A stretch of DNA of 44,947 nucleotides from a virus, in the IMG/VR virus record IMGVR_UViG_3300019880_000003, positions 1 through 44,947 of that record; one strand, written 5' to 3'. Below are positions 1-44,947 of this stretch, one piece after another. The stretch's first letter is position 1. Each line of letters starts with the position of its first letter. The notes under the pieces were generated by a model. It worked only from the letters and a program-made list of their open reading frames with translations. It was not told the origin of the DNA and made no database searches. Made by a program: the position numbers and the translations under genes.

Positions 1-11
1 CTTGGCCATCT
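1..11. other. Inverted fold-back at contig start
   Basis: These 11 bases are the exact reverse complement of 42-52. They are also the only bases that break the match between the start of the window and 44811-44821. A true circular continuation would read as at the right end. This pattern is typical of a fold-back or chimeric read end, so I regard it as not part of the genome. Confidence 0.75.
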
Positions 12-137
12 TCCGAGTCATCCTGGTGTCCCAGACTCAGGAGATGGCCAAGCGATTCCTGCGAGCGATCAAGGATCGCCTCGCTGGAGCCAACCAGGCC
101 TACAAGAAGTTGCAGCGGGAGTTCGCCCCCGAGGGGG
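12..137. repeat. 126-bp end overlap, left copy
   Basis: Identical to 44822-44947. It lies inside the terminase gene and restores one continuous reading frame when the ends are joined. It therefore reflects either circular closure of the assembly (circularly permuted or circularised genome) or, less likely, a physical terminal repeat. The unique circle is 12-44821, 44,810 bp. Confidence 0.9.
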
Positions 138-1453
138 GCTTCGATGCGAACTCTGCCTCCTGGACTGCTGACGCCATCTACATCAACGCAGAGAGCCGAG
201 ACTCAGGCGAGGCGACTCCGACCGTACAGGCTCTTGGTATGAATGGTCAGATCTACGGTAACCGAGCTGACCTCATCATCCTTGACGACACGGTGACGGG
301 AAAGAATGCCCATGAGTTCGAGAAGCAGATCGACTGGATCCAGCGAGAAGTCATCAACCGACTGTCCTATCCTGGAGGCACACTACTGCTGGTCGGTACG
401 CGCCTGGCTCCCGTCGAGCTATACTCCGAGATTCAGAAGCCAGAGTGGTATGGGCAAGACGAGGAGTCGCCTTGGACCTACCTCACACAGCCTGCGGTCC
501 TTGAGTTTGCCGACCACCCCGACGACTGGCATGTTCTCGCACCCTGGACCAACAGGCCTCCAGTATCGCTGGGAGCAAGACGCCTGGTGGAAAAGAATGC
601 AGATGGGCTATACCCCTGGCACTCAGGCAAGGCCCTAGCAAGACGACGCGCAACGTCGTCCTCCCAGAACTGGGCAATGGTCTACCAGCAGGAGCAGGTG
701 ACAGCAGATGCGATCTTCCCACCCGACAAGGTGCACGCTTCAATCGATGGTATGCGAGCGGCAGGGTTCATGCAGCGCGGGGCTCCTGGTCACCGCACCA
801 ACGGGATGGACGGACTTTACGTCATTGGCGGCTTTGACCCGGCTATCACCGGGCACAGCGCGGCCATCATCCTTGGTGTCGATCGAGTGTCTGGGGTGCG
901 GTGGGTGCTTGACGTTTGGACACGACCCAACTGCAAGCCAGACGATCTCTTTGACAAGATCAAAGAATGGACCGTCAAGTACCACGTGAACGAATGGGTT
1001 ATCGAGAAGAACGCGATGAACCTCATGGTCACCCAGAACCGGGATCTCCGGAACTTCCTGGGCAGCCATGGCACACACCTTCGAGAGCACTTCACGGGCA
1101 ACAACAAGAACGATATTGACTTCGGTGTCGCTTCCATGTCGATGCTCTTCGATGGAGCCCTTGAGGGCAAGGGCTTGATCAGGTTGCCACAGCGATCTCA
1201 GCAGGAGGGCGTCAAAGCCCTCATTGAACAGCTCACCACCTGGTTCCCGCAGAGCAAGGCCAAGCAGGACACCGTGATGGCTCTCTGGTTCGCAGAGACC
1301 AAGGCTCGGGAGATCGTCAACAACATCGAAGGCATCTTCCATCTGAACAACGAATACCAGTCGGAGCGCGACAAGCAGCGCAACGTCACCATCGACCTGG
1401 ACTTTCTCAGTCAAGCCGCAACTGTCGATGGCAGTGGGGAGTACTGGGGCTGA
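12..1453 (+). CDS. terL: Terminase large subunit, C-terminal part (continues from 44302-44947)
   Basis: This is the ATPase and nuclease part of the packaging motor. The first true codons follow the overlap at 12. The Walker B motif is visible as LIILDD about 95 codons in, followed by a coupling-like segment LLLVGTR. The C-terminal half is an RNase H-fold nuclease: GFDPAITG carries the first catalytic Asp, then VIEKNAMN, and a late Asp in the DTVMALWFA region. Joined to 44302-44947 it makes one uninterrupted 653-residue protein. The stop overlaps the next start as TGATG. No separate small terminase was found; the N-terminal part carries its own helix-turn-helix. Confidence 0.93.
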
Positions 1454-1881
1454 TGGTGGTCAAGGTTGAATGGTGGCGGGATGGTAAGCGCCGCTGCGGC
1501 ACCTGCAAGGACTATCTTGATCCGGCACTCTTCGGGAACAGTAAGGGCAAGCCTGGCGATGGCCTCACCTTTCGATGCAAGGCGTGCGAGCGCAACAACG
1601 CACTCAAGCGCCAGTACGGCATCACGGTCGATCAGTATGATTCCATGCTTGACGCCCAAGGGGGCGTTTGCGTGATCTGCCAGGAACCCCCGACAACCAA
1701 GAGGCTGGCAGTAGATCACGATCACGCCTGCTGCCCCATGGAGGAGCACAAGACGGTAACGTGCGGCAAGTGCGTGCGTCAGCTGTTGTGCGAAAATTGC
1801 AACCGAGCAATCGGCTTGCTGCAAGACAACGCCGCCCGCATAAGGGCGGCTGCCGACTACATAGACAAGTGGAGTGACTGA
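1453..1881 (+). CDS. Endonuclease VII-like HNH protein
   Basis: A 142-residue HNH protein of the recombination endonuclease VII type. An N-terminal CGTC / CKAC pair and a central CVIC with a later CGKC and CENC form zinc-binding knuckles. VDHDHACC carries the catalytic His-Asp-His core, and the C-terminal helix is rich in Asn, Ala and Arg. HNH proteins beside the terminase are common in phages and can be required for packaging, but this one has close-looking relatives at 30085-30507 and 35265-35684, so a selfish homing role is also possible. Start and stop overlap both neighbours (TGATG at each end), indicating translational coupling. Confidence 0.85.
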   Translation: MVVKVEWWRDGKRRCGTCKDYLDPALFGNSKGKPGDGLTFRCKACERNNALKRQYGITVDQYDSMLDAQGGVCVICQEPPTTKRLAVDHDHACCPMEEHKTVTCGKCVRQLLCENCNRAIGLLQDNAARIRAAADYIDKWSD

Positions 1882-2651
1882 TGCAGTTCATCTCGCGAAA
1901 GGATCTGGGCTGGCCTGCCTCAGCAGCTCCGCTCAAGGCGCATGCAGCCTATGGTGTAAAAATACACTACGAGGGTACGCCTGTGCCCGTTCAGGATCAC
2001 TCCCACTGCAAGCAGCACTGGACGTCGATTCGGAACTCTCACCTTGCTAACAAGAAGGAGGGTTATGCTGACATCGCATATTCGTTTGGGGTCTGTCGCC
2101 ACGGCTACGTTCTGGAGGGCCGTGGTCTTGGACGGCGAACAGGGGCTAATGGCAATCAGACGCTCAATGCAAACCATGATGCCGTCTGTGTCATGTACGG
2201 CACCAATGACAAGTCAGTCTCCGAAGACGTCCGGCAAGCCGTAGGGGATGTGATCCGATATCTCCGTGAGCACAGCACGGGTACGGAGATCAAGGGGCAC
2301 CGAGATGGCTACGCTACCGCGTGCCCCGGTGAACCTCTGTACGCTCTTGTGCAGTCGCATGGGTTCGAGCCTGGGAAGGCTGAGCCCACCAAGCCTGCCG
2401 TGAAGTACGAGCCCTATCCTGGGCTCGCCTTCTTCAAGGTCGGTCGTACCAGCAAGAAGATCACAGCACTCGGCAAGGCGCTCGTCAAGGCGGGATACAA
2501 GGGTTACCGTTCAGGTCCCGGCCCCGTCTTCACCTCCGCCGACAGGAAGGCTGTGACTTGGTTCCAGAAGCGTCAGGGCTGGTCCGGTGCAAGCGCGGAC
2601 GGCTATCCCGGATCGGAGACATGGAAGCGTCTGAAGATCCCCAAGCTGTAA
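1881..2651 (+). CDS. Endolysin: N-acetylmuramoyl-L-alanine amidase with C-terminal binding domain
   Basis: 256 residues. Residues about 1-160 form an amidase_2/PGRP-type zinc amidase: HYEGTP (zinc His), DIAYSFGVCRHGYVLEGRG, then HRDGYATACPG with the second His and the Cys ligand. This enzyme cuts the amide bond between MurNAc and the stem peptide. Residues about 180-256 (PYPGLAFFKVGRTS ... SADRKAVTWFQKRQGWSGASADG) resemble the C-terminal peptidoglycan-binding domain common in Streptomyces phage lysins. No signal peptide is present, so release must use a holin; a candidate is at 26623-26814. The position between terminase and portal is unusual for a lysis gene. Confidence 0.9.
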   Translation: MQFISRKDLGWPASAAPLKAHAAYGVKIHYEGTPVPVQDHSHCKQHWTSIRNSHLANKKEGYADIAYSFGVCRHGYVLEGRGLGRRTGANGNQTLNANHDAVCVMYGTNDKSVSEDVRQAVGDVIRYLREHSTGTEIKGHRDGYATACPGEPLYALVQSHGFEPGKAEPTKPAVKYEPYPGLAFFKVGRTSKKITALGKALVKAGYKGYRSGPGPVFTSADRKAVTWFQKRQGWSGASADGYPGSETWKRLKIPKL

Positions 2652-2660
2652 GGAGGTGAC

Positions 2661-4469
2661 ATGCCTAGGACCACCGAACAAATCGCAGAGCGGGTTGAGT
2701 CGCTAAGGCGTGCATCAGCAGAACGGGATCAGAGGCGCCAGGATGTTGCTGACGTCCGAAGCGGCAGGATCGAGAACATTCTGCCAGGCTCGATGCCGGA
2801 CGCGTGGCCGCGTCCCATTGTTGCCAACCTGATCGATACGTCTGCCCGTGATACCGCAGAGGTGATGGGCGCAATGCCCAGCATCAACTGTGCTGCCGGA
2901 AGGCAGACGACCGAGAAGGCCAAGAACTTCTCAGGCAAGCGCACCAAGATTGCCAACCACTACGTACAGGAGTCCGGCCTCAGGGCCGGACGCCAGGTCG
3001 TGGCAGCCGACTACTACGGCACCTATGCTGCGACCATCTACAAGATCGAGCCCGACTTCGAGAAGAAGCAGCCGTTCATCAGGGTCATCAACCCGATGGG
3101 TACCTATGTCGAGAAGGATCTGTTCCACAGGATCAAGTCCTTCAGCCGCGTCTGGACCGAAGAGGCTGTTCACCTGGTCTCGAAGTATCCTCACCTCCTT
3201 CGCGTTCTCCGCCCACAGAACCAGAGTGCTTCTGGATTCGAGGGCTGGCAGGAGCGGAAGATCGAGGTCTGCTGCTATGAAGATGCAGACCAGATCGTCA
3301 TGTACCTTCCCGCCCACAGCAACTGGCTCGTCAGTTCCATGCCCAACCCTATGGGCCGGGTCATGGTGGCTATCGGTGAGCGTCCCGGATTCGATGGTGA
3401 AACCCGAGGCGCCTACGATGACGCCATTTGGGTGCAGCTAGCCAAGGCGCGCATGGCGCTGCTCGGTCTCGAAGCTACAGAGAAGACCGTGCGTGCACCG
3501 CTCGCCGTTCCCCGCGACGTCCAGAAGATGAACTTCGGTGACGACGCGATCATCCGCACGGACTCCCCGGACAAGATCAGGCGAGTCGGTATCGATGTCC
3601 CCAGTGCTGCGTTCCAAGAAGGCCAGATGCTCGAACAGGAGCTTCGCGTCGGAACGCGAACTCCTGAGGCCCGATCCGGCAACATGGACGCCTCGGTCAT
3701 TACGGGCCGGGGAGTCCAGGCGTTGATGGGTGGATTCAACACTGTCATCGCTACAGGGCAGTCCGTGCTTGCGGAGACGCTGGCAATGGCCATCGAGTTG
3801 TGCTTCGAGATGGACGAGAAGCTGTGGCCGATGGAGAAGAAGACCATCAGGGGCACGGTTCAGGGCACTCCCTTCGAGGAGACCTACCAGCCCAAGAAAG
3901 ATATCGCCGGTGATACCACGGTTGATGTGACGTACGGCTTCGCTGCCGGGCAGGACCCCGCAAGGGCGATCGTAGGTCTCCTCCAGCTGCGAGGCGATCA
4001 GCTCATCTCCCGCGACTTCTTCCAGCGGCAGCTGCCTATGGAGATCGATGTCGCTCAGATGCAGATCCAGATCGACAATGAACAGATGGTCGATGCGATC
4101 AAGCAGGGCATGATGGGTTTCGCTCAGGCCATCCCTCAGATGGCCCTGCAAGGGCAGGACCCGACCGATTCTCTCAAGAAGCTTGCCGACATGATGAAGC
4201 TTCGAGAAAAGGGCGAATCCATCCAGGATGCAGTCCTCAAGGTCTTCACTCCGCCGAAGGGCGCAGCCGCCCCTCAGAACCCCTTGGAGGCAATGCTTGG
4301 GGGTGGAGGTCCAGCCGGACCTGGCGGAGCCCCACAGGGGCCTCCAGGGGCCGGGGCGCCCCCACAGGGCGCACCTCAGGGCATGGACCTGCAGACGATG
4401 CTTAGTGGATTGACTGGCTCGGGCCAGGCGACCATGGGCGTCAAGTCATCCCGACAGCAAGCTATCTAA
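2661..4469 (+). CDS. Portal protein
   Basis: 602 residues following a strong AAGGAGGTGAC ribosome site. It directly follows the terminase-endolysin pair and precedes the virion genes, as expected for the dodecameric vertex through which DNA passes. The body is a long mixed alpha/beta protein; the last 70 residues are Gly/Pro/Gln/Met-rich low complexity (GGPAGPGGAPQGPPGAGAPP), probably disordered. I recognise it by position, length and general portal-like composition more than by a specific motif. The length fits portals of podoviruses. Confidence 0.75.
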   Translation: MPRTTEQIAERVESLRRASAERDQRRQDVADVRSGRIENILPGSMPDAWPRPIVANLIDTSARDTAEVMGAMPSINCAAGRQTTEKAKNFSGKRTKIANHYVQESGLRAGRQVVAADYYGTYAATIYKIEPDFEKKQPFIRVINPMGTYVEKDLFHRIKSFSRVWTEEAVHLVSKYPHLLRVLRPQNQSASGFEGWQERKIEVCCYEDADQIVMYLPAHSNWLVSSMPNPMGRVMVAIGERPGFDGETRGAYDDAIWVQLAKARMALLGLEATEKTVRAPLAVPRDVQKMNFGDDAIIRTDSPDKIRRVGIDVPSAAFQEGQMLEQELRVGTRTPEARSGNMDASVITGRGVQALMGGFNTVIATGQSVLAETLAMAIELCFEMDEKLWPMEKKTIRGTVQGTPFEETYQPKKDIAGDTTVDVTYGFAAGQDPARAIVGLLQLRGDQLISRDFFQRQLPMEIDVAQMQIQIDNEQMVDAIKQGMMGFAQAIPQMALQGQDPTDSLKKLADMMKLREKGESIQDAVLKVFTPPKGAAAPQNPLEAMLGGGGPAGPGGAPQGPPGAGAPPQGAPQGMDLQTMLSGLTGSGQATMGVKSSRQQAI

Positions 4470-4478
4470 GGAGACAAC

Positions 4479-4739
4479 ATGGCAACCGGCACCGAGATGG
4501 ACATGATCCCCACGTCGGGGCTCTTCAATGGCGATCACCAGGCAGTCAACGAGTGGGCGACCGAGGGCCAGACCCTCGCTCCTCACCTGATGGCTCCGAT
4601 GACGAGTGAAGCCAAGGGTGACAGTCGTCACCAGACGGACAACGTCAATCAGCTGTGGAACACCACGGTCATCGTCAACACTCCGCTTACTGGCGGCGGC
4701 GGCACTACCAAGCAGAAGCCGCTCGCTGGCAACATGTAA
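4479..4739 (+). CDS. Small protein of unknown function, virion cluster
   Basis: 86 residues after an AAGGAGACAAC site 9 bp downstream of the portal stop. Polar, rich in Thr, Asn and Met, with a Gly4 stretch near the end and no membrane segment. Family not recognised. Its place between portal and internal virion protein suggests a minor head component. Confidence 0.7.
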   Translation: MATGTEMDMIPTSGLFNGDHQAVNEWATEGQTLAPHLMAPMTSEAKGDSRHQTDNVNQLWNTTVIVNTPLTGGGGTTKQKPLAGNM

Positions 4740-4748
4740 GGAACCGAT

Positions 4749-4961
4749 ATGGACGAAGAAGGCATCACCTTCAGGCGTGCTCGTAAGCACGGGGCAATGA
4801 CCTACTTGGTCCTGGGTTTGAACTACGTCACGCAGGTGCTCTTGGAGACTGCCGATCTCGCTGGCCAAATCACCGAGGCAGCAGCGCAGCACCGAGAGCA
4901 CCTGCTTGATGAAGAGAAGTTCGAAGAAGTGATAGGAGGGTTCGATGGGGACGCCAGTTAG
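4749..4961 (+). CDS. Small acidic alpha-helical protein of unknown function
   Basis: 70 residues, starting ATG after AAGGAACCGAT. A short hydrophobic segment (MTYLVLGLNYVTQVLL, about residues 17-32) is followed by an acidic, probably helical tail ending GGFDGDAS. The last 17 bp overlap the next gene, whose GGAGGG ribosome site lies inside this reading frame. No family recognised. Confidence 0.65.
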   Translation: MDEEGITFRRARKHGAMTYLVLGLNYVTQVLLETADLAGQITEAAAQHREHLLDEEKFEEVIGGFDGDAS

Positions 4962-5364
4962 CGGGCCTGGCAAGTTCAGTGCGCGCACCGATAAAGCCGT
5001 AGGCAACGCGAACAGCACTCTGCCGAACGCCAACTACGGCGAGAACCAGGATTACCAGGATCAGAAGTCTGCCGCACCGATGGCAGTCTCTCCTGGGACT
5101 CCGATGGACATAGGCTCCCTGATGGGAGCCATGCGCCCGGATGCAGTGGGACTTGGAGAGCCTACCTCTCAACCTGATGTCCCAGTCACCGATGGCGCAG
5201 ACGCTGGCCCTGGCGCTGGCAGCGAGGTACTGAGTCAGCCGGACAACACAGCAGCCAGCTCGCAGGCGGCGGCCTGGATTCCTGCTCTTGAATGGATCGC
5301 CAACCAGCCCGGCACATCAGATGCCAACAGAAACTTGATTCGCCAGATGAAGGCGACCATGTAA
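4945..5364 (+). CDS. Unknown virion-cluster protein, Ala/Pro/Ser-rich
   Basis: 139 residues; start at 4945 fixed by GGAGGGTTCG just upstream. The N-terminal 110 residues are low-complexity (Pro, Ala, Ser, Asp, Gly) and likely disordered. The last 25 residues (PALEWIANQPGTSDANRNLI) look folded. Sits immediately before the giant internal virion protein with the same AAGGAGACAGC type ribosome site following, so it is probably co-expressed as a minor virion component. Confidence 0.65.
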   Translation: MGTPVSGPGKFSARTDKAVGNANSTLPNANYGENQDYQDQKSAAPMAVSPGTPMDIGSLMGAMRPDAVGLGEPTSQPDVPVTDGADAGPGAGSEVLSQPDNTAASSQAAAWIPALEWIANQPGTSDANRNLIRQMKATM

Positions 5365-5373
5365 GGAGACAGC

Positions 5374-8300
5374 ATGGCGAAGTGGTGGAAGACGGAGATG
5401 GTGGATGCATCTCAGGGTGCATACTCCGATCCGAACATGGCCCTCCAGATCGCCAGTTCTCCTCAGCAGCTTTACACTCCGGCGGACCAGAAGAACGACC
5501 AGGATGCCGCCCGTGAATCCAAGGGCGGTTTTCTGAAGTCCTTCCTGGGCCTGGCCATGAAGGCCGATGCGGCCCTCGACAAGATCCCCGGCATGGGTAA
5601 GGCCAAGGACGACATCTCCTCTGGCACCCAGGCCCTGATGTACCCAGTGGACAAACTGGCTTCTGGGGCGCACTGGCTGTACTCCGAAGCTATTGCCCAG
5701 AACCTCTCGACTGCGATCATCCAGGCTGGCAAGGTCCAGCTGGAGAATGACCCCAGCGCGTTGTTCAGTGCTGGTGAGTGGTCTGATGCCCGCAGGGAAG
5801 CCAATACGCTCTCCCCCGGGCAGGCCCTTCAGAACACTGCTAACACGGTCGCCGCTTCCGGCGACGACCTTGGGTTCGGCCTGCTTGGTCAGGGTGGCAT
5901 TGCCCGCATGAGCCCCCAGGAGCGCCAGGACGTCAAACGCCAGGGTGCTCGGTTCATCTATGACACCGACTACTGGCGCAGCAAGCAGGGCTGGACCTAC
6001 ACGGCTGGCACCGGGGCTGCTGATGCTGTATTCGTCATGGGCGCTGACCCCAGCACCTACCTGCTTGGTGGCGTCGGTAAGGCCGTCAAGGGCGTGCGCT
6101 CCGTGGAGATCGCATCCAAGGGTGGCCAGCTGGTCCGTGATCAGGGAACCATCGTCAACACCGCCCGCAAGGTCGCAGGCAAGAGTCCTCAGACTCTTGA
6201 CGAAGTCTCCAAGGGCAAGCAGATGACCAAGTTCTTCGACTGGATTGCAGAGCCTGGCGCTAATGGCGCCAGTCGCAAGACCACCGAAGAGATTGCACAG
6301 CATCCCATCTGGGGTCGCGGTCGTCGAGTCAATAACTTTGCACAGCAGTACTCGGACGTCCTTGCCAGGACGCCTCGCGAAGAGATGCCCGCGATGTACC
6401 GGTTCTTTGCCGGTGACACTTCGGATGTCGCCAAGTTGGCGGCCTCTGGCTCTGGCACTCTGGACAACATCGGCCGACTGGCGGAGAACCGCAAGCTCGT
6501 GGACTCCGTCAAGTTCGACCCTGCGATCCTCGCTTACTTCGCAGAGAAGGAGGGCGTAGTCCCCAAGGTAGCCGGTGCCGTACAGGCACCGCCCCTGGCG
6601 CTCAGCCCTGAGACCCTGTCCCTGCATGAGCAGGCAGCCAAGCACATCATCGGCCAGAACCCCGGACTGAAGATCAATGCAGCTGGCAGCGTCTCCAAGA
6701 AGTCCCTGCTGAATGCTCAGCAGTGGAAGCAGGCTCAGTCAGATCTGATTGGCGGAGAGCTGACACGGCTGGGAACTCAGAGCCAGTACTATGCCGACGT
6801 TCTTGGTGAGAACATGGGCAAGGCCGCCGATCAGTTCTCTCCCACCGGTGCCAATCTATTCGGCAACATGGAGCGAGCTTATCGCGCAGGTGGGGGCTCC
6901 TTCAGGTCTTCCGAGGAAGCCGCTGGGCTGAAGTACAGTCGGGCCATGGAGGACCGCAAGGGTCGCTTCGTGACTGACGGTCTGCGGGAAGGGTTCCTTG
7001 GAACCCCCATTCGAATCGTTCAGGCTTTCGGCGACCGAGTGCCTGTCGGCCGCGTCAACCATAACGAGCCTGATGCTGGTGACCGGGTGCTTGACATGCT
7101 GAAGCAGGTTCCCGCTCTCGGCAAAGAGAATCGCATGAGTCTGTACAACCAGTATATGCGAGCTGGTGACAAGATCGATAAGTCCAAGGCCCTCGACAGC
7201 ATCCACACCAGCATCATTCAGCACCTGGCCAATAGGAACGGCCTGGACCCTCACGTCGCTCAGATCGTTGACGAGATGAACAAGGTCGGCGTGGCCGACA
7301 CCATCGACAAGCTGATGGGTGCTGCCGGTAAGGGTGGCGTCAATAGGCCCCAGGCATTCACATCTGCGGTCGATGATGCTGGCGCCCGGCTGGACCTGGC
7401 TTCTCGGTACGTTGAGGATGGTGTGGCCTACAAGGTCGCTCCGCTGGCCAAGACTCAGCTCTCCCAGACCGACACGCTCCTGCCCATCAAGGAAATGGAC
7501 CGGCTGTTCCGTCGCAACTCAGGAGCCATCAAGGCCATCCGCAAGGCTGGCGGTTCCGCAGAGGATGCGGTCCGTACTGTTGGAGACAACCTCAACACTC
7601 TCTGGAAGGCATCTACTCTACTCCGCCCGGCCTACGTGCCTCGCATGATCTCGGAAGAGGCCATGCTGTCTGCTATCAAGTTCGGCTTCCTGAGCCGCAT
7701 TCTTGGTGACAGTGGTGTCGGCATGAAGGACTTCGTCCTTAATAGGGCCCAGTGGGTCAACGCCGAACTTGGCGCTCCCGACCTCAAGGCCTTCGGCAAG
7801 ACCCTCCTTGAGAACAAGGGCGGGAGCTACACTCCCGCTACTGGCAAGGGCATTGACTCCAGCCTGTCGGTCGTCAAGATTGGCGACCAGGACATCATTG
7901 AGTCTGTTAACGCGAGGCGTGCACAGCTTCAGGAGCAGATTGCCGGAACGACCGACCAGGTCGAGAAGGCCAAGCTTCAGGGGCTGCTTGATGTCACCAA
8001 GACTTCTCGCATCCGAGTGAACAAGGCGCTGCCTATCGTTCGTACTCGCATCTCCATGGAGAAGGAACTGCACGCAGGACTTCAGGGTGACCTCAAGGGT
8101 GTGCAGGTCAAGATGGACCGCGTTGACGCGGCCATCCTCAAGAATGGTGGCACCGCTACAGCCAAGCAGGCTGGTCGCAAGGAAGCCTTCCAGGCGAAGA
8201 TCGATGACATCACCTCTCGCATGGATGATCACCAGAACGCCATCGATGAATTCACCGACTACGCCAACGAGATCTACCACACCGCAGTCAAGTCGACTGG

Positions 8301-10746
8301 TCGCCGCATGGGTGAGGGCACCTTCGAGGCCTTTGGTTACAAGATTCCTCAGGCATTCTCGACCGCAGAGAGTGAGGCAGTCCCTGGCGGCTGGCAGAAC
8401 TCGATCCCCCGGGATCAGGTCTCTTCGGAGAATGCGTACACTGCAATGTACGCACGAGGTGAGGCCATTGACGCATCTCGCGCCATCAAGACTGGCGGCT
8501 GGACCATCATCACTCCGGATCAGCCTCACCACATGGCTGAGTGGACTCACGCACTCAACCGGCAGTTCGCTCAGGATGATCTCTTCCAGCTGGTAGCAGC
8601 TGACAGCGCGGGCCAGCAGGCCCGCGCCTGGCTCGCAACCAACGAAGGCAAGAAGCATCTGATGGATCTGGGTGTCGCTGGACGTAAGCCTGATCAGCTG
8701 GTGGATGACATCGGCCGGACACTCGACAAGTATCTTCCCGAGGACACCGGCCTTCGCCAGAAGATGGTGGACAACGAGGAGATCACGTCAGCAGACCTGC
8801 GCAAGGCTATCCCGGCAAGCGATTTCCCGGCAGTACATGGCCAGGAAATCAAGTCCAGCCTTGGCCTGTGGGCCAAGGATACCGGCGGCAACATGCTGGA
8901 CCGGATGATTGAGAAGGGCTTCAACCGTCTCGGCACCCTCCCGTCTGACCTGATGTCCAGGCAGCCTGTGTACCTCCGATTCCAGGAGGCGCAGTACAAA
9001 CGCATGCTGGCACAGGAGATCACCTACCGACAGTCGATCGGCAAGTCCGAAGCCGTCGAACCCAAGGTTCTCGAAAAGATCCTGCACGAGTCTGACAAGC
9101 TGGCCCGCAAGGACATCAGCCAGATCGTGTATGACCCGACGCGCACTAGCGCGTCTGAGGCCCTCAGGTTCCTGGCTCCGTTCTACTCTGCTCACGCTGA
9201 TGGTCTCGCACGCTGGGGCGGAATGATCGCCGAGAAGCCTGAGATGCTGGGCAAGGTCGCCCGGATCTACAACGCCCCAGTCGCAGCCAATATGGTGACC
9301 GACAACCAGGGTAATCACGTGGACCTGGACGGCTACACCGATCAGCATGATCCGCTCACTGGCAAGTTTCTTGGCAGGAAGTTCGTTCCGATTCAGGACC
9401 GGACCATCCACTTCAGGCTTCCATGGTCGGACAAAAGTCAAGGCGATACACCAATCAAGATCCAGGCGCTGAATACCATCCTTCCGGGTGACCCTTGGTT
9501 CAACCCCGGCTCTGGCCCTCTCGTTCAGGTGGCTGGCACCGAGGTTGCCAAGAAATACCCGACTGCCGGGCAGTTCATGCAGTGGGCGAAGATCCTTCCG
9601 TACGGCCCTTCGGGGTCCGTAACGGAGGCAGTGACCCCGAAGTACATGCGGTCTATCTACGATGCCTGGAGGGGCAATGACCCCGACAACCAGGCGTATC
9701 AGAAGGCCTATATCGCAGTGATGAACAAGCATGTGGCTGAGTTCCACGACCCAAAGTCGGACTTCTACAAGAAGCCCTTCAAGCTCTCTGACGTCGACAA
9801 GGAAGCTCAGCACTTCATGAACATGGAGATCCTCGAAGCCTGGGGATCTCCGGCCCAGACCAGCAGGACGCCACTGACTGGCACCAAATATCAGTTCTTC
9901 GTGGATATGTACAACCAGCTCAAGCAGCAAGATCCCGAGACTGCTCGTGACAAGTTCATGGACAGGTACCCAGAGTACTTCAGCTTTACGGCTGCGCTGA
10001 CTCAGAGCATGGGCATTGCAGCCACCGAGTCTGCCGACAAGATGGCGGAGAAGTACAAGGACCAGATCACTGCCGATCCTGACATGGCCAGCTTCTGGGT
10101 GGGCGACGTCTACAACGGCGGCGCCTTCAGTTCTTCGGTGTATCAGAAGCAGATGGAGCAGCACTTCGGCTCCGCCAAGGCTCGAACGGCAATCCCTGCC
10201 GATCAGGCCCTGGACAATGCCCAGACGGCTGCTGGCTGGTCGGCCTACATGAAGAACAAGACCGCGCTTGACAGCGCGCTCATCAGGGCTGGATTCAACT
10301 CCTACGACCAGCAGGGAGCCGAAGGGTTTCTTGAGGCCAAGCAGGGTATTGTGACCCAACTGGGTCAGCAGTTCCCGGCGTGGCAGCAGGCCTTCATGGT
10401 CACCGACCGCTCCAAGGTTCCTAACCGGATCGCTTCCTTCGAGAAGGCCGTGCAAGACCCGAGGCTCATGAGCGACCCGATGCGACAGGAGATGCAGCCG
10501 CTCGCCCAGTACCTCATTGCCCGCCAGGCATTCAAGAAGGAACTGGAGAACCGGGGAGCTAAGCAGCTCTCGTTCGGGATCAGCGACCCCAACAGTGATG
10601 CCAATACGATTAACCGAGGCTCTGGCGTTGGAGAAAACGCAGACCTGGCTAACGCTTGGAACACCTTCACGATGGGACTCGTCAACTCGAACACCGCATT
10701 CGGTGATCTCTACAACCGCTACTTGTCTAACGACATGCTTCAGTAA
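5374..10746 (+). CDS. Very large internal virion / DNA-ejection protein
   Basis: 1,790 residues, the largest gene. Starts ATG after TAAGGAGACAGC. It is mostly helical and Ala/Lys/Gln/Asp-rich; it shows coiled-coil-like stretches around residues 850-960 and small hydrophobic patches (AADAVFVMGADPSTYLLGG). The segment TSASEALRFLAPFYSAHADG near residue 1260 resembles a motif seen in giant internal or polyvalent phage proteins. With no tape measure anywhere, this is the natural counterpart of the T7 gp15/gp16 type ejection proteins that leave the head with the DNA. Function is inferred from size, position and lack of alternatives. No catalytic domain was recognised. Confidence 0.7.
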   Translation: MAKWWKTEMVDASQGAYSDPNMALQIASSPQQLYTPADQKNDQDAARESKGGFLKSFLGLAMKADAALDKIPGMGKAKDDISSGTQALMYPVDKLASGAHWLYSEAIAQNLSTAIIQAGKVQLENDPSALFSAGEWSDARREANTLSPGQALQNTANTVAASGDDLGFGLLGQGGIARMSPQERQDVKRQGARFIYDTDYWRSKQGWTYTAGTGAADAVFVMGADPSTYLLGGVGKAVKGVRSVEIASKGGQLVRDQGTIVNTARKVAGKSPQTLDEVSKGKQMTKFFDWIAEPGANGASRKTTEEIAQHPIWGRGRRVNNFAQQYSDVLARTPREEMPAMYRFFAGDTSDVAKLAASGSGTLDNIGRLAENRKLVDSVKFDPAILAYFAEKEGVVPKVAGAVQAPPLALSPETLSLHEQAAKHIIGQNPGLKINAAGSVSKKSLLNAQQWKQAQSDLIGGELTRLGTQSQYYADVLGENMGKAADQFSPTGANLFGNMERAYRAGGGSFRSSEEAAGLKYSRAMEDRKGRFVTDGLREGFLGTPIRIVQAFGDRVPVGRVNHNEPDAGDRVLDMLKQVPALGKENRMSLYNQYMRAGDKIDKSKALDSIHTSIIQHLANRNGLDPHVAQIVDEMNKVGVADTIDKLMGAAGKGGVNRPQAFTSAVDDAGARLDLASRYVEDGVAYKVAPLAKTQLSQTDTLLPIKEMDRLFRRNSGAIKAIRKAGGSAEDAVRTVGDNLNTLWKASTLLRPAYVPRMISEEAMLSAIKFGFLSRILGDSGVGMKDFVLNRAQWVNAELGAPDLKAFGKTLLENKGGSYTPATGKGIDSSLSVVKIGDQDIIESVNARRAQLQEQIAGTTDQVEKAKLQGLLDVTKTSRIRVNKALPIVRTRISMEKELHAGLQGDLKGVQVKMDRVDAAILKNGGTATAKQAGRKEAFQAKIDDITSRMDDHQNAIDEFTDYANEIYHTAVKSTGRRMGEGTFEAFGYKIPQAFSTAESEAVPGGWQNSIPRDQVSSENAYTAMYARGEAIDASRAIKTGGWTIITPDQPHHMAEWTHALNRQFAQDDLFQLVAADSAGQQARAWLATNEGKKHLMDLGVAGRKPDQLVDDIGRTLDKYLPEDTGLRQKMVDNEEITSADLRKAIPASDFPAVHGQEIKSSLGLWAKDTGGNMLDRMIEKGFNRLGTLPSDLMSRQPVYLRFQEAQYKRMLAQEITYRQSIGKSEAVEPKVLEKILHESDKLARKDISQIVYDPTRTSASEALRFLAPFYSAHADGLARWGGMIAEKPEMLGKVARIYNAPVAANMVTDNQGNHVDLDGYTDQHDPLTGKFLGRKFVPIQDRTIHFRLPWSDKSQGDTPIKIQALNTILPGDPWFNPGSGPLVQVAGTEVAKKYPTAGQFMQWAKILPYGPSGSVTEAVTPKYMRSIYDAWRGNDPDNQAYQKAYIAVMNKHVAEFHDPKSDFYKKPFKLSDVDKEAQHFMNMEILEAWGSPAQTSRTPLTGTKYQFFVDMYNQLKQQDPETARDKFMDRYPEYFSFTAALTQSMGIAATESADKMAEKYKDQITADPDMASFWVGDVYNGGAFSSSVYQKQMEQHFGSAKARTAIPADQALDNAQTAAGWSAYMKNKTALDSALIRAGFNSYDQQGAEGFLEAKQGIVTQLGQQFPAWQQAFMVTDRSKVPNRIASFEKAVQDPRLMSDPMRQEMQPLAQYLIARQAFKKELENRGAKQLSFGISDPNSDANTINRGSGVGENADLANAWNTFTMGLVNSNTAFGDLYNRYLSNDMLQ

Positions 10747-10755
10747 GGAGGAGTC

Positions 10756-11643
10756 ATGAGTTCACCGACACCAGGAGGACTTCTGTTCGACGCGAACTCT
10801 CTGATCTCCAACCCTGGAGGCAGCGGTGTGCGTGCACCATCGCTTGGGGCCTCGCCCCTCACGGGGGCGAGGGTGTACATGGGTGGTGGTGGCACCGGTG
10901 GCCAGGTGGGTAATACTACCGATCCGACTGGTGCCACCAAGTCCGGTCCGAAGCTGGTCGGGTCTCAAGGGCGTTACACGCCCTATGAAGAGGCCCGGCT
11001 GCTTCCGACCACCTGGGACAAGAACACCCTGAGCAAGTTCGTCAATAAGGGCATCCTCAATAAGGTGGCTGGCTTCAGTGCCGACATGGGCATGCCCGAG
11101 ATTGTCAGCGCCTGGGATGACCTGGTTCAGTCTTCGATCGCCTTCTCTGGCGGCAGCAAGAAGTGGACTCCTTGGGAGATCATGGACAGCTACGGCAATG
11201 CTGGTAAGTTCGGCACCACCAAGTCTGCCGATGGTGACTGGCTGCTTGATGCAGCCACTGGCGAGAAGATCAAGTACATCGGCCCTCGAACCAAGACCAC
11301 CACGTCCAAGCATATCGATCTCAGCTCTCCCGAGGATGTCAGGGCCCTGGCTACCCAGTCCCTGACCGAGTTGCTTGGCCGTGCACCCACAGCCGAGGAG
11401 ATGACCAAGTATCGGTCGGCCATCTCTGGTTACGAGAAGGCAAACCCTCAGGTCACCAAGACCACCACGACCCTGAATGATCAGGGCGAGGCGGAGAGTG
11501 AGAGCAGCACCACTTCTGGTGGTGCTACCGATGCAGCCCGAGCAGGACTCATCTCGGACGAAGCCAAGCAGGGCCCCGAGTACGGCAAGTTCCAGTCGGC
11601 AACGACTTACTTCAACGCGATGATGCAGATGATGGGAGGTTAG
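10756..11643 (+). CDS. Minor virion protein of unknown function
   Basis: 295 residues after TAAGGAGGAGTC. The N-terminal 80 residues are Gly/Ser/Pro-rich and probably flexible. A folded middle follows, then LTELLGRAPTAEEMTKYRSA near residue 215, a short helical motif that recurs in actinophage virion proteins located beside wall-hydrolase-bearing proteins. The tail is rich in Thr/Ser and ends MMQMMGG. Neighbours suggest it is packaged or attached with the two wall-cutting proteins downstream. Confidence 0.65.
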   Translation: MSSPTPGGLLFDANSLISNPGGSGVRAPSLGASPLTGARVYMGGGGTGGQVGNTTDPTGATKSGPKLVGSQGRYTPYEEARLLPTTWDKNTLSKFVNKGILNKVAGFSADMGMPEIVSAWDDLVQSSIAFSGGSKKWTPWEIMDSYGNAGKFGTTKSADGDWLLDAATGEKIKYIGPRTKTTTSKHIDLSSPEDVRALATQSLTELLGRAPTAEEMTKYRSAISGYEKANPQVTKTTTTLNDQGEAESESSTTSGGATDAARAGLISDEAKQGPEYGKFQSATTYFNAMMQMMGG

Positions 11644-11645
11644 CC

Positions 11646-12947
11646 GTGACGGACGGATCAGCGATCGTCGATTACCTGAAGCAGTTCATTGGCACTCCGT
11701 ACGTCTGGGGTGGCAACAGCCTGAGTAATGGCGTCGACTGTTCCGGCCTGGTACAGCAGGGCTTCAAGCACTTCGGCATCAGTCTCAACCGAACAACTTA
11801 CGACCAGATCGGTCAGGGCTCAGCGGTAGGGATGAAGGGTCTCCGTCCTGGAGACCTGGTGTTCTTCGATACCGACAAGGGAACTGCTGGCCCTGACCAC
11901 GTGGGAATCTATGCAGGCAATGGCAAGATGATTCACGCACCACGCCCCGGAAAGGGCGTGGAGATGGTTGACATGACTTCCGGCTACTACATGGATCGCT
12001 TCATGGGTGGCCGTCGAATGGATGGCGTCAAGAATGCAGGCGCCTCCAGCGCCGATGGGCCCAGCGAGAAGGAAGTCAAGATGACTCCCGAGGAGCTGGC
12101 ATCCAACTACGGCTGGAGTTACGCATTCCTGCACTCCAACCCCGAGCTCAAGAAGCTGTTCAACGAGGCCGTAGGAGCCACCTGGAGCGCCTCAAAGTTC
12201 CAAGCCGAACTCCGGGACACTAACTGGTGGAAGAAGACCTCAGACACGGCCAGGCAGGCTCAGCTCCAGAAGACCACGGACCCTGCCACGTGGCAGGCTT
12301 CGATAGCAGCCACGACCATTCAGGTCCAGCAGCTAGCGGCTGAGGTTGGTGCAGCCATTCCGCAATCCAAGCTCAAGGGGATTGTGGAGAACATCCTGAA
12401 GACTGGCATGGATGAAGACGGCATCAGGAACACTCTCGGCAAGTACGTGCAGTTCACCAAGGACGGCACACTCAAGGGTGAAGCTGGCATGCATGAGTTC
12501 ACCATGAAGCAGTATGCCGCCCAAATGGGCGTCAAGCTGGACGACCAGGCCATCAAGAATCAGGCGCAGCTAGTAATTCGTAAGCTCGCCACCACGCAGG
12601 ACTTCGAAGACCAGATCAGGACGCAGGCCAAGTCCGCATTCCCCGGTTACGAAGAGCAGATCGACGCTGGGGTTACCGTAAAGGATATGGCCAGCCCTTA
12701 TGAGCAGATGATGGCTAAGGAATTGGAATTGCCGTCCGTGGTGGACGGCCTTGATGATCCTGTCATTCGCTCCGCCATGAATGGATTGAATAAAGATGGT
12801 AAGCCTACTGGCATGTCTCTTACTGATTTCCAGTCCAGTCTTCGGAATGACCCAAGGTGGAGATCCACCAGCAACGCCAGAGACTCGGCAATGGACGTGG
12901 GCGCAGGAGTACTACGGGACATGGGACTTATCTCAGGAGGGCAGTAA
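11646..12947 (+). CDS. Virion NlpC/P60 peptidase with C-terminal structural module
   Basis: 433 residues with a GTG start preceded by GGGAGG. Residues 1-125 are an NlpC/P60 cysteine peptidase: VDCSGLV supplies the Cys, GPDHVGIYAG the first His and KMIHAPR the second His. These enzymes cut stem-peptide bonds in peptidoglycan. Residues about 145-433 form a helical module (NPELKKLFNEA, FQAELRDTNWW, DFEDQIRTQAKSAFPG, ASPYEQMMAKELELP) that is clearly homologous to the C-terminal part of the next gene product. The gene lies among virion genes rather than beside the holin, so it more likely drills the wall during DNA entry than lyses the cell. Confidence 0.85.
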   Translation: MTDGSAIVDYLKQFIGTPYVWGGNSLSNGVDCSGLVQQGFKHFGISLNRTTYDQIGQGSAVGMKGLRPGDLVFFDTDKGTAGPDHVGIYAGNGKMIHAPRPGKGVEMVDMTSGYYMDRFMGGRRMDGVKNAGASSADGPSEKEVKMTPEELASNYGWSYAFLHSNPELKKLFNEAVGATWSASKFQAELRDTNWWKKTSDTARQAQLQKTTDPATWQASIAATTIQVQQLAAEVGAAIPQSKLKGIVENILKTGMDEDGIRNTLGKYVQFTKDGTLKGEAGMHEFTMKQYAAQMGVKLDDQAIKNQAQLVIRKLATTQDFEDQIRTQAKSAFPGYEEQIDAGVTVKDMASPYEQMMAKELELPSVVDGLDDPVIRSAMNGLNKDGKPTGMSLTDFQSSLRNDPRWRSTSNARDSAMDVGAGVLRDMGLISGGQ

Positions 12948-12948
12948 G

Positions 12949-14244
12949 ATGGCACCAAGCCTCGATCAGCTCCTCTGGGCCATTGGTCAGCAGGAATCCG
13001 GCGGGCGCTACAGCGTAGTCAATTCAATTGGCGCTGTCGGTAAATACCAGGTAATGAAGGCGAACATCCCCTCGTGGTCCAAGGCCGCTCTTGGTTACTC
13101 GATTAGCTGGCAGAAGTTCAGGGACTCCCCTTCTCTTCAGGAGAAGATTGTTCGCTACAAGATGAACGGCTACTACAAGAAGTACGGCTTCCGTGGTGCT
13201 GCATCTGCCTGGTATTCAGGCAACCCAAACCTTTCGGAGTCCACCAGGTCTCAGCCTGGTGGGCCTTCCATTAAGGGATATGTTGATTCAGTACAGGCGC
13301 TCGCCAATCGATCGCCAAAGAATCTGAAGTCCTCCAGTTCATCGAGTGGTGGAGGTGGAGGGAGCGGAAGCGTGGCCAAGTCTGCCAAGGAGACAGCCGA
13401 AGATTACGGCTTCATGCTCACGCTCTTCAATTCCAACCCAGAACTGAAGAAGCTATTCAACAAGGCAGTCGACAAGGGTTACTCGCCCTCGAAGTTCCAG
13501 GCCGAATTGCGTGACACCAAATGGTGGAAGACCCACACTCAGCAGCAGCGAGACTTCCTCACCCTTAAGTACGGTGACCCGGCAACGGCTAACCAGAAGC
13601 TGAAGGACGCCGAGATTCATGTCAGGCAGCTAGCCGAATCAATGGGCCTGAGGGCAGGCCCTGGCATTGAGAAGAAGATCGATACCTGGGCATTGAATAT
13701 GGCGATGAATGGCTGGGACGACAGTCGGCTCCGATGGGATATCGGGAAGTCCGTTAGCTTCCGAGACGACGTCCGCCAGGGCGAAGGCGGAGAGGCAATC
13801 GACAAGCTGCATGATGTGGCCTATAACATGGGCATTACGATGTCGGCTGGCTGGTATGCCGATAGCGCTCGGGCAATCATTCGAGGTACTGGCACCCAGC
13901 AAGACTATGAAGACCAGCTGCGCAAGCAGGCCAAGTCTCTGTTTCCCGGTTGGGCCAAGCAGATCGACGCAGGGCAGACGGTGGCCGACCTGGCTAATCC
14001 CTACCTCAGTTCGATGAGCCAGATCCTCGAACTCCCGCCAGGCAGCATCAATCTCTTCGATCCGACAATCAAGAAGGCCCTTACCTACAAGGACCCGAAG
14101 ACCGGAGCGAGTGCGCCTAAGGCCATCTGGCAATTCGAGAATGATCTCAGGGCAGACAATCGCTGGAAGTCCACCCAGAATGCACAGAATTCCATGATGC
14201 AAGTGGCACACCAGATACTCGCTGATTTCGGCGTTAAGAATTAG
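12949..14244 (+). CDS. Virion SLT-type lytic transglycosylase with C-terminal structural module
   Basis: 431 residues. The ATG at 12949 follows GGAGGG at a good distance and 1 bp after the previous stop; an upstream in-frame extension would overlap the previous gene and is rejected. Residues 1-110 are lysozyme-like: GQQESGGRY carries the catalytic Glu, followed by GAVGKYQVM and AWYSG. A Ser/Gly linker near residues 125-140 joins it to a module (NPELKKLFNKA, FQAELRDTKWW, DYEDQLRKQAKSLFPG, LANPYLSSMSQILELP) shared with the previous protein. Likely role: local glycan cleavage at infection, paired with the NlpC/P60 peptidase. Confidence 0.85.
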   Translation: MAPSLDQLLWAIGQQESGGRYSVVNSIGAVGKYQVMKANIPSWSKAALGYSISWQKFRDSPSLQEKIVRYKMNGYYKKYGFRGAASAWYSGNPNLSESTRSQPGGPSIKGYVDSVQALANRSPKNLKSSSSSSGGGGGSGSVAKSAKETAEDYGFMLTLFNSNPELKKLFNKAVDKGYSPSKFQAELRDTKWWKTHTQQQRDFLTLKYGDPATANQKLKDAEIHVRQLAESMGLRAGPGIEKKIDTWALNMAMNGWDDSRLRWDIGKSVSFRDDVRQGEGGEAIDKLHDVAYNMGITMSAGWYADSARAIIRGTGTQQDYEDQLRKQAKSLFPGWAKQIDAGQTVADLANPYLSSMSQILELPPGSINLFDPTIKKALTYKDPKTGASAPKAIWQFENDLRADNRWKSTQNAQNSMMQVAHQILADFGVKN

Positions 14245-14252
14245 GAGGGCAG

Positions 14253-15326
14253 ATGACCACACCGGCAGATGGTAACCCAGAAGCCCTTCAACTTCTGCTG
14301 AGGAAGTACGACAACGACATCAGCCATCAAAGGGCTGCAGTCGCTAAGTACAAGTCGGCTGCCGCAAACAAGAGCATCTCGGCAAAGGCCAAGGCTGCAT
14401 TCCAAGCATTGCAGGCCAAGGCCCAGAAGACGCTTGACAGCACAACCAAGATCAGGGCAACCACTCAGACCAATTACTACAAAGCGACAGGGCAGTACGA
14501 CAAGCTGCTTTCAGGAACAGACCGGGATGCCTATGCTGCCATCTCGACTCTCTTTAAGTCCTATGGACTGGAGTCGCTGGCAGGGAAGGTATATGAATTC
14601 GTCAAGAATGGATACAGTCCGGACACTGTTTCGATTCTCCTTCAGGATACGAAGGAGTACAAGGAGCGATTCGCTGGCAACGAGCTGCGAAAGAAAGCTG
14701 GTCTGCCGGTCTTGTCGGCAGGCGAGTATCTGGCTACAGAAGCCAGCTACCAGCAGATCATGCAGCAGGCCGGACTTCCGTCCGGCTTTTACGACCAGCA
14801 CTCCGACTTCAATAACTGGATCGGAGGCAACGTCAGTCCTTCCGAGATTCAGACTCGGGTGGATCTGGCTAGCCAGGCTACGGTTCTGGCTAATCCGGAT
14901 TATAAGAAGGCTTTGAATGCGATGGGAATTGCGGACAGCGACCTGACCGCCTATTTCCTGGACCAGTCGAAGGCATTGCCTTATATCCAGAAGGCTGCTG
15001 CGACCGCACAGATCGGCGCGCAGGCCTTGCATAACAACCTTGCATTCGACCAGGCGTACTCAGAATCGCTGGCCACTCAGGGGATTACTGCAGAGCAGGC
15101 AGGCCAGGGGTATTCGCAGATCGCCCAGGAGGCCAGCACAATCGGCAACCTGGCTTCTATCTACGGAACCACCTACGGTCAGCGAGAAGCCGAACAGGCC
15201 ACCTTCGAGGGCAATGCAGGGGCAATCAATAAGCGCAAGCAGCTAGCCTCGCGTGAGCGAGGCCAGTTCTCTGGCGGAGTAGGAACCGGTGCGTCTGGTC
15301 TTTCCGGGCGCGGCGGAGCAAGGTAA
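14253..15326 (+). CDS. Virion-cluster protein, probable relative of the shared module
   Basis: 357 residues after AGGAGGGCAG. Mostly helical and rich in Ala, Gln, Ser and Tyr. A segment near residues 115-150 (KNGYSPDTVSILLQDTKEYK) parallels the VDKGYSPSKFQAELRDTKWW segment of the preceding protein, so it may be a third copy of the same module without an enzyme head. The C-terminus is Arg/Gly-rich. Its TAA stop lies inside the left strand of the T-arm-like RNA element at 15322-15368. Confidence 0.65.
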   Translation: MTTPADGNPEALQLLLRKYDNDISHQRAAVAKYKSAAANKSISAKAKAAFQALQAKAQKTLDSTTKIRATTQTNYYKATGQYDKLLSGTDRDAYAAISTLFKSYGLESLAGKVYEFVKNGYSPDTVSILLQDTKEYKERFAGNELRKKAGLPVLSAGEYLATEASYQQIMQQAGLPSGFYDQHSDFNNWIGGNVSPSEIQTRVDLASQATVLANPDYKKALNAMGIADSDLTAYFLDQSKALPYIQKAAATAQIGAQALHNNLAFDQAYSESLATQGITAEQAGQGYSQIAQEASTIGNLASIYGTTYGQREAEQATFEGNAGAINKRKQLASRERGQFSGGVGTGASGLSGRGGAR

Positions 15327-15368
15327 GGGCAATGGCATACGGGGTGGTTCGAGTCCACCCGCTCTACC
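15322..15368 (+). ncRNA. tRNA T-arm/acceptor-like element (copy 1)
   Basis: The sequence pairs as GGTA-A-GGGC with GCTC-TACC (8 bp, one bulged A, one G-U). An 11-nt bulge 15331-15341 follows, then GGGTGG-TTCGAGT-CCACCC. The 7-base loop plus closing pair reads GTTCGAGTC, the tRNA T-loop consensus. The 3' strand is continuous across both helices, as in the acceptor/T stack of a tRNA, but there is no room for D or anticodon arms. The stop codon of the preceding gene is inside the left strand. A related copy is at 32008-32053 on the other strand. It fills the otherwise gene-free 15327-15484 gap before the scaffold gene; I see no clear promoter there. Confidence 0.6.
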
Positions 15369-15484
15369 GGCACGGAGATCGACCGGCCCTCCAGTGCTGT
15401 ATTTCAGTCCGGGATCACATAACGGCGAGCTGCACCGGCCTCCCCAGGCTGGACCGTATGGCGCCACCATTTAGGGAGATGCAC

Positions 15485-15967
15485 ATGAACGACGCATGGG
15501 GTTACGACGACAACGAGCAGAACCAGCCTGGCCACAACGATGGGCCCAAGGCTCTGCGTGACGCTTACGACGCTCAGAAGAAGGCAAACCAGGAGATCAT
15601 GGCAGAGCTCGCCGCGATCCGCCAGGAGCGTGCTACTGAGAAGCTGTCGTCCGTCTTCAGCGAACTGGGTGTTCCGGATGCAGCCAAGCTGTACACCGGA
15701 GACGCCGACCCGGAGAAGGCCCGCGCATGGGCCGAATCCATGCGAGCCGCCTTCGGCTCTGGTAACGCTCAGCAGGCTACTCCTGCGGACGTTCCTACTC
15801 CGCCTGCGCTCGATGCGCAGGCGCAGCAGCAGTATCAGCAGATGGCTTCCGCAGGTGCTGACGGCAACCCCGTCACGTCCATGGAGGCAGCTTCCGCAAG
15901 CGTAAGCGCTGCGGGCAACCTTCAGGAGCTGATGGCGGCTATGAACGCCGCACAGCGCTTGCAGTAA
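15485..15967 (+). CDS. Capsid scaffolding protein
   Basis: 160 residues; ATG at 15485 follows TTAGGGAGATGC. An in-frame upstream extension to 15332 would translate the structured leader and is rejected. Acidic N-terminus, a helical coiled-coil-like middle (KALRDAYDAQKKANQEIMAE), the motif LGVPDAAKLYTGDADPEKA common in actinophage scaffolds, then a Gln/Ala/Pro-rich tail. The position immediately before the major capsid gene fits a protein that guides prohead assembly and then leaves. Confidence 0.8.
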   Translation: MNDAWGYDDNEQNQPGHNDGPKALRDAYDAQKKANQEIMAELAAIRQERATEKLSSVFSELGVPDAAKLYTGDADPEKARAWAESMRAAFGSGNAQQATPADVPTPPALDAQAQQQYQQMASAGADGNPVTSMEAASASVSAAGNLQELMAAMNAAQRLQ

Positions 15968-15992
15968 GCCATCCTTCCCTTAGGAGATCCTA

Positions 15993-17018
15993 GTGGCTAA
16001 CGCCTTTACCGGCACTGGGGCAATGAGTGCCATTGTCCAGACCGCCTATGACCGCGCGCTTGAGTTCGCTCTGCGCGCACAGCCCATGTTCCGCCAGGTC
16101 GCTGACAAGCGGCCGGTTCAGCAGTCGATGCCCGGTTCCTCGGTCGTCTTCTCCCTGTACCAGGACCTTGCTCAGCAGATCACCCCGCTGAATGAGCTGG
16201 TTGACCCGGACGCCGTTGCGGCCGGTAACCCGACCACGGTTTCCGTGACTCTGAATGAGTACGGTAACTCGATCCTGGTCTCCAACAAGCTGGACCTGTT
16301 CAGCTTCACCGACGTGACTGCTGGTCTCGTCAACCAGGTTGCCTGGAACCTGATCGACTCTGTCGACCTGATCGTCCAGAACGTTCTGGCTGCGGGTACT
16401 CAGACGCTGCGGCGCTCCGGTACCGCTGGTGTCGTCGGCTACGGCTTCGGCACGACCCCGACCAACCCGGTCGCGGTCAACCAGATCGGTGGCGCTGCTG
16501 ACGCTAACATCGCGTTCTCTGCCTTCAACTCGGTCATGGCTCGGACGGCTCCCGTCCAGCTGCGGACGAACAAGGTTCACCCGAACAAGGGTTCGCTGTA
16601 CACCGCGTACATCCACCCGCAGGTCTCTTATGACCTGCGACAGGAAACCGGTGCGGCTGCCTGGCGTGACCCGCACAACTACTCTGCGGCCGACAACATC
16701 TGGGCTGGCGAGATCGGTTCGTACGAGGGCGCTGCGTACATCGAAACTCCTCGCGCCCAGAGCGCTCAGACTGGTGCTGCGTACTCTGGTGCGTCTGCTC
16801 CCGCTGGTGCCTCGCGTGTCTACAACACGTACTTCACGGGCCAGCAGGCTCTTGCTGAGGCTGTTGCCGAAGAGTTCCACACCATCCGTGGCCCGGTGGT
16901 TGACAAGCTGACTCGCTTCCAGCCGCTCGGCTGGTACGGCGTCGCTGGCTGGTCGCTGTACCGCCCGGAGTCCCTGATCGTCGCTCAGTCTACGTCGACC
17001 CTGCGGCCGACCAGCTAA
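15993..17018 (+). CDS. Major capsid protein
   Basis: 341 residues with a GTG start after TAGGAGATCC. The order scaffold then this protein, the strong terminator right after it, and a visible codon bias towards C-ending codons all suggest a very highly expressed gene. Features include LRAQPMFRQVADKRPVQQSM, then PGSSVVFSLYQDL and VTLNEYGNSILVSNKLD, resembling the HK97-fold coat of the P22/N4 gp56-like type. No maturation protease was found, in keeping with that type. Confidence 0.85.
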   Translation: MANAFTGTGAMSAIVQTAYDRALEFALRAQPMFRQVADKRPVQQSMPGSSVVFSLYQDLAQQITPLNELVDPDAVAAGNPTTVSVTLNEYGNSILVSNKLDLFSFTDVTAGLVNQVAWNLIDSVDLIVQNVLAAGTQTLRRSGTAGVVGYGFGTTPTNPVAVNQIGGAADANIAFSAFNSVMARTAPVQLRTNKVHPNKGSLYTAYIHPQVSYDLRQETGAAAWRDPHNYSAADNIWAGEIGSYEGAAYIETPRAQSAQTGAAYSGASAPAGASRVYNTYFTGQQALAEAVAEEFHTIRGPVVDKLTRFQPLGWYGVAGWSLYRPESLIVAQSTSTLRPTS

Positions 17019-17033
17019 TAACTTGCTGGATTC

Positions 17034-17067
17034 GGGGACTTTACTAGGTCAGTAAAGTCCCCGTTTT
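17034..17067 (+). terminator. Rho-independent terminator after the capsid gene
   Basis: A 12-bp perfect stem GGGGACTTTACT / AGTAAAGTCCCC with a 5-base loop (AGGTC), followed by G and TTTT. It lies 15 bp beyond the capsid stop. It would reduce transcription into the tail genes and so set a high capsid-to-tail ratio. Confidence 0.9.
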
Positions 17068-17091
17068 AGGCAACAAACTCTAGGAGGTTCA

Positions 17092-17427
17092 ATGTCCGCA
17101 TGGAACTCGAACGGCCTGACCGTTCGAACTACGGCCGCTACGACTGACACCATTCTCGCAACGGATGACGTCATCGTCTACACGGCCGGTACGGCCAAGG
17201 CCGTCTCGCTCCCGAGCGCGGCCCTGTCGACCGTTCAGCTCGGCAAGGTTTACCGCATCGTCAACGCCGGTGCTGGCGCCCTCACCATCACTCCGACTGC
17301 TGGCACAATTGATGGTGCTGCCACCCGAGTCATGGTCACGGCTCCGACCGCTGGTACGCCTGGCTGTCAGCAGATTGTCAGTGATGGCACCAACTGGCGC
17401 AGCATCTCGTACGTTGTCGGCGCCTAA
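17092..17427 (+). CDS. Probable head decoration or other high-copy virion protein
   Basis: 111 residues after TAGGAGGTTCA. Almost entirely Thr, Ala, Val, Gly and Ile with short alternating strands (DDVIVYTAGTAKAVSL, KVYRIVNAGAGALTI). This predicts a small beta-sandwich like capsid decoration proteins or fibre-head domains. It shares the capsid gene's codon style. Exact role not recognised; the position right after the capsid terminator supports a capsid-surface protein. Confidence 0.6.
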   Translation: MSAWNSNGLTVRTTAATTDTILATDDVIVYTAGTAKAVSLPSAALSTVQLGKVYRIVNAGAGALTITPTAGTIDGAATRVMVTAPTAGTPGCQQIVSDGTNWRSISYVVGA

Positions 17428-17446
17428 TCACTAAGGAGGGGGCCTC

Positions 17447-17827
17447 GTGGCCACATGGCTATTCACCACGCCTACAGTCTCTGAGGCTCCCTTCGCGTGG
17501 AACGACCTGATGGTTCGATATCGGATGGATAGGGGAGTCTCAGTCCAAGAAGTAGCACCCTGCCAATACGAACTCATCAGGTACTACGCGTACACGGATG
17601 AACTGGGGGCAAGCAACTTGCCCACCAATCCGAACCAGGATACCGAGTTCTGGCCCGCCCCTTCGGCGGGCCTTAACTTCTTCAGGGGCGGATATGAACA
17701 TCTAGTAAGTGACGCAGTAAAGGCGTGCCTGATCTCTTCGGGTATCGGTATCACTGAGGATAACTTCAGCACTCCGCCCGGCTCATTCGGCTTCGGTGGA
17801 TTCGGAGAAGGAGGGTTCGGAGGATGA
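17447..17827 (+). CDS. Tail/connector-region protein of unknown function
   Basis: 126 residues, GTG start after AAGGAGGGGG. The folded part (LFTTPTVSEAPFAWNDLMVR, LNFFRGGYEHLVSDAVKACL) is followed by a short Gly/Phe tail, GSFGFGGFGEGGFGG. The last 4 bp overlap the next start (ATGA). The family is common among actinophage structural genes as far as I can judge, but no function is known to me. Confidence 0.65.
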   Translation: MATWLFTTPTVSEAPFAWNDLMVRYRMDRGVSVQEVAPCQYELIRYYAYTDELGASNLPTNPNQDTEFWPAPSAGLNFFRGGYEHLVSDAVKACLISSGIGITEDNFSTPPGSFGFGGFGEGGFGG

Positions 17828-18738
17828 CTTACACGGATATCCCCAAGGGCACCCAGAACTGGAACGTGCCCGTCAACGCTGCATTCAGCAGCCAGGACGT
17901 GCGCATCACGTCCGTAGAGAACAACAAGTACGACAAGACCGGTGGCGCACTGACCGGCGAGATCAGCACCAACCTGAACAGCCGGTCTGCATTCTTCAAG
18001 ACGACCAGCCAGACGGACCATGTGGTCACGATCTTTCAGGCCAGCACGACTGGCGTCGACACTGGAGCCGCGCTCAATGTTGTCTCGGACAACAAGGAGA
18101 CTTCAGCCATGTACCTCAGTGGCACCGAGAATGCTCGGGGCACCTTCAAGGTAACCCACAGGAACCCTGGGCTGGGTGCAGCAGCAGACGCTAGCGCGTC
18201 CGCCATCTCCGTGGACCTCCAGTACAACGCGCAGGGCGGAACGGCTGCTCGCGGCCTCTTCATGACCGGCACCGATGGCCCCACGACTGGCGATCTGGTC
18301 ACGATTCGCAACAACGCCCGAGACGACTTCGTGATCAAGGCCAACGGGTCCGTAGGAATCAGGCTCCCCATTGCGTCTACTCCAGCTGGAGCGCTTGACG
18401 TTCGCCAGGTGGACACCAGCACGGTTGGCATCGCGATGACTGCGGTGGCGGCCGGTCAGCAGATGGTGTTGCTCAAGGATTCTGGCGGTAGCGCCCGCTT
18501 CGAGATCAACGCCTCCGGCAACGCGGTCTTCCGAGCCAACATGCTGAGCACAGCACCATTCCAGATGGGCTCGACCACCGCAGACTTCGGTGGACTTACC
18601 GGCTCTGGTATCGGCATGAAGAACGCAACGGCAGTACCGTCAACGAACCCCACTGGTGGCGGCATTCTTTACGCGGAAGCAGGCGCACTCAAGTGGCGCG
18701 GTTCTTCCGGAACCGTAACTGTAATCGCTCCCGCCTAG
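17824..18738 (+). CDS. Tail fibre-like minor protein
   Basis: 304 residues, beta-rich and repetitive in Thr, Ser, Ala, Gly and Asn. The N-terminus (MTYTDIPKGTQNWNVPVNAA) looks like a virion-attachment segment. The C-terminus has TGSGIGMKNATAVPS and GGGILYAEAGALKWRGSSGT, the ending typical of many Streptomyces phage minor tail or fibre proteins. Translationally coupled to the preceding gene. Probably part of the host-binding apparatus. Confidence 0.7.
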   Translation: MTYTDIPKGTQNWNVPVNAAFSSQDVRITSVENNKYDKTGGALTGEISTNLNSRSAFFKTTSQTDHVVTIFQASTTGVDTGAALNVVSDNKETSAMYLSGTENARGTFKVTHRNPGLGAAADASASAISVDLQYNAQGGTAARGLFMTGTDGPTTGDLVTIRNNARDDFVIKANGSVGIRLPIASTPAGALDVRQVDTSTVGIAMTAVAAGQQMVLLKDSGGSARFEINASGNAVFRANMLSTAPFQMGSTTADFGGLTGSGIGMKNATAVPSTNPTGGGILYAEAGALKWRGSSGTVTVIAPA

Positions 18739-18746
18739 GAGATCCA

Positions 18747-19943
18747 ATGACTGTCAGTTCACTGAACTACATGACCGGCAACCTGCTCACCGGCAGCGAC
18801 GTGAACATTTCACGCGATGACCTCTATGCGGGCACTGCTCCAGTCGTCACGAACACTCAGCAGGCTGGCAGCACGATCGCCTCTGCTCAGAAATGGACGC
18901 CAGCGCCTGTTGCGCTGGCTGGTGGAGACAAGCTGTTCGCCTTCCAGTACTTCGGTGGCGGCAGCTTCACCAATGGCGTCGGTGTGCCCGACAGCTCCTA
19001 CATACTGCCACTCAGTCGCTACCCCAACACCTATGCATCGGGTCAGTCGAACTGGTCGACAGGCTTTATGTACTACGGGCAGACCTTCGAGATCAAGTAC
19101 AAGTATATCGGTGCGGCCACCATGTACCGGCTGACCATCAATGGGCGGAGAGTAACTGACGTCCCAGTCGCGACTGGGGGCACCACTCCTGGATCCAGCA
19201 ACGTCCTCAAGTTCGACCTTGGATCTGTTGCTGTCTGGAATATCCGACTCGACTTCGCAACGATGCCCTTCGGGGGCATCTTCACCGGGCCCAATGACTC
19301 GATGTTCAATCCGTTGCCCTCGAAGCGGGTGATGATCCTGGGTGACAGCATCTCGGATGGCTCCGCACAGAACACTGGAGCGGGCCTAGGTACCTGGGTC
19401 TATCGCTCCGCCAGGCTGAGCAACATCAATGACATCTGGAACCAGTCCCGTGGGGGGACTGGTTACATCACTCCCGGCGCATTCACGACCATCCCGAACC
19501 GAGTGCCCACGGACATCGTGCCTTATGCGCCCGAACAGGTGATCGTGTTCGCTGGCTACAACGACGGGACCACGGACCCTGCGGTACTCCGCCAGATTGC
19601 AGCAGCCCACAAGTCCACGATAGACCAGATCAGGGCCGGTGTGCCTGGTGTGGACGTCGTGACGGTTGGCTACTGGAATCCTTCGGGGACTGTCGGCACC
19701 ACTGCTCAACTGATGAGCGACACCATCAAGGCCTCGTGCTTCGCCCTGGACGTACCATACATCGAGCCGATCACTGGCAATGTGTACGACGTCTACTCGA
19801 ACCTGGTCTATTCGGCTGGCCCCTGGGTCACTGCTGGCAACGCCTCGGTGGTCATCGGTGGAGACTCCGTACACCCCACGAATGCAGGGCACTACATCAT
19901 CGGTAACATCATGGCGGCCTCGCTGGGGGCCCTGACCAACTAG
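18747..19943 (+). CDS. Tail protein with SGNH/GDSL hydrolase domain
   Basis: 398 residues; ATG at 18747 follows TAGGAGATCCA, and an upstream in-frame start inside the previous gene is rejected. Residues 1-180 are a beta-rich carrier domain. Residues about 185-398 are an SGNH hydrolase: MILGDSISDG (block I Ser), SRGGTGY (block II Gly), FAGYND (block III Asn) and GDSVHPTNAGH (block V Asp and His). All four catalytic blocks are intact. In a virion such an esterase would remove acyl groups from cell-surface glycan or sugar, or act as a depolymerase during adsorption. Substrate unknown. Confidence 0.88.
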   Translation: MTVSSLNYMTGNLLTGSDVNISRDDLYAGTAPVVTNTQQAGSTIASAQKWTPAPVALAGGDKLFAFQYFGGGSFTNGVGVPDSSYILPLSRYPNTYASGQSNWSTGFMYYGQTFEIKYKYIGAATMYRLTINGRRVTDVPVATGGTTPGSSNVLKFDLGSVAVWNIRLDFATMPFGGIFTGPNDSMFNPLPSKRVMILGDSISDGSAQNTGAGLGTWVYRSARLSNINDIWNQSRGGTGYITPGAFTTIPNRVPTDIVPYAPEQVIVFAGYNDGTTDPAVLRQIAAAHKSTIDQIRAGVPGVDVVTVGYWNPSGTVGTTAQLMSDTIKASCFALDVPYIEPITGNVYDVYSNLVYSAGPWVTAGNASVVIGGDSVHPTNAGHYIIGNIMAASLGALTN

Positions 19944-19951
19944 GAGATGTC

Positions 19952-20131
19952 ATGGCAGCGAAGCCCAACAAGAAAGCCCCACTCGGTCAGGGTGGCCGCT
20001 TTGCAGCGGTTGCCAAGGCTGCCGGTGGTGGCAAGAAGGGTGCGGCCATAGCCGCAGCCGCTGGACGCAAGAAGTATGGCAACGCCAAGATGGCCAAGAT
20101 GGCTGCGGCAGGAAAGAAGAGGGCCAAGTAA
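19952..20131 (+). CDS. Lys/Ala-rich basic protein, histone-H1-like composition
   Basis: 59 residues, ATG after TAGGAGATGTC. Begins MAAKPNKKAPLGQGGRF and ends KMAKMAAAGKKRAK. It is almost wholly Lys, Ala, Gly and Arg, strongly basic, with no acidic residues. Likely nucleic-acid-binding or a charge partner within the virion. Similar small basic proteins occur among actinophage structural genes, but the function is not established. The stop overlaps the next start (TAATG). Confidence 0.7.
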   Translation: MAAKPNKKAPLGQGGRFAAVAKAAGGGKKGAAIAAAAGRKKYGNAKMAKMAAAGKKRAK

Positions 20132-20379
20132 TGAGCGATGCAGAGAACTACGACCCGGCCAAGGTGCCTTGCAATCCCACCTGGTCCAGCCCCAAGGAGT
20201 GCTACCCGATCGCTGGCCCTGGTGGTAACACCACGCTGATCGAGAACAATGAGAAGGGCATCCTGGAGACCAATCTCTTCCGGGTTATCGCCATGCACCA
20301 GGAGGCCGACCTCGGCTCCGAGCACGACATGCATAAGCAGGGCATCTACACCACCAACTCCATGGGAGACAACGACTAA
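20131..20379 (+). CDS. Small virion-cluster protein of unknown function
   Basis: 82 residues, coupled by TAATG to the upstream basic protein. Acidic and polar, with two Cys (VPCNPTW, KECYPIAG), and ends SMGDND. No family recognised. Confidence 0.6.
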   Translation: MSDAENYDPAKVPCNPTWSSPKECYPIAGPGGNTTLIENNEKGILETNLFRVIAMHQEADLGSEHDMHKQGIYTTNSMGDND

Positions 20380-20380
20380 C

Positions 20381-20611
20381 ATGCCTCCGGTTCAGAAGAA
20401 GACGACGAATGAAGTCGAGTCACTCCTCAAGGTCGGAGACCAGATCCACCTGGTCTCCGGCGGGCGCACGTTGCAGAACTACACCGTGATGGCGATGGAT
20501 GACCGGCTGGTGAAGTTCAGCGCCAACCCGCAGATCGCTCCGCAGACGGATTACATCTTGATCCCATGGACCAGCATCGAGGTTATGGGGCTGCCGAATG
20601 CCCAGAGCTAA
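20381..20611 (+). CDS. Small virion-cluster protein of unknown function
   Basis: 76 residues. The ATG at 20381 lies 1 bp after the preceding stop with only a weak upstream GGGAG, so coupled translation is likely. The sequence suggests a small beta-barrel (GDQIHLVSGGRTLQNYTVMA, LIPWTSIEVMGL). Its last 14 bp overlap the next gene. Confidence 0.6.
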   Translation: MPPVQKKTTNEVESLLKVGDQIHLVSGGRTLQNYTVMAMDDRLVKFSANPQIAPQTDYILIPWTSIEVMGLPNAQS

Positions 20612-20867
20612 GAGTCGGAAGCACTGCACCTCCGGGTGCAGCACTGGTGGACACAGGAGCTGGGGAGAGTGCATGCGAGACAAGAGCCTTCAGCTCTCCC
20701 CGGCGGTGAATGGTGACTACGGCAAGAGGCAGAAGGCCTGGGACAAAGAGCTCTCAAGCTATGAGTCTGCCGTCAAGCAGGGCGTCCAGCCCAGGGGCAC
20801 CAAGCAAGCGCAGATCGATGCTGCCATGAAGAGCAGCCAGGAAACCGGAGTCGCTTACCAAGCATAG
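20598..20867 (+). CDS. Conserved-looking small actinophage virion-cluster protein
   Basis: 89 residues. N-terminal Cys/His-rich patch (RKHCTSGCSTGGHRSWGECM) that could bind a metal, followed by a charged helical stretch (GDYGKRQKAWDKELSSYESA) and a C-terminal helix. I have the impression of a widespread actinophage family with the same start, but no function is known to me. Overlaps the previous gene by 14 bp. Confidence 0.65.
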   Translation: MPRAKSRKHCTSGCSTGGHRSWGECMRDKSLQLSPAVNGDYGKRQKAWDKELSSYESAVKQGVQPRGTKQAQIDAAMKSSQETGVAYQA

Positions 20868-20878
20868 GACGGGGAATT

Positions 20879-21334
20879 ATGTCAGCAGAGCAGACAGTAC
20901 GGATAGATGGATCAGTCATAATCAATGGAACTGCAAGCACGGCAATGACCGTAGCTCAGGTACCGCCCGCCAAGTCGGGCGCCCCCACTCAGGCTAACGT
21001 CCTGGCCGGTTCTGCGACAGGCCCTAGCGGCATCATCTCGCTGATCGCAGGTGAAGTCTGGTACGGATACCTCCAGCTCTCCGCCTCCCTCGAAGGCGCC
21101 ACCCAGGAAACCCTGGTGACCATCAACACCTCGAACCTCTCTGCTGTTCCAGCCCCCGATGTGGACCTGGTGACATTGAACTTGGCTACAGGCACGGCGA
21201 CTGACGCCGTGACTATGACCGCCCGCACCAACTACATGTACATATACGCCAATGGCGACACGGATCTGAGCCTGAACATCACGGGCGACCCGGCTGTCGT
21301 TTCCGGTAGCGCTTACGGTTTCCGTCTCGCATAA
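20879..21334 (+). CDS. Beta-rich virion-cluster protein of unknown function
   Basis: 151 residues with a weak ribosome site (GGGG) before the ATG. Thr, Ala, Ser and Val-rich with alternating hydrophobic strands and no membrane segment. Likely a small beta-sandwich head or tail component. The next gene starts 9 bp downstream after AAGGAGAAGC. Confidence 0.6.
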   Translation: MSAEQTVRIDGSVIINGTASTAMTVAQVPPAKSGAPTQANVLAGSATGPSGIISLIAGEVWYGYLQLSASLEGATQETLVTINTSNLSAVPAPDVDLVTLNLATGTATDAVTMTARTNYMYIYANGDTDLSLNITGDPAVVSGSAYGFRLA

Positions 21335-21343
21335 GGAGAAGCA

Positions 21344-22273
21344 ATGGTTGCTACATTCGATCTGATCGCGCAGCGGGTGAAGCAACAGCTTCTTGGCTAC
21401 ACGCGAGACCAGGCCTCGGTTACTTTCCTCACCAATCCGATGACCGACACGGATATCACGTTCAATGTGGACACCGAGACAGTCACGGCCTTGAGCCGTG
21501 GCGTCGTTGAGATCGGTGAGGAAATGATCCTGGTCAAGAAGTACGACAAGACGACTGGCCTGGTCACCACATACGGCCCTAACGGCCGAGGGGTGGAAGG
21601 CACCGTAGCCACCGCCCACTCCCTCAATGACTTCGTTACAGCGGACCCCAGGTACCCTGTCGCCCGCATCAAGGAAGCCATCAACGACACCATCTCCGGT
21701 ATCTACCCAGACATCTGGGTGTTCGGGGAGTTCGAGTTCAACTACGTGGCAGCACGCTACGAGTACCCGATCCCTGTCGAGGTCGATGACGTCTACAAGG
21801 TGACCTGGAACACCATTGGTCCGTCCGCCATCTGGCGTCCGGCCCGCACCTATAGGTTCAACCCTCAGGCGTCGACGACTCCGGGCCAGACCAAGCCGAC
21901 CCCGACACCTACCGGCAAGACCATTCAGATCCTGGACGATGGCATCGTGCCTGGTCGCGCAATCAGGGTGACGTACATCACCGCCCCCAGCGAGTTGGTG
22001 AACGGCAACGACCCCTTCGAGCTGACTACCGGCCTGCCTGACCGCATGATCGACATGATCGTGTACGGCGCCTGCTGGCGCCTCCTGCCTGGCTGGGAAG
22101 CTGGACGCCTTCAGCAGCAGTCGATCGAGTCCACCGAGCGTGCGCCCCTGGTGCCTACTGGTGCTGCCTCTGACGCCTCCAAGTACTACCTCGGACTGTA
22201 TCAGCGTCGCCTTGACGAAGAGCGCGACCGGCTGTTCCGCCTGTTCGAGAACTTCCAGACCTTCAACAGCTAG
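21344..22273 (+). CDS. Head-to-tail connector / adaptor protein
   Basis: 309 residues after AAGGAGAAGC. The segment EEMILVKKYDKTTGLV and a helical part VARIKEAINDTISGIYPD, with the later DRMIDMIVYGACWRLLPGWE and a C-terminal helix YQRRLDEERDRLFRLFENFQ, look like an adaptor that sits under the portal in short-tailed phages. Assigned by general shape and position before the two large tail genes. The gene's last 4 bp are overlapped by the antisense HNH gene. Confidence 0.55.
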   Translation: MVATFDLIAQRVKQQLLGYTRDQASVTFLTNPMTDTDITFNVDTETVTALSRGVVEIGEEMILVKKYDKTTGLVTTYGPNGRGVEGTVATAHSLNDFVTADPRYPVARIKEAINDTISGIYPDIWVFGEFEFNYVAARYEYPIPVEVDDVYKVTWNTIGPSAIWRPARTYRFNPQASTTPGQTKPTPTPTGKTIQILDDGIVPGRAIRVTYITAPSELVNGNDPFELTTGLPDRMIDMIVYGACWRLLPGWEAGRLQQQSIESTERAPLVPTGAASDASKYYLGLYQRRLDEERDRLFRLFENFQTFNS

Positions 22274-22743
22274 ATCAACCACGACCAACTCTTGCCCTGG
22301 ACCGCCCAACGCATGGTGCTCTTACCGACACCGTACTCATTGGCCAGGGCGAGATAGGTTACTTCACCCGTTGCGTATCGACGACGGCACTCCCGAACGT
22401 CATCCTCGGTCAACTTGTGCGCGCACTTCTCGCCCCTTGCGTGCACCATCTGACCCCGCTCAATAGCATCCCTCATGTTGTCTGCATGATCTCCGTCCAC
22501 CAGGTGGTCTGGGTTGCAGCAGGCGTAGGTGTCGCACGCGTGCCTGCACACGTTCGGCCAGTGGCCATGCGTGATCAGGAATGCAGTGCGGTGGGCATAG
22601 AAGTTCTTGCCTTCATCGCGAAGCCCGAAAACTCCATAGCCCAACCCGGCCTTTGCGCCGTCCCAAATCCAGCAACCATTGTCATTCTCAGTGGTTCGAG
22701 ACTTGATCCAAACCAGGTCGATGTCTCCGATGAGCTTGCCCAT
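22270..22743 (-). CDS. HNH endonuclease inserted antisense in the late operon
   Basis: 157 residues on the minus strand, with a strong AGGAGG site 5 bases before its ATG. CWIWDGAKAGLGYGVF, then YAHRTAFLITHGHWPNVCRH and CCNPDHLVDGDHADNMRDAI are the HNH_3-type homing endonuclease core. A C-terminal helix-turn-helix (TYLALANEYGVGKSTMRWAV) would bind DNA. It is the only left-facing gene between 44302 and 26867 and exactly fills a gap between two virion genes, overlapping the stop of one and abutting the ribosome site of the next. This is the signature of a mobile homing gene. Confidence 0.88.
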   Translation of the reverse strand: MGKLIGDIDLVWIKSRTTENDNGCWIWDGAKAGLGYGVFGLRDEGKNFYAHRTAFLITHGHWPNVCRHACDTYACCNPDHLVDGDHADNMRDAIERGQMVHARGEKCAHKLTEDDVRECRRRYATGEVTYLALANEYGVGKSTMRWAVQGKSWSWLI

Positions 22744-22765
22744 TAGGGCCTCCTGAAGGTAGGTG

Positions 22766-24139
22766 ATGTGGACGTGGTTGTCCGTTTCTTACTCTAGTGT
22801 AGCACCTGAAACCACATTGTCAAGCGGCATTACCGGTGCGAGCACTTCCATTACGGTTGGCTCGGTCACCGGCTTCCCTTCGAATACTCCCTACACCCTG
22901 GCCCTCGACTACGAGGGCATCACCGAAGAGCTGGTGCAGGTCAACAACGCTGCTGGCACCACCCTCACGATCGCCCGAGCGATCGATGGTACTTCGGCTG
23001 CATCCCACAACGCTGGGGCCCGCGTGCGCCACGTCAGCAGCGCTCGTGACTTCGCCGACTCCCGTAGTCACGAGAACTCCGATCAGGGTATCCATGGCCT
23101 GGCGCCTGGCGATGTCCTGGTCGGAGAGGATGCAGTCCAGACGCTGACCAACAAGACCCTGGTGAGTCCCACCGTAAGTGGGACCATTGCCGGTTCTCCT
23201 AACTTCAGCGGCACATGGACCGGCAACCCCGTAGTGGGTGCCAAGGTCAGGTTGCAGAACACCAGCGACGTATCTGCGACGTCCACCGACCACGCATTCC
23301 AGATCGGCCTGGACAACAGCCAGAACCTGCGCATGGACAACAACGAGATCCAGGCCATCAATAACGGCGTAGGCTCTCAGCTACTGCTACAGGCCGACAG
23401 CATCCAAACCTCGTTCATGGTGAACGCCGGTGTGGACAACACCACCAGCGCCATCACCGCCAACGGCACGGTCCAGGGCAACATCATAAGGTCCGACAGG
23501 CCCGCTGGTACTGCCACTACATTCATCGCCCGCACAACGGGCGATGCTAATGGTCGCTGGTTCACCCTGGCCAATGGCGCCAACCGATGGTCCGATGGCA
23601 CGGCGGCATCCGATGCTGGTATCAGCCGGACGGCTCCCGGCGTGCTGACCGTGGACAACAGCCTCGCGATCACCAATGGTCTGACGGTTCCGAACATCTC
23701 ATCCTCCGGGACCAGCTCATTCGTCAACCTGACAGTGACTGGCAACTTCAACCCCCCGCAAACCACAGCCTCCGGGGCGACGATCGGCACTGCCGGGGCT
23801 GGCTGGTCGCTGGTCGGCATCAATGGATTCATGATCGGTGGAACCACCTTTGTCACCGGAGTGGTCAATCGAACTGGAGCCAGCATCAACCCAACCACAA
23901 CGGCCCCCGACGCAGGCCAGGTTCCGGACACCACGATGGTGACTATCACTCCAGCCTGGCGCCCCAATGTTGGCTACCCCTCGGCCATCGCCTGCCCGAT
24001 CACTGACGGCATTGGCTTTGGTGGCTGCCGACTCAACACGGACGGCACCGTGGACCTGGTTTCCTGGCTGCCCAATAATCAGATCACCTCTGGGGGAGGA
24101 GCCAACCTTCGCTTCTCTCTTTCTTACCCTAGCGCATAA
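22766..24139 (+). CDS. Minor tail / fibre protein
   Basis: 457 residues. ATG 22766 is preferred over GTG 22763 because GAAGG is 6 bases upstream. The N-terminal 110 residues (SVAPETTLSSGITGASTSIT, ALDYEGITEELVQVNNAAG, ARVRHVSSARDF) are the widespread Streptomyces phage minor tail domain that anchors fibres. The rest is a beta-rich shaft with Asn/Thr repeats and a C-terminal SLSYPSA ending. The antisense HNH gene abuts its ribosome site, so expression may depend on how that insertion left the junction. Confidence 0.75.
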   Translation: MWTWLSVSYSSVAPETTLSSGITGASTSITVGSVTGFPSNTPYTLALDYEGITEELVQVNNAAGTTLTIARAIDGTSAASHNAGARVRHVSSARDFADSRSHENSDQGIHGLAPGDVLVGEDAVQTLTNKTLVSPTVSGTIAGSPNFSGTWTGNPVVGAKVRLQNTSDVSATSTDHAFQIGLDNSQNLRMDNNEIQAINNGVGSQLLLQADSIQTSFMVNAGVDNTTSAITANGTVQGNIIRSDRPAGTATTFIARTTGDANGRWFTLANGANRWSDGTAASDAGISRTAPGVLTVDNSLAITNGLTVPNISSSGTSSFVNLTVTGNFNPPQTTASGATIGTAGAGWSLVGINGFMIGGTTFVTGVVNRTGASINPTTTAPDAGQVPDTTMVTITPAWRPNVGYPSAIACPITDGIGFGGCRLNTDGTVDLVSWLPNNQITSGGGANLRFSLSYPSA

Positions 24140-24151
24140 GGAGGGCTGGCA

Positions 24152-26077
24152 ATGGCCGAAATTGTACGCAAGATTCCAGACCAGCTCTCCGGGCTGGGAA
24201 CCGCAGGCTCCGGCCAGTACATGCTTCAGGACAACCTGTACGACTTCGCCATTGCTGGCCAGCCCTTCCTGTCCGCCATCAGTGATGCTCGTCCGCACAC
24301 CAACCGAATGGCACCCATTCGCAAGGAGCAGTTCGACAACTTCGCAGAACCTGGTGAGCAGTCCCTCCAGGGCTGGTGGCTTCGGTCGCAGTCGAACTTC
24401 ACTGGAGGAGCCGGTGTCCTTTACCAGGACCCCGACACGGACAATCAGTTCAACCTGAGGTTCTCCGACTCCTTGGGCGTCAATCCATGGACGCCTGGTT
24501 CTCTTCAGCTGCTGAGGCAGACCGTCCTGGGCAAGTCCTCTTCGGTGACAAACAACCGAGTGCAGGGTTACGTCACCTCGGGTGGCGTTGACGCCTACTG
24601 GGACATGGACGCCAGCAACTTCACCAAGGTGACCGACTCCGGGAACACCGCAATCCTCACTGGCACTGCCGATGTCCTGTTCGACCTGGGTTCTACTGGT
24701 GACACATACATCCTGATCACATCGACGGGGATCTACAAGGGCACCGACGCTGGTGCCCGTACTCAGATCTACAACACAGCCAATGCGAATGGGCTCATCG
24801 AGTTCGTCAAGGACAGGCTGATCGCAGCCGTTGGGCCTAACGTCTATCAGCTGGCACTCAGTCCTCCGGGAGCGCCTATCGCGCTCCCTACTGCCGACTA
24901 CACGCACCAGGACCCCAACTGGAGATGGCGGAGCATAACTGACGGACCGACTGCGATCTACGCAGCAGGCGACTCAGGCACTACGAGCCAGATCCACAAG
25001 TTCTCTGTGGTCAATGGAACTACCGGCCTGCCTGAGTTCGAGTGGGCGGGCGTCACTGCCACCATGCCTACCGGCGAGAAGATCAATACGATCTACCAGT
25101 ACGTTCAGTCGTTCGTCGGCATCGCTACCAACAAGGGCTTCAGGGTCGGGGAGATCGACGGCAACGGCGACATCACCTATGGCCCGCTCCTTTTCACTCC
25201 GCCTGGCGGCTGTGCTGGCATCACTGGGTTCGACACCTTCATGTGGACGGGCACCACAGCCCAGCACGCTGGCTCCTCAGGGCTTTACAGGGTAGACCTG
25301 GGCTCCGCTGTGCAGGAGCAGACGACAAGGGCCATACGGTACGCCTACGCCCGAGACATCTATGCCACCAGTCCAGTGAGCCAGGTTGTTTCGGTGACCA
25401 ACTTCGGCCAGTCGAACCGCATTGTCTATGCAGCCAACCTGACCGGCTCCTTCAAGGAGCAGGCCACCGAGCTGCTTCCTAATGGGTTCATCGACACCGG
25501 CCGCATTCGGTTCAACACCGAAGAGCCTAAGTTGTATAAGTTCTTCTCGGTGCGTACCGCTTCTCCACTACTCGGCAACATCTCGGCCAGCATTCTTTCG
25601 GAGGGCGGCGGGGTTATCCCCGCCATCACCTATGGACCCACCAATAATGGTGGCACCAAGGACGTTGGCATTCAGCAGCCTACCGGCCCTCAGAACTGGC
25701 TGGCCCTTAGGTTCACTCTGTTCCGTGATCCGTCGATCACGTCTCAGGGCGGAGTGATGAACGGCTGGCAGGTCAAGGCGCTCCCTGGTTCTATCCGCCA
25801 GAGGATCATCACCCATCCATTCCTCCTGCTTGACAACGAGAAGGACAAGGGAGGGCAGCGGATTGGATACGACGGATACACACAGGACAGACTCACCGCC
25901 TTCGAGGCTACAGCCCGAGCCGGTGACGTCGTTCTCTTCCAGGAACTGGCAGCACAGCTGGTTACGCAGGTCGTTATCGACGACTTCGAGTTTCAGCAGA
26001 CCGGTCCTCCTGGTCCTAACGGACCCACGGGAGGTTACCTGACTGTCGTTATGAGAACGGTAGCGGAGAGTACGTAA
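24152..26077 (+). CDS. Large tail protein
   Basis: 641 residues after AAGGAGGGCTGGCA. A beta-strand-rich body with repeated short blocks (GDTYILITSTGIYKGTDAG, SFVGIATNKGFRVGEIDGNG, GTTAQHAGSSGLYRVDLG) suggests a propeller-like fold, as in large tail-tube or tail-hub proteins of podoviruses. The C-terminal fifth (KDKGGQRIGYDGYTQDRLTA) is mixed. I assign it as the main tail component downstream of the connector; a T7 gp12-like role is an inference only. Confidence 0.65.
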   Translation: MAEIVRKIPDQLSGLGTAGSGQYMLQDNLYDFAIAGQPFLSAISDARPHTNRMAPIRKEQFDNFAEPGEQSLQGWWLRSQSNFTGGAGVLYQDPDTDNQFNLRFSDSLGVNPWTPGSLQLLRQTVLGKSSSVTNNRVQGYVTSGGVDAYWDMDASNFTKVTDSGNTAILTGTADVLFDLGSTGDTYILITSTGIYKGTDAGARTQIYNTANANGLIEFVKDRLIAAVGPNVYQLALSPPGAPIALPTADYTHQDPNWRWRSITDGPTAIYAAGDSGTTSQIHKFSVVNGTTGLPEFEWAGVTATMPTGEKINTIYQYVQSFVGIATNKGFRVGEIDGNGDITYGPLLFTPPGGCAGITGFDTFMWTGTTAQHAGSSGLYRVDLGSAVQEQTTRAIRYAYARDIYATSPVSQVVSVTNFGQSNRIVYAANLTGSFKEQATELLPNGFIDTGRIRFNTEEPKLYKFFSVRTASPLLGNISASILSEGGGVIPAITYGPTNNGGTKDVGIQQPTGPQNWLALRFTLFRDPSITSQGGVMNGWQVKALPGSIRQRIITHPFLLLDNEKDKGGQRIGYDGYTQDRLTAFEATARAGDVVLFQELAAQLVTQVVIDDFEFQQTGPPGPNGPTGGYLTVVMRTVAEST

Positions 26078-26096
26078 CGGCTAAACGGAGGGGAAC

Positions 26097-26387
26097 ATGG
26101 ACGTCGCGACTGCAAGTCAGTTGGCTGTCCTGGTTGCTGGCATCGGGGGAGGCTGGGCAACCGGACGTAGGGGAGTGGCTAGGCAGACCGTGGATCTCTT
26201 GCAGATCCAGGTAGCAGCGCTCAAGGAAGAGAAGGTCTCGAAGGACGTGGAACTGAGTGAGATCAAGGGCAGAGTGGAAGTACTCGAAGGCCTGGTCACT
26301 CAGAGGGCTGCGGTCGATGAGGTCCACGAAGAGCTGAAGGAGGTCCACCACAAGGTGGACCGCATTTCGAGTAGGGTGGGGGCATGA
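26097..26387 (+). CDS. Membrane-anchored coiled-coil protein, possible lysis accessory
   Basis: 96 residues after GAGGGGAAC. An N-terminal hydrophobic segment (AVLVAGIGGGWATG, about residues 9-22) precedes a long charged coiled coil (LLQIQVAALKEEKVSKDVEL to VHHKVDRISSRVGA). This layout is common just upstream of holins, and proteins like it may be anti-holins or envelope-spanning lysis factors. No specific family assigned. The stop overlaps the next start (ATGA). Confidence 0.6.
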   Translation: MDVATASQLAVLVAGIGGGWATGRRGVARQTVDLLQIQVAALKEEKVSKDVELSEIKGRVEVLEGLVTQRAAVDEVHEELKEVHHKVDRISSRVGA

Positions 26388-26623
26388 CACCCACGTGGCT
26401 CCGTAGACCTGTAGTAGTGGTGGCGAATGAGCGAGACGAGTTCGCTGTCCGGCACGTACAGAAGGCTCTAGGATGGATCGAGAATGGCGAGATGGACGAT
26501 GCCATGAAGTCTCATCTGCGAGGCCTTCAGATGCTCTTCCAGCTGCCCGTAACGGGCATCCTGGATAACGCAACAGCAGAGCAAGTAGAACGCATCCGAG
26601 AATATGGATCAGTGGAGGGTTAA
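26384..26623 (+). CDS. Peptidoglycan-binding-domain mini-protein
   Basis: 79 residues. RHVQKALGWIENGEMDDAM and LRGLQMLFQLPVTGILDNAT follow the pattern of a PG_binding_1 repeat (FxVRxLQ ... LxxFQxxxxLxxTGxxDxxT). No catalytic domain is attached. Sandwiched between a membrane coiled-coil protein and a holin, it may help lysis by engaging the wall, or be a remnant of a longer enzyme. Coupled on both sides (ATGA, TAATG). Confidence 0.65.
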   Translation: MTPTWLRRPVVVVANERDEFAVRHVQKALGWIENGEMDDAMKSHLRGLQMLFQLPVTGILDNATAEQVERIREYGSVEG

Positions 26624-26814
26624 TGAACGCATACCTTAAGGACCTGGCAGAGCGGGTAGTCACCACGGCTGCCTTCACGTTCTTGTCGGTCTTCACCGTC
26701 ACGGACCTGTCGTCCGCCAAGTCTGCTGGCCTTGCGGCTGCGGCTGCTGGGCTGTCGCTTCTCAAGGGAGCGCTCGCCAAGTTCGTGGGCGATGAGTCCG
26801 CTGGACTGAAGTAA
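26623..26814 (+). CDS. Holin, r1t-like
   Basis: 63 residues. Two hydrophobic segments (VVTTAAFTFLSVFTV and SAGLAAAAAGLSLLKGALA) are separated by the short turn TDLSSAKS, the layout of the r1t holin family common in actinophages (LKDLAERVV...A.F...TV.DL...K). It would open the membrane and let the amidase (1881-2651) reach the wall. Last gene of the right-facing late block; a terminator follows 19 bp later. Confidence 0.85.
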   Translation: MNAYLKDLAERVVTTAAFTFLSVFTVTDLSSAKSAGLAAAAAGLSLLKGALAKFVGDESAGLK

Positions 26815-26832
26815 GATCAGATCATACAAAGA

Positions 26833-26867
26833 ACCGGCCTACCTTTAGGGGTAGGCCGGTCTTTTTT
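26833..26867 (+). terminator. Rho-independent terminator closing the late block
   Basis: An 11-bp perfect stem ACCGGCCTACC / GGTAGGCCGGT with a 6-base loop, then C and TTTTTT. It lies between the convergent holin gene and the last gene of the left-facing operon. Read on the minus strand the hairpin is followed by TCTTTG, a poorer U run, so it acts mainly on rightward transcription. Confidence 0.92.
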
Positions 26868-26872
26868 GCGTT

Positions 26873-26959
26873 CTACTTCAACGCCCTCCCGCAACCGTTG
26901 CAGTGGCTGTAACCCTTGGGGCTGGTGCCCCCACATTTGATGCAGATCTGGTCACTCAT
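26873..26959 (-). CDS. Zinc-ribbon mini-protein
   Basis: 28 residues, MSDQICIKCGGTSPKGYSHC followed by NGCGRALK: a single CxxC...CxxC zinc knuckle and nothing else. GGAGTGG lies upstream on the minus strand, and the ATG overlaps the stop of the previous gene. Last gene of the replication operon. Function unknown. Confidence 0.6.
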   Translation of the reverse strand: MSDQICIKCGGTSPKGYSHCNGCGRALK

Positions 26960-27101
26960 CGTCATCCACTCCAGTGCAGATGTCATAGCCGGGGCAGAAG
27001 TCAAACATCGAGTGGACTCCATCCGGGCAGAGATAGTAGTCGGGAGCCTTGCCAGCGTCCCGGTCCTCCGAGTCTTCCCAGAATGGAATGGGATCACTCA
27101 T
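26952..27101 (-). CDS. Small acidic Cys-containing protein
   Basis: 49 residues beginning MSDPIPFWEDSEDRDAGKAP and ending ICTGVDDDE. Strongly acidic, with three Cys. ATG at 27101 overlaps the end of the preceding small gene by 8 bp. Not recognised; could be a small host-modulating protein. Confidence 0.6.
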   Translation of the reverse strand: MSDPIPFWEDSEDRDAGKAPDYYLCPDGVHSMFDFCPGYDICTGVDDDE

Positions 27102-27189
27102 CTTCCAGCTCCTCCACGCTGGCCTGGACCAGGATGATCTCAGGCTGCTCGGGCTCGTCGGTGCACCACGGGTCTGGGTCCTCAGCCAT
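27094..27189 (-). CDS. Acidic 31-residue protein
   Basis: Begins MAEDPDPWCTDEPEQPEIIL and ends VEELEDE, with a GGGGAG site upstream. It overlaps both neighbours by 8 bp, a tight packing that supports it being translated. Very acidic. Function unknown. Confidence 0.5.
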   Translation of the reverse strand: MAEDPDPWCTDEPEQPEIILVQASVEELEDE

Positions 27190-27667
27190 GGCGCTGCTCC
27201 CCGCAGCCATCGCGCTCGGAGACGTCGTTGCCCACCTGGGCCCAGGAGTGGAAGCACTCATCGTCCGCCAGGTTGCGAATGATCGCGCGGTCAGTGACGA
27301 AGACCTGACCAATGAGGTCGGCCACGCGGGGAGCCTCGCTCGCCTCGTTGTACTCCGTGGCGCCCTGAAGCTGAGACAGCCAGGCATGCCCGATGGTGGC
27401 ATAGCCAGCCAAGTCAAGGAACGAGTCCATCAAGGACTCGCCAATCACCTTCGGCGCCCCTGTGGTGCCAATCAGCTTCTCGATGCGCGTCATCTTGATG
27501 GCGACCTGAGCGGTGATGAGCTGCGTTACCGAGATGCCAGCGAGTTCAGCAGACTTCTCGAAGTTGCTGAACTCGCCGGTCGGTGCGTAGTCGGAGTTCT
27601 TGGAGAGCAGAGTCTCCGCCAGTGCATCGGCGCTGGCTTGGATGTAGCTGTTCGGATCACGAGTCAT
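27182..27667 (-). CDS. DUF1599 / nucleotide-modification-associated-like protein
   Basis: 161 residues. The segment LLSKNSDYAPTGEFSNFEKS, then VAIKMTRIEKLI, followed by ESLMDSFLDLAGYATI, matches the pattern I associate with the DUF1599 (Nmad1-like, MazG-related) fold, which handles nucleotides in phages. With dCMP deaminase two genes upstream, a role in the dNTP pool or in modified bases is plausible. ATG at 27667 is inside the previous gene's end. Family assignment by pattern only. Confidence 0.65.
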   Translation of the reverse strand: MTRDPNSYIQASADALAETLLSKNSDYAPTGEFSNFEKSAELAGISVTQLITAQVAIKMTRIEKLIGTTGAPKVIGESLMDSFLDLAGYATIGHAWLSQLQGATEYNEASEAPRVADLIGQVFVTDRAIIRNLADDECFHSWAQVGNDVSERDGCGEQRHG

Positions 27668-27953
27668 CGCGAACTTCCTTCTCGAAGTGCTTGGTCTCGA
27701 TGGTCCGCCACTCAAGGAACGGAACCATCAGCTCACCCTTGGCCGCAACCAGTTGCTGCCGCTCAACCTTTACGTCGCAGTCGCTGGGAATCCAGGACAG
27801 GAACGGAATCCTTTTGGTGTACGGACCGATAAACTTGACGTCTTCGAACGCCTGGCCCTTGACCCTGCCGTAACCGTCGCGCTCATGCACTCCGGTAGCG
27901 GTGACCTTGAAGCGATAGATGTTGGTGTGGTCAGCTGTCTGTCGATACGACAT
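27657..27953 (-). CDS. Protein of unknown function in nucleotide-metabolism cluster
   Basis: 98 residues, MSYRQTADHTNIYRFKVTAT at the start, beta-rich in the first half (FIGPYTKRIPFLSWIPSDCD), and a charged tail. Overlaps its neighbours by 11 and 23 bp. No family recognised. It sits between the DUF1599-like gene and dCMP deaminase and may act with them. Confidence 0.6.
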   Translation of the reverse strand: MSYRQTADHTNIYRFKVTATGVHERDGYGRVKGQAFEDVKFIGPYTKRIPFLSWIPSDCDVKVERQQLVAAKGELMVPFLEWRTIETKHFEKEVRDDS

Positions 27954-28335
27954 GGACTACGATCACTCTCCCAATCTTGGCATGTTCGATGAGGTTGGCG
28001 CACTGTTGGCAGGGCTCTGCGGTGACGTAGATCGTGGCACCCTCGCAGGATTTGAGTCCTGCTTGAAGGATGGCGTTGTGTTCGGCATGAATCGCAACGC
28101 ACGGAAAAGCATTGTAGTCAGCGCCCGGAGGAACCTCGGGCCCCATTCTTCCACGGGGACATCCACCATCGACGCAATGTACTGCTCCGCTAGGGGCTCC
28201 ATTGTATCCCTGTCCGATTACCTGTTTGTCCTTGACGACGACAGCACCCACCTGTCGGCGTGTGCACGTAGAACGAAGGGACCAGACCTTCGCGATGTCC
28301 TTGAAGGTCTGGTCCCATTCCGGCCGATCAGTCAC
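27931..28335 (-). CDS. Deoxycytidylate (dCMP) deaminase
   Basis: 134 residues from the GTG at 28335, which overlaps the preceding stop as GTGA; an upstream GTG at 28407 would lie wholly within the previous gene. IAKVWSLRSTCTRRQVGAVV is the family start. HAEHNAIL gives the zinc His and catalytic Glu, and TAEPCQQCANLI the two zinc Cys. It converts dCMP to dUMP, feeding dTMP synthesis. An extra Cys/Gly-rich insertion (HCVDGGCPRGRMG) may carry the second zinc seen in phage and related enzymes. Confidence 0.9.
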   Translation of the reverse strand: MTDRPEWDQTFKDIAKVWSLRSTCTRRQVGAVVVKDKQVIGQGYNGAPSGAVHCVDGGCPRGRMGPEVPPGADYNAFPCVAIHAEHNAILQAGLKSCEGATIYVTAEPCQQCANLIEHAKIGRVIVVHVVSTDS

Positions 28336-28495
28336 TCGATCGATTCTTGTCGTCGTTGTACGGAGCCCAGTTCCCGTACTCCTCGGCTGAAGGGTTCGGG
28401 TCTCCACCGTTCTCGGCCACCTGGAGATCGAACTCCAAGGCCTTCTCGGCAGCAGTTGCGTTCTCGTCGAACGGGATATCGTTCCACTTGGTCAT
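28328..28495 (-). CDS. Small acidic protein of unknown function
   Basis: 55 residues, beginning MTKWNDIPFDENATAAEKAL and ending NDDKNRSSD. GGAAGG lies 11 bases before the ATG at 28495. Overlaps dCMP deaminase by 8 bp. Acidic, no motif recognised. Confidence 0.6.
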   Translation of the reverse strand: MTKWNDIPFDENATAAEKALEFDLQVAENGGDPNPSAEEYGNWAPYNDDKNRSSD

Positions 28496-28496
28496 G

Positions 28497-28817
28497 TCAT
28501 GCACCTTCCGTCATCGCGTTGATGTACCAGCCATAGTAGTCGGCATGCTTGTCGCCGTCCACCTCGAAGGACGACTCGCCAGGCTTCAGGTCCACGCCCT
28601 GCCCCTCGGCAATGCCCTGAAGGACAACCCAGGCGCCGTGCTCGGTGCGATTGAGCGACACGTTCTCCTCGAAGTCGTGCTCACCCTTGCCCCAAGTCGC
28701 AATGACCAGGTAACGATCGGTGTCCATGTCGTGCAGCTCCTCTTCGAGAGTACGTTCATACCGTGGCTTAGTGGGGAGGCGCCCCTCAGGGGGCGCCGTT
28801 CGCCAAGACTTGCTCAT
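28497..28817 (-). CDS. Hypothetical protein downstream of primase
   Basis: 106 residues from ATG 28817, which overlaps the primase stop (TGATG). MSKSWRTAPPEGRLPTKPRY, a central LVIATWGKGEHDFEENVSLN, and a C-terminal YYGWYINAMTEGA. Mixed alpha/beta with acidic surface. Not recognised. Confidence 0.65.
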   Translation of the reverse strand: MSKSWRTAPPEGRLPTKPRYERTLEEELHDMDTDRYLVIATWGKGEHDFEENVSLNRTEHGAWVVLQGIAEGQGVDLKPGESSFEVDGDKHADYYGWYINAMTEGA

Positions 28818-29467
28818 CACTTCTTGATCCTGTCAATGATTGCCTGTGCTCCATACTTCACGAAGGTAGAGTTTACATCCTCACCCTTAGGAAGTCGAAC
28901 CTTCAGTACGGGCATTGACAGCTTGTCCCTCAGTCGCTCGTAAAGCTTCTGCCCCGCATCGTCCGCATCAGCGAACACGTACAGCCGCGAGAGGTCTTCG
29001 AAGACGTTGACCCAGTGGTCTTCCCAGTTGGATGCACCGGGGATTGCGATGGCAGGAATGCCGATCTGGCGGAGGACAAGAGAGTCCAGTTCACCTTCGC
29101 ATACGCCGATCCAGTCGGTGGCGTCGTCGAATGCGCGCACACCATACAGATCCGCAGGCATGGAGTCGTCAAGCTTCTTGGACTTCAGGTACTTGCCGTG
29201 CCCTTCGTCCTTGCACGAGTGATCCCGAAGGCACCGGAAGGACATGTTGACCGGCCCGAAGTCGGTGATGTACGGAATCGCTAGACGACCCTCGTACTGC
29301 TCGTGGGCCGCAGGAGGGTCAACGACTACCCCAAGACCTTCGTACCGTGCGTGATCCAGATCGATCCCCCTTGCCTCTAGCCAGTCGGCCGCGAGATCCA
29401 GATGACCTGCGTACTGAGACGCCGTAGTCTCTAGAAATAGCTTCTGCTCTTTCGAGAGCTGAGGCAT
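28817..29467 (-). CDS. DNA primase, TOPRIM catalytic part (separate gene)
   Basis: 216 residues; ATG at 29467 preceded by AGGAGAAC. Residues about 25-80 resemble the bacterial primase RNA-polymerase subdomain (ADWLEARGIDLDHARYEGLG, RLAIPYITDFG). TOPRIM motifs follow: VCEGELDSLVL with the catalytic Glu and YVFADADDAGQKLYERL with the DxD. The last 35 residues are a short tail. The zinc-binding N-terminal part is in the overlapping upstream gene in another frame, so the primase is split. It should make RNA primers with the DnaB-like ATPase at 31017. Confidence 0.85.
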   Translation of the reverse strand: MPQLSKEQKLFLETTASQYAGHLDLAADWLEARGIDLDHARYEGLGVVVDPPAAHEQYEGRLAIPYITDFGPVNMSFRCLRDHSCKDEGHGKYLKSKKLDDSMPADLYGVRAFDDATDWIGVCEGELDSLVLRQIGIPAIAIPGASNWEDHWVNVFEDLSRLYVFADADDAGQKLYERLRDKLSMPVLKVRLPKGEDVNSTFVKYGAQAIIDRIKK

Positions 29468-29714
29468 AGTCGATGTTCTCCTTTTGCATGACGATCTGAA
29501 TCGCATTGCCCTTGGGGCAGTCCACGTGCGTGTGGCAGTTGAAGAACCCGGCCGCTGTATTCACCGTAGCAGAGGGAGTCTTGTCACCGTGAAAGGCGCA
29601 CCGTATCGGACGGCTACCCAGATCCTCGGTGATCCCATCCTCGAAGCCGTAGTACACCAGCACTGGCACCAGGAACTCGGGGTACTGCGGCAGCTCTTCT
29701 CTACTCCGCCTCAC
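29319..29714 (-). CDS. DNA primase, N-terminal zinc-finger part (separate gene)
   Basis: 131 residues from GTG 29714 (GTGA overlap with the gene before). The CHC2-type zinc domain is plain: RPIRCAFHGDKTPSATVNTA then FFNCHTHVDCPKGNAIQIVM, giving Cys, His, Cys, Cys ligands, followed by a helical ending. The last 149 bp run in a different frame from the TOPRIM gene, and the final 40 residues are Arg/Ser/Gly-rich and look like readthrough of TOPRIM coding sequence. The real zinc domain may end near residue 90, and a +1 shift would fuse it to TOPRIM. Confidence 0.75.
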   Translation of the reverse strand: MRRSREELPQYPEFLVPVLVYYGFEDGITEDLGSRPIRCAFHGDKTPSATVNTAAGFFNCHTHVDCPKGNAIQIVMQKENIDYASALERAEAISRDYGVSVRRSSGSRGRLARGKGDRSGSRTVRRSWGSR

Positions 29715-29884
29715 TTGGCCCACCAGAAGCCTCGGGCCTTGCACTCCGCCGTTACCTTGGTGAGCACAGACCTCAGGAGGACGGCCTGAGGGCCGTCTCC
29801 GTAGACGATCTCATCGTCACCGTAGTGCACCTCATCGTCCACCAGGGCGTGTAGCTCGCTCAGCTCTTCGTCAGTCAGATTCAT
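29711..29884 (-). CDS. Small acidic protein ahead of primase
   Basis: 57 residues, MNLTDEELSELHALVDDEVH at the start and ECKARGFWWAK at the end. Acidic N-terminal two-thirds, basic tail. ATG at 29884 overlaps the previous gene by 14 bp; the stop overlaps the primase start. Unknown function. Confidence 0.55.
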   Translation of the reverse strand: MNLTDEELSELHALVDDEVHYGDDEIVYGDGPQAVLLRSVLTKVTAECKARGFWWAK

Positions 29885-30092
29885 CGAGCTTCACCTTTCC
29901 ATCCGCCTCGACTTCATCGTAGGCTGCGTTCCAGATTTGAGCCATGGCGATGAAGATCTGGCTCCCGCTCATGCCGTGCTGGAACATGGTGCGAGCGGCG
30001 TCGATCGGTCGCTCATCATAGACTCCATTGTACTCGTTGACGAACTCTTCAATGACCATGGCCTTGACGTCCAGCCAACTCCGGTCATTCAT
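29871..30092 (-). CDS. Hypothetical helical protein
   Basis: 73 residues, MNDRSWLDVKAMVIEEFVNE at the start and VKLDESD at the end. Predicted helical, acidic. Overlaps 8 bp with the upstream endonuclease gene. No family recognised. Confidence 0.55.
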   Translation of the reverse strand: MNDRSWLDVKAMVIEEFVNEYNGVYDERPIDAARTMFQHGMSGSQIFIAMAQIWNAAYDEVEADGKVKLDESD

Positions 30093-30507
30093 CAGACTTC
30101 ACCTTTCCGATCACGTAGAATGCTGGAGGGTTCACCAGGTACTCGACGATTCGATGAGCGGTCTGGATGTCGTCCCTGATGTGAGCCAAGAGAGAGTTGC
30201 ACGGCCCGCAGGTCAGCCCCCTGACGAAGCCGGTACGATGATCGTGATCTACCGCGAGCTTCTTGGTCTTCCCGGTGGCTCGCTGGCAGATGTAGCACAC
30301 GCCCCCCTGTGCCTCATGGAGAGCCTGGTACTGACCGGCCTTAAGTCCGTACGTCTTGAGCACGTAGGCTTCGTGAGAGGCGGCCTTACGGGCCACCTTG
30401 AGGGCTCTATGGCAGGTTGCACACCGGGGACCAGGACTTGAAAGCTTCCTGGTCCCCGACCCGCAGTCCTTACAGCTGGACAAGGTACTCCTCGTAGGTG
30501 ACCACAC
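30085..30507 (-). CDS. Endonuclease VII-like HNH protein (second copy)
   Basis: 140 residues from GTG 30507; a TTG at 30483 after GAGGAG is an alternative start. CKDC and CATC zinc pairs, then CYICQ and VDHDHRTG with the catalytic His-Asp-His and CGPCNS. It shares the family with the genes at 1453 and 35265 but lacks their extra CC...CGKC zinc insertion, so it is not a recent duplicate of either. Homing or recombination-junction cleavage are both possible. Confidence 0.8.
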   Translation of the reverse strand: MWSPTRSTLSSCKDCGSGTRKLSSPGPRCATCHRALKVARKAASHEAYVLKTYGLKAGQYQALHEAQGGVCYICQRATGKTKKLAVDHDHRTGFVRGLTCGPCNSLLAHIRDDIQTAHRIVEYLVNPPAFYVIGKVKSDE

Positions 30508-30625
30508 ACTCCGGAACCTGGCAGCGATCGAACTGCATCGCCATCAGATCGAAGGAGTGCAGGTGGTTGCAAGATCCGTGCTCAAGGCACGGATACTCTC
30601 GACCGCACCAGCAGTTTGCATCCAT
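30470..30625 (-). CDS. Cys/His-rich mini-protein
   Basis: 51 residues, MDANCWCGREYPCLEHGSCN at the start, with CQVPEC later: six Cys and two His, probably binding zinc. Overlaps the upstream gene by 1 bp (TGATG) and the endonuclease downstream by 38 bp. Member of a run of Cys-rich mini-proteins at 30470-30853. Confidence 0.6.
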   Translation of the reverse strand: MDANCWCGREYPCLEHGSCNHLHSFDLMAMQFDRCQVPECVVTYEEYLVQL

Positions 30626-30771
30626 CAGACTTCCACCTTCCCGTTGCCTCCGCACGCACCACACGCTGTGTACACGTGCTCAATGATCGGCCTGCCTTCG
30701 CCGTCGTATGCGGCGCGTGGATACACCACCTGGCCTAAGCCCCCACACGCCTGACACTGTACCTCACTCAT
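30625..30771 (-). CDS. DnaJ-type zinc-knuckle mini-protein
   Basis: 48 residues from ATG 30771. CQACGGLGQVV and CGACGGNGKVEV are two CxxCxGxG repeats as in the DnaJ zinc domain, here standing alone. Such modules bind unfolded protein or RNA in larger proteins. Here the role is unknown, possibly targeting host machinery. Confidence 0.65.
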   Translation of the reverse strand: MSEVQCQACGGLGQVVYPRAAYDGEGRPIIEHVYTACGACGGNGKVEV

Positions 30772-30853
30772 CCCTGAACTCCCCACAGTAGATGCACATG
30801 ATTCCGTACTCACCGTTCTGCCAGGCGCCGATCCAGCAGTGCTTGCATTCCAT
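30764..30853 (-). CDS. Zinc-ribbon mini-protein
   Basis: 29 residues, MECKHCWIGAWQNGEYGIMC then IYCGEFRDE: two CxxC knuckles. Overlaps both neighbours (8 bp, and 1 bp as TGATG). Function unknown. Confidence 0.55.
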   Translation of the reverse strand: MECKHCWIGAWQNGEYGIMCIYCGEFRDE

Positions 30854-31020
30854 CAGGCACCCCAGATTGCGTACACCAGGGCGAGCGCAGCCGCGATGGC
30901 GTTGATGATTCCGGCGTACAGGAGGGGCTTCTTGCCCTTGGCTGCCTGCTGGAAGCCTCGAACTGCAAGGCCTCCGTTCGACAGGGCCAGTGCCACGTAC
31001 ACCCATGCGTTGACGCTCAT
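30853..31020 (-). CDS. Small membrane protein with two hydrophobic segments
   Basis: 55 residues, MSVNAWVYVALALSNGGLAV (first segment) and LLYAGIINAIAAALALVYAI (second), joined by a basic loop FQQAAKGKKP. ATG overlaps the helicase stop by 4 bp. Probably inserts in the inner membrane; superinfection exclusion or anchoring are guesses. Confidence 0.6.
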   Translation of the reverse strand: MSVNAWVYVALALSNGGLAVRGFQQAAKGKKPLLYAGIINAIAAALALVYAIWGA

Positions 31021-31787
31021 TCGTCTCCCCAATCGGAGTCATTGACCTTCGAGGAATCGAAGATCATGGCCTGCTGTTCCTTCTGGTCGATGAAGCAGGT
31101 CGCAGGGTCCGCCTTCATCGTGAAGTACTTGTGCCCCATCGCATCCTGAGGACCAAATCGGTTCTTGACGGTGGCGACGTCCAGCGTACCAGCGTGAGCA
31201 TCACCCCACAACGTGAGAATGAGAGTAGGAAGCTGGTTCGCCTTCCCCATGATCGCGGAGCGCGGGGGAGGAGCACCTCCCTTGGCCGACTCCGACGTAT
31301 GGTGAACGATGGTGATCGAGGTTTCTTGGTCACGAGCCATGTCCTTGAGCTCAGCCATGAGGGCCCAGTAGTTCTGCTCCCCGGCTCCCTCATAGTTGAT
31401 GTCCATCATGATGTCGATGACCGTATGGTGAGGGTACGTGCCCTTCAGGGTGCGGTACGCCTCGGCCTCTCGGTACATGTGCTCCAAGGTCGGCGACGAC
31501 ATGAAGCTCCACCTGATGTGCTGGAACTTCTTAAGGCTCTCGTACGCCAGCTTGGTCTGCATCATGACTTCAGTCTCTGCATCAGAGGTCTGAATGTTCT
31601 CAGTCATGGCCAGCGCTCGGCTGGCCATCGTGAAGTCATCGGAGTCGGAGGAGTGATACAGGGTGGGGACGTCAGGCCCCATCCGCCTGACGATGTTCAG
31701 TCCCAGAATGGTCTTCATGCTACCGGGAGGACCGGCGATCATCTGAATACCACCACGACGGAACTGCATCTTCTTCTCGGCGAACAC
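31017..31787 (-). CDS. DnaB/RecA-fold replicative ATPase (helicase)
   Basis: 256 residues from GTG 31787. Walker A is MIAGPPGSMKTILGL; Walker B is HTVIDIMMDI; then TSITIVHHTSE and a final KNRFGP region give the RecA/DnaB/RadA fold. It sits beside primase and a putative ssDNA-binding protein, so a helicase-loader or helicase role is likely. The start is uncertain: the frame is open to 32042 and coding-like text (LHRTVKRGVSAGEPLPDPWP) lies upstream of 31787 with no ATG/GTG; TTG 31904 or ATC 31856 (GGGAG 6 bases before) are possible starts. Confidence 0.75.
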   Translation of the reverse strand: MFAEKKMQFRRGGIQMIAGPPGSMKTILGLNIVRRMGPDVPTLYHSSDSDDFTMASRALAMTENIQTSDAETEVMMQTKLAYESLKKFQHIRWSFMSSPTLEHMYREAEAYRTLKGTYPHHTVIDIMMDINYEGAGEQNYWALMAELKDMARDQETSITIVHHTSESAKGGAPPPRSAIMGKANQLPTLILTLWGDAHAGTLDVATVKNRFGPQDAMGHKYFTMKADPATCFIDQKEQQAMIFDSSKVNDSDWGDE

Positions 31788-31858
31788 AGGCCAAGGATCG
31801 GGAAGCGGTTCTCCTGCGGAGACACCGCGCTTGACTGTGCGGTGAAGTGTCTTGATGA

Positions 31859-31966
31859 CTAGCTCCCGAGATGCTTGATGACCAGGATGATAATCAGGAG
31901 GCAAGCGAAGTAGAAGAGCAGCGCGCCAGCGCAGCCCTTGTTGTTCTGATTGGACTGGCGAGCCAT
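31859..31966 (-). CDS. Single-span membrane mini-protein
   Basis: 35 residues, polar start MARQSNQNNKGC then a hydrophobic run ALLFYFACLLIIILVI, with GGAGACGCG before the ATG. Not in any known family. It lies ahead of the helicase, whose reading frame runs antiphase through it, so one of the two is likely shortened. Confidence 0.5.
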   Translation of the reverse strand: MARQSNQNNKGCAGALLFYFACLLIIILVIKHLGS

Positions 31967-32007
31967 CGCGTCTCCAAGATTTCCTGTGGATTTGTGTGCA
32001 TTTGCGT

Positions 32008-32053
32008 GGACCGGGGAGGAGTCGAACCTCCCCTACGACCATCGGCCCTACCT
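32008..32053 (-). ncRNA. tRNA T-arm/acceptor-like element (copy 2)
   Basis: On the minus strand, GGGCC (32048-32044) pairs with GGTCC (32012-32008), with a 10-nt bulge GATGGTCGTA. A 7-bp T-like stem GGGGAGG / CCTCCCC closes the loop TTCGACT. The 3' strand is continuous across the helices. It begins two bases after the stop of 32055-32552. Copy 1 (15322-15368) shares AGGTA, GGGC, ATGG and GGGG-GGTTCGA-TCC-CCC, with a T-A to A-T compensatory change in the stem. Not a complete tRNA. The rest of the 31967-32054 gap holds nothing else I can identify. Confidence 0.6.
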
Positions 32054-32054
32054 G

Positions 32055-32552
32055 TTACGCAGTCTTCACGATCTTGACGCTGTACTGGAAGGGCTTCTTG
32101 GCCTTGGACAGCTGCTTGTAGGCCCACAGCGTGCCCTCACCGATGGACGCCTCGGTGTCCAGCAGCTCGGCCTTGAACTTCTCAAGGCTGTCGCCGTTCT
32201 TCAGCTCCCACGTGGTGTCGAAGGGCTCGAAGTCCTCGACCTTGGAGCCGTCCTTGTTCTTCTTGCCGACCACCCGGACGGGGATCTCGACGTCCTTCTC
32301 CGGGGGGATGAAGGAACCGGCAACCTTCTCGGGATCGAAGGTACCCTCACCCATGGGCTTCCACGGGGCCTTTTCGTAGGCCTGGACGATGTGCTTCACC
32401 TTGCCGTCCACCTTCTGCGGAACCTGCTCGGGGTCGCCGGTCTGCTGAAGAAGGAAGGTCTCGCCGACCTCATCGAACTTGATCCACCGCTGGTCGCTCT
32501 TCGGCTTCTGCGGGGCGTTGGGGTCGCCGAAGAGGTCTGCGTACGTAGTCAT
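32055..32552 (-). CDS. Putative single-strand DNA-binding-type protein
   Basis: 165 residues; ATG 32552 after CCTAGGAGAACACAG. N-terminal MTTYADLFGDPNAPQKPKSD, then DQRWIKFDEVGETFLLQQTG, IPVRVVGKKNKDGSK, and a C-terminal basic region (YKQLSKAKKPFQYSVKIVKT). The mix of OB-fold-like strands and basic surface beside the helicase gene suggests an ssDNA-binding or replisome accessory role. This is inferred from position; no clear SSB motif is seen. Confidence 0.5.
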   Translation of the reverse strand: MTTYADLFGDPNAPQKPKSDQRWIKFDEVGETFLLQQTGDPEQVPQKVDGKVKHIVQAYEKAPWKPMGEGTFDPEKVAGSFIPPEKDVEIPVRVVGKKNKDGSKVEDFEPFDTTWELKNGDSLEKFKAELLDTEASIGEGTLWAYKQLSKAKKPFQYSVKIVKTA

Positions 32553-32617
32553 GCTGTGTTCTCCTAGGATTTGATCTGCTTGTTCTACCGCTGGCAAGTT
32601 GGTGAAGTCCACCAATC

Positions 32618-33013
32618 CTACCAGCCTTCGAGGTTCACGGCGACAGTGGCCGCAGGCTTCTTGGTCTCCCACGGCTTCGGCTTGGCCGGTCCTGCGGGCT
32701 GCTTGTAGGGCGCTTCGTTGACGTCGGAGATCTCGGTGGCCCCGAAGGCTTCCTTGACCGCCTCGACCGGGTCGATGCCAGCCTTGAGGGCTTCCTCTAT
32801 CATACCGCCCGGCTCGTCGGCCGGGCGCTGAACATCCGAGGCCATGTACTCGATGGCCGCCTGCTCGTACCGCTTGAAGCCGACCATGGAGTTGGCATAC
32901 AGCGACGCCAGCTGCTCCATGTCCAGCTTGCCCAGCTCCTCGACGGTGCCCTTCACGCTCACGTAAGCGTAAGGCAGGCTGCTCGGGAACCGGAACTCGA
33001 TCTCTTCAGCCAT
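32618..33013 (-). CDS. Hypothetical protein, possible recombination accessory
   Basis: 131 residues; ATG 33013. MAEEIEFRFPSSLPYAYVSV (beta), a helical middle (MEQLASLYANSMVGFKRYEQ), then a Pro/Lys-rich tail (AGPAKPKPWETKKPAATVAV). Similar small proteins accompany Cas4/RecB-type nucleases in some actinophages as far as I recall, but the function is unknown. Ends 66 bp before the SSB-like gene. Confidence 0.55.
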   Translation of the reverse strand: MAEEIEFRFPSSLPYAYVSVKGTVEELGKLDMEQLASLYANSMVGFKRYEQAAIEYMASDVQRPADEPGGMIEEALKAGIDPVEAVKEAFGATEISDVNEAPYKQPAGPAKPKPWETKKPAATVAVNLEGW

Positions 33014-33099
33014 CAGCCCTCTTCCTCTTCCTCGAAGTCGCACTCGGTGCAGACCCAGCCATCCTCGATGACCTCACCGCAGTTGTCGCACTCGATCAT
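33013..33099 (-). CDS. Zinc-ribbon mini-protein with acidic tail
   Basis: 28 residues: MIECDNCGEVIEDGWVCTEC followed by DFEEEEEG. Two CxxC knuckles and five consecutive Glu. Start and stop overlap both neighbours (TGATG). Same style as 26873 and 30764. Confidence 0.6.
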   Translation of the reverse strand: MIECDNCGEVIEDGWVCTECDFEEEEEG

Positions 33100-33251
33100 C
33101 AGTCCTCTTCCTCTTCGAAGTCGTCGTCTCTGGCGCAACGACCTTCATCGCCATCCCAGAAGGGGCACTGGTCGTTGTCTTCATCCTCGGTACAGGTACA
33201 ACCACCCCAGTCCGAGAAATAATCCCGATCGTCGCGGCCTTCCTGGTTCAC
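33099..33251 (-). CDS. Acidic Cys-containing mini-protein
   Basis: 50 residues from GTG 33251 with GGAG 7 bases upstream. MNQEGRDDRDYFSDWGGCTC, then CPFWDGDEGRC, ending DDDFEEEED. Four Cys with many Asp/Glu. Unrecognised; the strong negative charge would allow DNA mimicry but there is no direct evidence. Confidence 0.55.
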   Translation of the reverse strand: MNQEGRDDRDYFSDWGGCTCTEDEDNDQCPFWDGDEGRCARDDDFEEEED

Positions 33252-33448
33252 TCTTCACTCCAGACCTTGAAGTCCACCTGAACGGTACTGCCTTCCTTGT
33301 AGACCAGGACGGCGTCTTCGGTGTCGATGGTTGCACCTATAGAGGCAATGAAGGCCACACCATCAGCCTCCGCCGACTCCACCAGGTTCCGCAGTCGCTT
33401 GGCCCACACCTTGGCGGACTTGTCGCCATCGATCCGCATGCTGCTCAT
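33248..33448 (-). CDS. Hypothetical alpha/beta protein
   Basis: 66 residues, MSSMRIDGDKSAKVWAKRLR at the start, then VAFIASIGATIDTEDAVLVY and a basic/acidic end (VDFKVWSEE). Compact alpha/beta, overlaps neighbours by 1-4 bp. Function unknown. Confidence 0.55.
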   Translation of the reverse strand: MSSMRIDGDKSAKVWAKRLRNLVESAEADGVAFIASIGATIDTEDAVLVYKEGSTVQVDFKVWSEE

Positions 33449-33630
33449 CAGTCCTCCAGATCCACGAAGAACGCCAAGGCGTACTCGTCCCAGTCACCCT
33501 GGACCAGGCTTACCGCGTAGTTGCTGCCATTCTTCTGGAGGACCAGCCGAAGGCCGCTGGACTTGATCAGTTCCAACACATCCTCCAGCTGCTCCGAACG
33601 CCGATCGAACTCAGTACGGTGGCTGGTCAT
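33448..33630 (-). CDS. Hypothetical protein
   Basis: 60 residues after AGGAGTCGTC. MTSHRTEFDRRSEQLEDVLE, then SSGLRLVLQKNGSNYAVSLV. Looks like one helix plus a beta meander. Overlaps the nuclease gene by 20 bp. Unknown function. Confidence 0.55.
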   Translation of the reverse strand: MTSHRTEFDRRSEQLEDVLELIKSSGLRLVLQKNGSNYAVSLVQGDWDEYALAFFVDLED

Positions 33631-34450
33631 GACGACTCCTGTCGTAGTAGATGGCGCGGGCGCTCAGCGGTCCCGAGTATGCCAGGCAGTTGGGGTGGTT
33701 GAAACACATCTTGCACATGAAGTTCTTCTTGCCATCCTGCTCCTTGGCCTGGATCTGCATGGCTTCCATGGCAGTCCGAACCTTCTGATACTTGGCGCCG
33801 ATCTCCCGAGGGTCGACGGCTGACAGGTCGATGGGTCTGGCAACCGCAGCACCCGGCGCAAGCATGGCCCACAGCCCCTTGAAGGGGCCGCCCCGAAGCT
33901 CCTGCTGAGCAAGCTTGGTGTCGGCCAGCAGAGCCGCATAGGTCTCTAGCTGGAAGTTGTTCGCGGGCTTCTTGCTGCCAGTCTTCCAATCCAGAATGGT
34001 CGGGCCGTGCTTCTTGTGCTCACCGATGATGTCGACGAAGGCCGAGACCTTCACTGACAGCCCTGGAAGGCCGCCCGAGGCGTCGTACTCCACCTCCCAG
34101 ACATCTATGTCCTCCAAGAACTCCAAGGCCCTCTCGAAGCAGTCCTTGACCCTCTGAAGGGCCTTGTCTCCAGTGATGAAGCCGTTCTTCTTGGAGCCAC
34201 CAGCCAGCCACTTGGAGAGATTGCCTTCAATCCTCATCTGGGCGGAGGTGAGCGGGTAGAAGAAGTCTTCGGCGACGGGATCCTTGCCGGTCTTCAGCTT
34301 GTGCTCAACCATCGAGTGCACTGCGGACCCTATGGGCAAATACCACGTCTGTACCTGCTCGGCCTGCCGGATCTTGGAGAGATACCAATTTCTTCCGCAA
34401 TCCACATAGGTGGCGTACTGGGAGTAGCTGATGTGCGGCGGGAGCTTCAT
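33611..34450 (-). CDS. PD-(D/E)XK exonuclease of Cas4/RecB type with four-Cys cluster
   Basis: 279 residues. YSQYATYVDCGRNWYLSKIR has the first cluster Cys, GSAVHSMVEH the nuclease His, ILDWKTGSKKPANNFQLETY the Asp-x-Lys and Gln of motifs II-III, and CKMCFNHPNC the last three Cys. Cas4-like proteins of this build carry a 4Fe-4S cluster and degrade or resect DNA ends. No CRISPR array or other Cas gene is nearby, so it is a phage replication or recombination nuclease. ATG overlaps the preceding stop (ATGA). Confidence 0.85.
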   Translation of the reverse strand: MKLPPHISYSQYATYVDCGRNWYLSKIRQAEQVQTWYLPIGSAVHSMVEHKLKTGKDPVAEDFFYPLTSAQMRIEGNLSKWLAGGSKKNGFITGDKALQRVKDCFERALEFLEDIDVWEVEYDASGGLPGLSVKVSAFVDIIGEHKKHGPTILDWKTGSKKPANNFQLETYAALLADTKLAQQELRGGPFKGLWAMLAPGAAVARPIDLSAVDPREIGAKYQKVRTAMEAMQIQAKEQDGKKNFMCKMCFNHPNCLAYSGPLSARAIYYDRSRHDQPPY

Positions 34451-35100
34451 CCTGCCAGCTTAGCAGCTTCGCGCTTCTTCTGGCGAGCCACCCGGTCGCG
34501 CTCGTTCTTGCAGGTCCTGCACTGATACTGGTCTCCACCCTTGGCGTTCTTGCCATTCAGGGTCCAGGTGTTGTGGCCGAACTGGCACTCCTTGTCGCGC
34601 TTGATGGTGACAGCTACCTTGCGGGGCTTGTTGCCTCGCTTGGCGTTAGCGACCTTGTTGTACGCCACCTTGCAGGGCCCGCAGTAGTTGCCCCCACCCT
34701 TGGTGGTCTTCCAGTCGAGATGACCCTCAGGGCAGGGCTTGGTGGTGTCGATGGCCAAAGGGTGCTTGCGGGGTCGCCCTTGCGGGGCGACTACATGGGC
34801 GGTCGGAATGACTCCAGCCCTCATGGTCCAACGGAAATCATCTTCGGCGGAGGATGAGTAGCATTCCGGAAGGACCGGGCAGGTTCCGCAGATCTTGTTG
34901 GCTGCCTCGAAGTTGGCAGCGTTGAGATCATGGACCTCGTTAGTGCCATCGCCATCAGCGATGGCATCTGAAGGCACTGCAACCTCGAACATCGTGGGAG
35001 GACTGAAGGCACAGGCCGCATCGTCCTGCCAGATGTATTCTTTCTCGGTCTCCCAGCTGTAGACCGGGTCACTCAGGAGGATGATCGATTCTCTGTGCAT
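34447..35100 (-). CDS. WhiB-family transcription factor with extra zinc repeats
   Basis: 217 residues; ATG 35100 after GGAGAGAAGAGAACC, upstream in-frame starts rejected. Residues 30-105: WQDDAACAF, ICGTCPVLPECYSSSAEDDF and GVIPT give the four-Cys WhiB iron-sulphur pattern and turn. The second half has two repeats: CPEGHLDWKTTKGGGNYCGPC and CQFGHNTWTLNGKNAKGGDQ with CRTC, i.e. C-x-x-G-H...C-x-x-C zinc knuckles joined by a basic linker (KRGNKPRKVAVTIKRDKEC). WhiB proteins bind the primary sigma factor in actinobacteria; this one likely redirects host transcription and/or controls its own operon. Confidence 0.8.
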   Translation of the reverse strand: MHRESIILLSDPVYSWETEKEYIWQDDAACAFSPPTMFEVAVPSDAIADGDGTNEVHDLNAANFEAANKICGTCPVLPECYSSSAEDDFRWTMRAGVIPTAHVVAPQGRPRKHPLAIDTTKPCPEGHLDWKTTKGGGNYCGPCKVAYNKVANAKRGNKPRKVAVTIKRDKECQFGHNTWTLNGKNAKGGDQYQCRTCKNERDRVARQKKREAAKLAG

Positions 35101-35183
35101 GGTTCTCTTCTCTCTCCGCCAAGCACCCGACCCAAAGGGAGGGGGCATAGAACAACTGTGGTTGCTTACTGTAGGGACCGTAC

Positions 35184-35213
35184 GGGCTGCCCTCCCTGGG
35201 GGTCGGGCAGCCC
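35184..35213 (-). promoter_or_regulatory. Hairpin in the WhiB gene leader
   Basis: A 9-bp perfect stem GGGCTGCCC / GGGCAGCCC with a 12-base loop, in the 164-bp gap 35101-35264 before the WhiB-like gene. There is no U run after it on the minus strand, so it is more likely a leader structure than a terminator. The rest of the gap shows no clear -10/-35 pair. Confidence 0.6.
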
Positions 35214-35264
35214 TTGACCTGCAAACTCTGCAAGCTTCTCAGTTAAGGAAACAATCTGATCATG

Positions 35265-35684
35265 CTAGATGTTCCCACGTGACTGTGTGATGTAGGTCAC
35301 AGCAGACTTGATGGTGTCGATGTTGTCTTTGAACTTCCCGATGGCGCTGTTGCAGTTGAAGCACAGCAAGCCACGCACGCACTTGCCGCATGAGCCAGTG
35401 CCGGGGCAGCAGGCGTGATCGTGGTCAACGTCCGGCCTGCGCCCGGGTGGCTGCTTGCAAATGGCGCAAGCCCTACCTTGCGCCTGCCACATGACGTCGT
35501 ACTGCTCCCACGTTATGCCGTAGGCGACTAGCCTTGGAGCGAGGATGCAGCGCTCGCAGTTGGCGTTCAGTCCATCAGCTTCGATCTTTGATGGCCCGAA
35601 CCTGTTCGGGTTGAGATAGGCGCGACACTTGTAGCAGAATTTCCGGCCCTCAAGGTCTCGAATGGTCACGTTTCGTTTACCCAA
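35265..35684 (-). CDS. Endonuclease VII-like HNH protein (third copy)
   Basis: 139 residues if it starts at TTG 35684, which has AAAGGGGG 5 bases upstream; GTG 35732 is the alternative but would begin inside the regulatory palindrome. CYKCRAYL, CERC, CAICKQPP, VDHDHACCPG (His-Asp-His core), CGKCVRGLLCFNCNSAIG. It shares the CC...CGKC insertion and ending with the gene at 1453, so these two are close relatives. May be a homing gene inserted ahead of the WhiB gene. Confidence 0.75.
   Translation of the reverse strand: MGKRNVTIRDLEGRKFCYKCRAYLNPNRFGPSKIEADGLNANCERCILAPRLVAYGITWEQYDVMWQAQGRACAICKQPPGRRPDVDHDHACCPGTGSCGKCVRGLLCFNCNSAIGKFKDNIDTIKSAVTYITQSRGNI
35286..35301. promoter_or_regulatory. 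CRP-type palindrome (site 1)
   Basis: TGTGA-TGTAGG-TCACA, a perfect CRP/GlxR-style consensus, within the 3' end of the HNH gene and about 190 bp upstream of the WhiB start. It also fits GTG-N6-GTCAC, which I recall as the Streptomyces Crp motif. Confidence 0.6.
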
Positions 35685-35717
35685 AACGGCCCCCTTTCTC
35701 TCGGAATTTTTCGGTAC

Positions 35718-35733
35718 TGTGACCTGCGTCACA
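35718..35733. promoter_or_regulatory. CRP-type palindrome (site 2)
   Basis: TGTGA-CCTGCG-TCACA, again a perfect match, just upstream of the HNH gene start on the minus strand. I found no third exact copy by eye in the window. Confidence 0.6.
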
Positions 35734-35739
35734 TCACTC

Positions 35740-35838
35740 TCAGTGGCCCTTCACCTTGCTGAGTGCGATCAGCACGAAGACCACGATGACTGCGAGTACG
35801 AAGGCGTCGGACCAGCTGCGCTTACCCTTGTCACTCAT
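35740..35838 (-). CDS. Single-span membrane mini-protein
   Basis: 32 residues, basic MSDKGKRSWSDAF then a hydrophobic run VLAVIVVFVLIAL, and a basic end SKVKGH. ATG overlaps the preceding stop (ATGA). Unknown function. Confidence 0.55.
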   Translation of the reverse strand: MSDKGKRSWSDAFVLAVIVVFVLIALSKVKGH

Positions 35839-35954
35839 GATTCCTCTTCTCTGGTCTGATAGACCTGATTTCGAGCAGCGCCAAGCAGCGCCGCATCTTC
35901 GTCGTTCTCATACCCGTCTGACTCGACCTCAGACATGCTGTCCCAGTAGTTCAC
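35835..35954 (-). CDS. Acidic mini-protein, first gene of left-facing block 1
   Basis: 39 residues from GTG 35954, chosen because GGGAG lies 7 bases upstream; ATG 35936 is a shorter alternative in the same frame. MNYWDSMSEVESDGYENDED, then a helical AALLGAARNQVYQTREEES. Divergent from 36002 with only about 45 bp between. Confidence 0.5.
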   Translation of the reverse strand: MNYWDSMSEVESDGYENDEDAALLGAARNQVYQTREEES

Positions 35955-35976
35955 GGGATCTCCCTAAACGGAATGA

Positions 35977-35992
35977 CTAGCACCTGTGCTAG
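35977..35992. promoter_or_regulatory. Operator-like palindrome in a divergent promoter
   Basis: CTAGCAC-CT-GTGCTAG, a perfect 7-2-7 inverted repeat. It overlaps the putative rightward -10 TAGTAT (35990-35995), which would place transcription start at or near the ATG at 36002. A protein bound here could control both divergent units. No convincing -35 seen. Confidence 0.6.
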
Positions 35993-36001
35993 TATGTGGC
36001 T

Positions 36002-36769
36002 ATGACATTGAAGACAACCGTGGTGGTGCCGGATATTCAGTACCCATACCACGACAAACTGGCACTTACCAAGGTTCTGAACGTCATCGAGGACATCAAG
36101 CCTGACGCAGTCCTCCAGATCGGGGACGGCATCGACTTCCCTCAGGTTTCCCGCTGGTCCAAGGGGACCGCAGGAGAGTACGCACCGACCCTACAGGAGC
36201 ACATAGACGGCTATCGACGGGAGTTTCTGGTACCCGTAAGGGAGTTGGTACCACGAGCTGTCGTAACCTGGCTGGAGGGCAATCATGACCTCCGAGTCAA
36301 GGACTTCATTAAGCAGTATGCGGCGCCTCTTGGGCCACTTCGAGCACTTGAAATGAAGTCCCTCTTCGGTCTCGATGAGCTCGCCATCGATTATGTGCAG
36401 GGTCCGATTCGGGTAGGCACCAACACCTACGCTGTTCACGGACATGAGTCGGGCGGGTACTCCAGTCAGCCCCAGGCTTGGGATCTGAAGTTCATTCGTC
36501 GGTACGGTTCGGATAAGAACGTGCTCTTCGGTCACACTCATCAGCCCTATCTGGTGACTCGCGCCTATGGGTTCGCGGGGAAAGTGTCCCCGCGCTGGAC
36601 TATGAACGTCGGTAGCATCATGGATCCTACCGAGGCTCGCTACGTGAAGGATGGTGCAGTGTCATGGCAGATGAGTTTTGCGGTGCTGCGCGATGACGGG
36701 AAGAAAGTGCATCCGGAGCTTGTTACTATGGATGACCGGCGCTTCTGGTTCAACGGCAAGCGCTACTGA
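36002..36769 (+). CDS. Calcineurin-like metallophosphoesterase
   Basis: 255 residues from ATG 36002; GTG 35996 would add two residues. There is no ribosome site, and the TAGTAT box ends 6 bases before the ATG, so a leaderless mRNA is likely. Motifs: VVVPDIQYPYHD (D-x-Q variant of D-x-H), LQIGDGIDF (G-D-x), WLEGNHDLR (G-N-H-D), YAVHGHESGG and LFGHTHQPYL (G-H-x-H). All metal ligands are present apart from the D-x-Q change. Acts on an unknown phosphodiester; DNA ends, nucleotides or cyclic nucleotides are all possible. Confidence 0.85.
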   Translation: MTLKTTVVVPDIQYPYHDKLALTKVLNVIEDIKPDAVLQIGDGIDFPQVSRWSKGTAGEYAPTLQEHIDGYRREFLVPVRELVPRAVVTWLEGNHDLRVKDFIKQYAAPLGPLRALEMKSLFGLDELAIDYVQGPIRVGTNTYAVHGHESGGYSSQPQAWDLKFIRRYGSDKNVLFGHTHQPYLVTRAYGFAGKVSPRWTMNVGSIMDPTEARYVKDGAVSWQMSFAVLRDDGKKVHPELVTMDDRRFWFNGKRY

Positions 36770-36803
36770 GAGGCCCGATTACCAGAGGATCCGAGCGCTT
36801 GAG

Positions 36804-36893
36804 ATGGAACTCGGAATTCTCACACCGCACCAAGCCTGGCTTGAAACCTGCCGAGAGCAGTCGATACTACGGAGACGCAATGACCTACTATGA
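36804..36893 (+). CDS. Possible 29-residue protein
   Basis: MELGILTPHQAWLETCREQS then ILRRRNDLL. No strong ribosome site, but the codon content looks real, and it fills the gap between two right-facing genes, overlapping the next by 14 bp. Similar small proteins with LGILTPHQAW exist in actinophages as far as I recall. Low confidence. Confidence 0.4.
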   Translation: MELGILTPHQAWLETCREQSILRRRNDLL

Positions 36894-37557
36894 CGACCTG
36901 AAGCCGCTTGTCGACAAGGCAGCAATCGCCACCGTTCGCAAGTGGCCCGCATACGTTTCTGCCGAGGACGTCCAGCAGGAACTGTGGCTCTGGGCTCACG
37001 AGAGGGAGACTTCCGTTCGATCTGCCATGCGAGTGCAGGGCTGGGAAGCCAAGATCTACTCGACCATGGTGAAGGTGGCGTCCACTGCCGCATCGACAGA
37101 AGACCAGCAAACCAATGGTTACTCAAAAGAAGACACGTACATCTATTCGACTGCGGTTCTCGAAACCCTCCTGGAGTCGTGCTTCACCTATGAGGACTGG
37201 CAGTCGTTCGGCACCTTCGGTGACGGCCAGCCGCACGCCAAGGGTCAGGTGAACGAGACTGGGGATGTGCTGGCAATGCTGTCGGACGTGAAGGCTGGTA
37301 TCGCCACGCTCAAGGCGGAGTACAGGGAGGTTCTGTTCTATCGATCGGGACTGCACCTCACCTTCCCCCTCGTTGGCGAGAAGGTTGGATGCACTGACAA
37401 GCAAGCCGAGAGGCGCTTTAAGCGGGCTGTCGGCGCACTGCAGGCAGCTCTTGGCCGGGTGGACCTGAGCGACCTCCAGAACGGCTACAGCGAGCGTAGA
37501 GACGTGATTGGTAATGAGCGATCTCAGATCATGACGGACAGGCTGTATGAAGGATGA
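36880..37557 (+). CDS. Sigma-factor-like transcription protein
   Basis: 225 residues; ATG 36880 follows GGAGACGCA. The N-terminal part has a region-2-like stretch VSAEDVQQELWLWAHERETS. The C-terminal part (LKAEYREVLFYRSG, FPLVGEKVGCTDKQAERRFK, RAVGALQAALG) matches the sigma-70 region 4 helix-turn-helix pattern. Last gene of the right-facing island, ending 7 bp before a terminator. It may direct late transcription, since no phage RNA polymerase is present. Inferred. Confidence 0.65.
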   Translation: MTYYDDLKPLVDKAAIATVRKWPAYVSAEDVQQELWLWAHERETSVRSAMRVQGWEAKIYSTMVKVASTAASTEDQQTNGYSKEDTYIYSTAVLETLLESCFTYEDWQSFGTFGDGQPHAKGQVNETGDVLAMLSDVKAGIATLKAEYREVLFYRSGLHLTFPLVGEKVGCTDKQAERRFKRAVGALQAALGRVDLSDLQNGYSERRDVIGNERSQIMTDRLYEG

Positions 37558-37564
37558 CCAGCAG

Positions 37565-37593
37565 GGACCGGCCCCGGAGGGCCGGTCCTTTTT
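37565..37593 (+). terminator. Rho-independent terminator between convergent units
   Basis: A 10-bp perfect stem GGACCGGCCC / GGGCCGGTCC with tetraloop CGGA, followed by TTTTT. On the minus strand the stem is preceded by AAAAA and followed by CTG, so it mainly stops rightward transcription. Left-facing block 2 ends 4 bp away. Confidence 0.9.
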
Positions 37594-37596
37594 GGT

Positions 37597-38106
37597 TTAT
37601 TTACCTCTCACCTTCACGTAATAGCGCTTCAGGTTCTCGTTGCTGTCCGGCTGGATATTGCCTGTGTTCATGCATTCCAGCAAGACGCACTTGTTTCCCA
37701 CGGCAATCACCTTGCCGTGGTAGTACCGCTGACTCCTGGAGACGACGTCTCCCACCTTCCACTCTTCATTCTTGCGGAGGAGCTCGGGGTCGGCGCGGCT
37801 GTGTTCGGTGTACTGCCAGTACAGAGAGTCCAGTGGTGCAAAGTCCCCGAACCGACAGTCACTCGACACGATCCATGCGTGCTCACCGTTCATCCACGCA
37901 ACCAGGTGGACCTTGGTGGTGAATGGAGACTTGAAGACAGCCCCCTCGTGAAGAGGGGGTGTTCCTGCCCTCACATCCTTGGTGAGCATTTCGTGGAAGC
38001 TGTCAACGATTCGACGGCAGAACTTGGTGAGGGATTCCTCATCTTCCGCCCCCTTGTCGATGACATCCTCCAGCCATTCAACCTGCCTAGCTCGACTCGG
38101 GAGCAA
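37597..38106 (-). CDS. Unknown protein, last gene of left-facing block 2
   Basis: 169 residues from TTG 38106 with GGAGG 7 bases upstream. Charged N-terminal helix (VEWLEDVIDKGAEDEESLTK), then a beta-rich half with KVHLVAWMNGEHAWIVSSDC and a C-terminal KRYYVKVRGK. A small beta-barrel (KVGDVVSRSQRYYHGKVIAV) resembles SH3/KOW-like folds. Function unknown. Confidence 0.6.
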   Translation of the reverse strand: MLPSRARQVEWLEDVIDKGAEDEESLTKFCRRIVDSFHEMLTKDVRAGTPPLHEGAVFKSPFTTKVHLVAWMNGEHAWIVSSDCRFGDFAPLDSLYWQYTEHSRADPELLRKNEEWKVGDVVSRSQRYYHGKVIAVGNKCVLLECMNTGNIQPDSNENLKRYYVKVRGK

Positions 38107-38317
38107 TCAGCACCTCCGAGCTGACCGTAAGAACCGCAGACGCCCTGTAGACGACCGTAGAGGGCGGGAACTCGTGGACGTACCAGGGAGAGCCGTTGTG
38201 CTGCTCCTCAGCCCTGTACAGGGCCTCATTGCGGGCGGCCTCGATGGTCTCAAAGAGGGTGTCACTGATGCTCGGCGGAGTTCGCAAGGGCTCCGAGCTA
38301 CTGCTTACATAGAACAT
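38087..38317 (-). CDS. Unknown protein
   Basis: 76 residues after AAAGGAAATGC, which differs from the usual GGAGAGAGACA leader of this block. MFYVSSSSEPLRTPPSISDT, a helical SDTLFETIEAARNEALYRAE, then a beta tail. Its leader is the nested hairpin at 38333-38403. Unknown. Confidence 0.55.
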   Translation of the reverse strand: MFYVSSSSEPLRTPPSISDTLFETIEAARNEALYRAEEQHNGSPWYVHEFPPSTVVYRASAVLTVSSEVLIAPESS

Positions 38318-38332
38318 GCATTTCCTTTCGTA

Positions 38333-38403
38333 GTGGGGCCATAAAGCCCTAGGAGGGAGAGAGGTCTCCTAGGGCCATAAGGCCCCACCTCCGAAGAGGT
38401 GGG
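38333..38403 (-). promoter_or_regulatory. Nested hairpins ahead of 38087-38317
   Basis: Outer GTGGGGCC (38333-38340) / GGCCCCAC (38381-38388), internal loop ATAAA / CATAA, inner GCCCTAGGAG (38346-38355) / CTCCTAGGGC (38366-38375). A second hairpin CCCACCTC (38384-38391) / GAGGTGGG (38396-38403) reads with a TTCG tetraloop on the minus strand and shares bases with the first, so the two are mutually exclusive. That would allow a switch in the leader RNA. Confidence 0.65.
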
Positions 38404-38409
38404 ACTGTA

Positions 38410-38799
38410 TCACTTGCCGGTCAAGCCGTGCTGAATGGCTTCTTTCCAGGAGAAGCCCCCGTCCTGCTTTCCCTGAACGTTGCACATGAAATCGACCGCG
38501 TCGTTGTCGAACGTGTGGTCCTCCATTTCGGCGACGACAACGTCGACCCCGAGGTCGTTGTTGTCGCTGTCCAGGATCTCAAGCATCGTGATGACACCAG
38601 CGCCGATCAGCGCGCAGCCGATCAGGCAAGAGGGCTTGGCTTGGGACAGGTCCCACCCATCGCCATCCTCGCCCGAACGCTTGTGGCCTTCCACGTAAGC
38701 GCAGTCGGACCGCGTCCGTCCGGGGTTGTAGATGAAGTCCATACGACCTTCGGCGGCATCCATGACCATTCCGATGACGTCGGCCTTGGTGTAGTGCAT
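38410..38799 (-). CDS. Unknown protein with leader GGAGAGAGACT
   Basis: 129 residues from ATG 38799. MHYTKADVIGMVMDAAEGRM, then CAYVEGHKRSG, a small hydrophobic patch CLIGCALIGAGVITMLEIL, and a C-terminal KQDGGFSWKEAIQHGLTGK. Alpha/beta, four Cys. Translation leader is the block-2 type. No function known. Confidence 0.65.
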   Translation of the reverse strand: MHYTKADVIGMVMDAAEGRMDFIYNPGRTRSDCAYVEGHKRSGEDGDGWDLSQAKPSCLIGCALIGAGVITMLEILDSDNNDLGVDVVVAEMEDHTFDNDAVDFMCNVQGKQDGGFSWKEAIQHGLTGK

Positions 38800-38841
38800 A
38801 GTCTCTCTCCTATGTCTTGAACCGTCCAGATGGGCGGAAAG

Positions 38842-38927
38842 GGGTGCAGGAGGGGAAGTTCTAGCCATCATAGGCGTGCGCTCCTAGGCCAGTGCCTACT
38901 TTCTGTTTCGGCACCCATCCTGCACCC
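38842..38927 (-). ncRNA. Large multi-branched leader RNA
   Basis: A 10-bp perfect closing stem GGGTGCAGGA (38842-38851 on the plus strand) / TCCTGCACCC (38918-38927) encloses about 66 nt with a small GTGCC / GGCAC hairpin on the minus strand. It sits in the 161-bp gap 38800-38960, just upstream of the conserved leader of 38410-38799. A flanking CCCACCC / GGGTGGG hairpin with a four-base loop lies near 38936-38953. Riboswitch-like architecture, but no ligand motif recognised. Confidence 0.55.
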
Positions 38928-38960
38928 TTCACCACCCACCCCGAAGGGTGGGCGTACTGC

Positions 38961-39431
38961 TTACTGTCGATTGTACAGGTCTCGCAGGTCGTTACCGTCG
39001 CCACCTTCACGCAACACCCGAACGATGTCGTCGTTCAGCATCTTGGCTCTGTAGCAACTGTCCACCCGGACGACCAGTTCGAGGGCACCAATCTCGCCCT
39101 GATGCTCGATCGCCTGTTCGCCCACCCAATACACCTTGACGGCATATCCGATGGACTCAGACAGGGCCTCAGGGCTCATGAAGAGCATCTGCGTCAAGAC
39201 GTAAGGGTCTATTGGCAGGCTGTCGATGTCGTCATCGGTGTACACGGCGTACTCACCCACGTAGGTGATGGCGTACATGCGCTGATCGTCGTCATTGGGG
39301 TCATAGTCCTCGACATCGATCCGGTTATGTACCGGGCAACTGTCGTCATGGGTCCTGGGCTCCGTGAGGGCAGCGAACTGCGCCTCATACTTATCCGCCA
39401 AGGACTCCATGAGCTGTTCAAACTCGTTCAT
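38961..39431 (-). CDS. Unknown acidic protein with leader GGAGAGAGACA
   Basis: 156 residues from ATG 39431. MNEFEQLMESLADKYEAQFA (helix), PRTHDDSCPVHNRIDVEDYD (Cys/His), and a C-terminal RVDSCYRAKMLNDDIVRVLR. Acidic, alpha/beta. Conserved CCGAAGGAGAGAGACA leader directly ahead. Confidence 0.65.
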   Translation of the reverse strand: MNEFEQLMESLADKYEAQFAALTEPRTHDDSCPVHNRIDVEDYDPNDDDQRMYAITYVGEYAVYTDDDIDSLPIDPYVLTQMLFMSPEALSESIGYAVKVYWVGEQAIEHQGEIGALELVVRVDSCYRAKMLNDDIVRVLREGGDGNDLRDLYNRQ

Positions 39432-39461
39432 TGTCTCTCTCCTTCGGTCGAACACCACGTG

Positions 39462-39520
39462 CTGTAGTGCCGTCTCAACCAGCGAGCCCGCAAGGGCTCG
39501 CCAGCTCAGCCTGGCTACAG
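39462..39520 (-). ncRNA. Intercistronic RNA element 1 of block 2
   Basis: Read on the minus strand: CTGTAG-CC-AGG-CTGAGC, a 10-bp inner stem TGGCGAGCCC / GGGCTCGCTG with loop TTGC, then GTTGAG-AC-GG-CA-CTACAG. The closing stem is CTGTAG / CTACAG, and the TAG stop of 39515-39931 is inside its left strand. 59 nt. Same architecture as the elements at 40394, 41615 and 42320. Confidence 0.7.
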
Positions 39521-39931
39521 GAAGTAGTCAATCAGGTCTGCGATCTGATCGAACGTGAATCCGCCGTCGTTCAGGTCGGCAAGGCTCTCGGCCTGTCGGA
39601 GCCTCTCGCCATCCTTGATGTAGCTGAAGGAGATGGCAGTTTCGGCTTCATCGTCACTGAATTCGTTGCGCGTTCCGGCCCACACCTGGATCGTGTCGGC
39701 GTAGTAGCCAGATACGCTATTGGACTCGGTGCCGTCGATCGAGTAGCTCAGGTACTCAGGGTCCAGCTTAAGCCACTGCCCGACGCCGTCGGCGACCGCG
39801 AGGTCTGACAGCACCCCAAGGCAGCAGTAGGACCGCTTGCTGAACCTGACACTGCACAGAATACCCCTGGCCTGCTGGTACTTGCCGGAGCGCAGCGCAG
39901 CAACCCACTGGGCCTTCTTTACCTTGTTCAT
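39515..39931 (-). CDS. Phage protein of unknown function, CCLGVL type
   Basis: 138 residues from ATG 39931. MNKVKKAQWVAALRSGKYQQ, then SYCCLGVLSDLAVADGVGQW and GFTFDQIADLIDYFL. The W-x-x-ALRSGxY...CCLGVLxDL pattern recurs in many phage hypothetical proteins. Function unknown. Leader ATAGGAGAGAGACA. Confidence 0.7.
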   Translation of the reverse strand: MNKVKKAQWVAALRSGKYQQARGILCSVRFSKRSYCCLGVLSDLAVADGVGQWLKLDPEYLSYSIDGTESNSVSGYYADTIQVWAGTRNEFSDDEAETAISFSYIKDGERLRQAESLADLNDGGFTFDQIADLIDYFL

Positions 39932-39962
39932 TGTCTCTCTCCTATGTTCCGGATCATGCATT

Positions 39963-40017
39963 CATGATGCCGCCAATACCGGCATCCCCGAAGGGATGCC
40001 GACAAAGGGTGGTCATG
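39963..40017 (-). ncRNA. Intercistronic RNA element 2, divergent member
   Basis: Minus strand: CATGA-CC ... GG-CA-TCATG closing stem with the same CC/GG plus bulged CA, and an inner stem CGGCATCCC / GGGATGCCG with loop TTCG. The P2 segment is degenerate. The TGA stop of 40013-40231 is inside the left closing strand. Confidence 0.6.
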
Positions 40018-40231
40018 GATTACTAAGCCGTCTTACCCTGTCAAGCCTGATCTTTTCTTCGCGAGACTCGACCGGCCTCATGTACGCGCTGATCTCTTCG
40101 GCGGTGAAGTACTCCGTGCGGTCCGAGTAGTACTCACGGCACATCCATAGGGGAGCGCCATTCGCGTCCATCCCGCACTCGCCGTAGACAATGAATTCCT
40201 CGTTGCCCTTGAAGAATCGCTGGTAGACCAT
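40013..40231 (-). CDS. Unknown protein
   Basis: 72 residues. MVYQRFFKGNEEFIVYGECG, then CREYYSDRTEYFTAEEISAY, with a basic end. ATG overlaps the upstream stop (TAATG), so it is coupled. No family recognised. Confidence 0.6.
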   Translation of the reverse strand: MVYQRFFKGNEEFIVYGECGMDANGAPLWMCREYYSDRTEYFTAEEISAYMRPVESREEKIRLDRVRRLSNP

Positions 40232-40371
40232 TAGCTATTCCTCCGGTTCCGGCGGAGCGAGGTGAAGGCGAGTACCACGGTTGCGATACCCACATAAACC
40301 ATGCGCAGTACCAGGCTGACGACATAGATCAGCAACAGGAAGCCAATGATCTCTCCGAACGTAACTGCCAT
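40231..40371 (-). CDS. Small membrane protein
   Basis: 46 residues from ATG 40371 after CCGAAGGAGAGAGACA. MAVTFGEIIGFLLLIYVVSL and VYVGIATVVLAFT are two hydrophobic segments; the basic tail SLRRNRRNS sits in the cytoplasm by the positive-inside rule. Unknown role. Confidence 0.6.
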   Translation of the reverse strand: MAVTFGEIIGFLLLIYVVSLVLRMVYVGIATVVLAFTSLRRNRRNS

Positions 40372-40393
40372 TGTCTCTCTCCTTCGGTTTCGG

Positions 40394-40446
40394 CTGTAGT
40401 GCCGTCTCAACGGCCCTCCAGGGAGGGCCGCTCAGTCTGGCTACAG
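40394..40446 (-). ncRNA. Intercistronic RNA element 3 of block 2
   Basis: Minus strand: CTGTAG-CC-AGA-CTGAGC, inner GGCCCTC / GAGGGCC with loop CCTG, GTTGAG-AC-GG-CA-CTACAG. 53 nt. TAG stop of 40441-40620 is inside the left closing strand. Directly followed by CCGA and then the conserved leader. Confidence 0.7.
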
Positions 40447-40620
40447 TTCGATATCCTCGCGCTGGCAGCTGTAGTCCTCGAACGGGCTGCGCCGCTGCAA
40501 GTCGTCATACGGCGTGCAGGCCGCGTCCAGGCACTCCCGACAGAGCGACCAGCCACCATCTGCTGCGGTGAAGCTGATCTCAAAGCAATCCCTGCACGTA
40601 CAGGGGCAGTATCCAGACAT
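40441..40620 (-). CDS. Cys-rich probable zinc protein
   Basis: 59 residues, MSGYCPCTCRDCFEISFTAA, then SLCRECLDAACTPYDDLQRR, ending CQREDIEL. Eight Cys in CxCxxxC and CxxC arrangements suggest two metal sites. ATG overlaps the preceding stop (TGATG). Unknown. Confidence 0.6.
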   Translation of the reverse strand: MSGYCPCTCRDCFEISFTAADGGWSLCRECLDAACTPYDDLQRRSPFEDYSCQREDIEL

Positions 40621-40784
40621 CAGAACTCCACCTTTCGGTATCGCCATTCGGTCTCTTCGTAGTCCCGCGCCTTGTGCCACTCCATGGCCTCTATGGCCGC
40701 TTGCTCGGTGTGGCGTACGCCGACGTGATACCAGTCGACCGGTACGTGCTCGGGCGCCCTGCACTCGATGATGAACTTCTCCAT
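40620..40784 (-). CDS. Unknown protein
   Basis: 54 residues, MEKFIIECRAPEHVPVDWYH at the start and RDYEETEWRYRKVEF at the end. Overlaps both neighbours by 1-3 bp. Charged, possibly a small alpha/beta domain. Confidence 0.55.
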   Translation of the reverse strand: MEKFIIECRAPEHVPVDWYHVGVRHTEQAAIEAMEWHKARDYEETEWRYRKVEF

Positions 40785-40858
40785 CACTCGCTCCCCAGGG
40801 TCTCGTCATCAAGCTCCCAGTCAAGCACGATGTTCTCATCGTTCTCTTCTTCGGGCAT
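40784..40858 (-). CDS. Acidic 24-residue peptide
   Basis: MPEEENDENIVLDWELDDET followed by LGSE. Ten acidic residues. Overlaps the preceding stop (TAATG) and the following start (TGATG). Too short to classify; overlap style supports translation. Confidence 0.45.
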   Translation of the reverse strand: MPEEENDENIVLDWELDDETLGSE

Positions 40859-41124
40859 TACAGGTTCCCTCGCTGGTAGTGCACGCCCTCCAGAGTCACC
40901 GCAACAGTGTGCAGCTTGTCGTAGGCATCCCGCTTGGTCCAGCCAAGGAATCCTTGGGAGATGCCGACGGGCTGAGCGCCACCCTGGAGGGCCTTGTGCG
41001 AGTTGCCGTACAGCTTGCTGCCCCGGGTCAGTTCGATGCCCTCAGAGGGCAGCTCAAGGGCCTTCAAGGCACGCACGTAGCGTGCCAGCATGACATCCAG
41101 GTGCTCATTGGTGATGCGGTCCAT
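40858..41124 (-). CDS. Unknown helical protein with GGAGAGAGACA leader
   Basis: 88 residues from ATG 41124. MDRITNEHLDVMLARYVRAL, ELPSEGIELTRGSKLYGNSH and a C-terminal LEGVHYQRGNL. Amphipathic helices dominate. Preceded by CAAAGGAGAGAGACA. Unknown. Confidence 0.65.
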   Translation of the reverse strand: MDRITNEHLDVMLARYVRALKALELPSEGIELTRGSKLYGNSHKALQGGAQPVGISQGFLGWTKRDAYDKLHTVAVTLEGVHYQRGNL

Positions 41125-41140
41125 TGTCTCTCTCCTTTGG

Positions 41141-41184
41141 TTGTAGCACCCTGCCCCTCCAGGGGCAGACGCTCAGGGCCTAAG
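41141..41184 (-). ncRNA. Intercistronic RNA element 4, degenerate
   Basis: Minus strand: TTAGGCC-CTGAGC and inner stem CTGCCCC / GGGGCAG with loop TGGA, then GGTGCTACAA. The left CTGAGC is kept, but the right GTTGAG segment is missing and the closing stem is weak. A decayed or simplified family member. Confidence 0.5.
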
Positions 41185-41208
41185 CCGGTTTAGAGTCCCC
41201 CTGAGGAC

Positions 41209-41589
41209 TTATTTCTTGTGCCGTCGATCCTGCGAGGCGAATACAGTGACAACCCTGCCGCCGTTGATCGTCTTGATTGCGCTGGAGATCTCCACACCGT
41301 CAACGTGCAGGAAGTGTACGGCCGTGATGTTGTCTTGCTCAAACCACTCCGTGTGCAGTTCATCCACTTCCTGCTTGGTGTCCACGTAGTGATTCGTGGT
41401 CCCGTAGGCGTAGTCGCCCTTAGTGTTATTGTTGATGGCTACGTGATAGCGCGCAGTCTTCTCCTTACGCCCTTCTGCGTCCTGCTTGAGCGCTGCCATC
41501 ACGTTCAAATCGAATTCGACGGAGGTAATGTGCCCCATGGACAGCTGCGTCTCCAGTGCGGCGACGCGTTGCCAAAGCTTCAGCTTCAT
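41209..41589 (-). CDS. Unknown protein with GGAGAGAGACA leader
   Basis: 126 residues from ATG 41589. MKLKLWQRVAALETQLSMGH (helix), then RYHVAINNNTKGDYAYGTTN and HFLHVDGVEISSAIKTINGG. Alpha/beta, ends DRRHKK. No family recognised. Confidence 0.65.
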   Translation of the reverse strand: MKLKLWQRVAALETQLSMGHITSVEFDLNVMAALKQDAEGRKEKTARYHVAINNNTKGDYAYGTTNHYVDTKQEVDELHTEWFEQDNITAVHFLHVDGVEISSAIKTINGGRVVTVFASQDRRHKK

Positions 41590-41614
41590 TGTCTCTCTCC
41601 AGTCATTCAATCGG

Positions 41615-41666
41615 CTGAGGTGCCGTCCCAACGCTCCCCAAGGGGGAGCGCTCGGAGTGGCCTCAG
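41615..41666 (-). ncRNA. Intercistronic RNA element 5 of block 2
   Basis: Minus strand: CTGAGG-CC-ACT-CCGAGC, inner GCTCCCC / GGGGAGC with loop CTT, GTTGGG-AC-GG-CA-CCTCAG. Closing stem and P2 differ from element 3 at paired positions but stay complementary. The TGA stop of 41663-41947 is inside the left closing strand. 52 nt. Confidence 0.72.
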
Positions 41667-41947
41667 ATCCATTCGGTCATTGCGTGGCGTTCGCCGTGGT
41701 AATCGCTCCCGCAGCCATCGCAGGAGCGAGTGCTGAACGTAATTGTCTCGCAGTCACACTCACCGAAGTAAGTGTCATTTTCACGGCCGCATTCATGCTC
41801 TTCCTGTGGGTGGCCCATGGCGGCATGCGGGGTCAGGAATGCCATCGGCACTCCACCTTCGTGACCCTCGTGACAGCCCCCACACTCACCGTTGTAGTGG
41901 TGCATGGCGCAGTCAACGCAGACCCATAGGGCGCGGTAGTCTCGCAT
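41663..41947 (-). CDS. Cys-rich phage protein, probable double zinc domain
   Basis: 94 residues from ATG 41947 after GGAGAGAGACC. MRDYRALWVCVDCAMHHYNG, then CGGCHEGHEGG, and a C-terminal CDCETITFSTRSCDGCGSDY ending HAMTEWI. The C-terminal CxC...CDGCGS...RHAxT pattern recurs in phage hypothetical proteins. Function unknown. Confidence 0.7.
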   Translation of the reverse strand: MRDYRALWVCVDCAMHHYNGECGGCHEGHEGGVPMAFLTPHAAMGHPQEEHECGRENDTYFGECDCETITFSTRSCDGCGSDYHGERHAMTEWI

Positions 41948-41970
41948 GGTCTCTCTCCTTTGGTCAGGTT

Positions 41971-42024
41971 CTGAGTGAACCAAGCCAACGGACGGCCGAA
42001 GCCGTCCGCTCGATAGCTACTCAG
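41971..42024 (-). ncRNA. Intercistronic RNA element 6, divergent
   Basis: Minus strand: CTGAG closing with CTCAG, left CGAGC, inner GGACGGC / GCCGTCC with loop TTCG, right GTTGG. The CC/GG and CA parts are altered. The TGA stop of 42021-42299 lies in the left closing strand. Confidence 0.55.
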
Positions 42025-42299
42025 TACTCGTCGTGCCAACTCGGTTGCGGTGCCCAGTAGGGCGTCTGACTGATCGCGTTGTCGATATCGGCGGAGGTAA
42101 GGTAGATGCACCCTTGTCCGTCGTCACGCTTGCAGACCCAGAAGTCCTCGTCGGTCGCTGAGTCGGTGCCGTAGGACTGGCTCACCGTGTAGTTCACGTC
42201 ATTCATGGTGAACGCACTGCCTACGTACCACTCTTCCTTGCAGTGATCGCAGTAGGCCGAACCATCGACCGTGTAATGCCGACACATCTCGTGCGTCAT
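42021..42299 (-). CDS. Unknown protein with Cys/His pair
   Basis: 92 residues from ATG 42299. MTHEMCRHYTVDGSAYCDHC has a CxxC-like zinc knuckle; then VNYTVSQSYGTDSATDEDFW and a Trp/Pro-rich end. Leader CCGAAGGAGAGAGACA. Unknown. Confidence 0.65.
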   Translation of the reverse strand: MTHEMCRHYTVDGSAYCDHCKEEWYVGSAFTMNDVNYTVSQSYGTDSATDEDFWVCKRDDGQGCIYLTSADIDNAISQTPYWAPQPSWHDEY

Positions 42300-42319
42300 T
42301 GTCTCTCTCCTTCGGTCGG

Positions 42320-42371
42320 CTGAGATGCCGTCCCAACACGCCTCAGAGAGGCGTGCTCGGAGTGGTCTCAG
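42320..42371 (-). ncRNA. Intercistronic RNA element 7 of block 2
   Basis: Minus strand: CTGAGA-CC-ACT-CCGAGC, inner ACGCCTC / GAGGCGT with loop TCT, GTTGGG-AC-GG-CA-TCTCAG. 52 nt. Unlike the others it lies 9 bp after the preceding stop rather than enclosing it. Followed by CCGA and the conserved leader. Confidence 0.72.
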
Positions 42372-42380
42372 CTGGTGCCG

Positions 42381-42659
42381 CTAGGCGTTGTTGAAGTAAT
42401 CATGGTCATACAAGCCCTTGGTACCATTGCGCTTTGCGCGCTCGGCTCCCCATGCGTTGGAGCGAACCAGGGACTCGGCCATCGTTTTGGCCAAATGCAG
42501 TCGGCCGTAGCTTCGCACTACGGGGTTGGACTGCACTCCGTGCGGGTAAATTGCAACCTCGAACTGATTGCCCACCTTTTGTGCTTCCGCGACGATCAGG
42601 TTGCCGTCTTGACCGGCGTACAGGGTGTGCAGTCCGGATGGAGTCTTTATCCATTGCAT
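42381..42659 (-). CDS. Unknown protein
   Basis: 92 residues from ATG 42659. MQWIKTPSGLHTLYAGQDGN, then AEAQKVGNQFEVAIYPHGVQ and a basic C-terminal helix. Follows the upstream stop by 2 bases; no conserved leader, so probably coupled. Unknown. Confidence 0.6.
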   Translation of the reverse strand: MQWIKTPSGLHTLYAGQDGNLIVAEAQKVGNQFEVAIYPHGVQSNPVVRSYGRLHLAKTMAESLVRSNAWGAERAKRNGTKGLYDHDYFNNA

Positions 42660-42661
42660 GT

Positions 42662-42784
42662 CTATGATGCATCCTCTTCGATCATGTTGCCCAGCAGGTC
42701 ATTGGCGGAGGGGAAGAGGTCCATGTCATCCATGGCCTCCAGCTCCAGGTTCATTCGCTGCTCGTAGTACGTGTCAGCGTTCAT
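42662..42784 (-). CDS. Acidic mini-protein, first gene of left-facing block 2
   Basis: 40 residues from ATG 42784 after AAGGAGAGAGCA. MNADTYYEQRMNLELEAMDD, then FPSANDLLGNMIEEDAS. Acidic and helical. Being first after the boxA-like leader it should be made early and in quantity. Unknown function. Confidence 0.6.
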   Translation of the reverse strand: MNADTYYEQRMNLELEAMDDMDLFPSANDLLGNMIEEDAS

Positions 42785-43112
42785 TGCTCTCTCCTTGAGT
42801 GCGCATCCCTTGCGGGGATGCGTCCATGGCCACGAGAGGGATTCAAAGGACTGTCTGGAGCCATCCTGCCTAGCGGACCTGTAAGAGCGTCCTAGGCCCC
42901 GCGAGGGGCTGTTAGGAGATGACTGTCATTGATCCATCTGAAGCCCTCTCGCACCATGTGTTAAGGAGTGGGGCCGTTGGGCCCCAGACAGGCGCCTAAG
43001 CACCTGTCAGAGAGAGATGTTTGCCAGCCTGTGCATCGGCCGGTCGGGTGTGCCACGGTGCGCGATTCGCTGCCTACCAATGGCCTATCTACCCCCGGGC
43101 TTCCTCGCCCGG
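42785..43112 (-). promoter_or_regulatory. Structured leader of block 2, downstream of boxA-like motif
   Basis: No gene with credible coding character. Hairpins seen: CGCATCCC / GGGATGCG (42802-42809, 42815-42822), GGGGCC / GGCCCC (42970-42975, 42980-42985), GACAGG / CCTGTC (42987-42992, 43003-43008) and CCGGGC / GCCCGG near 43096-43111. Without antitermination these stems might impede RNA polymerase. I see no clear promoter within this part. Confidence 0.6.
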
Positions 43113-43135
43113 ACTGCTGTTGAGTTCTCAAGTCA
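43113..43135 (-). promoter_or_regulatory. boxA-like antitermination motif
   Basis: Minus strand CTTGAGAACTCAACAGCAG, very like the TTGAGAACTCAACAG boxA of actinobacterial rRNA leaders, about 330 nt upstream of the first left-facing gene. The hairpin CCGGGC / GCCCGG follows directly. The core TTGAG-AA-CTCAA is also an inverted repeat, so an operator is an alternative reading. Confidence 0.6.
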
Positions 43136-43252
43136 GCGGGTGCTCCGGCCTGTCCTGCGCCGTGCTCCTGCACCGTGTGTTGCTCGGTGCTGACAACCAG
43201 AACTAAGAAGCAGAAAGGGCTTGCTGTTCAAGTCAAGCTCAGGTAAAGCCCG

Positions 43253-43289
43253 ACTCCAGGGAGGGCGCTTAGGCCTTGTGACCTGGAGT
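43253..43289. repeat. Inverted repeat upstream of boxA-like leader
   Basis: ACTCCAGG (43253-43260) / CCTGGAGT (43282-43289), 8 bp perfect with a 21-base loop. It lies in a gene-free stretch. TTGACT on the minus strand near 43230 could be a -35 for block 2, but no good -10 follows. Confidence 0.45.
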
Positions 43290-43690
43290 TATGTGCTTCT
43301 AAAGAATCTTGGAAAACTTCTGGACTTTGCTTGCTCTTGACTCGGATCAGCCCTCTCAGTCCTGGTAGATGCAGGTGCATAGAAACTGTTTTCCTAATGC
43401 TTTGTGCCTTGATGTCCGTTTCACTGCCCAGACTCGATGAATCCAAGGGGAATAGGGCCTGTTGGCCTGTGGTCTGCAGGCAGCGCTGGTGCGCTGCTGT
43501 GGGGATGCAAGGCTGTGGGCCCAAGAATCCGTTGAATCTCAGGTGGTGTAGAACGTGGTTCTAGGCGTGGCACAACGCGTGGTACATAGTCCCCCACCTG
43601 CGAATCCATGCCTTATACGCTGTATAGCCTGCATATCCCAGGCAATTCCTTGATATCGCATGCATATGCAGCACAACGCATAAGTATCCG
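43290..43690. other. Gene-free stretch, no function recognised
   Basis: No reading frame with a ribosome site and coding-like composition on either strand. Contains several short inverted words (GCATATGC, GATATC) but no strong hairpin or tandem repeat before 43694. Probably leader or origin-flanking DNA. Confidence 0.5.
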
Positions 43691-43693
43691 CAG

Positions 43694-43724
43694 TTCATAT
43701 CCATGAATGCCATTCATATCCATG
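43694..43724. repeat. Iteron-like direct repeats
   Basis: TTCATATCCATG occurs at 43694-43705 and 43713-43724, 19 bp apart, about two helical turns. Close variants (GAATCCATGC, GCATATCCC) lie just upstream. In the locally AT-rich part of the long gene-free region. Candidate binding sites for a replication initiator or repressor. Confidence 0.55.
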
Positions 43725-43744
43725 CAGGCCTGAGGGTGAGAATG

Positions 43745-43783
43745 GATTGTGCACAATCGATATATCTAAGGGCCTAGATATAT
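43745..43783. promoter_or_regulatory. AT-rich double palindrome, candidate origin or operator
   Basis: GATTGTGCACAATC (43745-43758) is a perfect 14-bp palindrome and contains TTGTGCACA, one base from the actinobacterial DnaA box TTGTCCACA, on both strands. Two bases on, ATATATCTA / TAGATATAT (43760-43768, 43775-43783) form a 9-bp perfect inverted repeat. Low local GC suits strand opening. An origin is a guess. Confidence 0.5.
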
Positions 43784-43933
43784 ACTCAATGCATGCACAC
43801 CTGGCGAAAGGATGTGCTGCCTGGAATTCCAAGTGCTGAGATATCAATGGACTGTATGCTCTCTACACCTAGATAATCCTGAAAAGACCTTGACTGAGTA
43901 ACGAAACTGACCCGGGCATGTTTAATCGGGGCC

Positions 43934-43948
43934 GTGTGTGTGTGTGTG
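43934..43948. repeat. (GT)n dinucleotide tract
   Basis: GTGTGTGTGTGTGTG, 7.5 repeats, between the palindromes and the terminase gene. Alternating purine-pyrimidine DNA that could slip during replication or adopt an unusual helix. Function unknown. Confidence 0.7.
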
Positions 43949-44146
43949 AGACCCATTCCAGATGTAACATGGATCACAGGACCACAGTCTAGACAGTCTA
44001 CACAGAGTTACGAAGAGGAGAGTCCATGGTGACTCCCCGTAGATAGTTGGTAAAGAGTTGGTCAAGCAACGTGGGTTGACGGCAATCCCAACGGTATATC
44101 CAGTAGTGAAGAACAACCTAAAAGCTTCTAAGTATTAAGTACTCAA

Positions 44147-44171
44147 GGGAACCCCCTTTAGGGGGGTTCCC
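44147..44171. repeat. Strong hairpin before the terminase gene
   Basis: GGGAACCCCC (44147-44156) / GGGGGTTCCC (44162-44171), 10 bp perfect with a 5-base loop. No U run on either side, so not a typical terminator. Confidence 0.6.
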
Positions 44172-44178
44172 GTACAGA

Positions 44179-44196
44179 CCTATAGAACCTATAGAA
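44179..44196. repeat. Tandem CCTATAGAA repeat, candidate promoter area
   Basis: Two exact CCTATAGAA copies followed by CTATA. Each includes TATAGA, close to a -10 box, about 105-120 bp upstream of the terminase start. No clear -35. Candidate late promoter. Confidence 0.4.
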
Positions 44197-44301
44197 CTAT
44201 ACAGGGGCCTACGGCTAACGCCGGATATTCCTCCGCCAACCACTGGTGGACCGCACGGACTGTGCGAAGCACGGATTGTGCAATCTACAAAGGGAGCGGT
44301 A

Positions 44302-44947
44302 ATGGCGAAAGTCTATGTCACCGAGGATGGCAAGCAGCACAAGAATATGCCTAAGACTAGAGCCCGGTCTAAGCCGGGCTCCAAGGGTGATCCTAAGATT
44401 CGAGCTGGCAAGGATACGGTTCTTAAGTATCTCCAAACAGGTCTCACACAACGCAAGGCTGCTGACGACCTAGGGATCCACGAGAACACAATCCAGTACT
44501 GGCGGAACTCAGACGAGAACTTCCGTGCCGACATGGACCGCGTAAAGCTGATGTCCCATCCGGACAAGGCCGCGGAGATCCGTGAGAACATGCCGGAGTT
44601 TCCTGAGTTCTGTATGGAGTACCTGGACACTCAGCTCTTCTGGCACCAGCTTCAGTGGTACGACATCCTCGAAGGCCGGGAACCACGGGACCTGCATCCT
44701 TCGCAGCGGTACCACAAGGGCGACCCCGGCATGACGATCGTCAACACTCCGCCAGAGCATTCGAAGTCCACGACTATCACGATCAATTACGTGACGTGGC
44801 GTATCTGCCAGGACCCGAACATCCGAGTCATCCTGGTGTCCCAGACTCAGGAGATGGCCAAGCGATTCCTGCGAGCGATCAAGGATCGCCTCGCTGGAGC
44901 CAACCAGGCCTACAAGAAGTTGCAGCGGGAGTTCGCCCCCGAGGGGG
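44302..44947 (+). CDS. terL: Terminase large subunit, N-terminal part (continues at 12)
   Basis: 215 residues to the window end, continuing in frame at 138. ATG 44302 follows GGGAGCGGTA. Residues about 35-70 form a helix-turn-helix (LKYLQTGLTQRKAADDLGIH, ENTIQYWRNS), as normally found in the separate small subunit, so DNA recognition seems built into this protein. The ATPase starts near residue 100 (EFCMEYLDTQLFWHQLQWYD). Walker A is NTPPEHSKSTT, a variant lacking the usual Gly before Lys. Then VILVSQTQEMAKRF. Confidence 0.92.
   Translation, partial: MAKVYVTEDGKQHKNMPKTRARSKPGSKGDPKIRAGKDTVLKYLQTGLTQRKAADDLGIHENTIQYWRNSDENFRADMDRVKLMSHPDKAAEIRENMPEFPEFCMEYLDTQLFWHQLQWYDILEGREPRDLHPSQRYHKGDPGMTIVNTPPEHSKSTTITINYVTWRICQDPNIRVILVSQTQEMAKRFLRAIKDRLAGANQAYKKLQREFAPEG
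44822..44947. repeat. 126-bp end overlap, right copy
   Basis: Exact copy of 12-137. Here the upstream context (terminase Walker A region) is continuous and natural, so this is the authentic junction and the left end is the cut point. Confidence 0.9.

Follow-up and report, generated by a model that had tools for sequence, protein, structure and literature searches.

A hairpin RNA, which we call R1, recurs between the genes of a soil phage that is kin to known Streptomyces phages. R1 is a real, repeated, covarying, intercistronic RNA family, and features of its sequence and surroundings make it probable (roughly 65%) that it is an mRNA-processing element, a mark for where a polycistronic phage transcript would be cut. 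The family is previously undescribed, while the general kind of device is already known. The window, the whole 44,947-nucleotide stretch of virus record IMGVR_UViG_3300019880_000003, holds five copies by covariance models: four strong ones, with E values of 1e-13 to 1e-17 under a model built from nine copies, and a distant one. R1 folds as structure A, an irregular hairpin of 51-65 nt whose lower and upper stems covary; in 46 of 47 copies it can instead form hairpin B (structure B), in which the 3' arm of A pairs with the downstream spacer. Features are listed by window coordinates unless an accession is given.

39462-39520, minus strand: R1 copy 1, structure A hairpin (nine-copy covariance model); C53 at 39472, predicted cut directly 5' of C53; hairpin B at about 39471-39451
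39962-40018, minus strand: distant R1 copy (26.6 bits, E 2.5e-5), subtype CUUUGUC/GGUAUUGG; hairpin B at about 39972-39950, B also found by direct reading
40394-40446, minus strand: R1 copy 2; C53 at 40404; hairpin B at 40404-40391 (CGGC...GCCG)
41615-41666, minus strand: R1 copy 3; C53 at 41625; hairpin B at 41625-41612
42320-42371, minus strand: R1 copy 4; C53 at 42330; hairpin B at 42330-42317
41971-42024, minus strand: look-alike intercistronic hairpin of 54 nt, AGC...GAGC-hairpin-GUUGG...GGUUC
41144-41209, minus strand: predicted pistol ribozyme (RF02679; 43.4 bits, gathering cut-off 34.5)
32008-32048, minus strand: mini-tRNA-like element in an intercistronic gap between leftward genes (structure scan)
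NC_048706.1:44218-44273, minus strand: R1 in phage FlowerPower; C53 at about 44228

The initial annotation had described four elements, at 39462, 40394, 41615 and 42320, and all four are there, on the minus strand, as described. Its three "divergent copies" divide: the one at 39963 is a true, distant R1, the one at 41141 is the pistol, and the one at 41971 is a look-alike that has the layout of R1 yet is matched by neither the R1 nor the R3 models; judged by eye, this look-alike is also bistable (GGUUC-ACUCA-GAACC). It had also placed an upstream stop codon inside the left closing strand of five elements, and script-made gene calls find it there at 39462, 40394, 41615, 39963 and 41971; at 42320 the same calls end the upstream gene 12 nt before the element.

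The covariance-model search of phages that the annotation had proposed recovered homologues: of the 50 phage records covered, which are relatives or serve for comparison, 25 carry R1, with 70 copies between them. Script-made gene calls place each mapped copy between two genes. R1 lies after or over the upstream stop; its 3' end precedes the following Shine-Dalgarno sequence by a few to about 20 nt and the following start by about 12-32 nt. A stop triplet sits in the 5' strand of the lower stem, P1, of almost every copy, and is often the true stop of the upstream gene. Copies are many per genome and some are identical (L134 has four). The annotation had not recognised the family, and R1 is indeed not in Rfam: Rfam 15 gave no R1 match at E<=5 in the window, L006, L009, L011 or L012, and none at gathering in L132-L144. 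A pattern scan of sequenced bacteria returned 54 matches, scattered across taxa, against about 58 estimated by chance; the best covariance score among these pattern-preselected matches was 30.9 bits (L244). Similarity searches of the operon against named phages returned terminase matches only.

The pairing of structure A is well supported by covariation. Among 60 aligned matches, both sides change in 11 of the 13 pairs, and 98.5% of cells are paired, versus 79.8% in shuffled and at most 39% in slid alignments. The covariation noted at the outset also survives a phylogeny-aware null, under which proposed pairs fill all top seven places of 595 column pairs (E<0.017 for pairs 13-50, 12-51 and 4-60; E=0.05 for 2-62). 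Amid the covarying stems lies a near-invariant core of A9, C53, Y56, A57 and the C7-G55 pair. The inner stem measures at least 6-7 bp in the parsed copies, a lower bound, and with the rest of the hairpin the duplex there reaches about 21 or more helical layers by our own layer count.

Hairpin B rests on complementarity between C53 R54 G55 Y56 of the 3' arm and a downstream RCYG motif. Structures A and B exclude each other, and each shows covariation: the triplet of position 8, position 54 and the partner of the latter in the spacer reads C,G,C in 35 copies, U,A,U in 7, C,G,U in 2 and U,G,C in 2. A B stem of at least 4 bp that includes C53 within 12 nt occurs in 40 of 47 copies, versus 7.0 ± 2.2 after shuffling. 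The mean energy of B is -5.6, versus -4.5 ± 0.17 with spacers swapped; the element-specific part of this signal is less than the shuffled control implies because a common GCYGA motif partly satisfies the swapped-spacer control. The first base of B is exactly C53, inside the internal loop of A, which is what a 5'-terminal hairpin left by cleavage would be expected to show. The Shine-Dalgarno sequence lies outside both A and B and is hidden by neither in the copies examined. The initial annotation had overlooked hairpin B.

These pairings bear on the proposal that fixed unpaired bases of R1 are recognised by a protein or ligand. The supposedly unpaired CC is base-paired to GG, the pairs covarying from CC/GG to CU/AG, and C53, R54, G55 and Y56 pair with the spacer; since some of the "unpaired" bases thus pair in A or B, such recognition is less well supported than was supposed. 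Pairing in A or B leaves A9, A57 and the invariant C7-G55 pair unaccounted for.

What occupies equivalent slots is informative about function. The element at 41144-41209 belongs to the pistol family by prediction, its score lying above the cut-off and its P1 loop (CUCAGGG) being complementary to the junction (CCCUGAG) in a pseudoknot; its first nucleotide is also the final A of the upstream stop codon TAA, and about 20 nt separate its end from the ATG that follows. Pistols in G024 and G025 keep the pseudoknot with other sequences (UCUGGG/CCCAGA and UCGCAG/CUGCGA). The mini-tRNA-like RNA, unannotated and 40 nt long, has an acceptor stem and a T-arm without an anticodon arm, and a hammerhead scan found four. 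The window operon mixes R1 and pistol, G024 and G025 mix pistols with mini-tRNAs, G019 has three R1 copies and one type II hammerhead, and G042 and G066 combine R1, mini-tRNAs and hammerhead. Beside a homologous upstream gene (65% identical), R1 in G019 has a mini-tRNA as its counterpart in G024/G025; slot comparisons use script-made gene calls, and each case of R1 exchange has one homologous flanking gene only. In FlowerPower and Immanuel3, slots are taken up by hairpins that are unrelated in sequence but have this two-state design; the other BI-phage slots compared are the minority in which automatic choice of the closing stem worked. The predicted products of the G025 pistols and of the hammerheads likewise open with a hairpin, its first base being nucleotide 1 or 2; no 5' hairpin was found for the window pistol product.

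Because R1 stands in the same places as ribozymes and mini-tRNA-like RNAs, we suggest that it marks the transcript for cutting into single-gene pieces. Structure A would be cut in the 3' strand of its internal loop, at N52|C53, leaving the upstream mRNA to end in the stable upper stem-loop; the freed 3' arm and the spacer would then fold together as B, placing a hairpin at the extreme 5' end of the downstream mRNA, and the Shine-Dalgarno sequence of the next gene would stay free. Among the roles listed at the outset, the best fits are processing site and RNA stabiliser, given that pistol, hammerhead and mini-tRNA occupy equivalent slots and that the 3' arm refolds at a fixed point; nothing ties R1 to a phage regulator, another of those roles.

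As to the cutter, we tentatively favour a double-strand-specific enzyme of the host, RNase III or one like it, given the 21 or so helical layers at least and the unrelated two-state hairpins of FlowerPower and Immanuel3. An RNase III site is an imperfect duplex of about two helical turns, and the parsed R1 copies present such a duplex. A less likely possibility is that R1 represents a small self-cleaving ribozyme of a new class, cut without protein at the internal loop or a YA bulge. The slots of R1 also hold two unrelated ribozymes that cleave themselves, the pistol and the type II hammerhead; R1 matches no Rfam family and is small, its compact near-invariant core set between covarying stems. 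However, once B is counted few conserved bases are left over, fewer than in known ribozymes, the pistol having about ten highly conserved bases (PMC4604425), and the sequence-unrelated hairpins with the same plan also speak against it. It is somewhat doubtful that R1 is an undescribed ribozyme refolding to a 5' protective hairpin in a lineage that exchanges at least four RNA-cutting modules (R1, pistol, type II hammerhead and a mini-tRNA for RNase P) among slots.

A cleavage-free two-state switch, in which a ribosome at the P1 stop opens A so that B forms and reinitiation or spacing is altered, would explain the stop triplet in P1 and the covariation of two exclusive structures, but we consider it improbable: the Shine-Dalgarno sequence lies outside both, B, at about -4.5 kcal/mol in most copies, is weak beside A at about -30, and ribozymes and mini-tRNAs, neither of them switches, occupy the same kind of slot. 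Still less probable is that R1, copied between genes, serves an RNA-binding regulator of phage or host as its target; near-invariant loop bases and multiple, partly identical copies suit this, but no candidate protein was identified, short of a systematic search, and neither the exchange with ribozymes and mini-tRNAs nor the anchored hairpin B is accounted for. The least probable reading makes R1 a set of intrinsic terminators without U tails, or passive 3'-end stabilisers: GC-rich hairpins follow stop codons, and a 1995 paper reportedly described U-less terminators in the early region of phiC31, but no T-rich tail follows the copies, a minus-strand terminator scan lists none at R1 positions, the next start is about 12-32 nt away with no promoter-like site in the region, at least four in series would silence an operon that lacks promoters, and structure B and the conserved internal loop stay unexplained.

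Several other identities were considered and rejected. RF02679 matches no R1 copy, which excludes a divergent pistol; the CUGANGA and GAAA strands of a hammerhead core are absent; there is no T-arm, as a tRNA mimic would have; an intrinsic terminator lacks its U tail and any promoter-like site; R1 always has the orientation of the genes, and its arms covary as RNA pairs, unlike a DNA operator; and R1 resembles the ESAS of clusters K and EF in position only, with neither their consensus nor their SAS link.

If R1 is a processing mark, a long transcript would be cut into single-gene messages by modular RNA devices that leave hairpins at the new ends, which may explain the repeats that actinobacterial phages carry between cistrons and whose roles have been described as unclear (PMC7302621). 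Natural small ribozymes would gain a concrete job. As a possible new ribozyme or nuclease site, R1 would be open to experimental test, its cut position predicted to the nucleotide, and it could be turned into portable insulators between the genes of Streptomyces operons.

Among known systems, the early genes of phage T7 have RNase III processing sites in their intercistronic gaps. There too, a number of irregular hairpins, each about 20 bp long and broken by an asymmetric internal loop, separate the cistrons of a polycistronic phage mRNA; R1, as a candidate site, differs in its near-invariant loop bases, its lower-stem stop triplet and its covarying alternative 5' hairpin. In mitochondrial transcripts, tRNA punctuation makes RNA folds between genes the cutting points. 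The mini-tRNAs of sister slots resemble this directly, whereas R1 itself is not tRNA-like. The pistol (RF02679) occupies the same type of slot, occurs in the window itself, and in G024/G025 has a predicted product that starts with a hairpin reusing a ribozyme strand, but R1 has neither the P1 hairpin-pseudoknot nor the conserved pistol core. Type II hammerheads (RF02276) lie directly after stop codons in the same operons as R1, which lacks their CUGANGA/GAAA core; tandem hammerheads cleave phage-like polycistronic RNAs (PMC3088659). Actinobacterial phages also carry SAS/ESAS and other intergenic repeats, whose function is reported as unclear; like R1 these are multi-copy and lie in gaps, immediately before conserved ribosome-binding sites (PMC7302621). 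The ribosome-binding motif of the window is GGAGAGAGACAATG, versus GGGAAAGGACCCC for the cluster EF SAS motif; repeats of the SAS/ESAS kind have been characterised as motifs in DNA or as simple inverted repeats and share no consensus with R1, which is a covarying RNA structure.

The window is a virus record of 44,947 bases; the initial annotation had placed four main elements in the small-gene operon at its right end, and they are found in the operon's gaps on the minus strand. A search pattern derived from these copies brought back true relatives in four further viral contigs (L006, L009, L011 and L012) and three chance matches; the covariance model R1, built from nine sequences, was positive in 14 of 50 records gathered via terminase and patterns, and the refined model R3 found 70 places in 25 of an overlapping set of 50 records. 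E-values rest on a shortened calibration, the collection searches used exact patterns, with divergent members missed, and gene calls are our own. Named phages with family members are FlowerPower and Stella; the terminase DNA of the window is ~80-85% identical to the Streptomyces phages FlowerPower, Immanuel3 and relatives. The window holds five R3 copies, the fifth at 39962-40018, and the element at 41141, earlier taken for a divergent copy, is identified by Rfam as a pistol ribozyme.

As a full hairpin (structure A; numbered on the 63 columns of alignment A1, core renumbered, 3' half at 46-63), an R1 element closes with P1, 1-6 paired with 58-63, above which 7-55 is always C-G and 8-54 is C-G or U-A. 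In the internal loop A9 and N10 face C53, N11-N52 pairing in roughly half the copies. Pairs 12-51 and 13-50 come next, then a G14.G49 mismatch in most copies, A15-U48, G16.U47, C17-G46 and lastly a variable inner stem; Y56-A57 forms a bulge. The stop codon first remarked in the left closing strand of window copies recurs, a stop triplet lying in the 5' strand of P1 in almost every copy and often being the actual stop of the upstream gene.

Both-side changes occur at 11 of 13 pairs in an alignment of 60 R1 matches, where pair 13-50 appears as U-A, G-C, A-U and C-G; since this alignment was fitted to the structure, covariation was retested on 35 ungapped flanking positions of 41 distinct copies, against a null that redistributes an identical set of substitutions over the same tree. 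Each of the top seven of 595 column pairs by score is a pair of the proposed structure; three reach E<0.017 and one more E=0.05, so significant covariation persists with more homologues, as expected of the covarying RNA family originally proposed.

A second fold, structure B, is available in which the 3' arm pairs with the downstream spacer; it is mutually exclusive with P1, 7-55 and 8-54. The spacer motif is GCCGA downstream of CC/GG copies and GCUGA downstream of CU/AG copies; 54-56 can pair with the spacer in 46 of 47 distinct copies, and position 8, position 54 and the spacer partner covary three ways (C,G,C in 35; U,A,U in 7; C,G,U in 2; U,G,C in 2). C53 pairs with G in 40 of the 47 copies tested and position 52 almost never lengthens the stem, the base of stem B being constant at C53 and its length, measured from 54, ranging over 3-8 bp. 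When the 3' piece from 54 is folded, its first base is paired in 44 of 45 copies, and the mean folding energy of -5.6 kcal/mol compares with -4.5 when copies exchange spacers and -2.3 when the spacers are shuffled.

A possible sister family (P1-AGC...CAGC/GAGC-hairpin-GUUGG...YGGUUC-P1') is, by eye, also bistable with the spacer:
Window 41971-42024, minus strand, possible member
L137 (another viral record) 4904-4954, plus strand, possible member
L146 (Immanuel3) 11615-11665, minus strand, possible member
In FlowerPower and Immanuel3 (L145, L146) almost all intergenic gaps are occupied by another irregular hairpin, in which an NGUR loop and a GGU...UCC stem recur; pairing of its 3' arm with the spacer is likewise possible, as in UGGCC-AACUCA-GGCCA. 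In Streptomyces phage Stella, 109 nt (L147:17526-17634, minus strand) match bacterial 16S rRNA (85.4 bits, E 9.5e-23), possibly a captured fragment.

Slots between genes in many relatives hold a 40-nt mini-tRNA-like RNA, with an acceptor of 5 bp, a YGGCA loop and a T-stem of 6 bp carrying a UUCGAGY loop; pairing is 100% across an 18-sequence alignment, two apparent tertiary pairs included. Of 50 records, 19 held ~77 matches to its model, one of which is partial and weak, and Rfam reported none of them on the loci tested. Unannotated examples, by record, are:
Window 32008-32048, minus strand, acceptor plus T-arm, about 40 nt
Window 15327-15364, plus strand, mini-tRNA-like RNA
G023-G025, G027, G031, G036, G037, G039-G043, G045, G047, G054, G066, in intergenic gaps
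L166, L188, L195, L177, in intergenic gaps
An A stands at position -1 in 51 of 58, which could suit an RNase P substrate. Similar sequence, some of it perhaps partial matches or true tRNAs, occurs at 876 places in 230 named phage records (Streptomyces, Microbacterium, Pseudomonas and Mycobacterium phages), with no annotated feature beneath among the matches listed.

Pistols occur twice each in G024 and G025, one with a stop codon within P1. Type II hammerheads lie immediately 3' of stop codons in phage operons of the same kind; the three at 31.7 bits fall under the curated cut-off with core strands intact:
G019:8493-8560, minus strand, 58.2 bits, first bases overlapping a TAG stop
G042:9387-9447, minus strand, 31.7 bits, directly after TAA
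G043:17760-17820, plus strand, 31.7 bits, directly after TAA
G066:7439-7499, plus strand, 31.7 bits, directly after TAA
L077 near 2345, minus strand, from a structure scan
L092 near 6590, minus strand, from a structure scan

Single operons mix R1 with pistol (the window), with mini-tRNA (G037, G031, L067, L082/L083, L162) or with hammerhead (G019, G042, G066), and mini-tRNA with pistol (G024, G025). Downstream of a 64-65%-identical gene, G019 has R1 and G024/G025 have mini-tRNA; ahead of a gene with 45-47% identity, L067, L054 and L082 have R1 where L075 has mini-tRNA; ahead of one with 37% identity, the window has the pistol and L132 has R1. Since each difference has only one homologous flank, the slots are, judged from sequence, sites of module exchange, not of clean replacement at one site. 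Four R1 copies within L134 (3435, 5981, 6252, 7217, minus strand) are identical, and in L135 their inner part recurs within another closing stem, which suggests recent copying between slots.

The simplest reading suggests that R1 is cut at N52|C53, because the base of stem B is constant at C53 while its length varies, and because slot elements with a known cut point share the layout of a hairpin at the product start: in the product of the G025 pistols a hairpin begins at nucleotide 1 or 2, that of the hammerhead opens with stem I, and a hairpin lies within a few nt downstream of 68 of 80 mini-tRNAs, the window pistol being an exception. After such a cut, one mRNA would finish at its 3' end in the upper stem and the next would start at its 5' end with structure B. 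We tentatively assign the cut, at a probability of about 0.4, to RNase III or a similar enzyme: T7 RNase III sites are irregular hairpins, which R1 resembles, the R1 stem has ~21 or more helical layers where parsed, and the sequence-unrelated FlowerPower/Immanuel3 slot hairpins refold alike (z about -3 to -4 in several slots, among those with a script-identified closing stem). Self-cleavage is a somewhat less likely source of the same cut, favoured by the company of two self-cleaving classes and by the near-invariant A9, A57 and C7-G55. A role as switch, stabiliser or regulator takes what probability these two leave.

The small genes at the right end of the window run leftwards, and many are preceded by a repeated ribosome-binding sequence, GGAGAGAGACAATG, unusually conserved at six or seven gene starts (window 39428-42318) and in its placement resembling the start-associated sequences known from phages of clusters K and EF.
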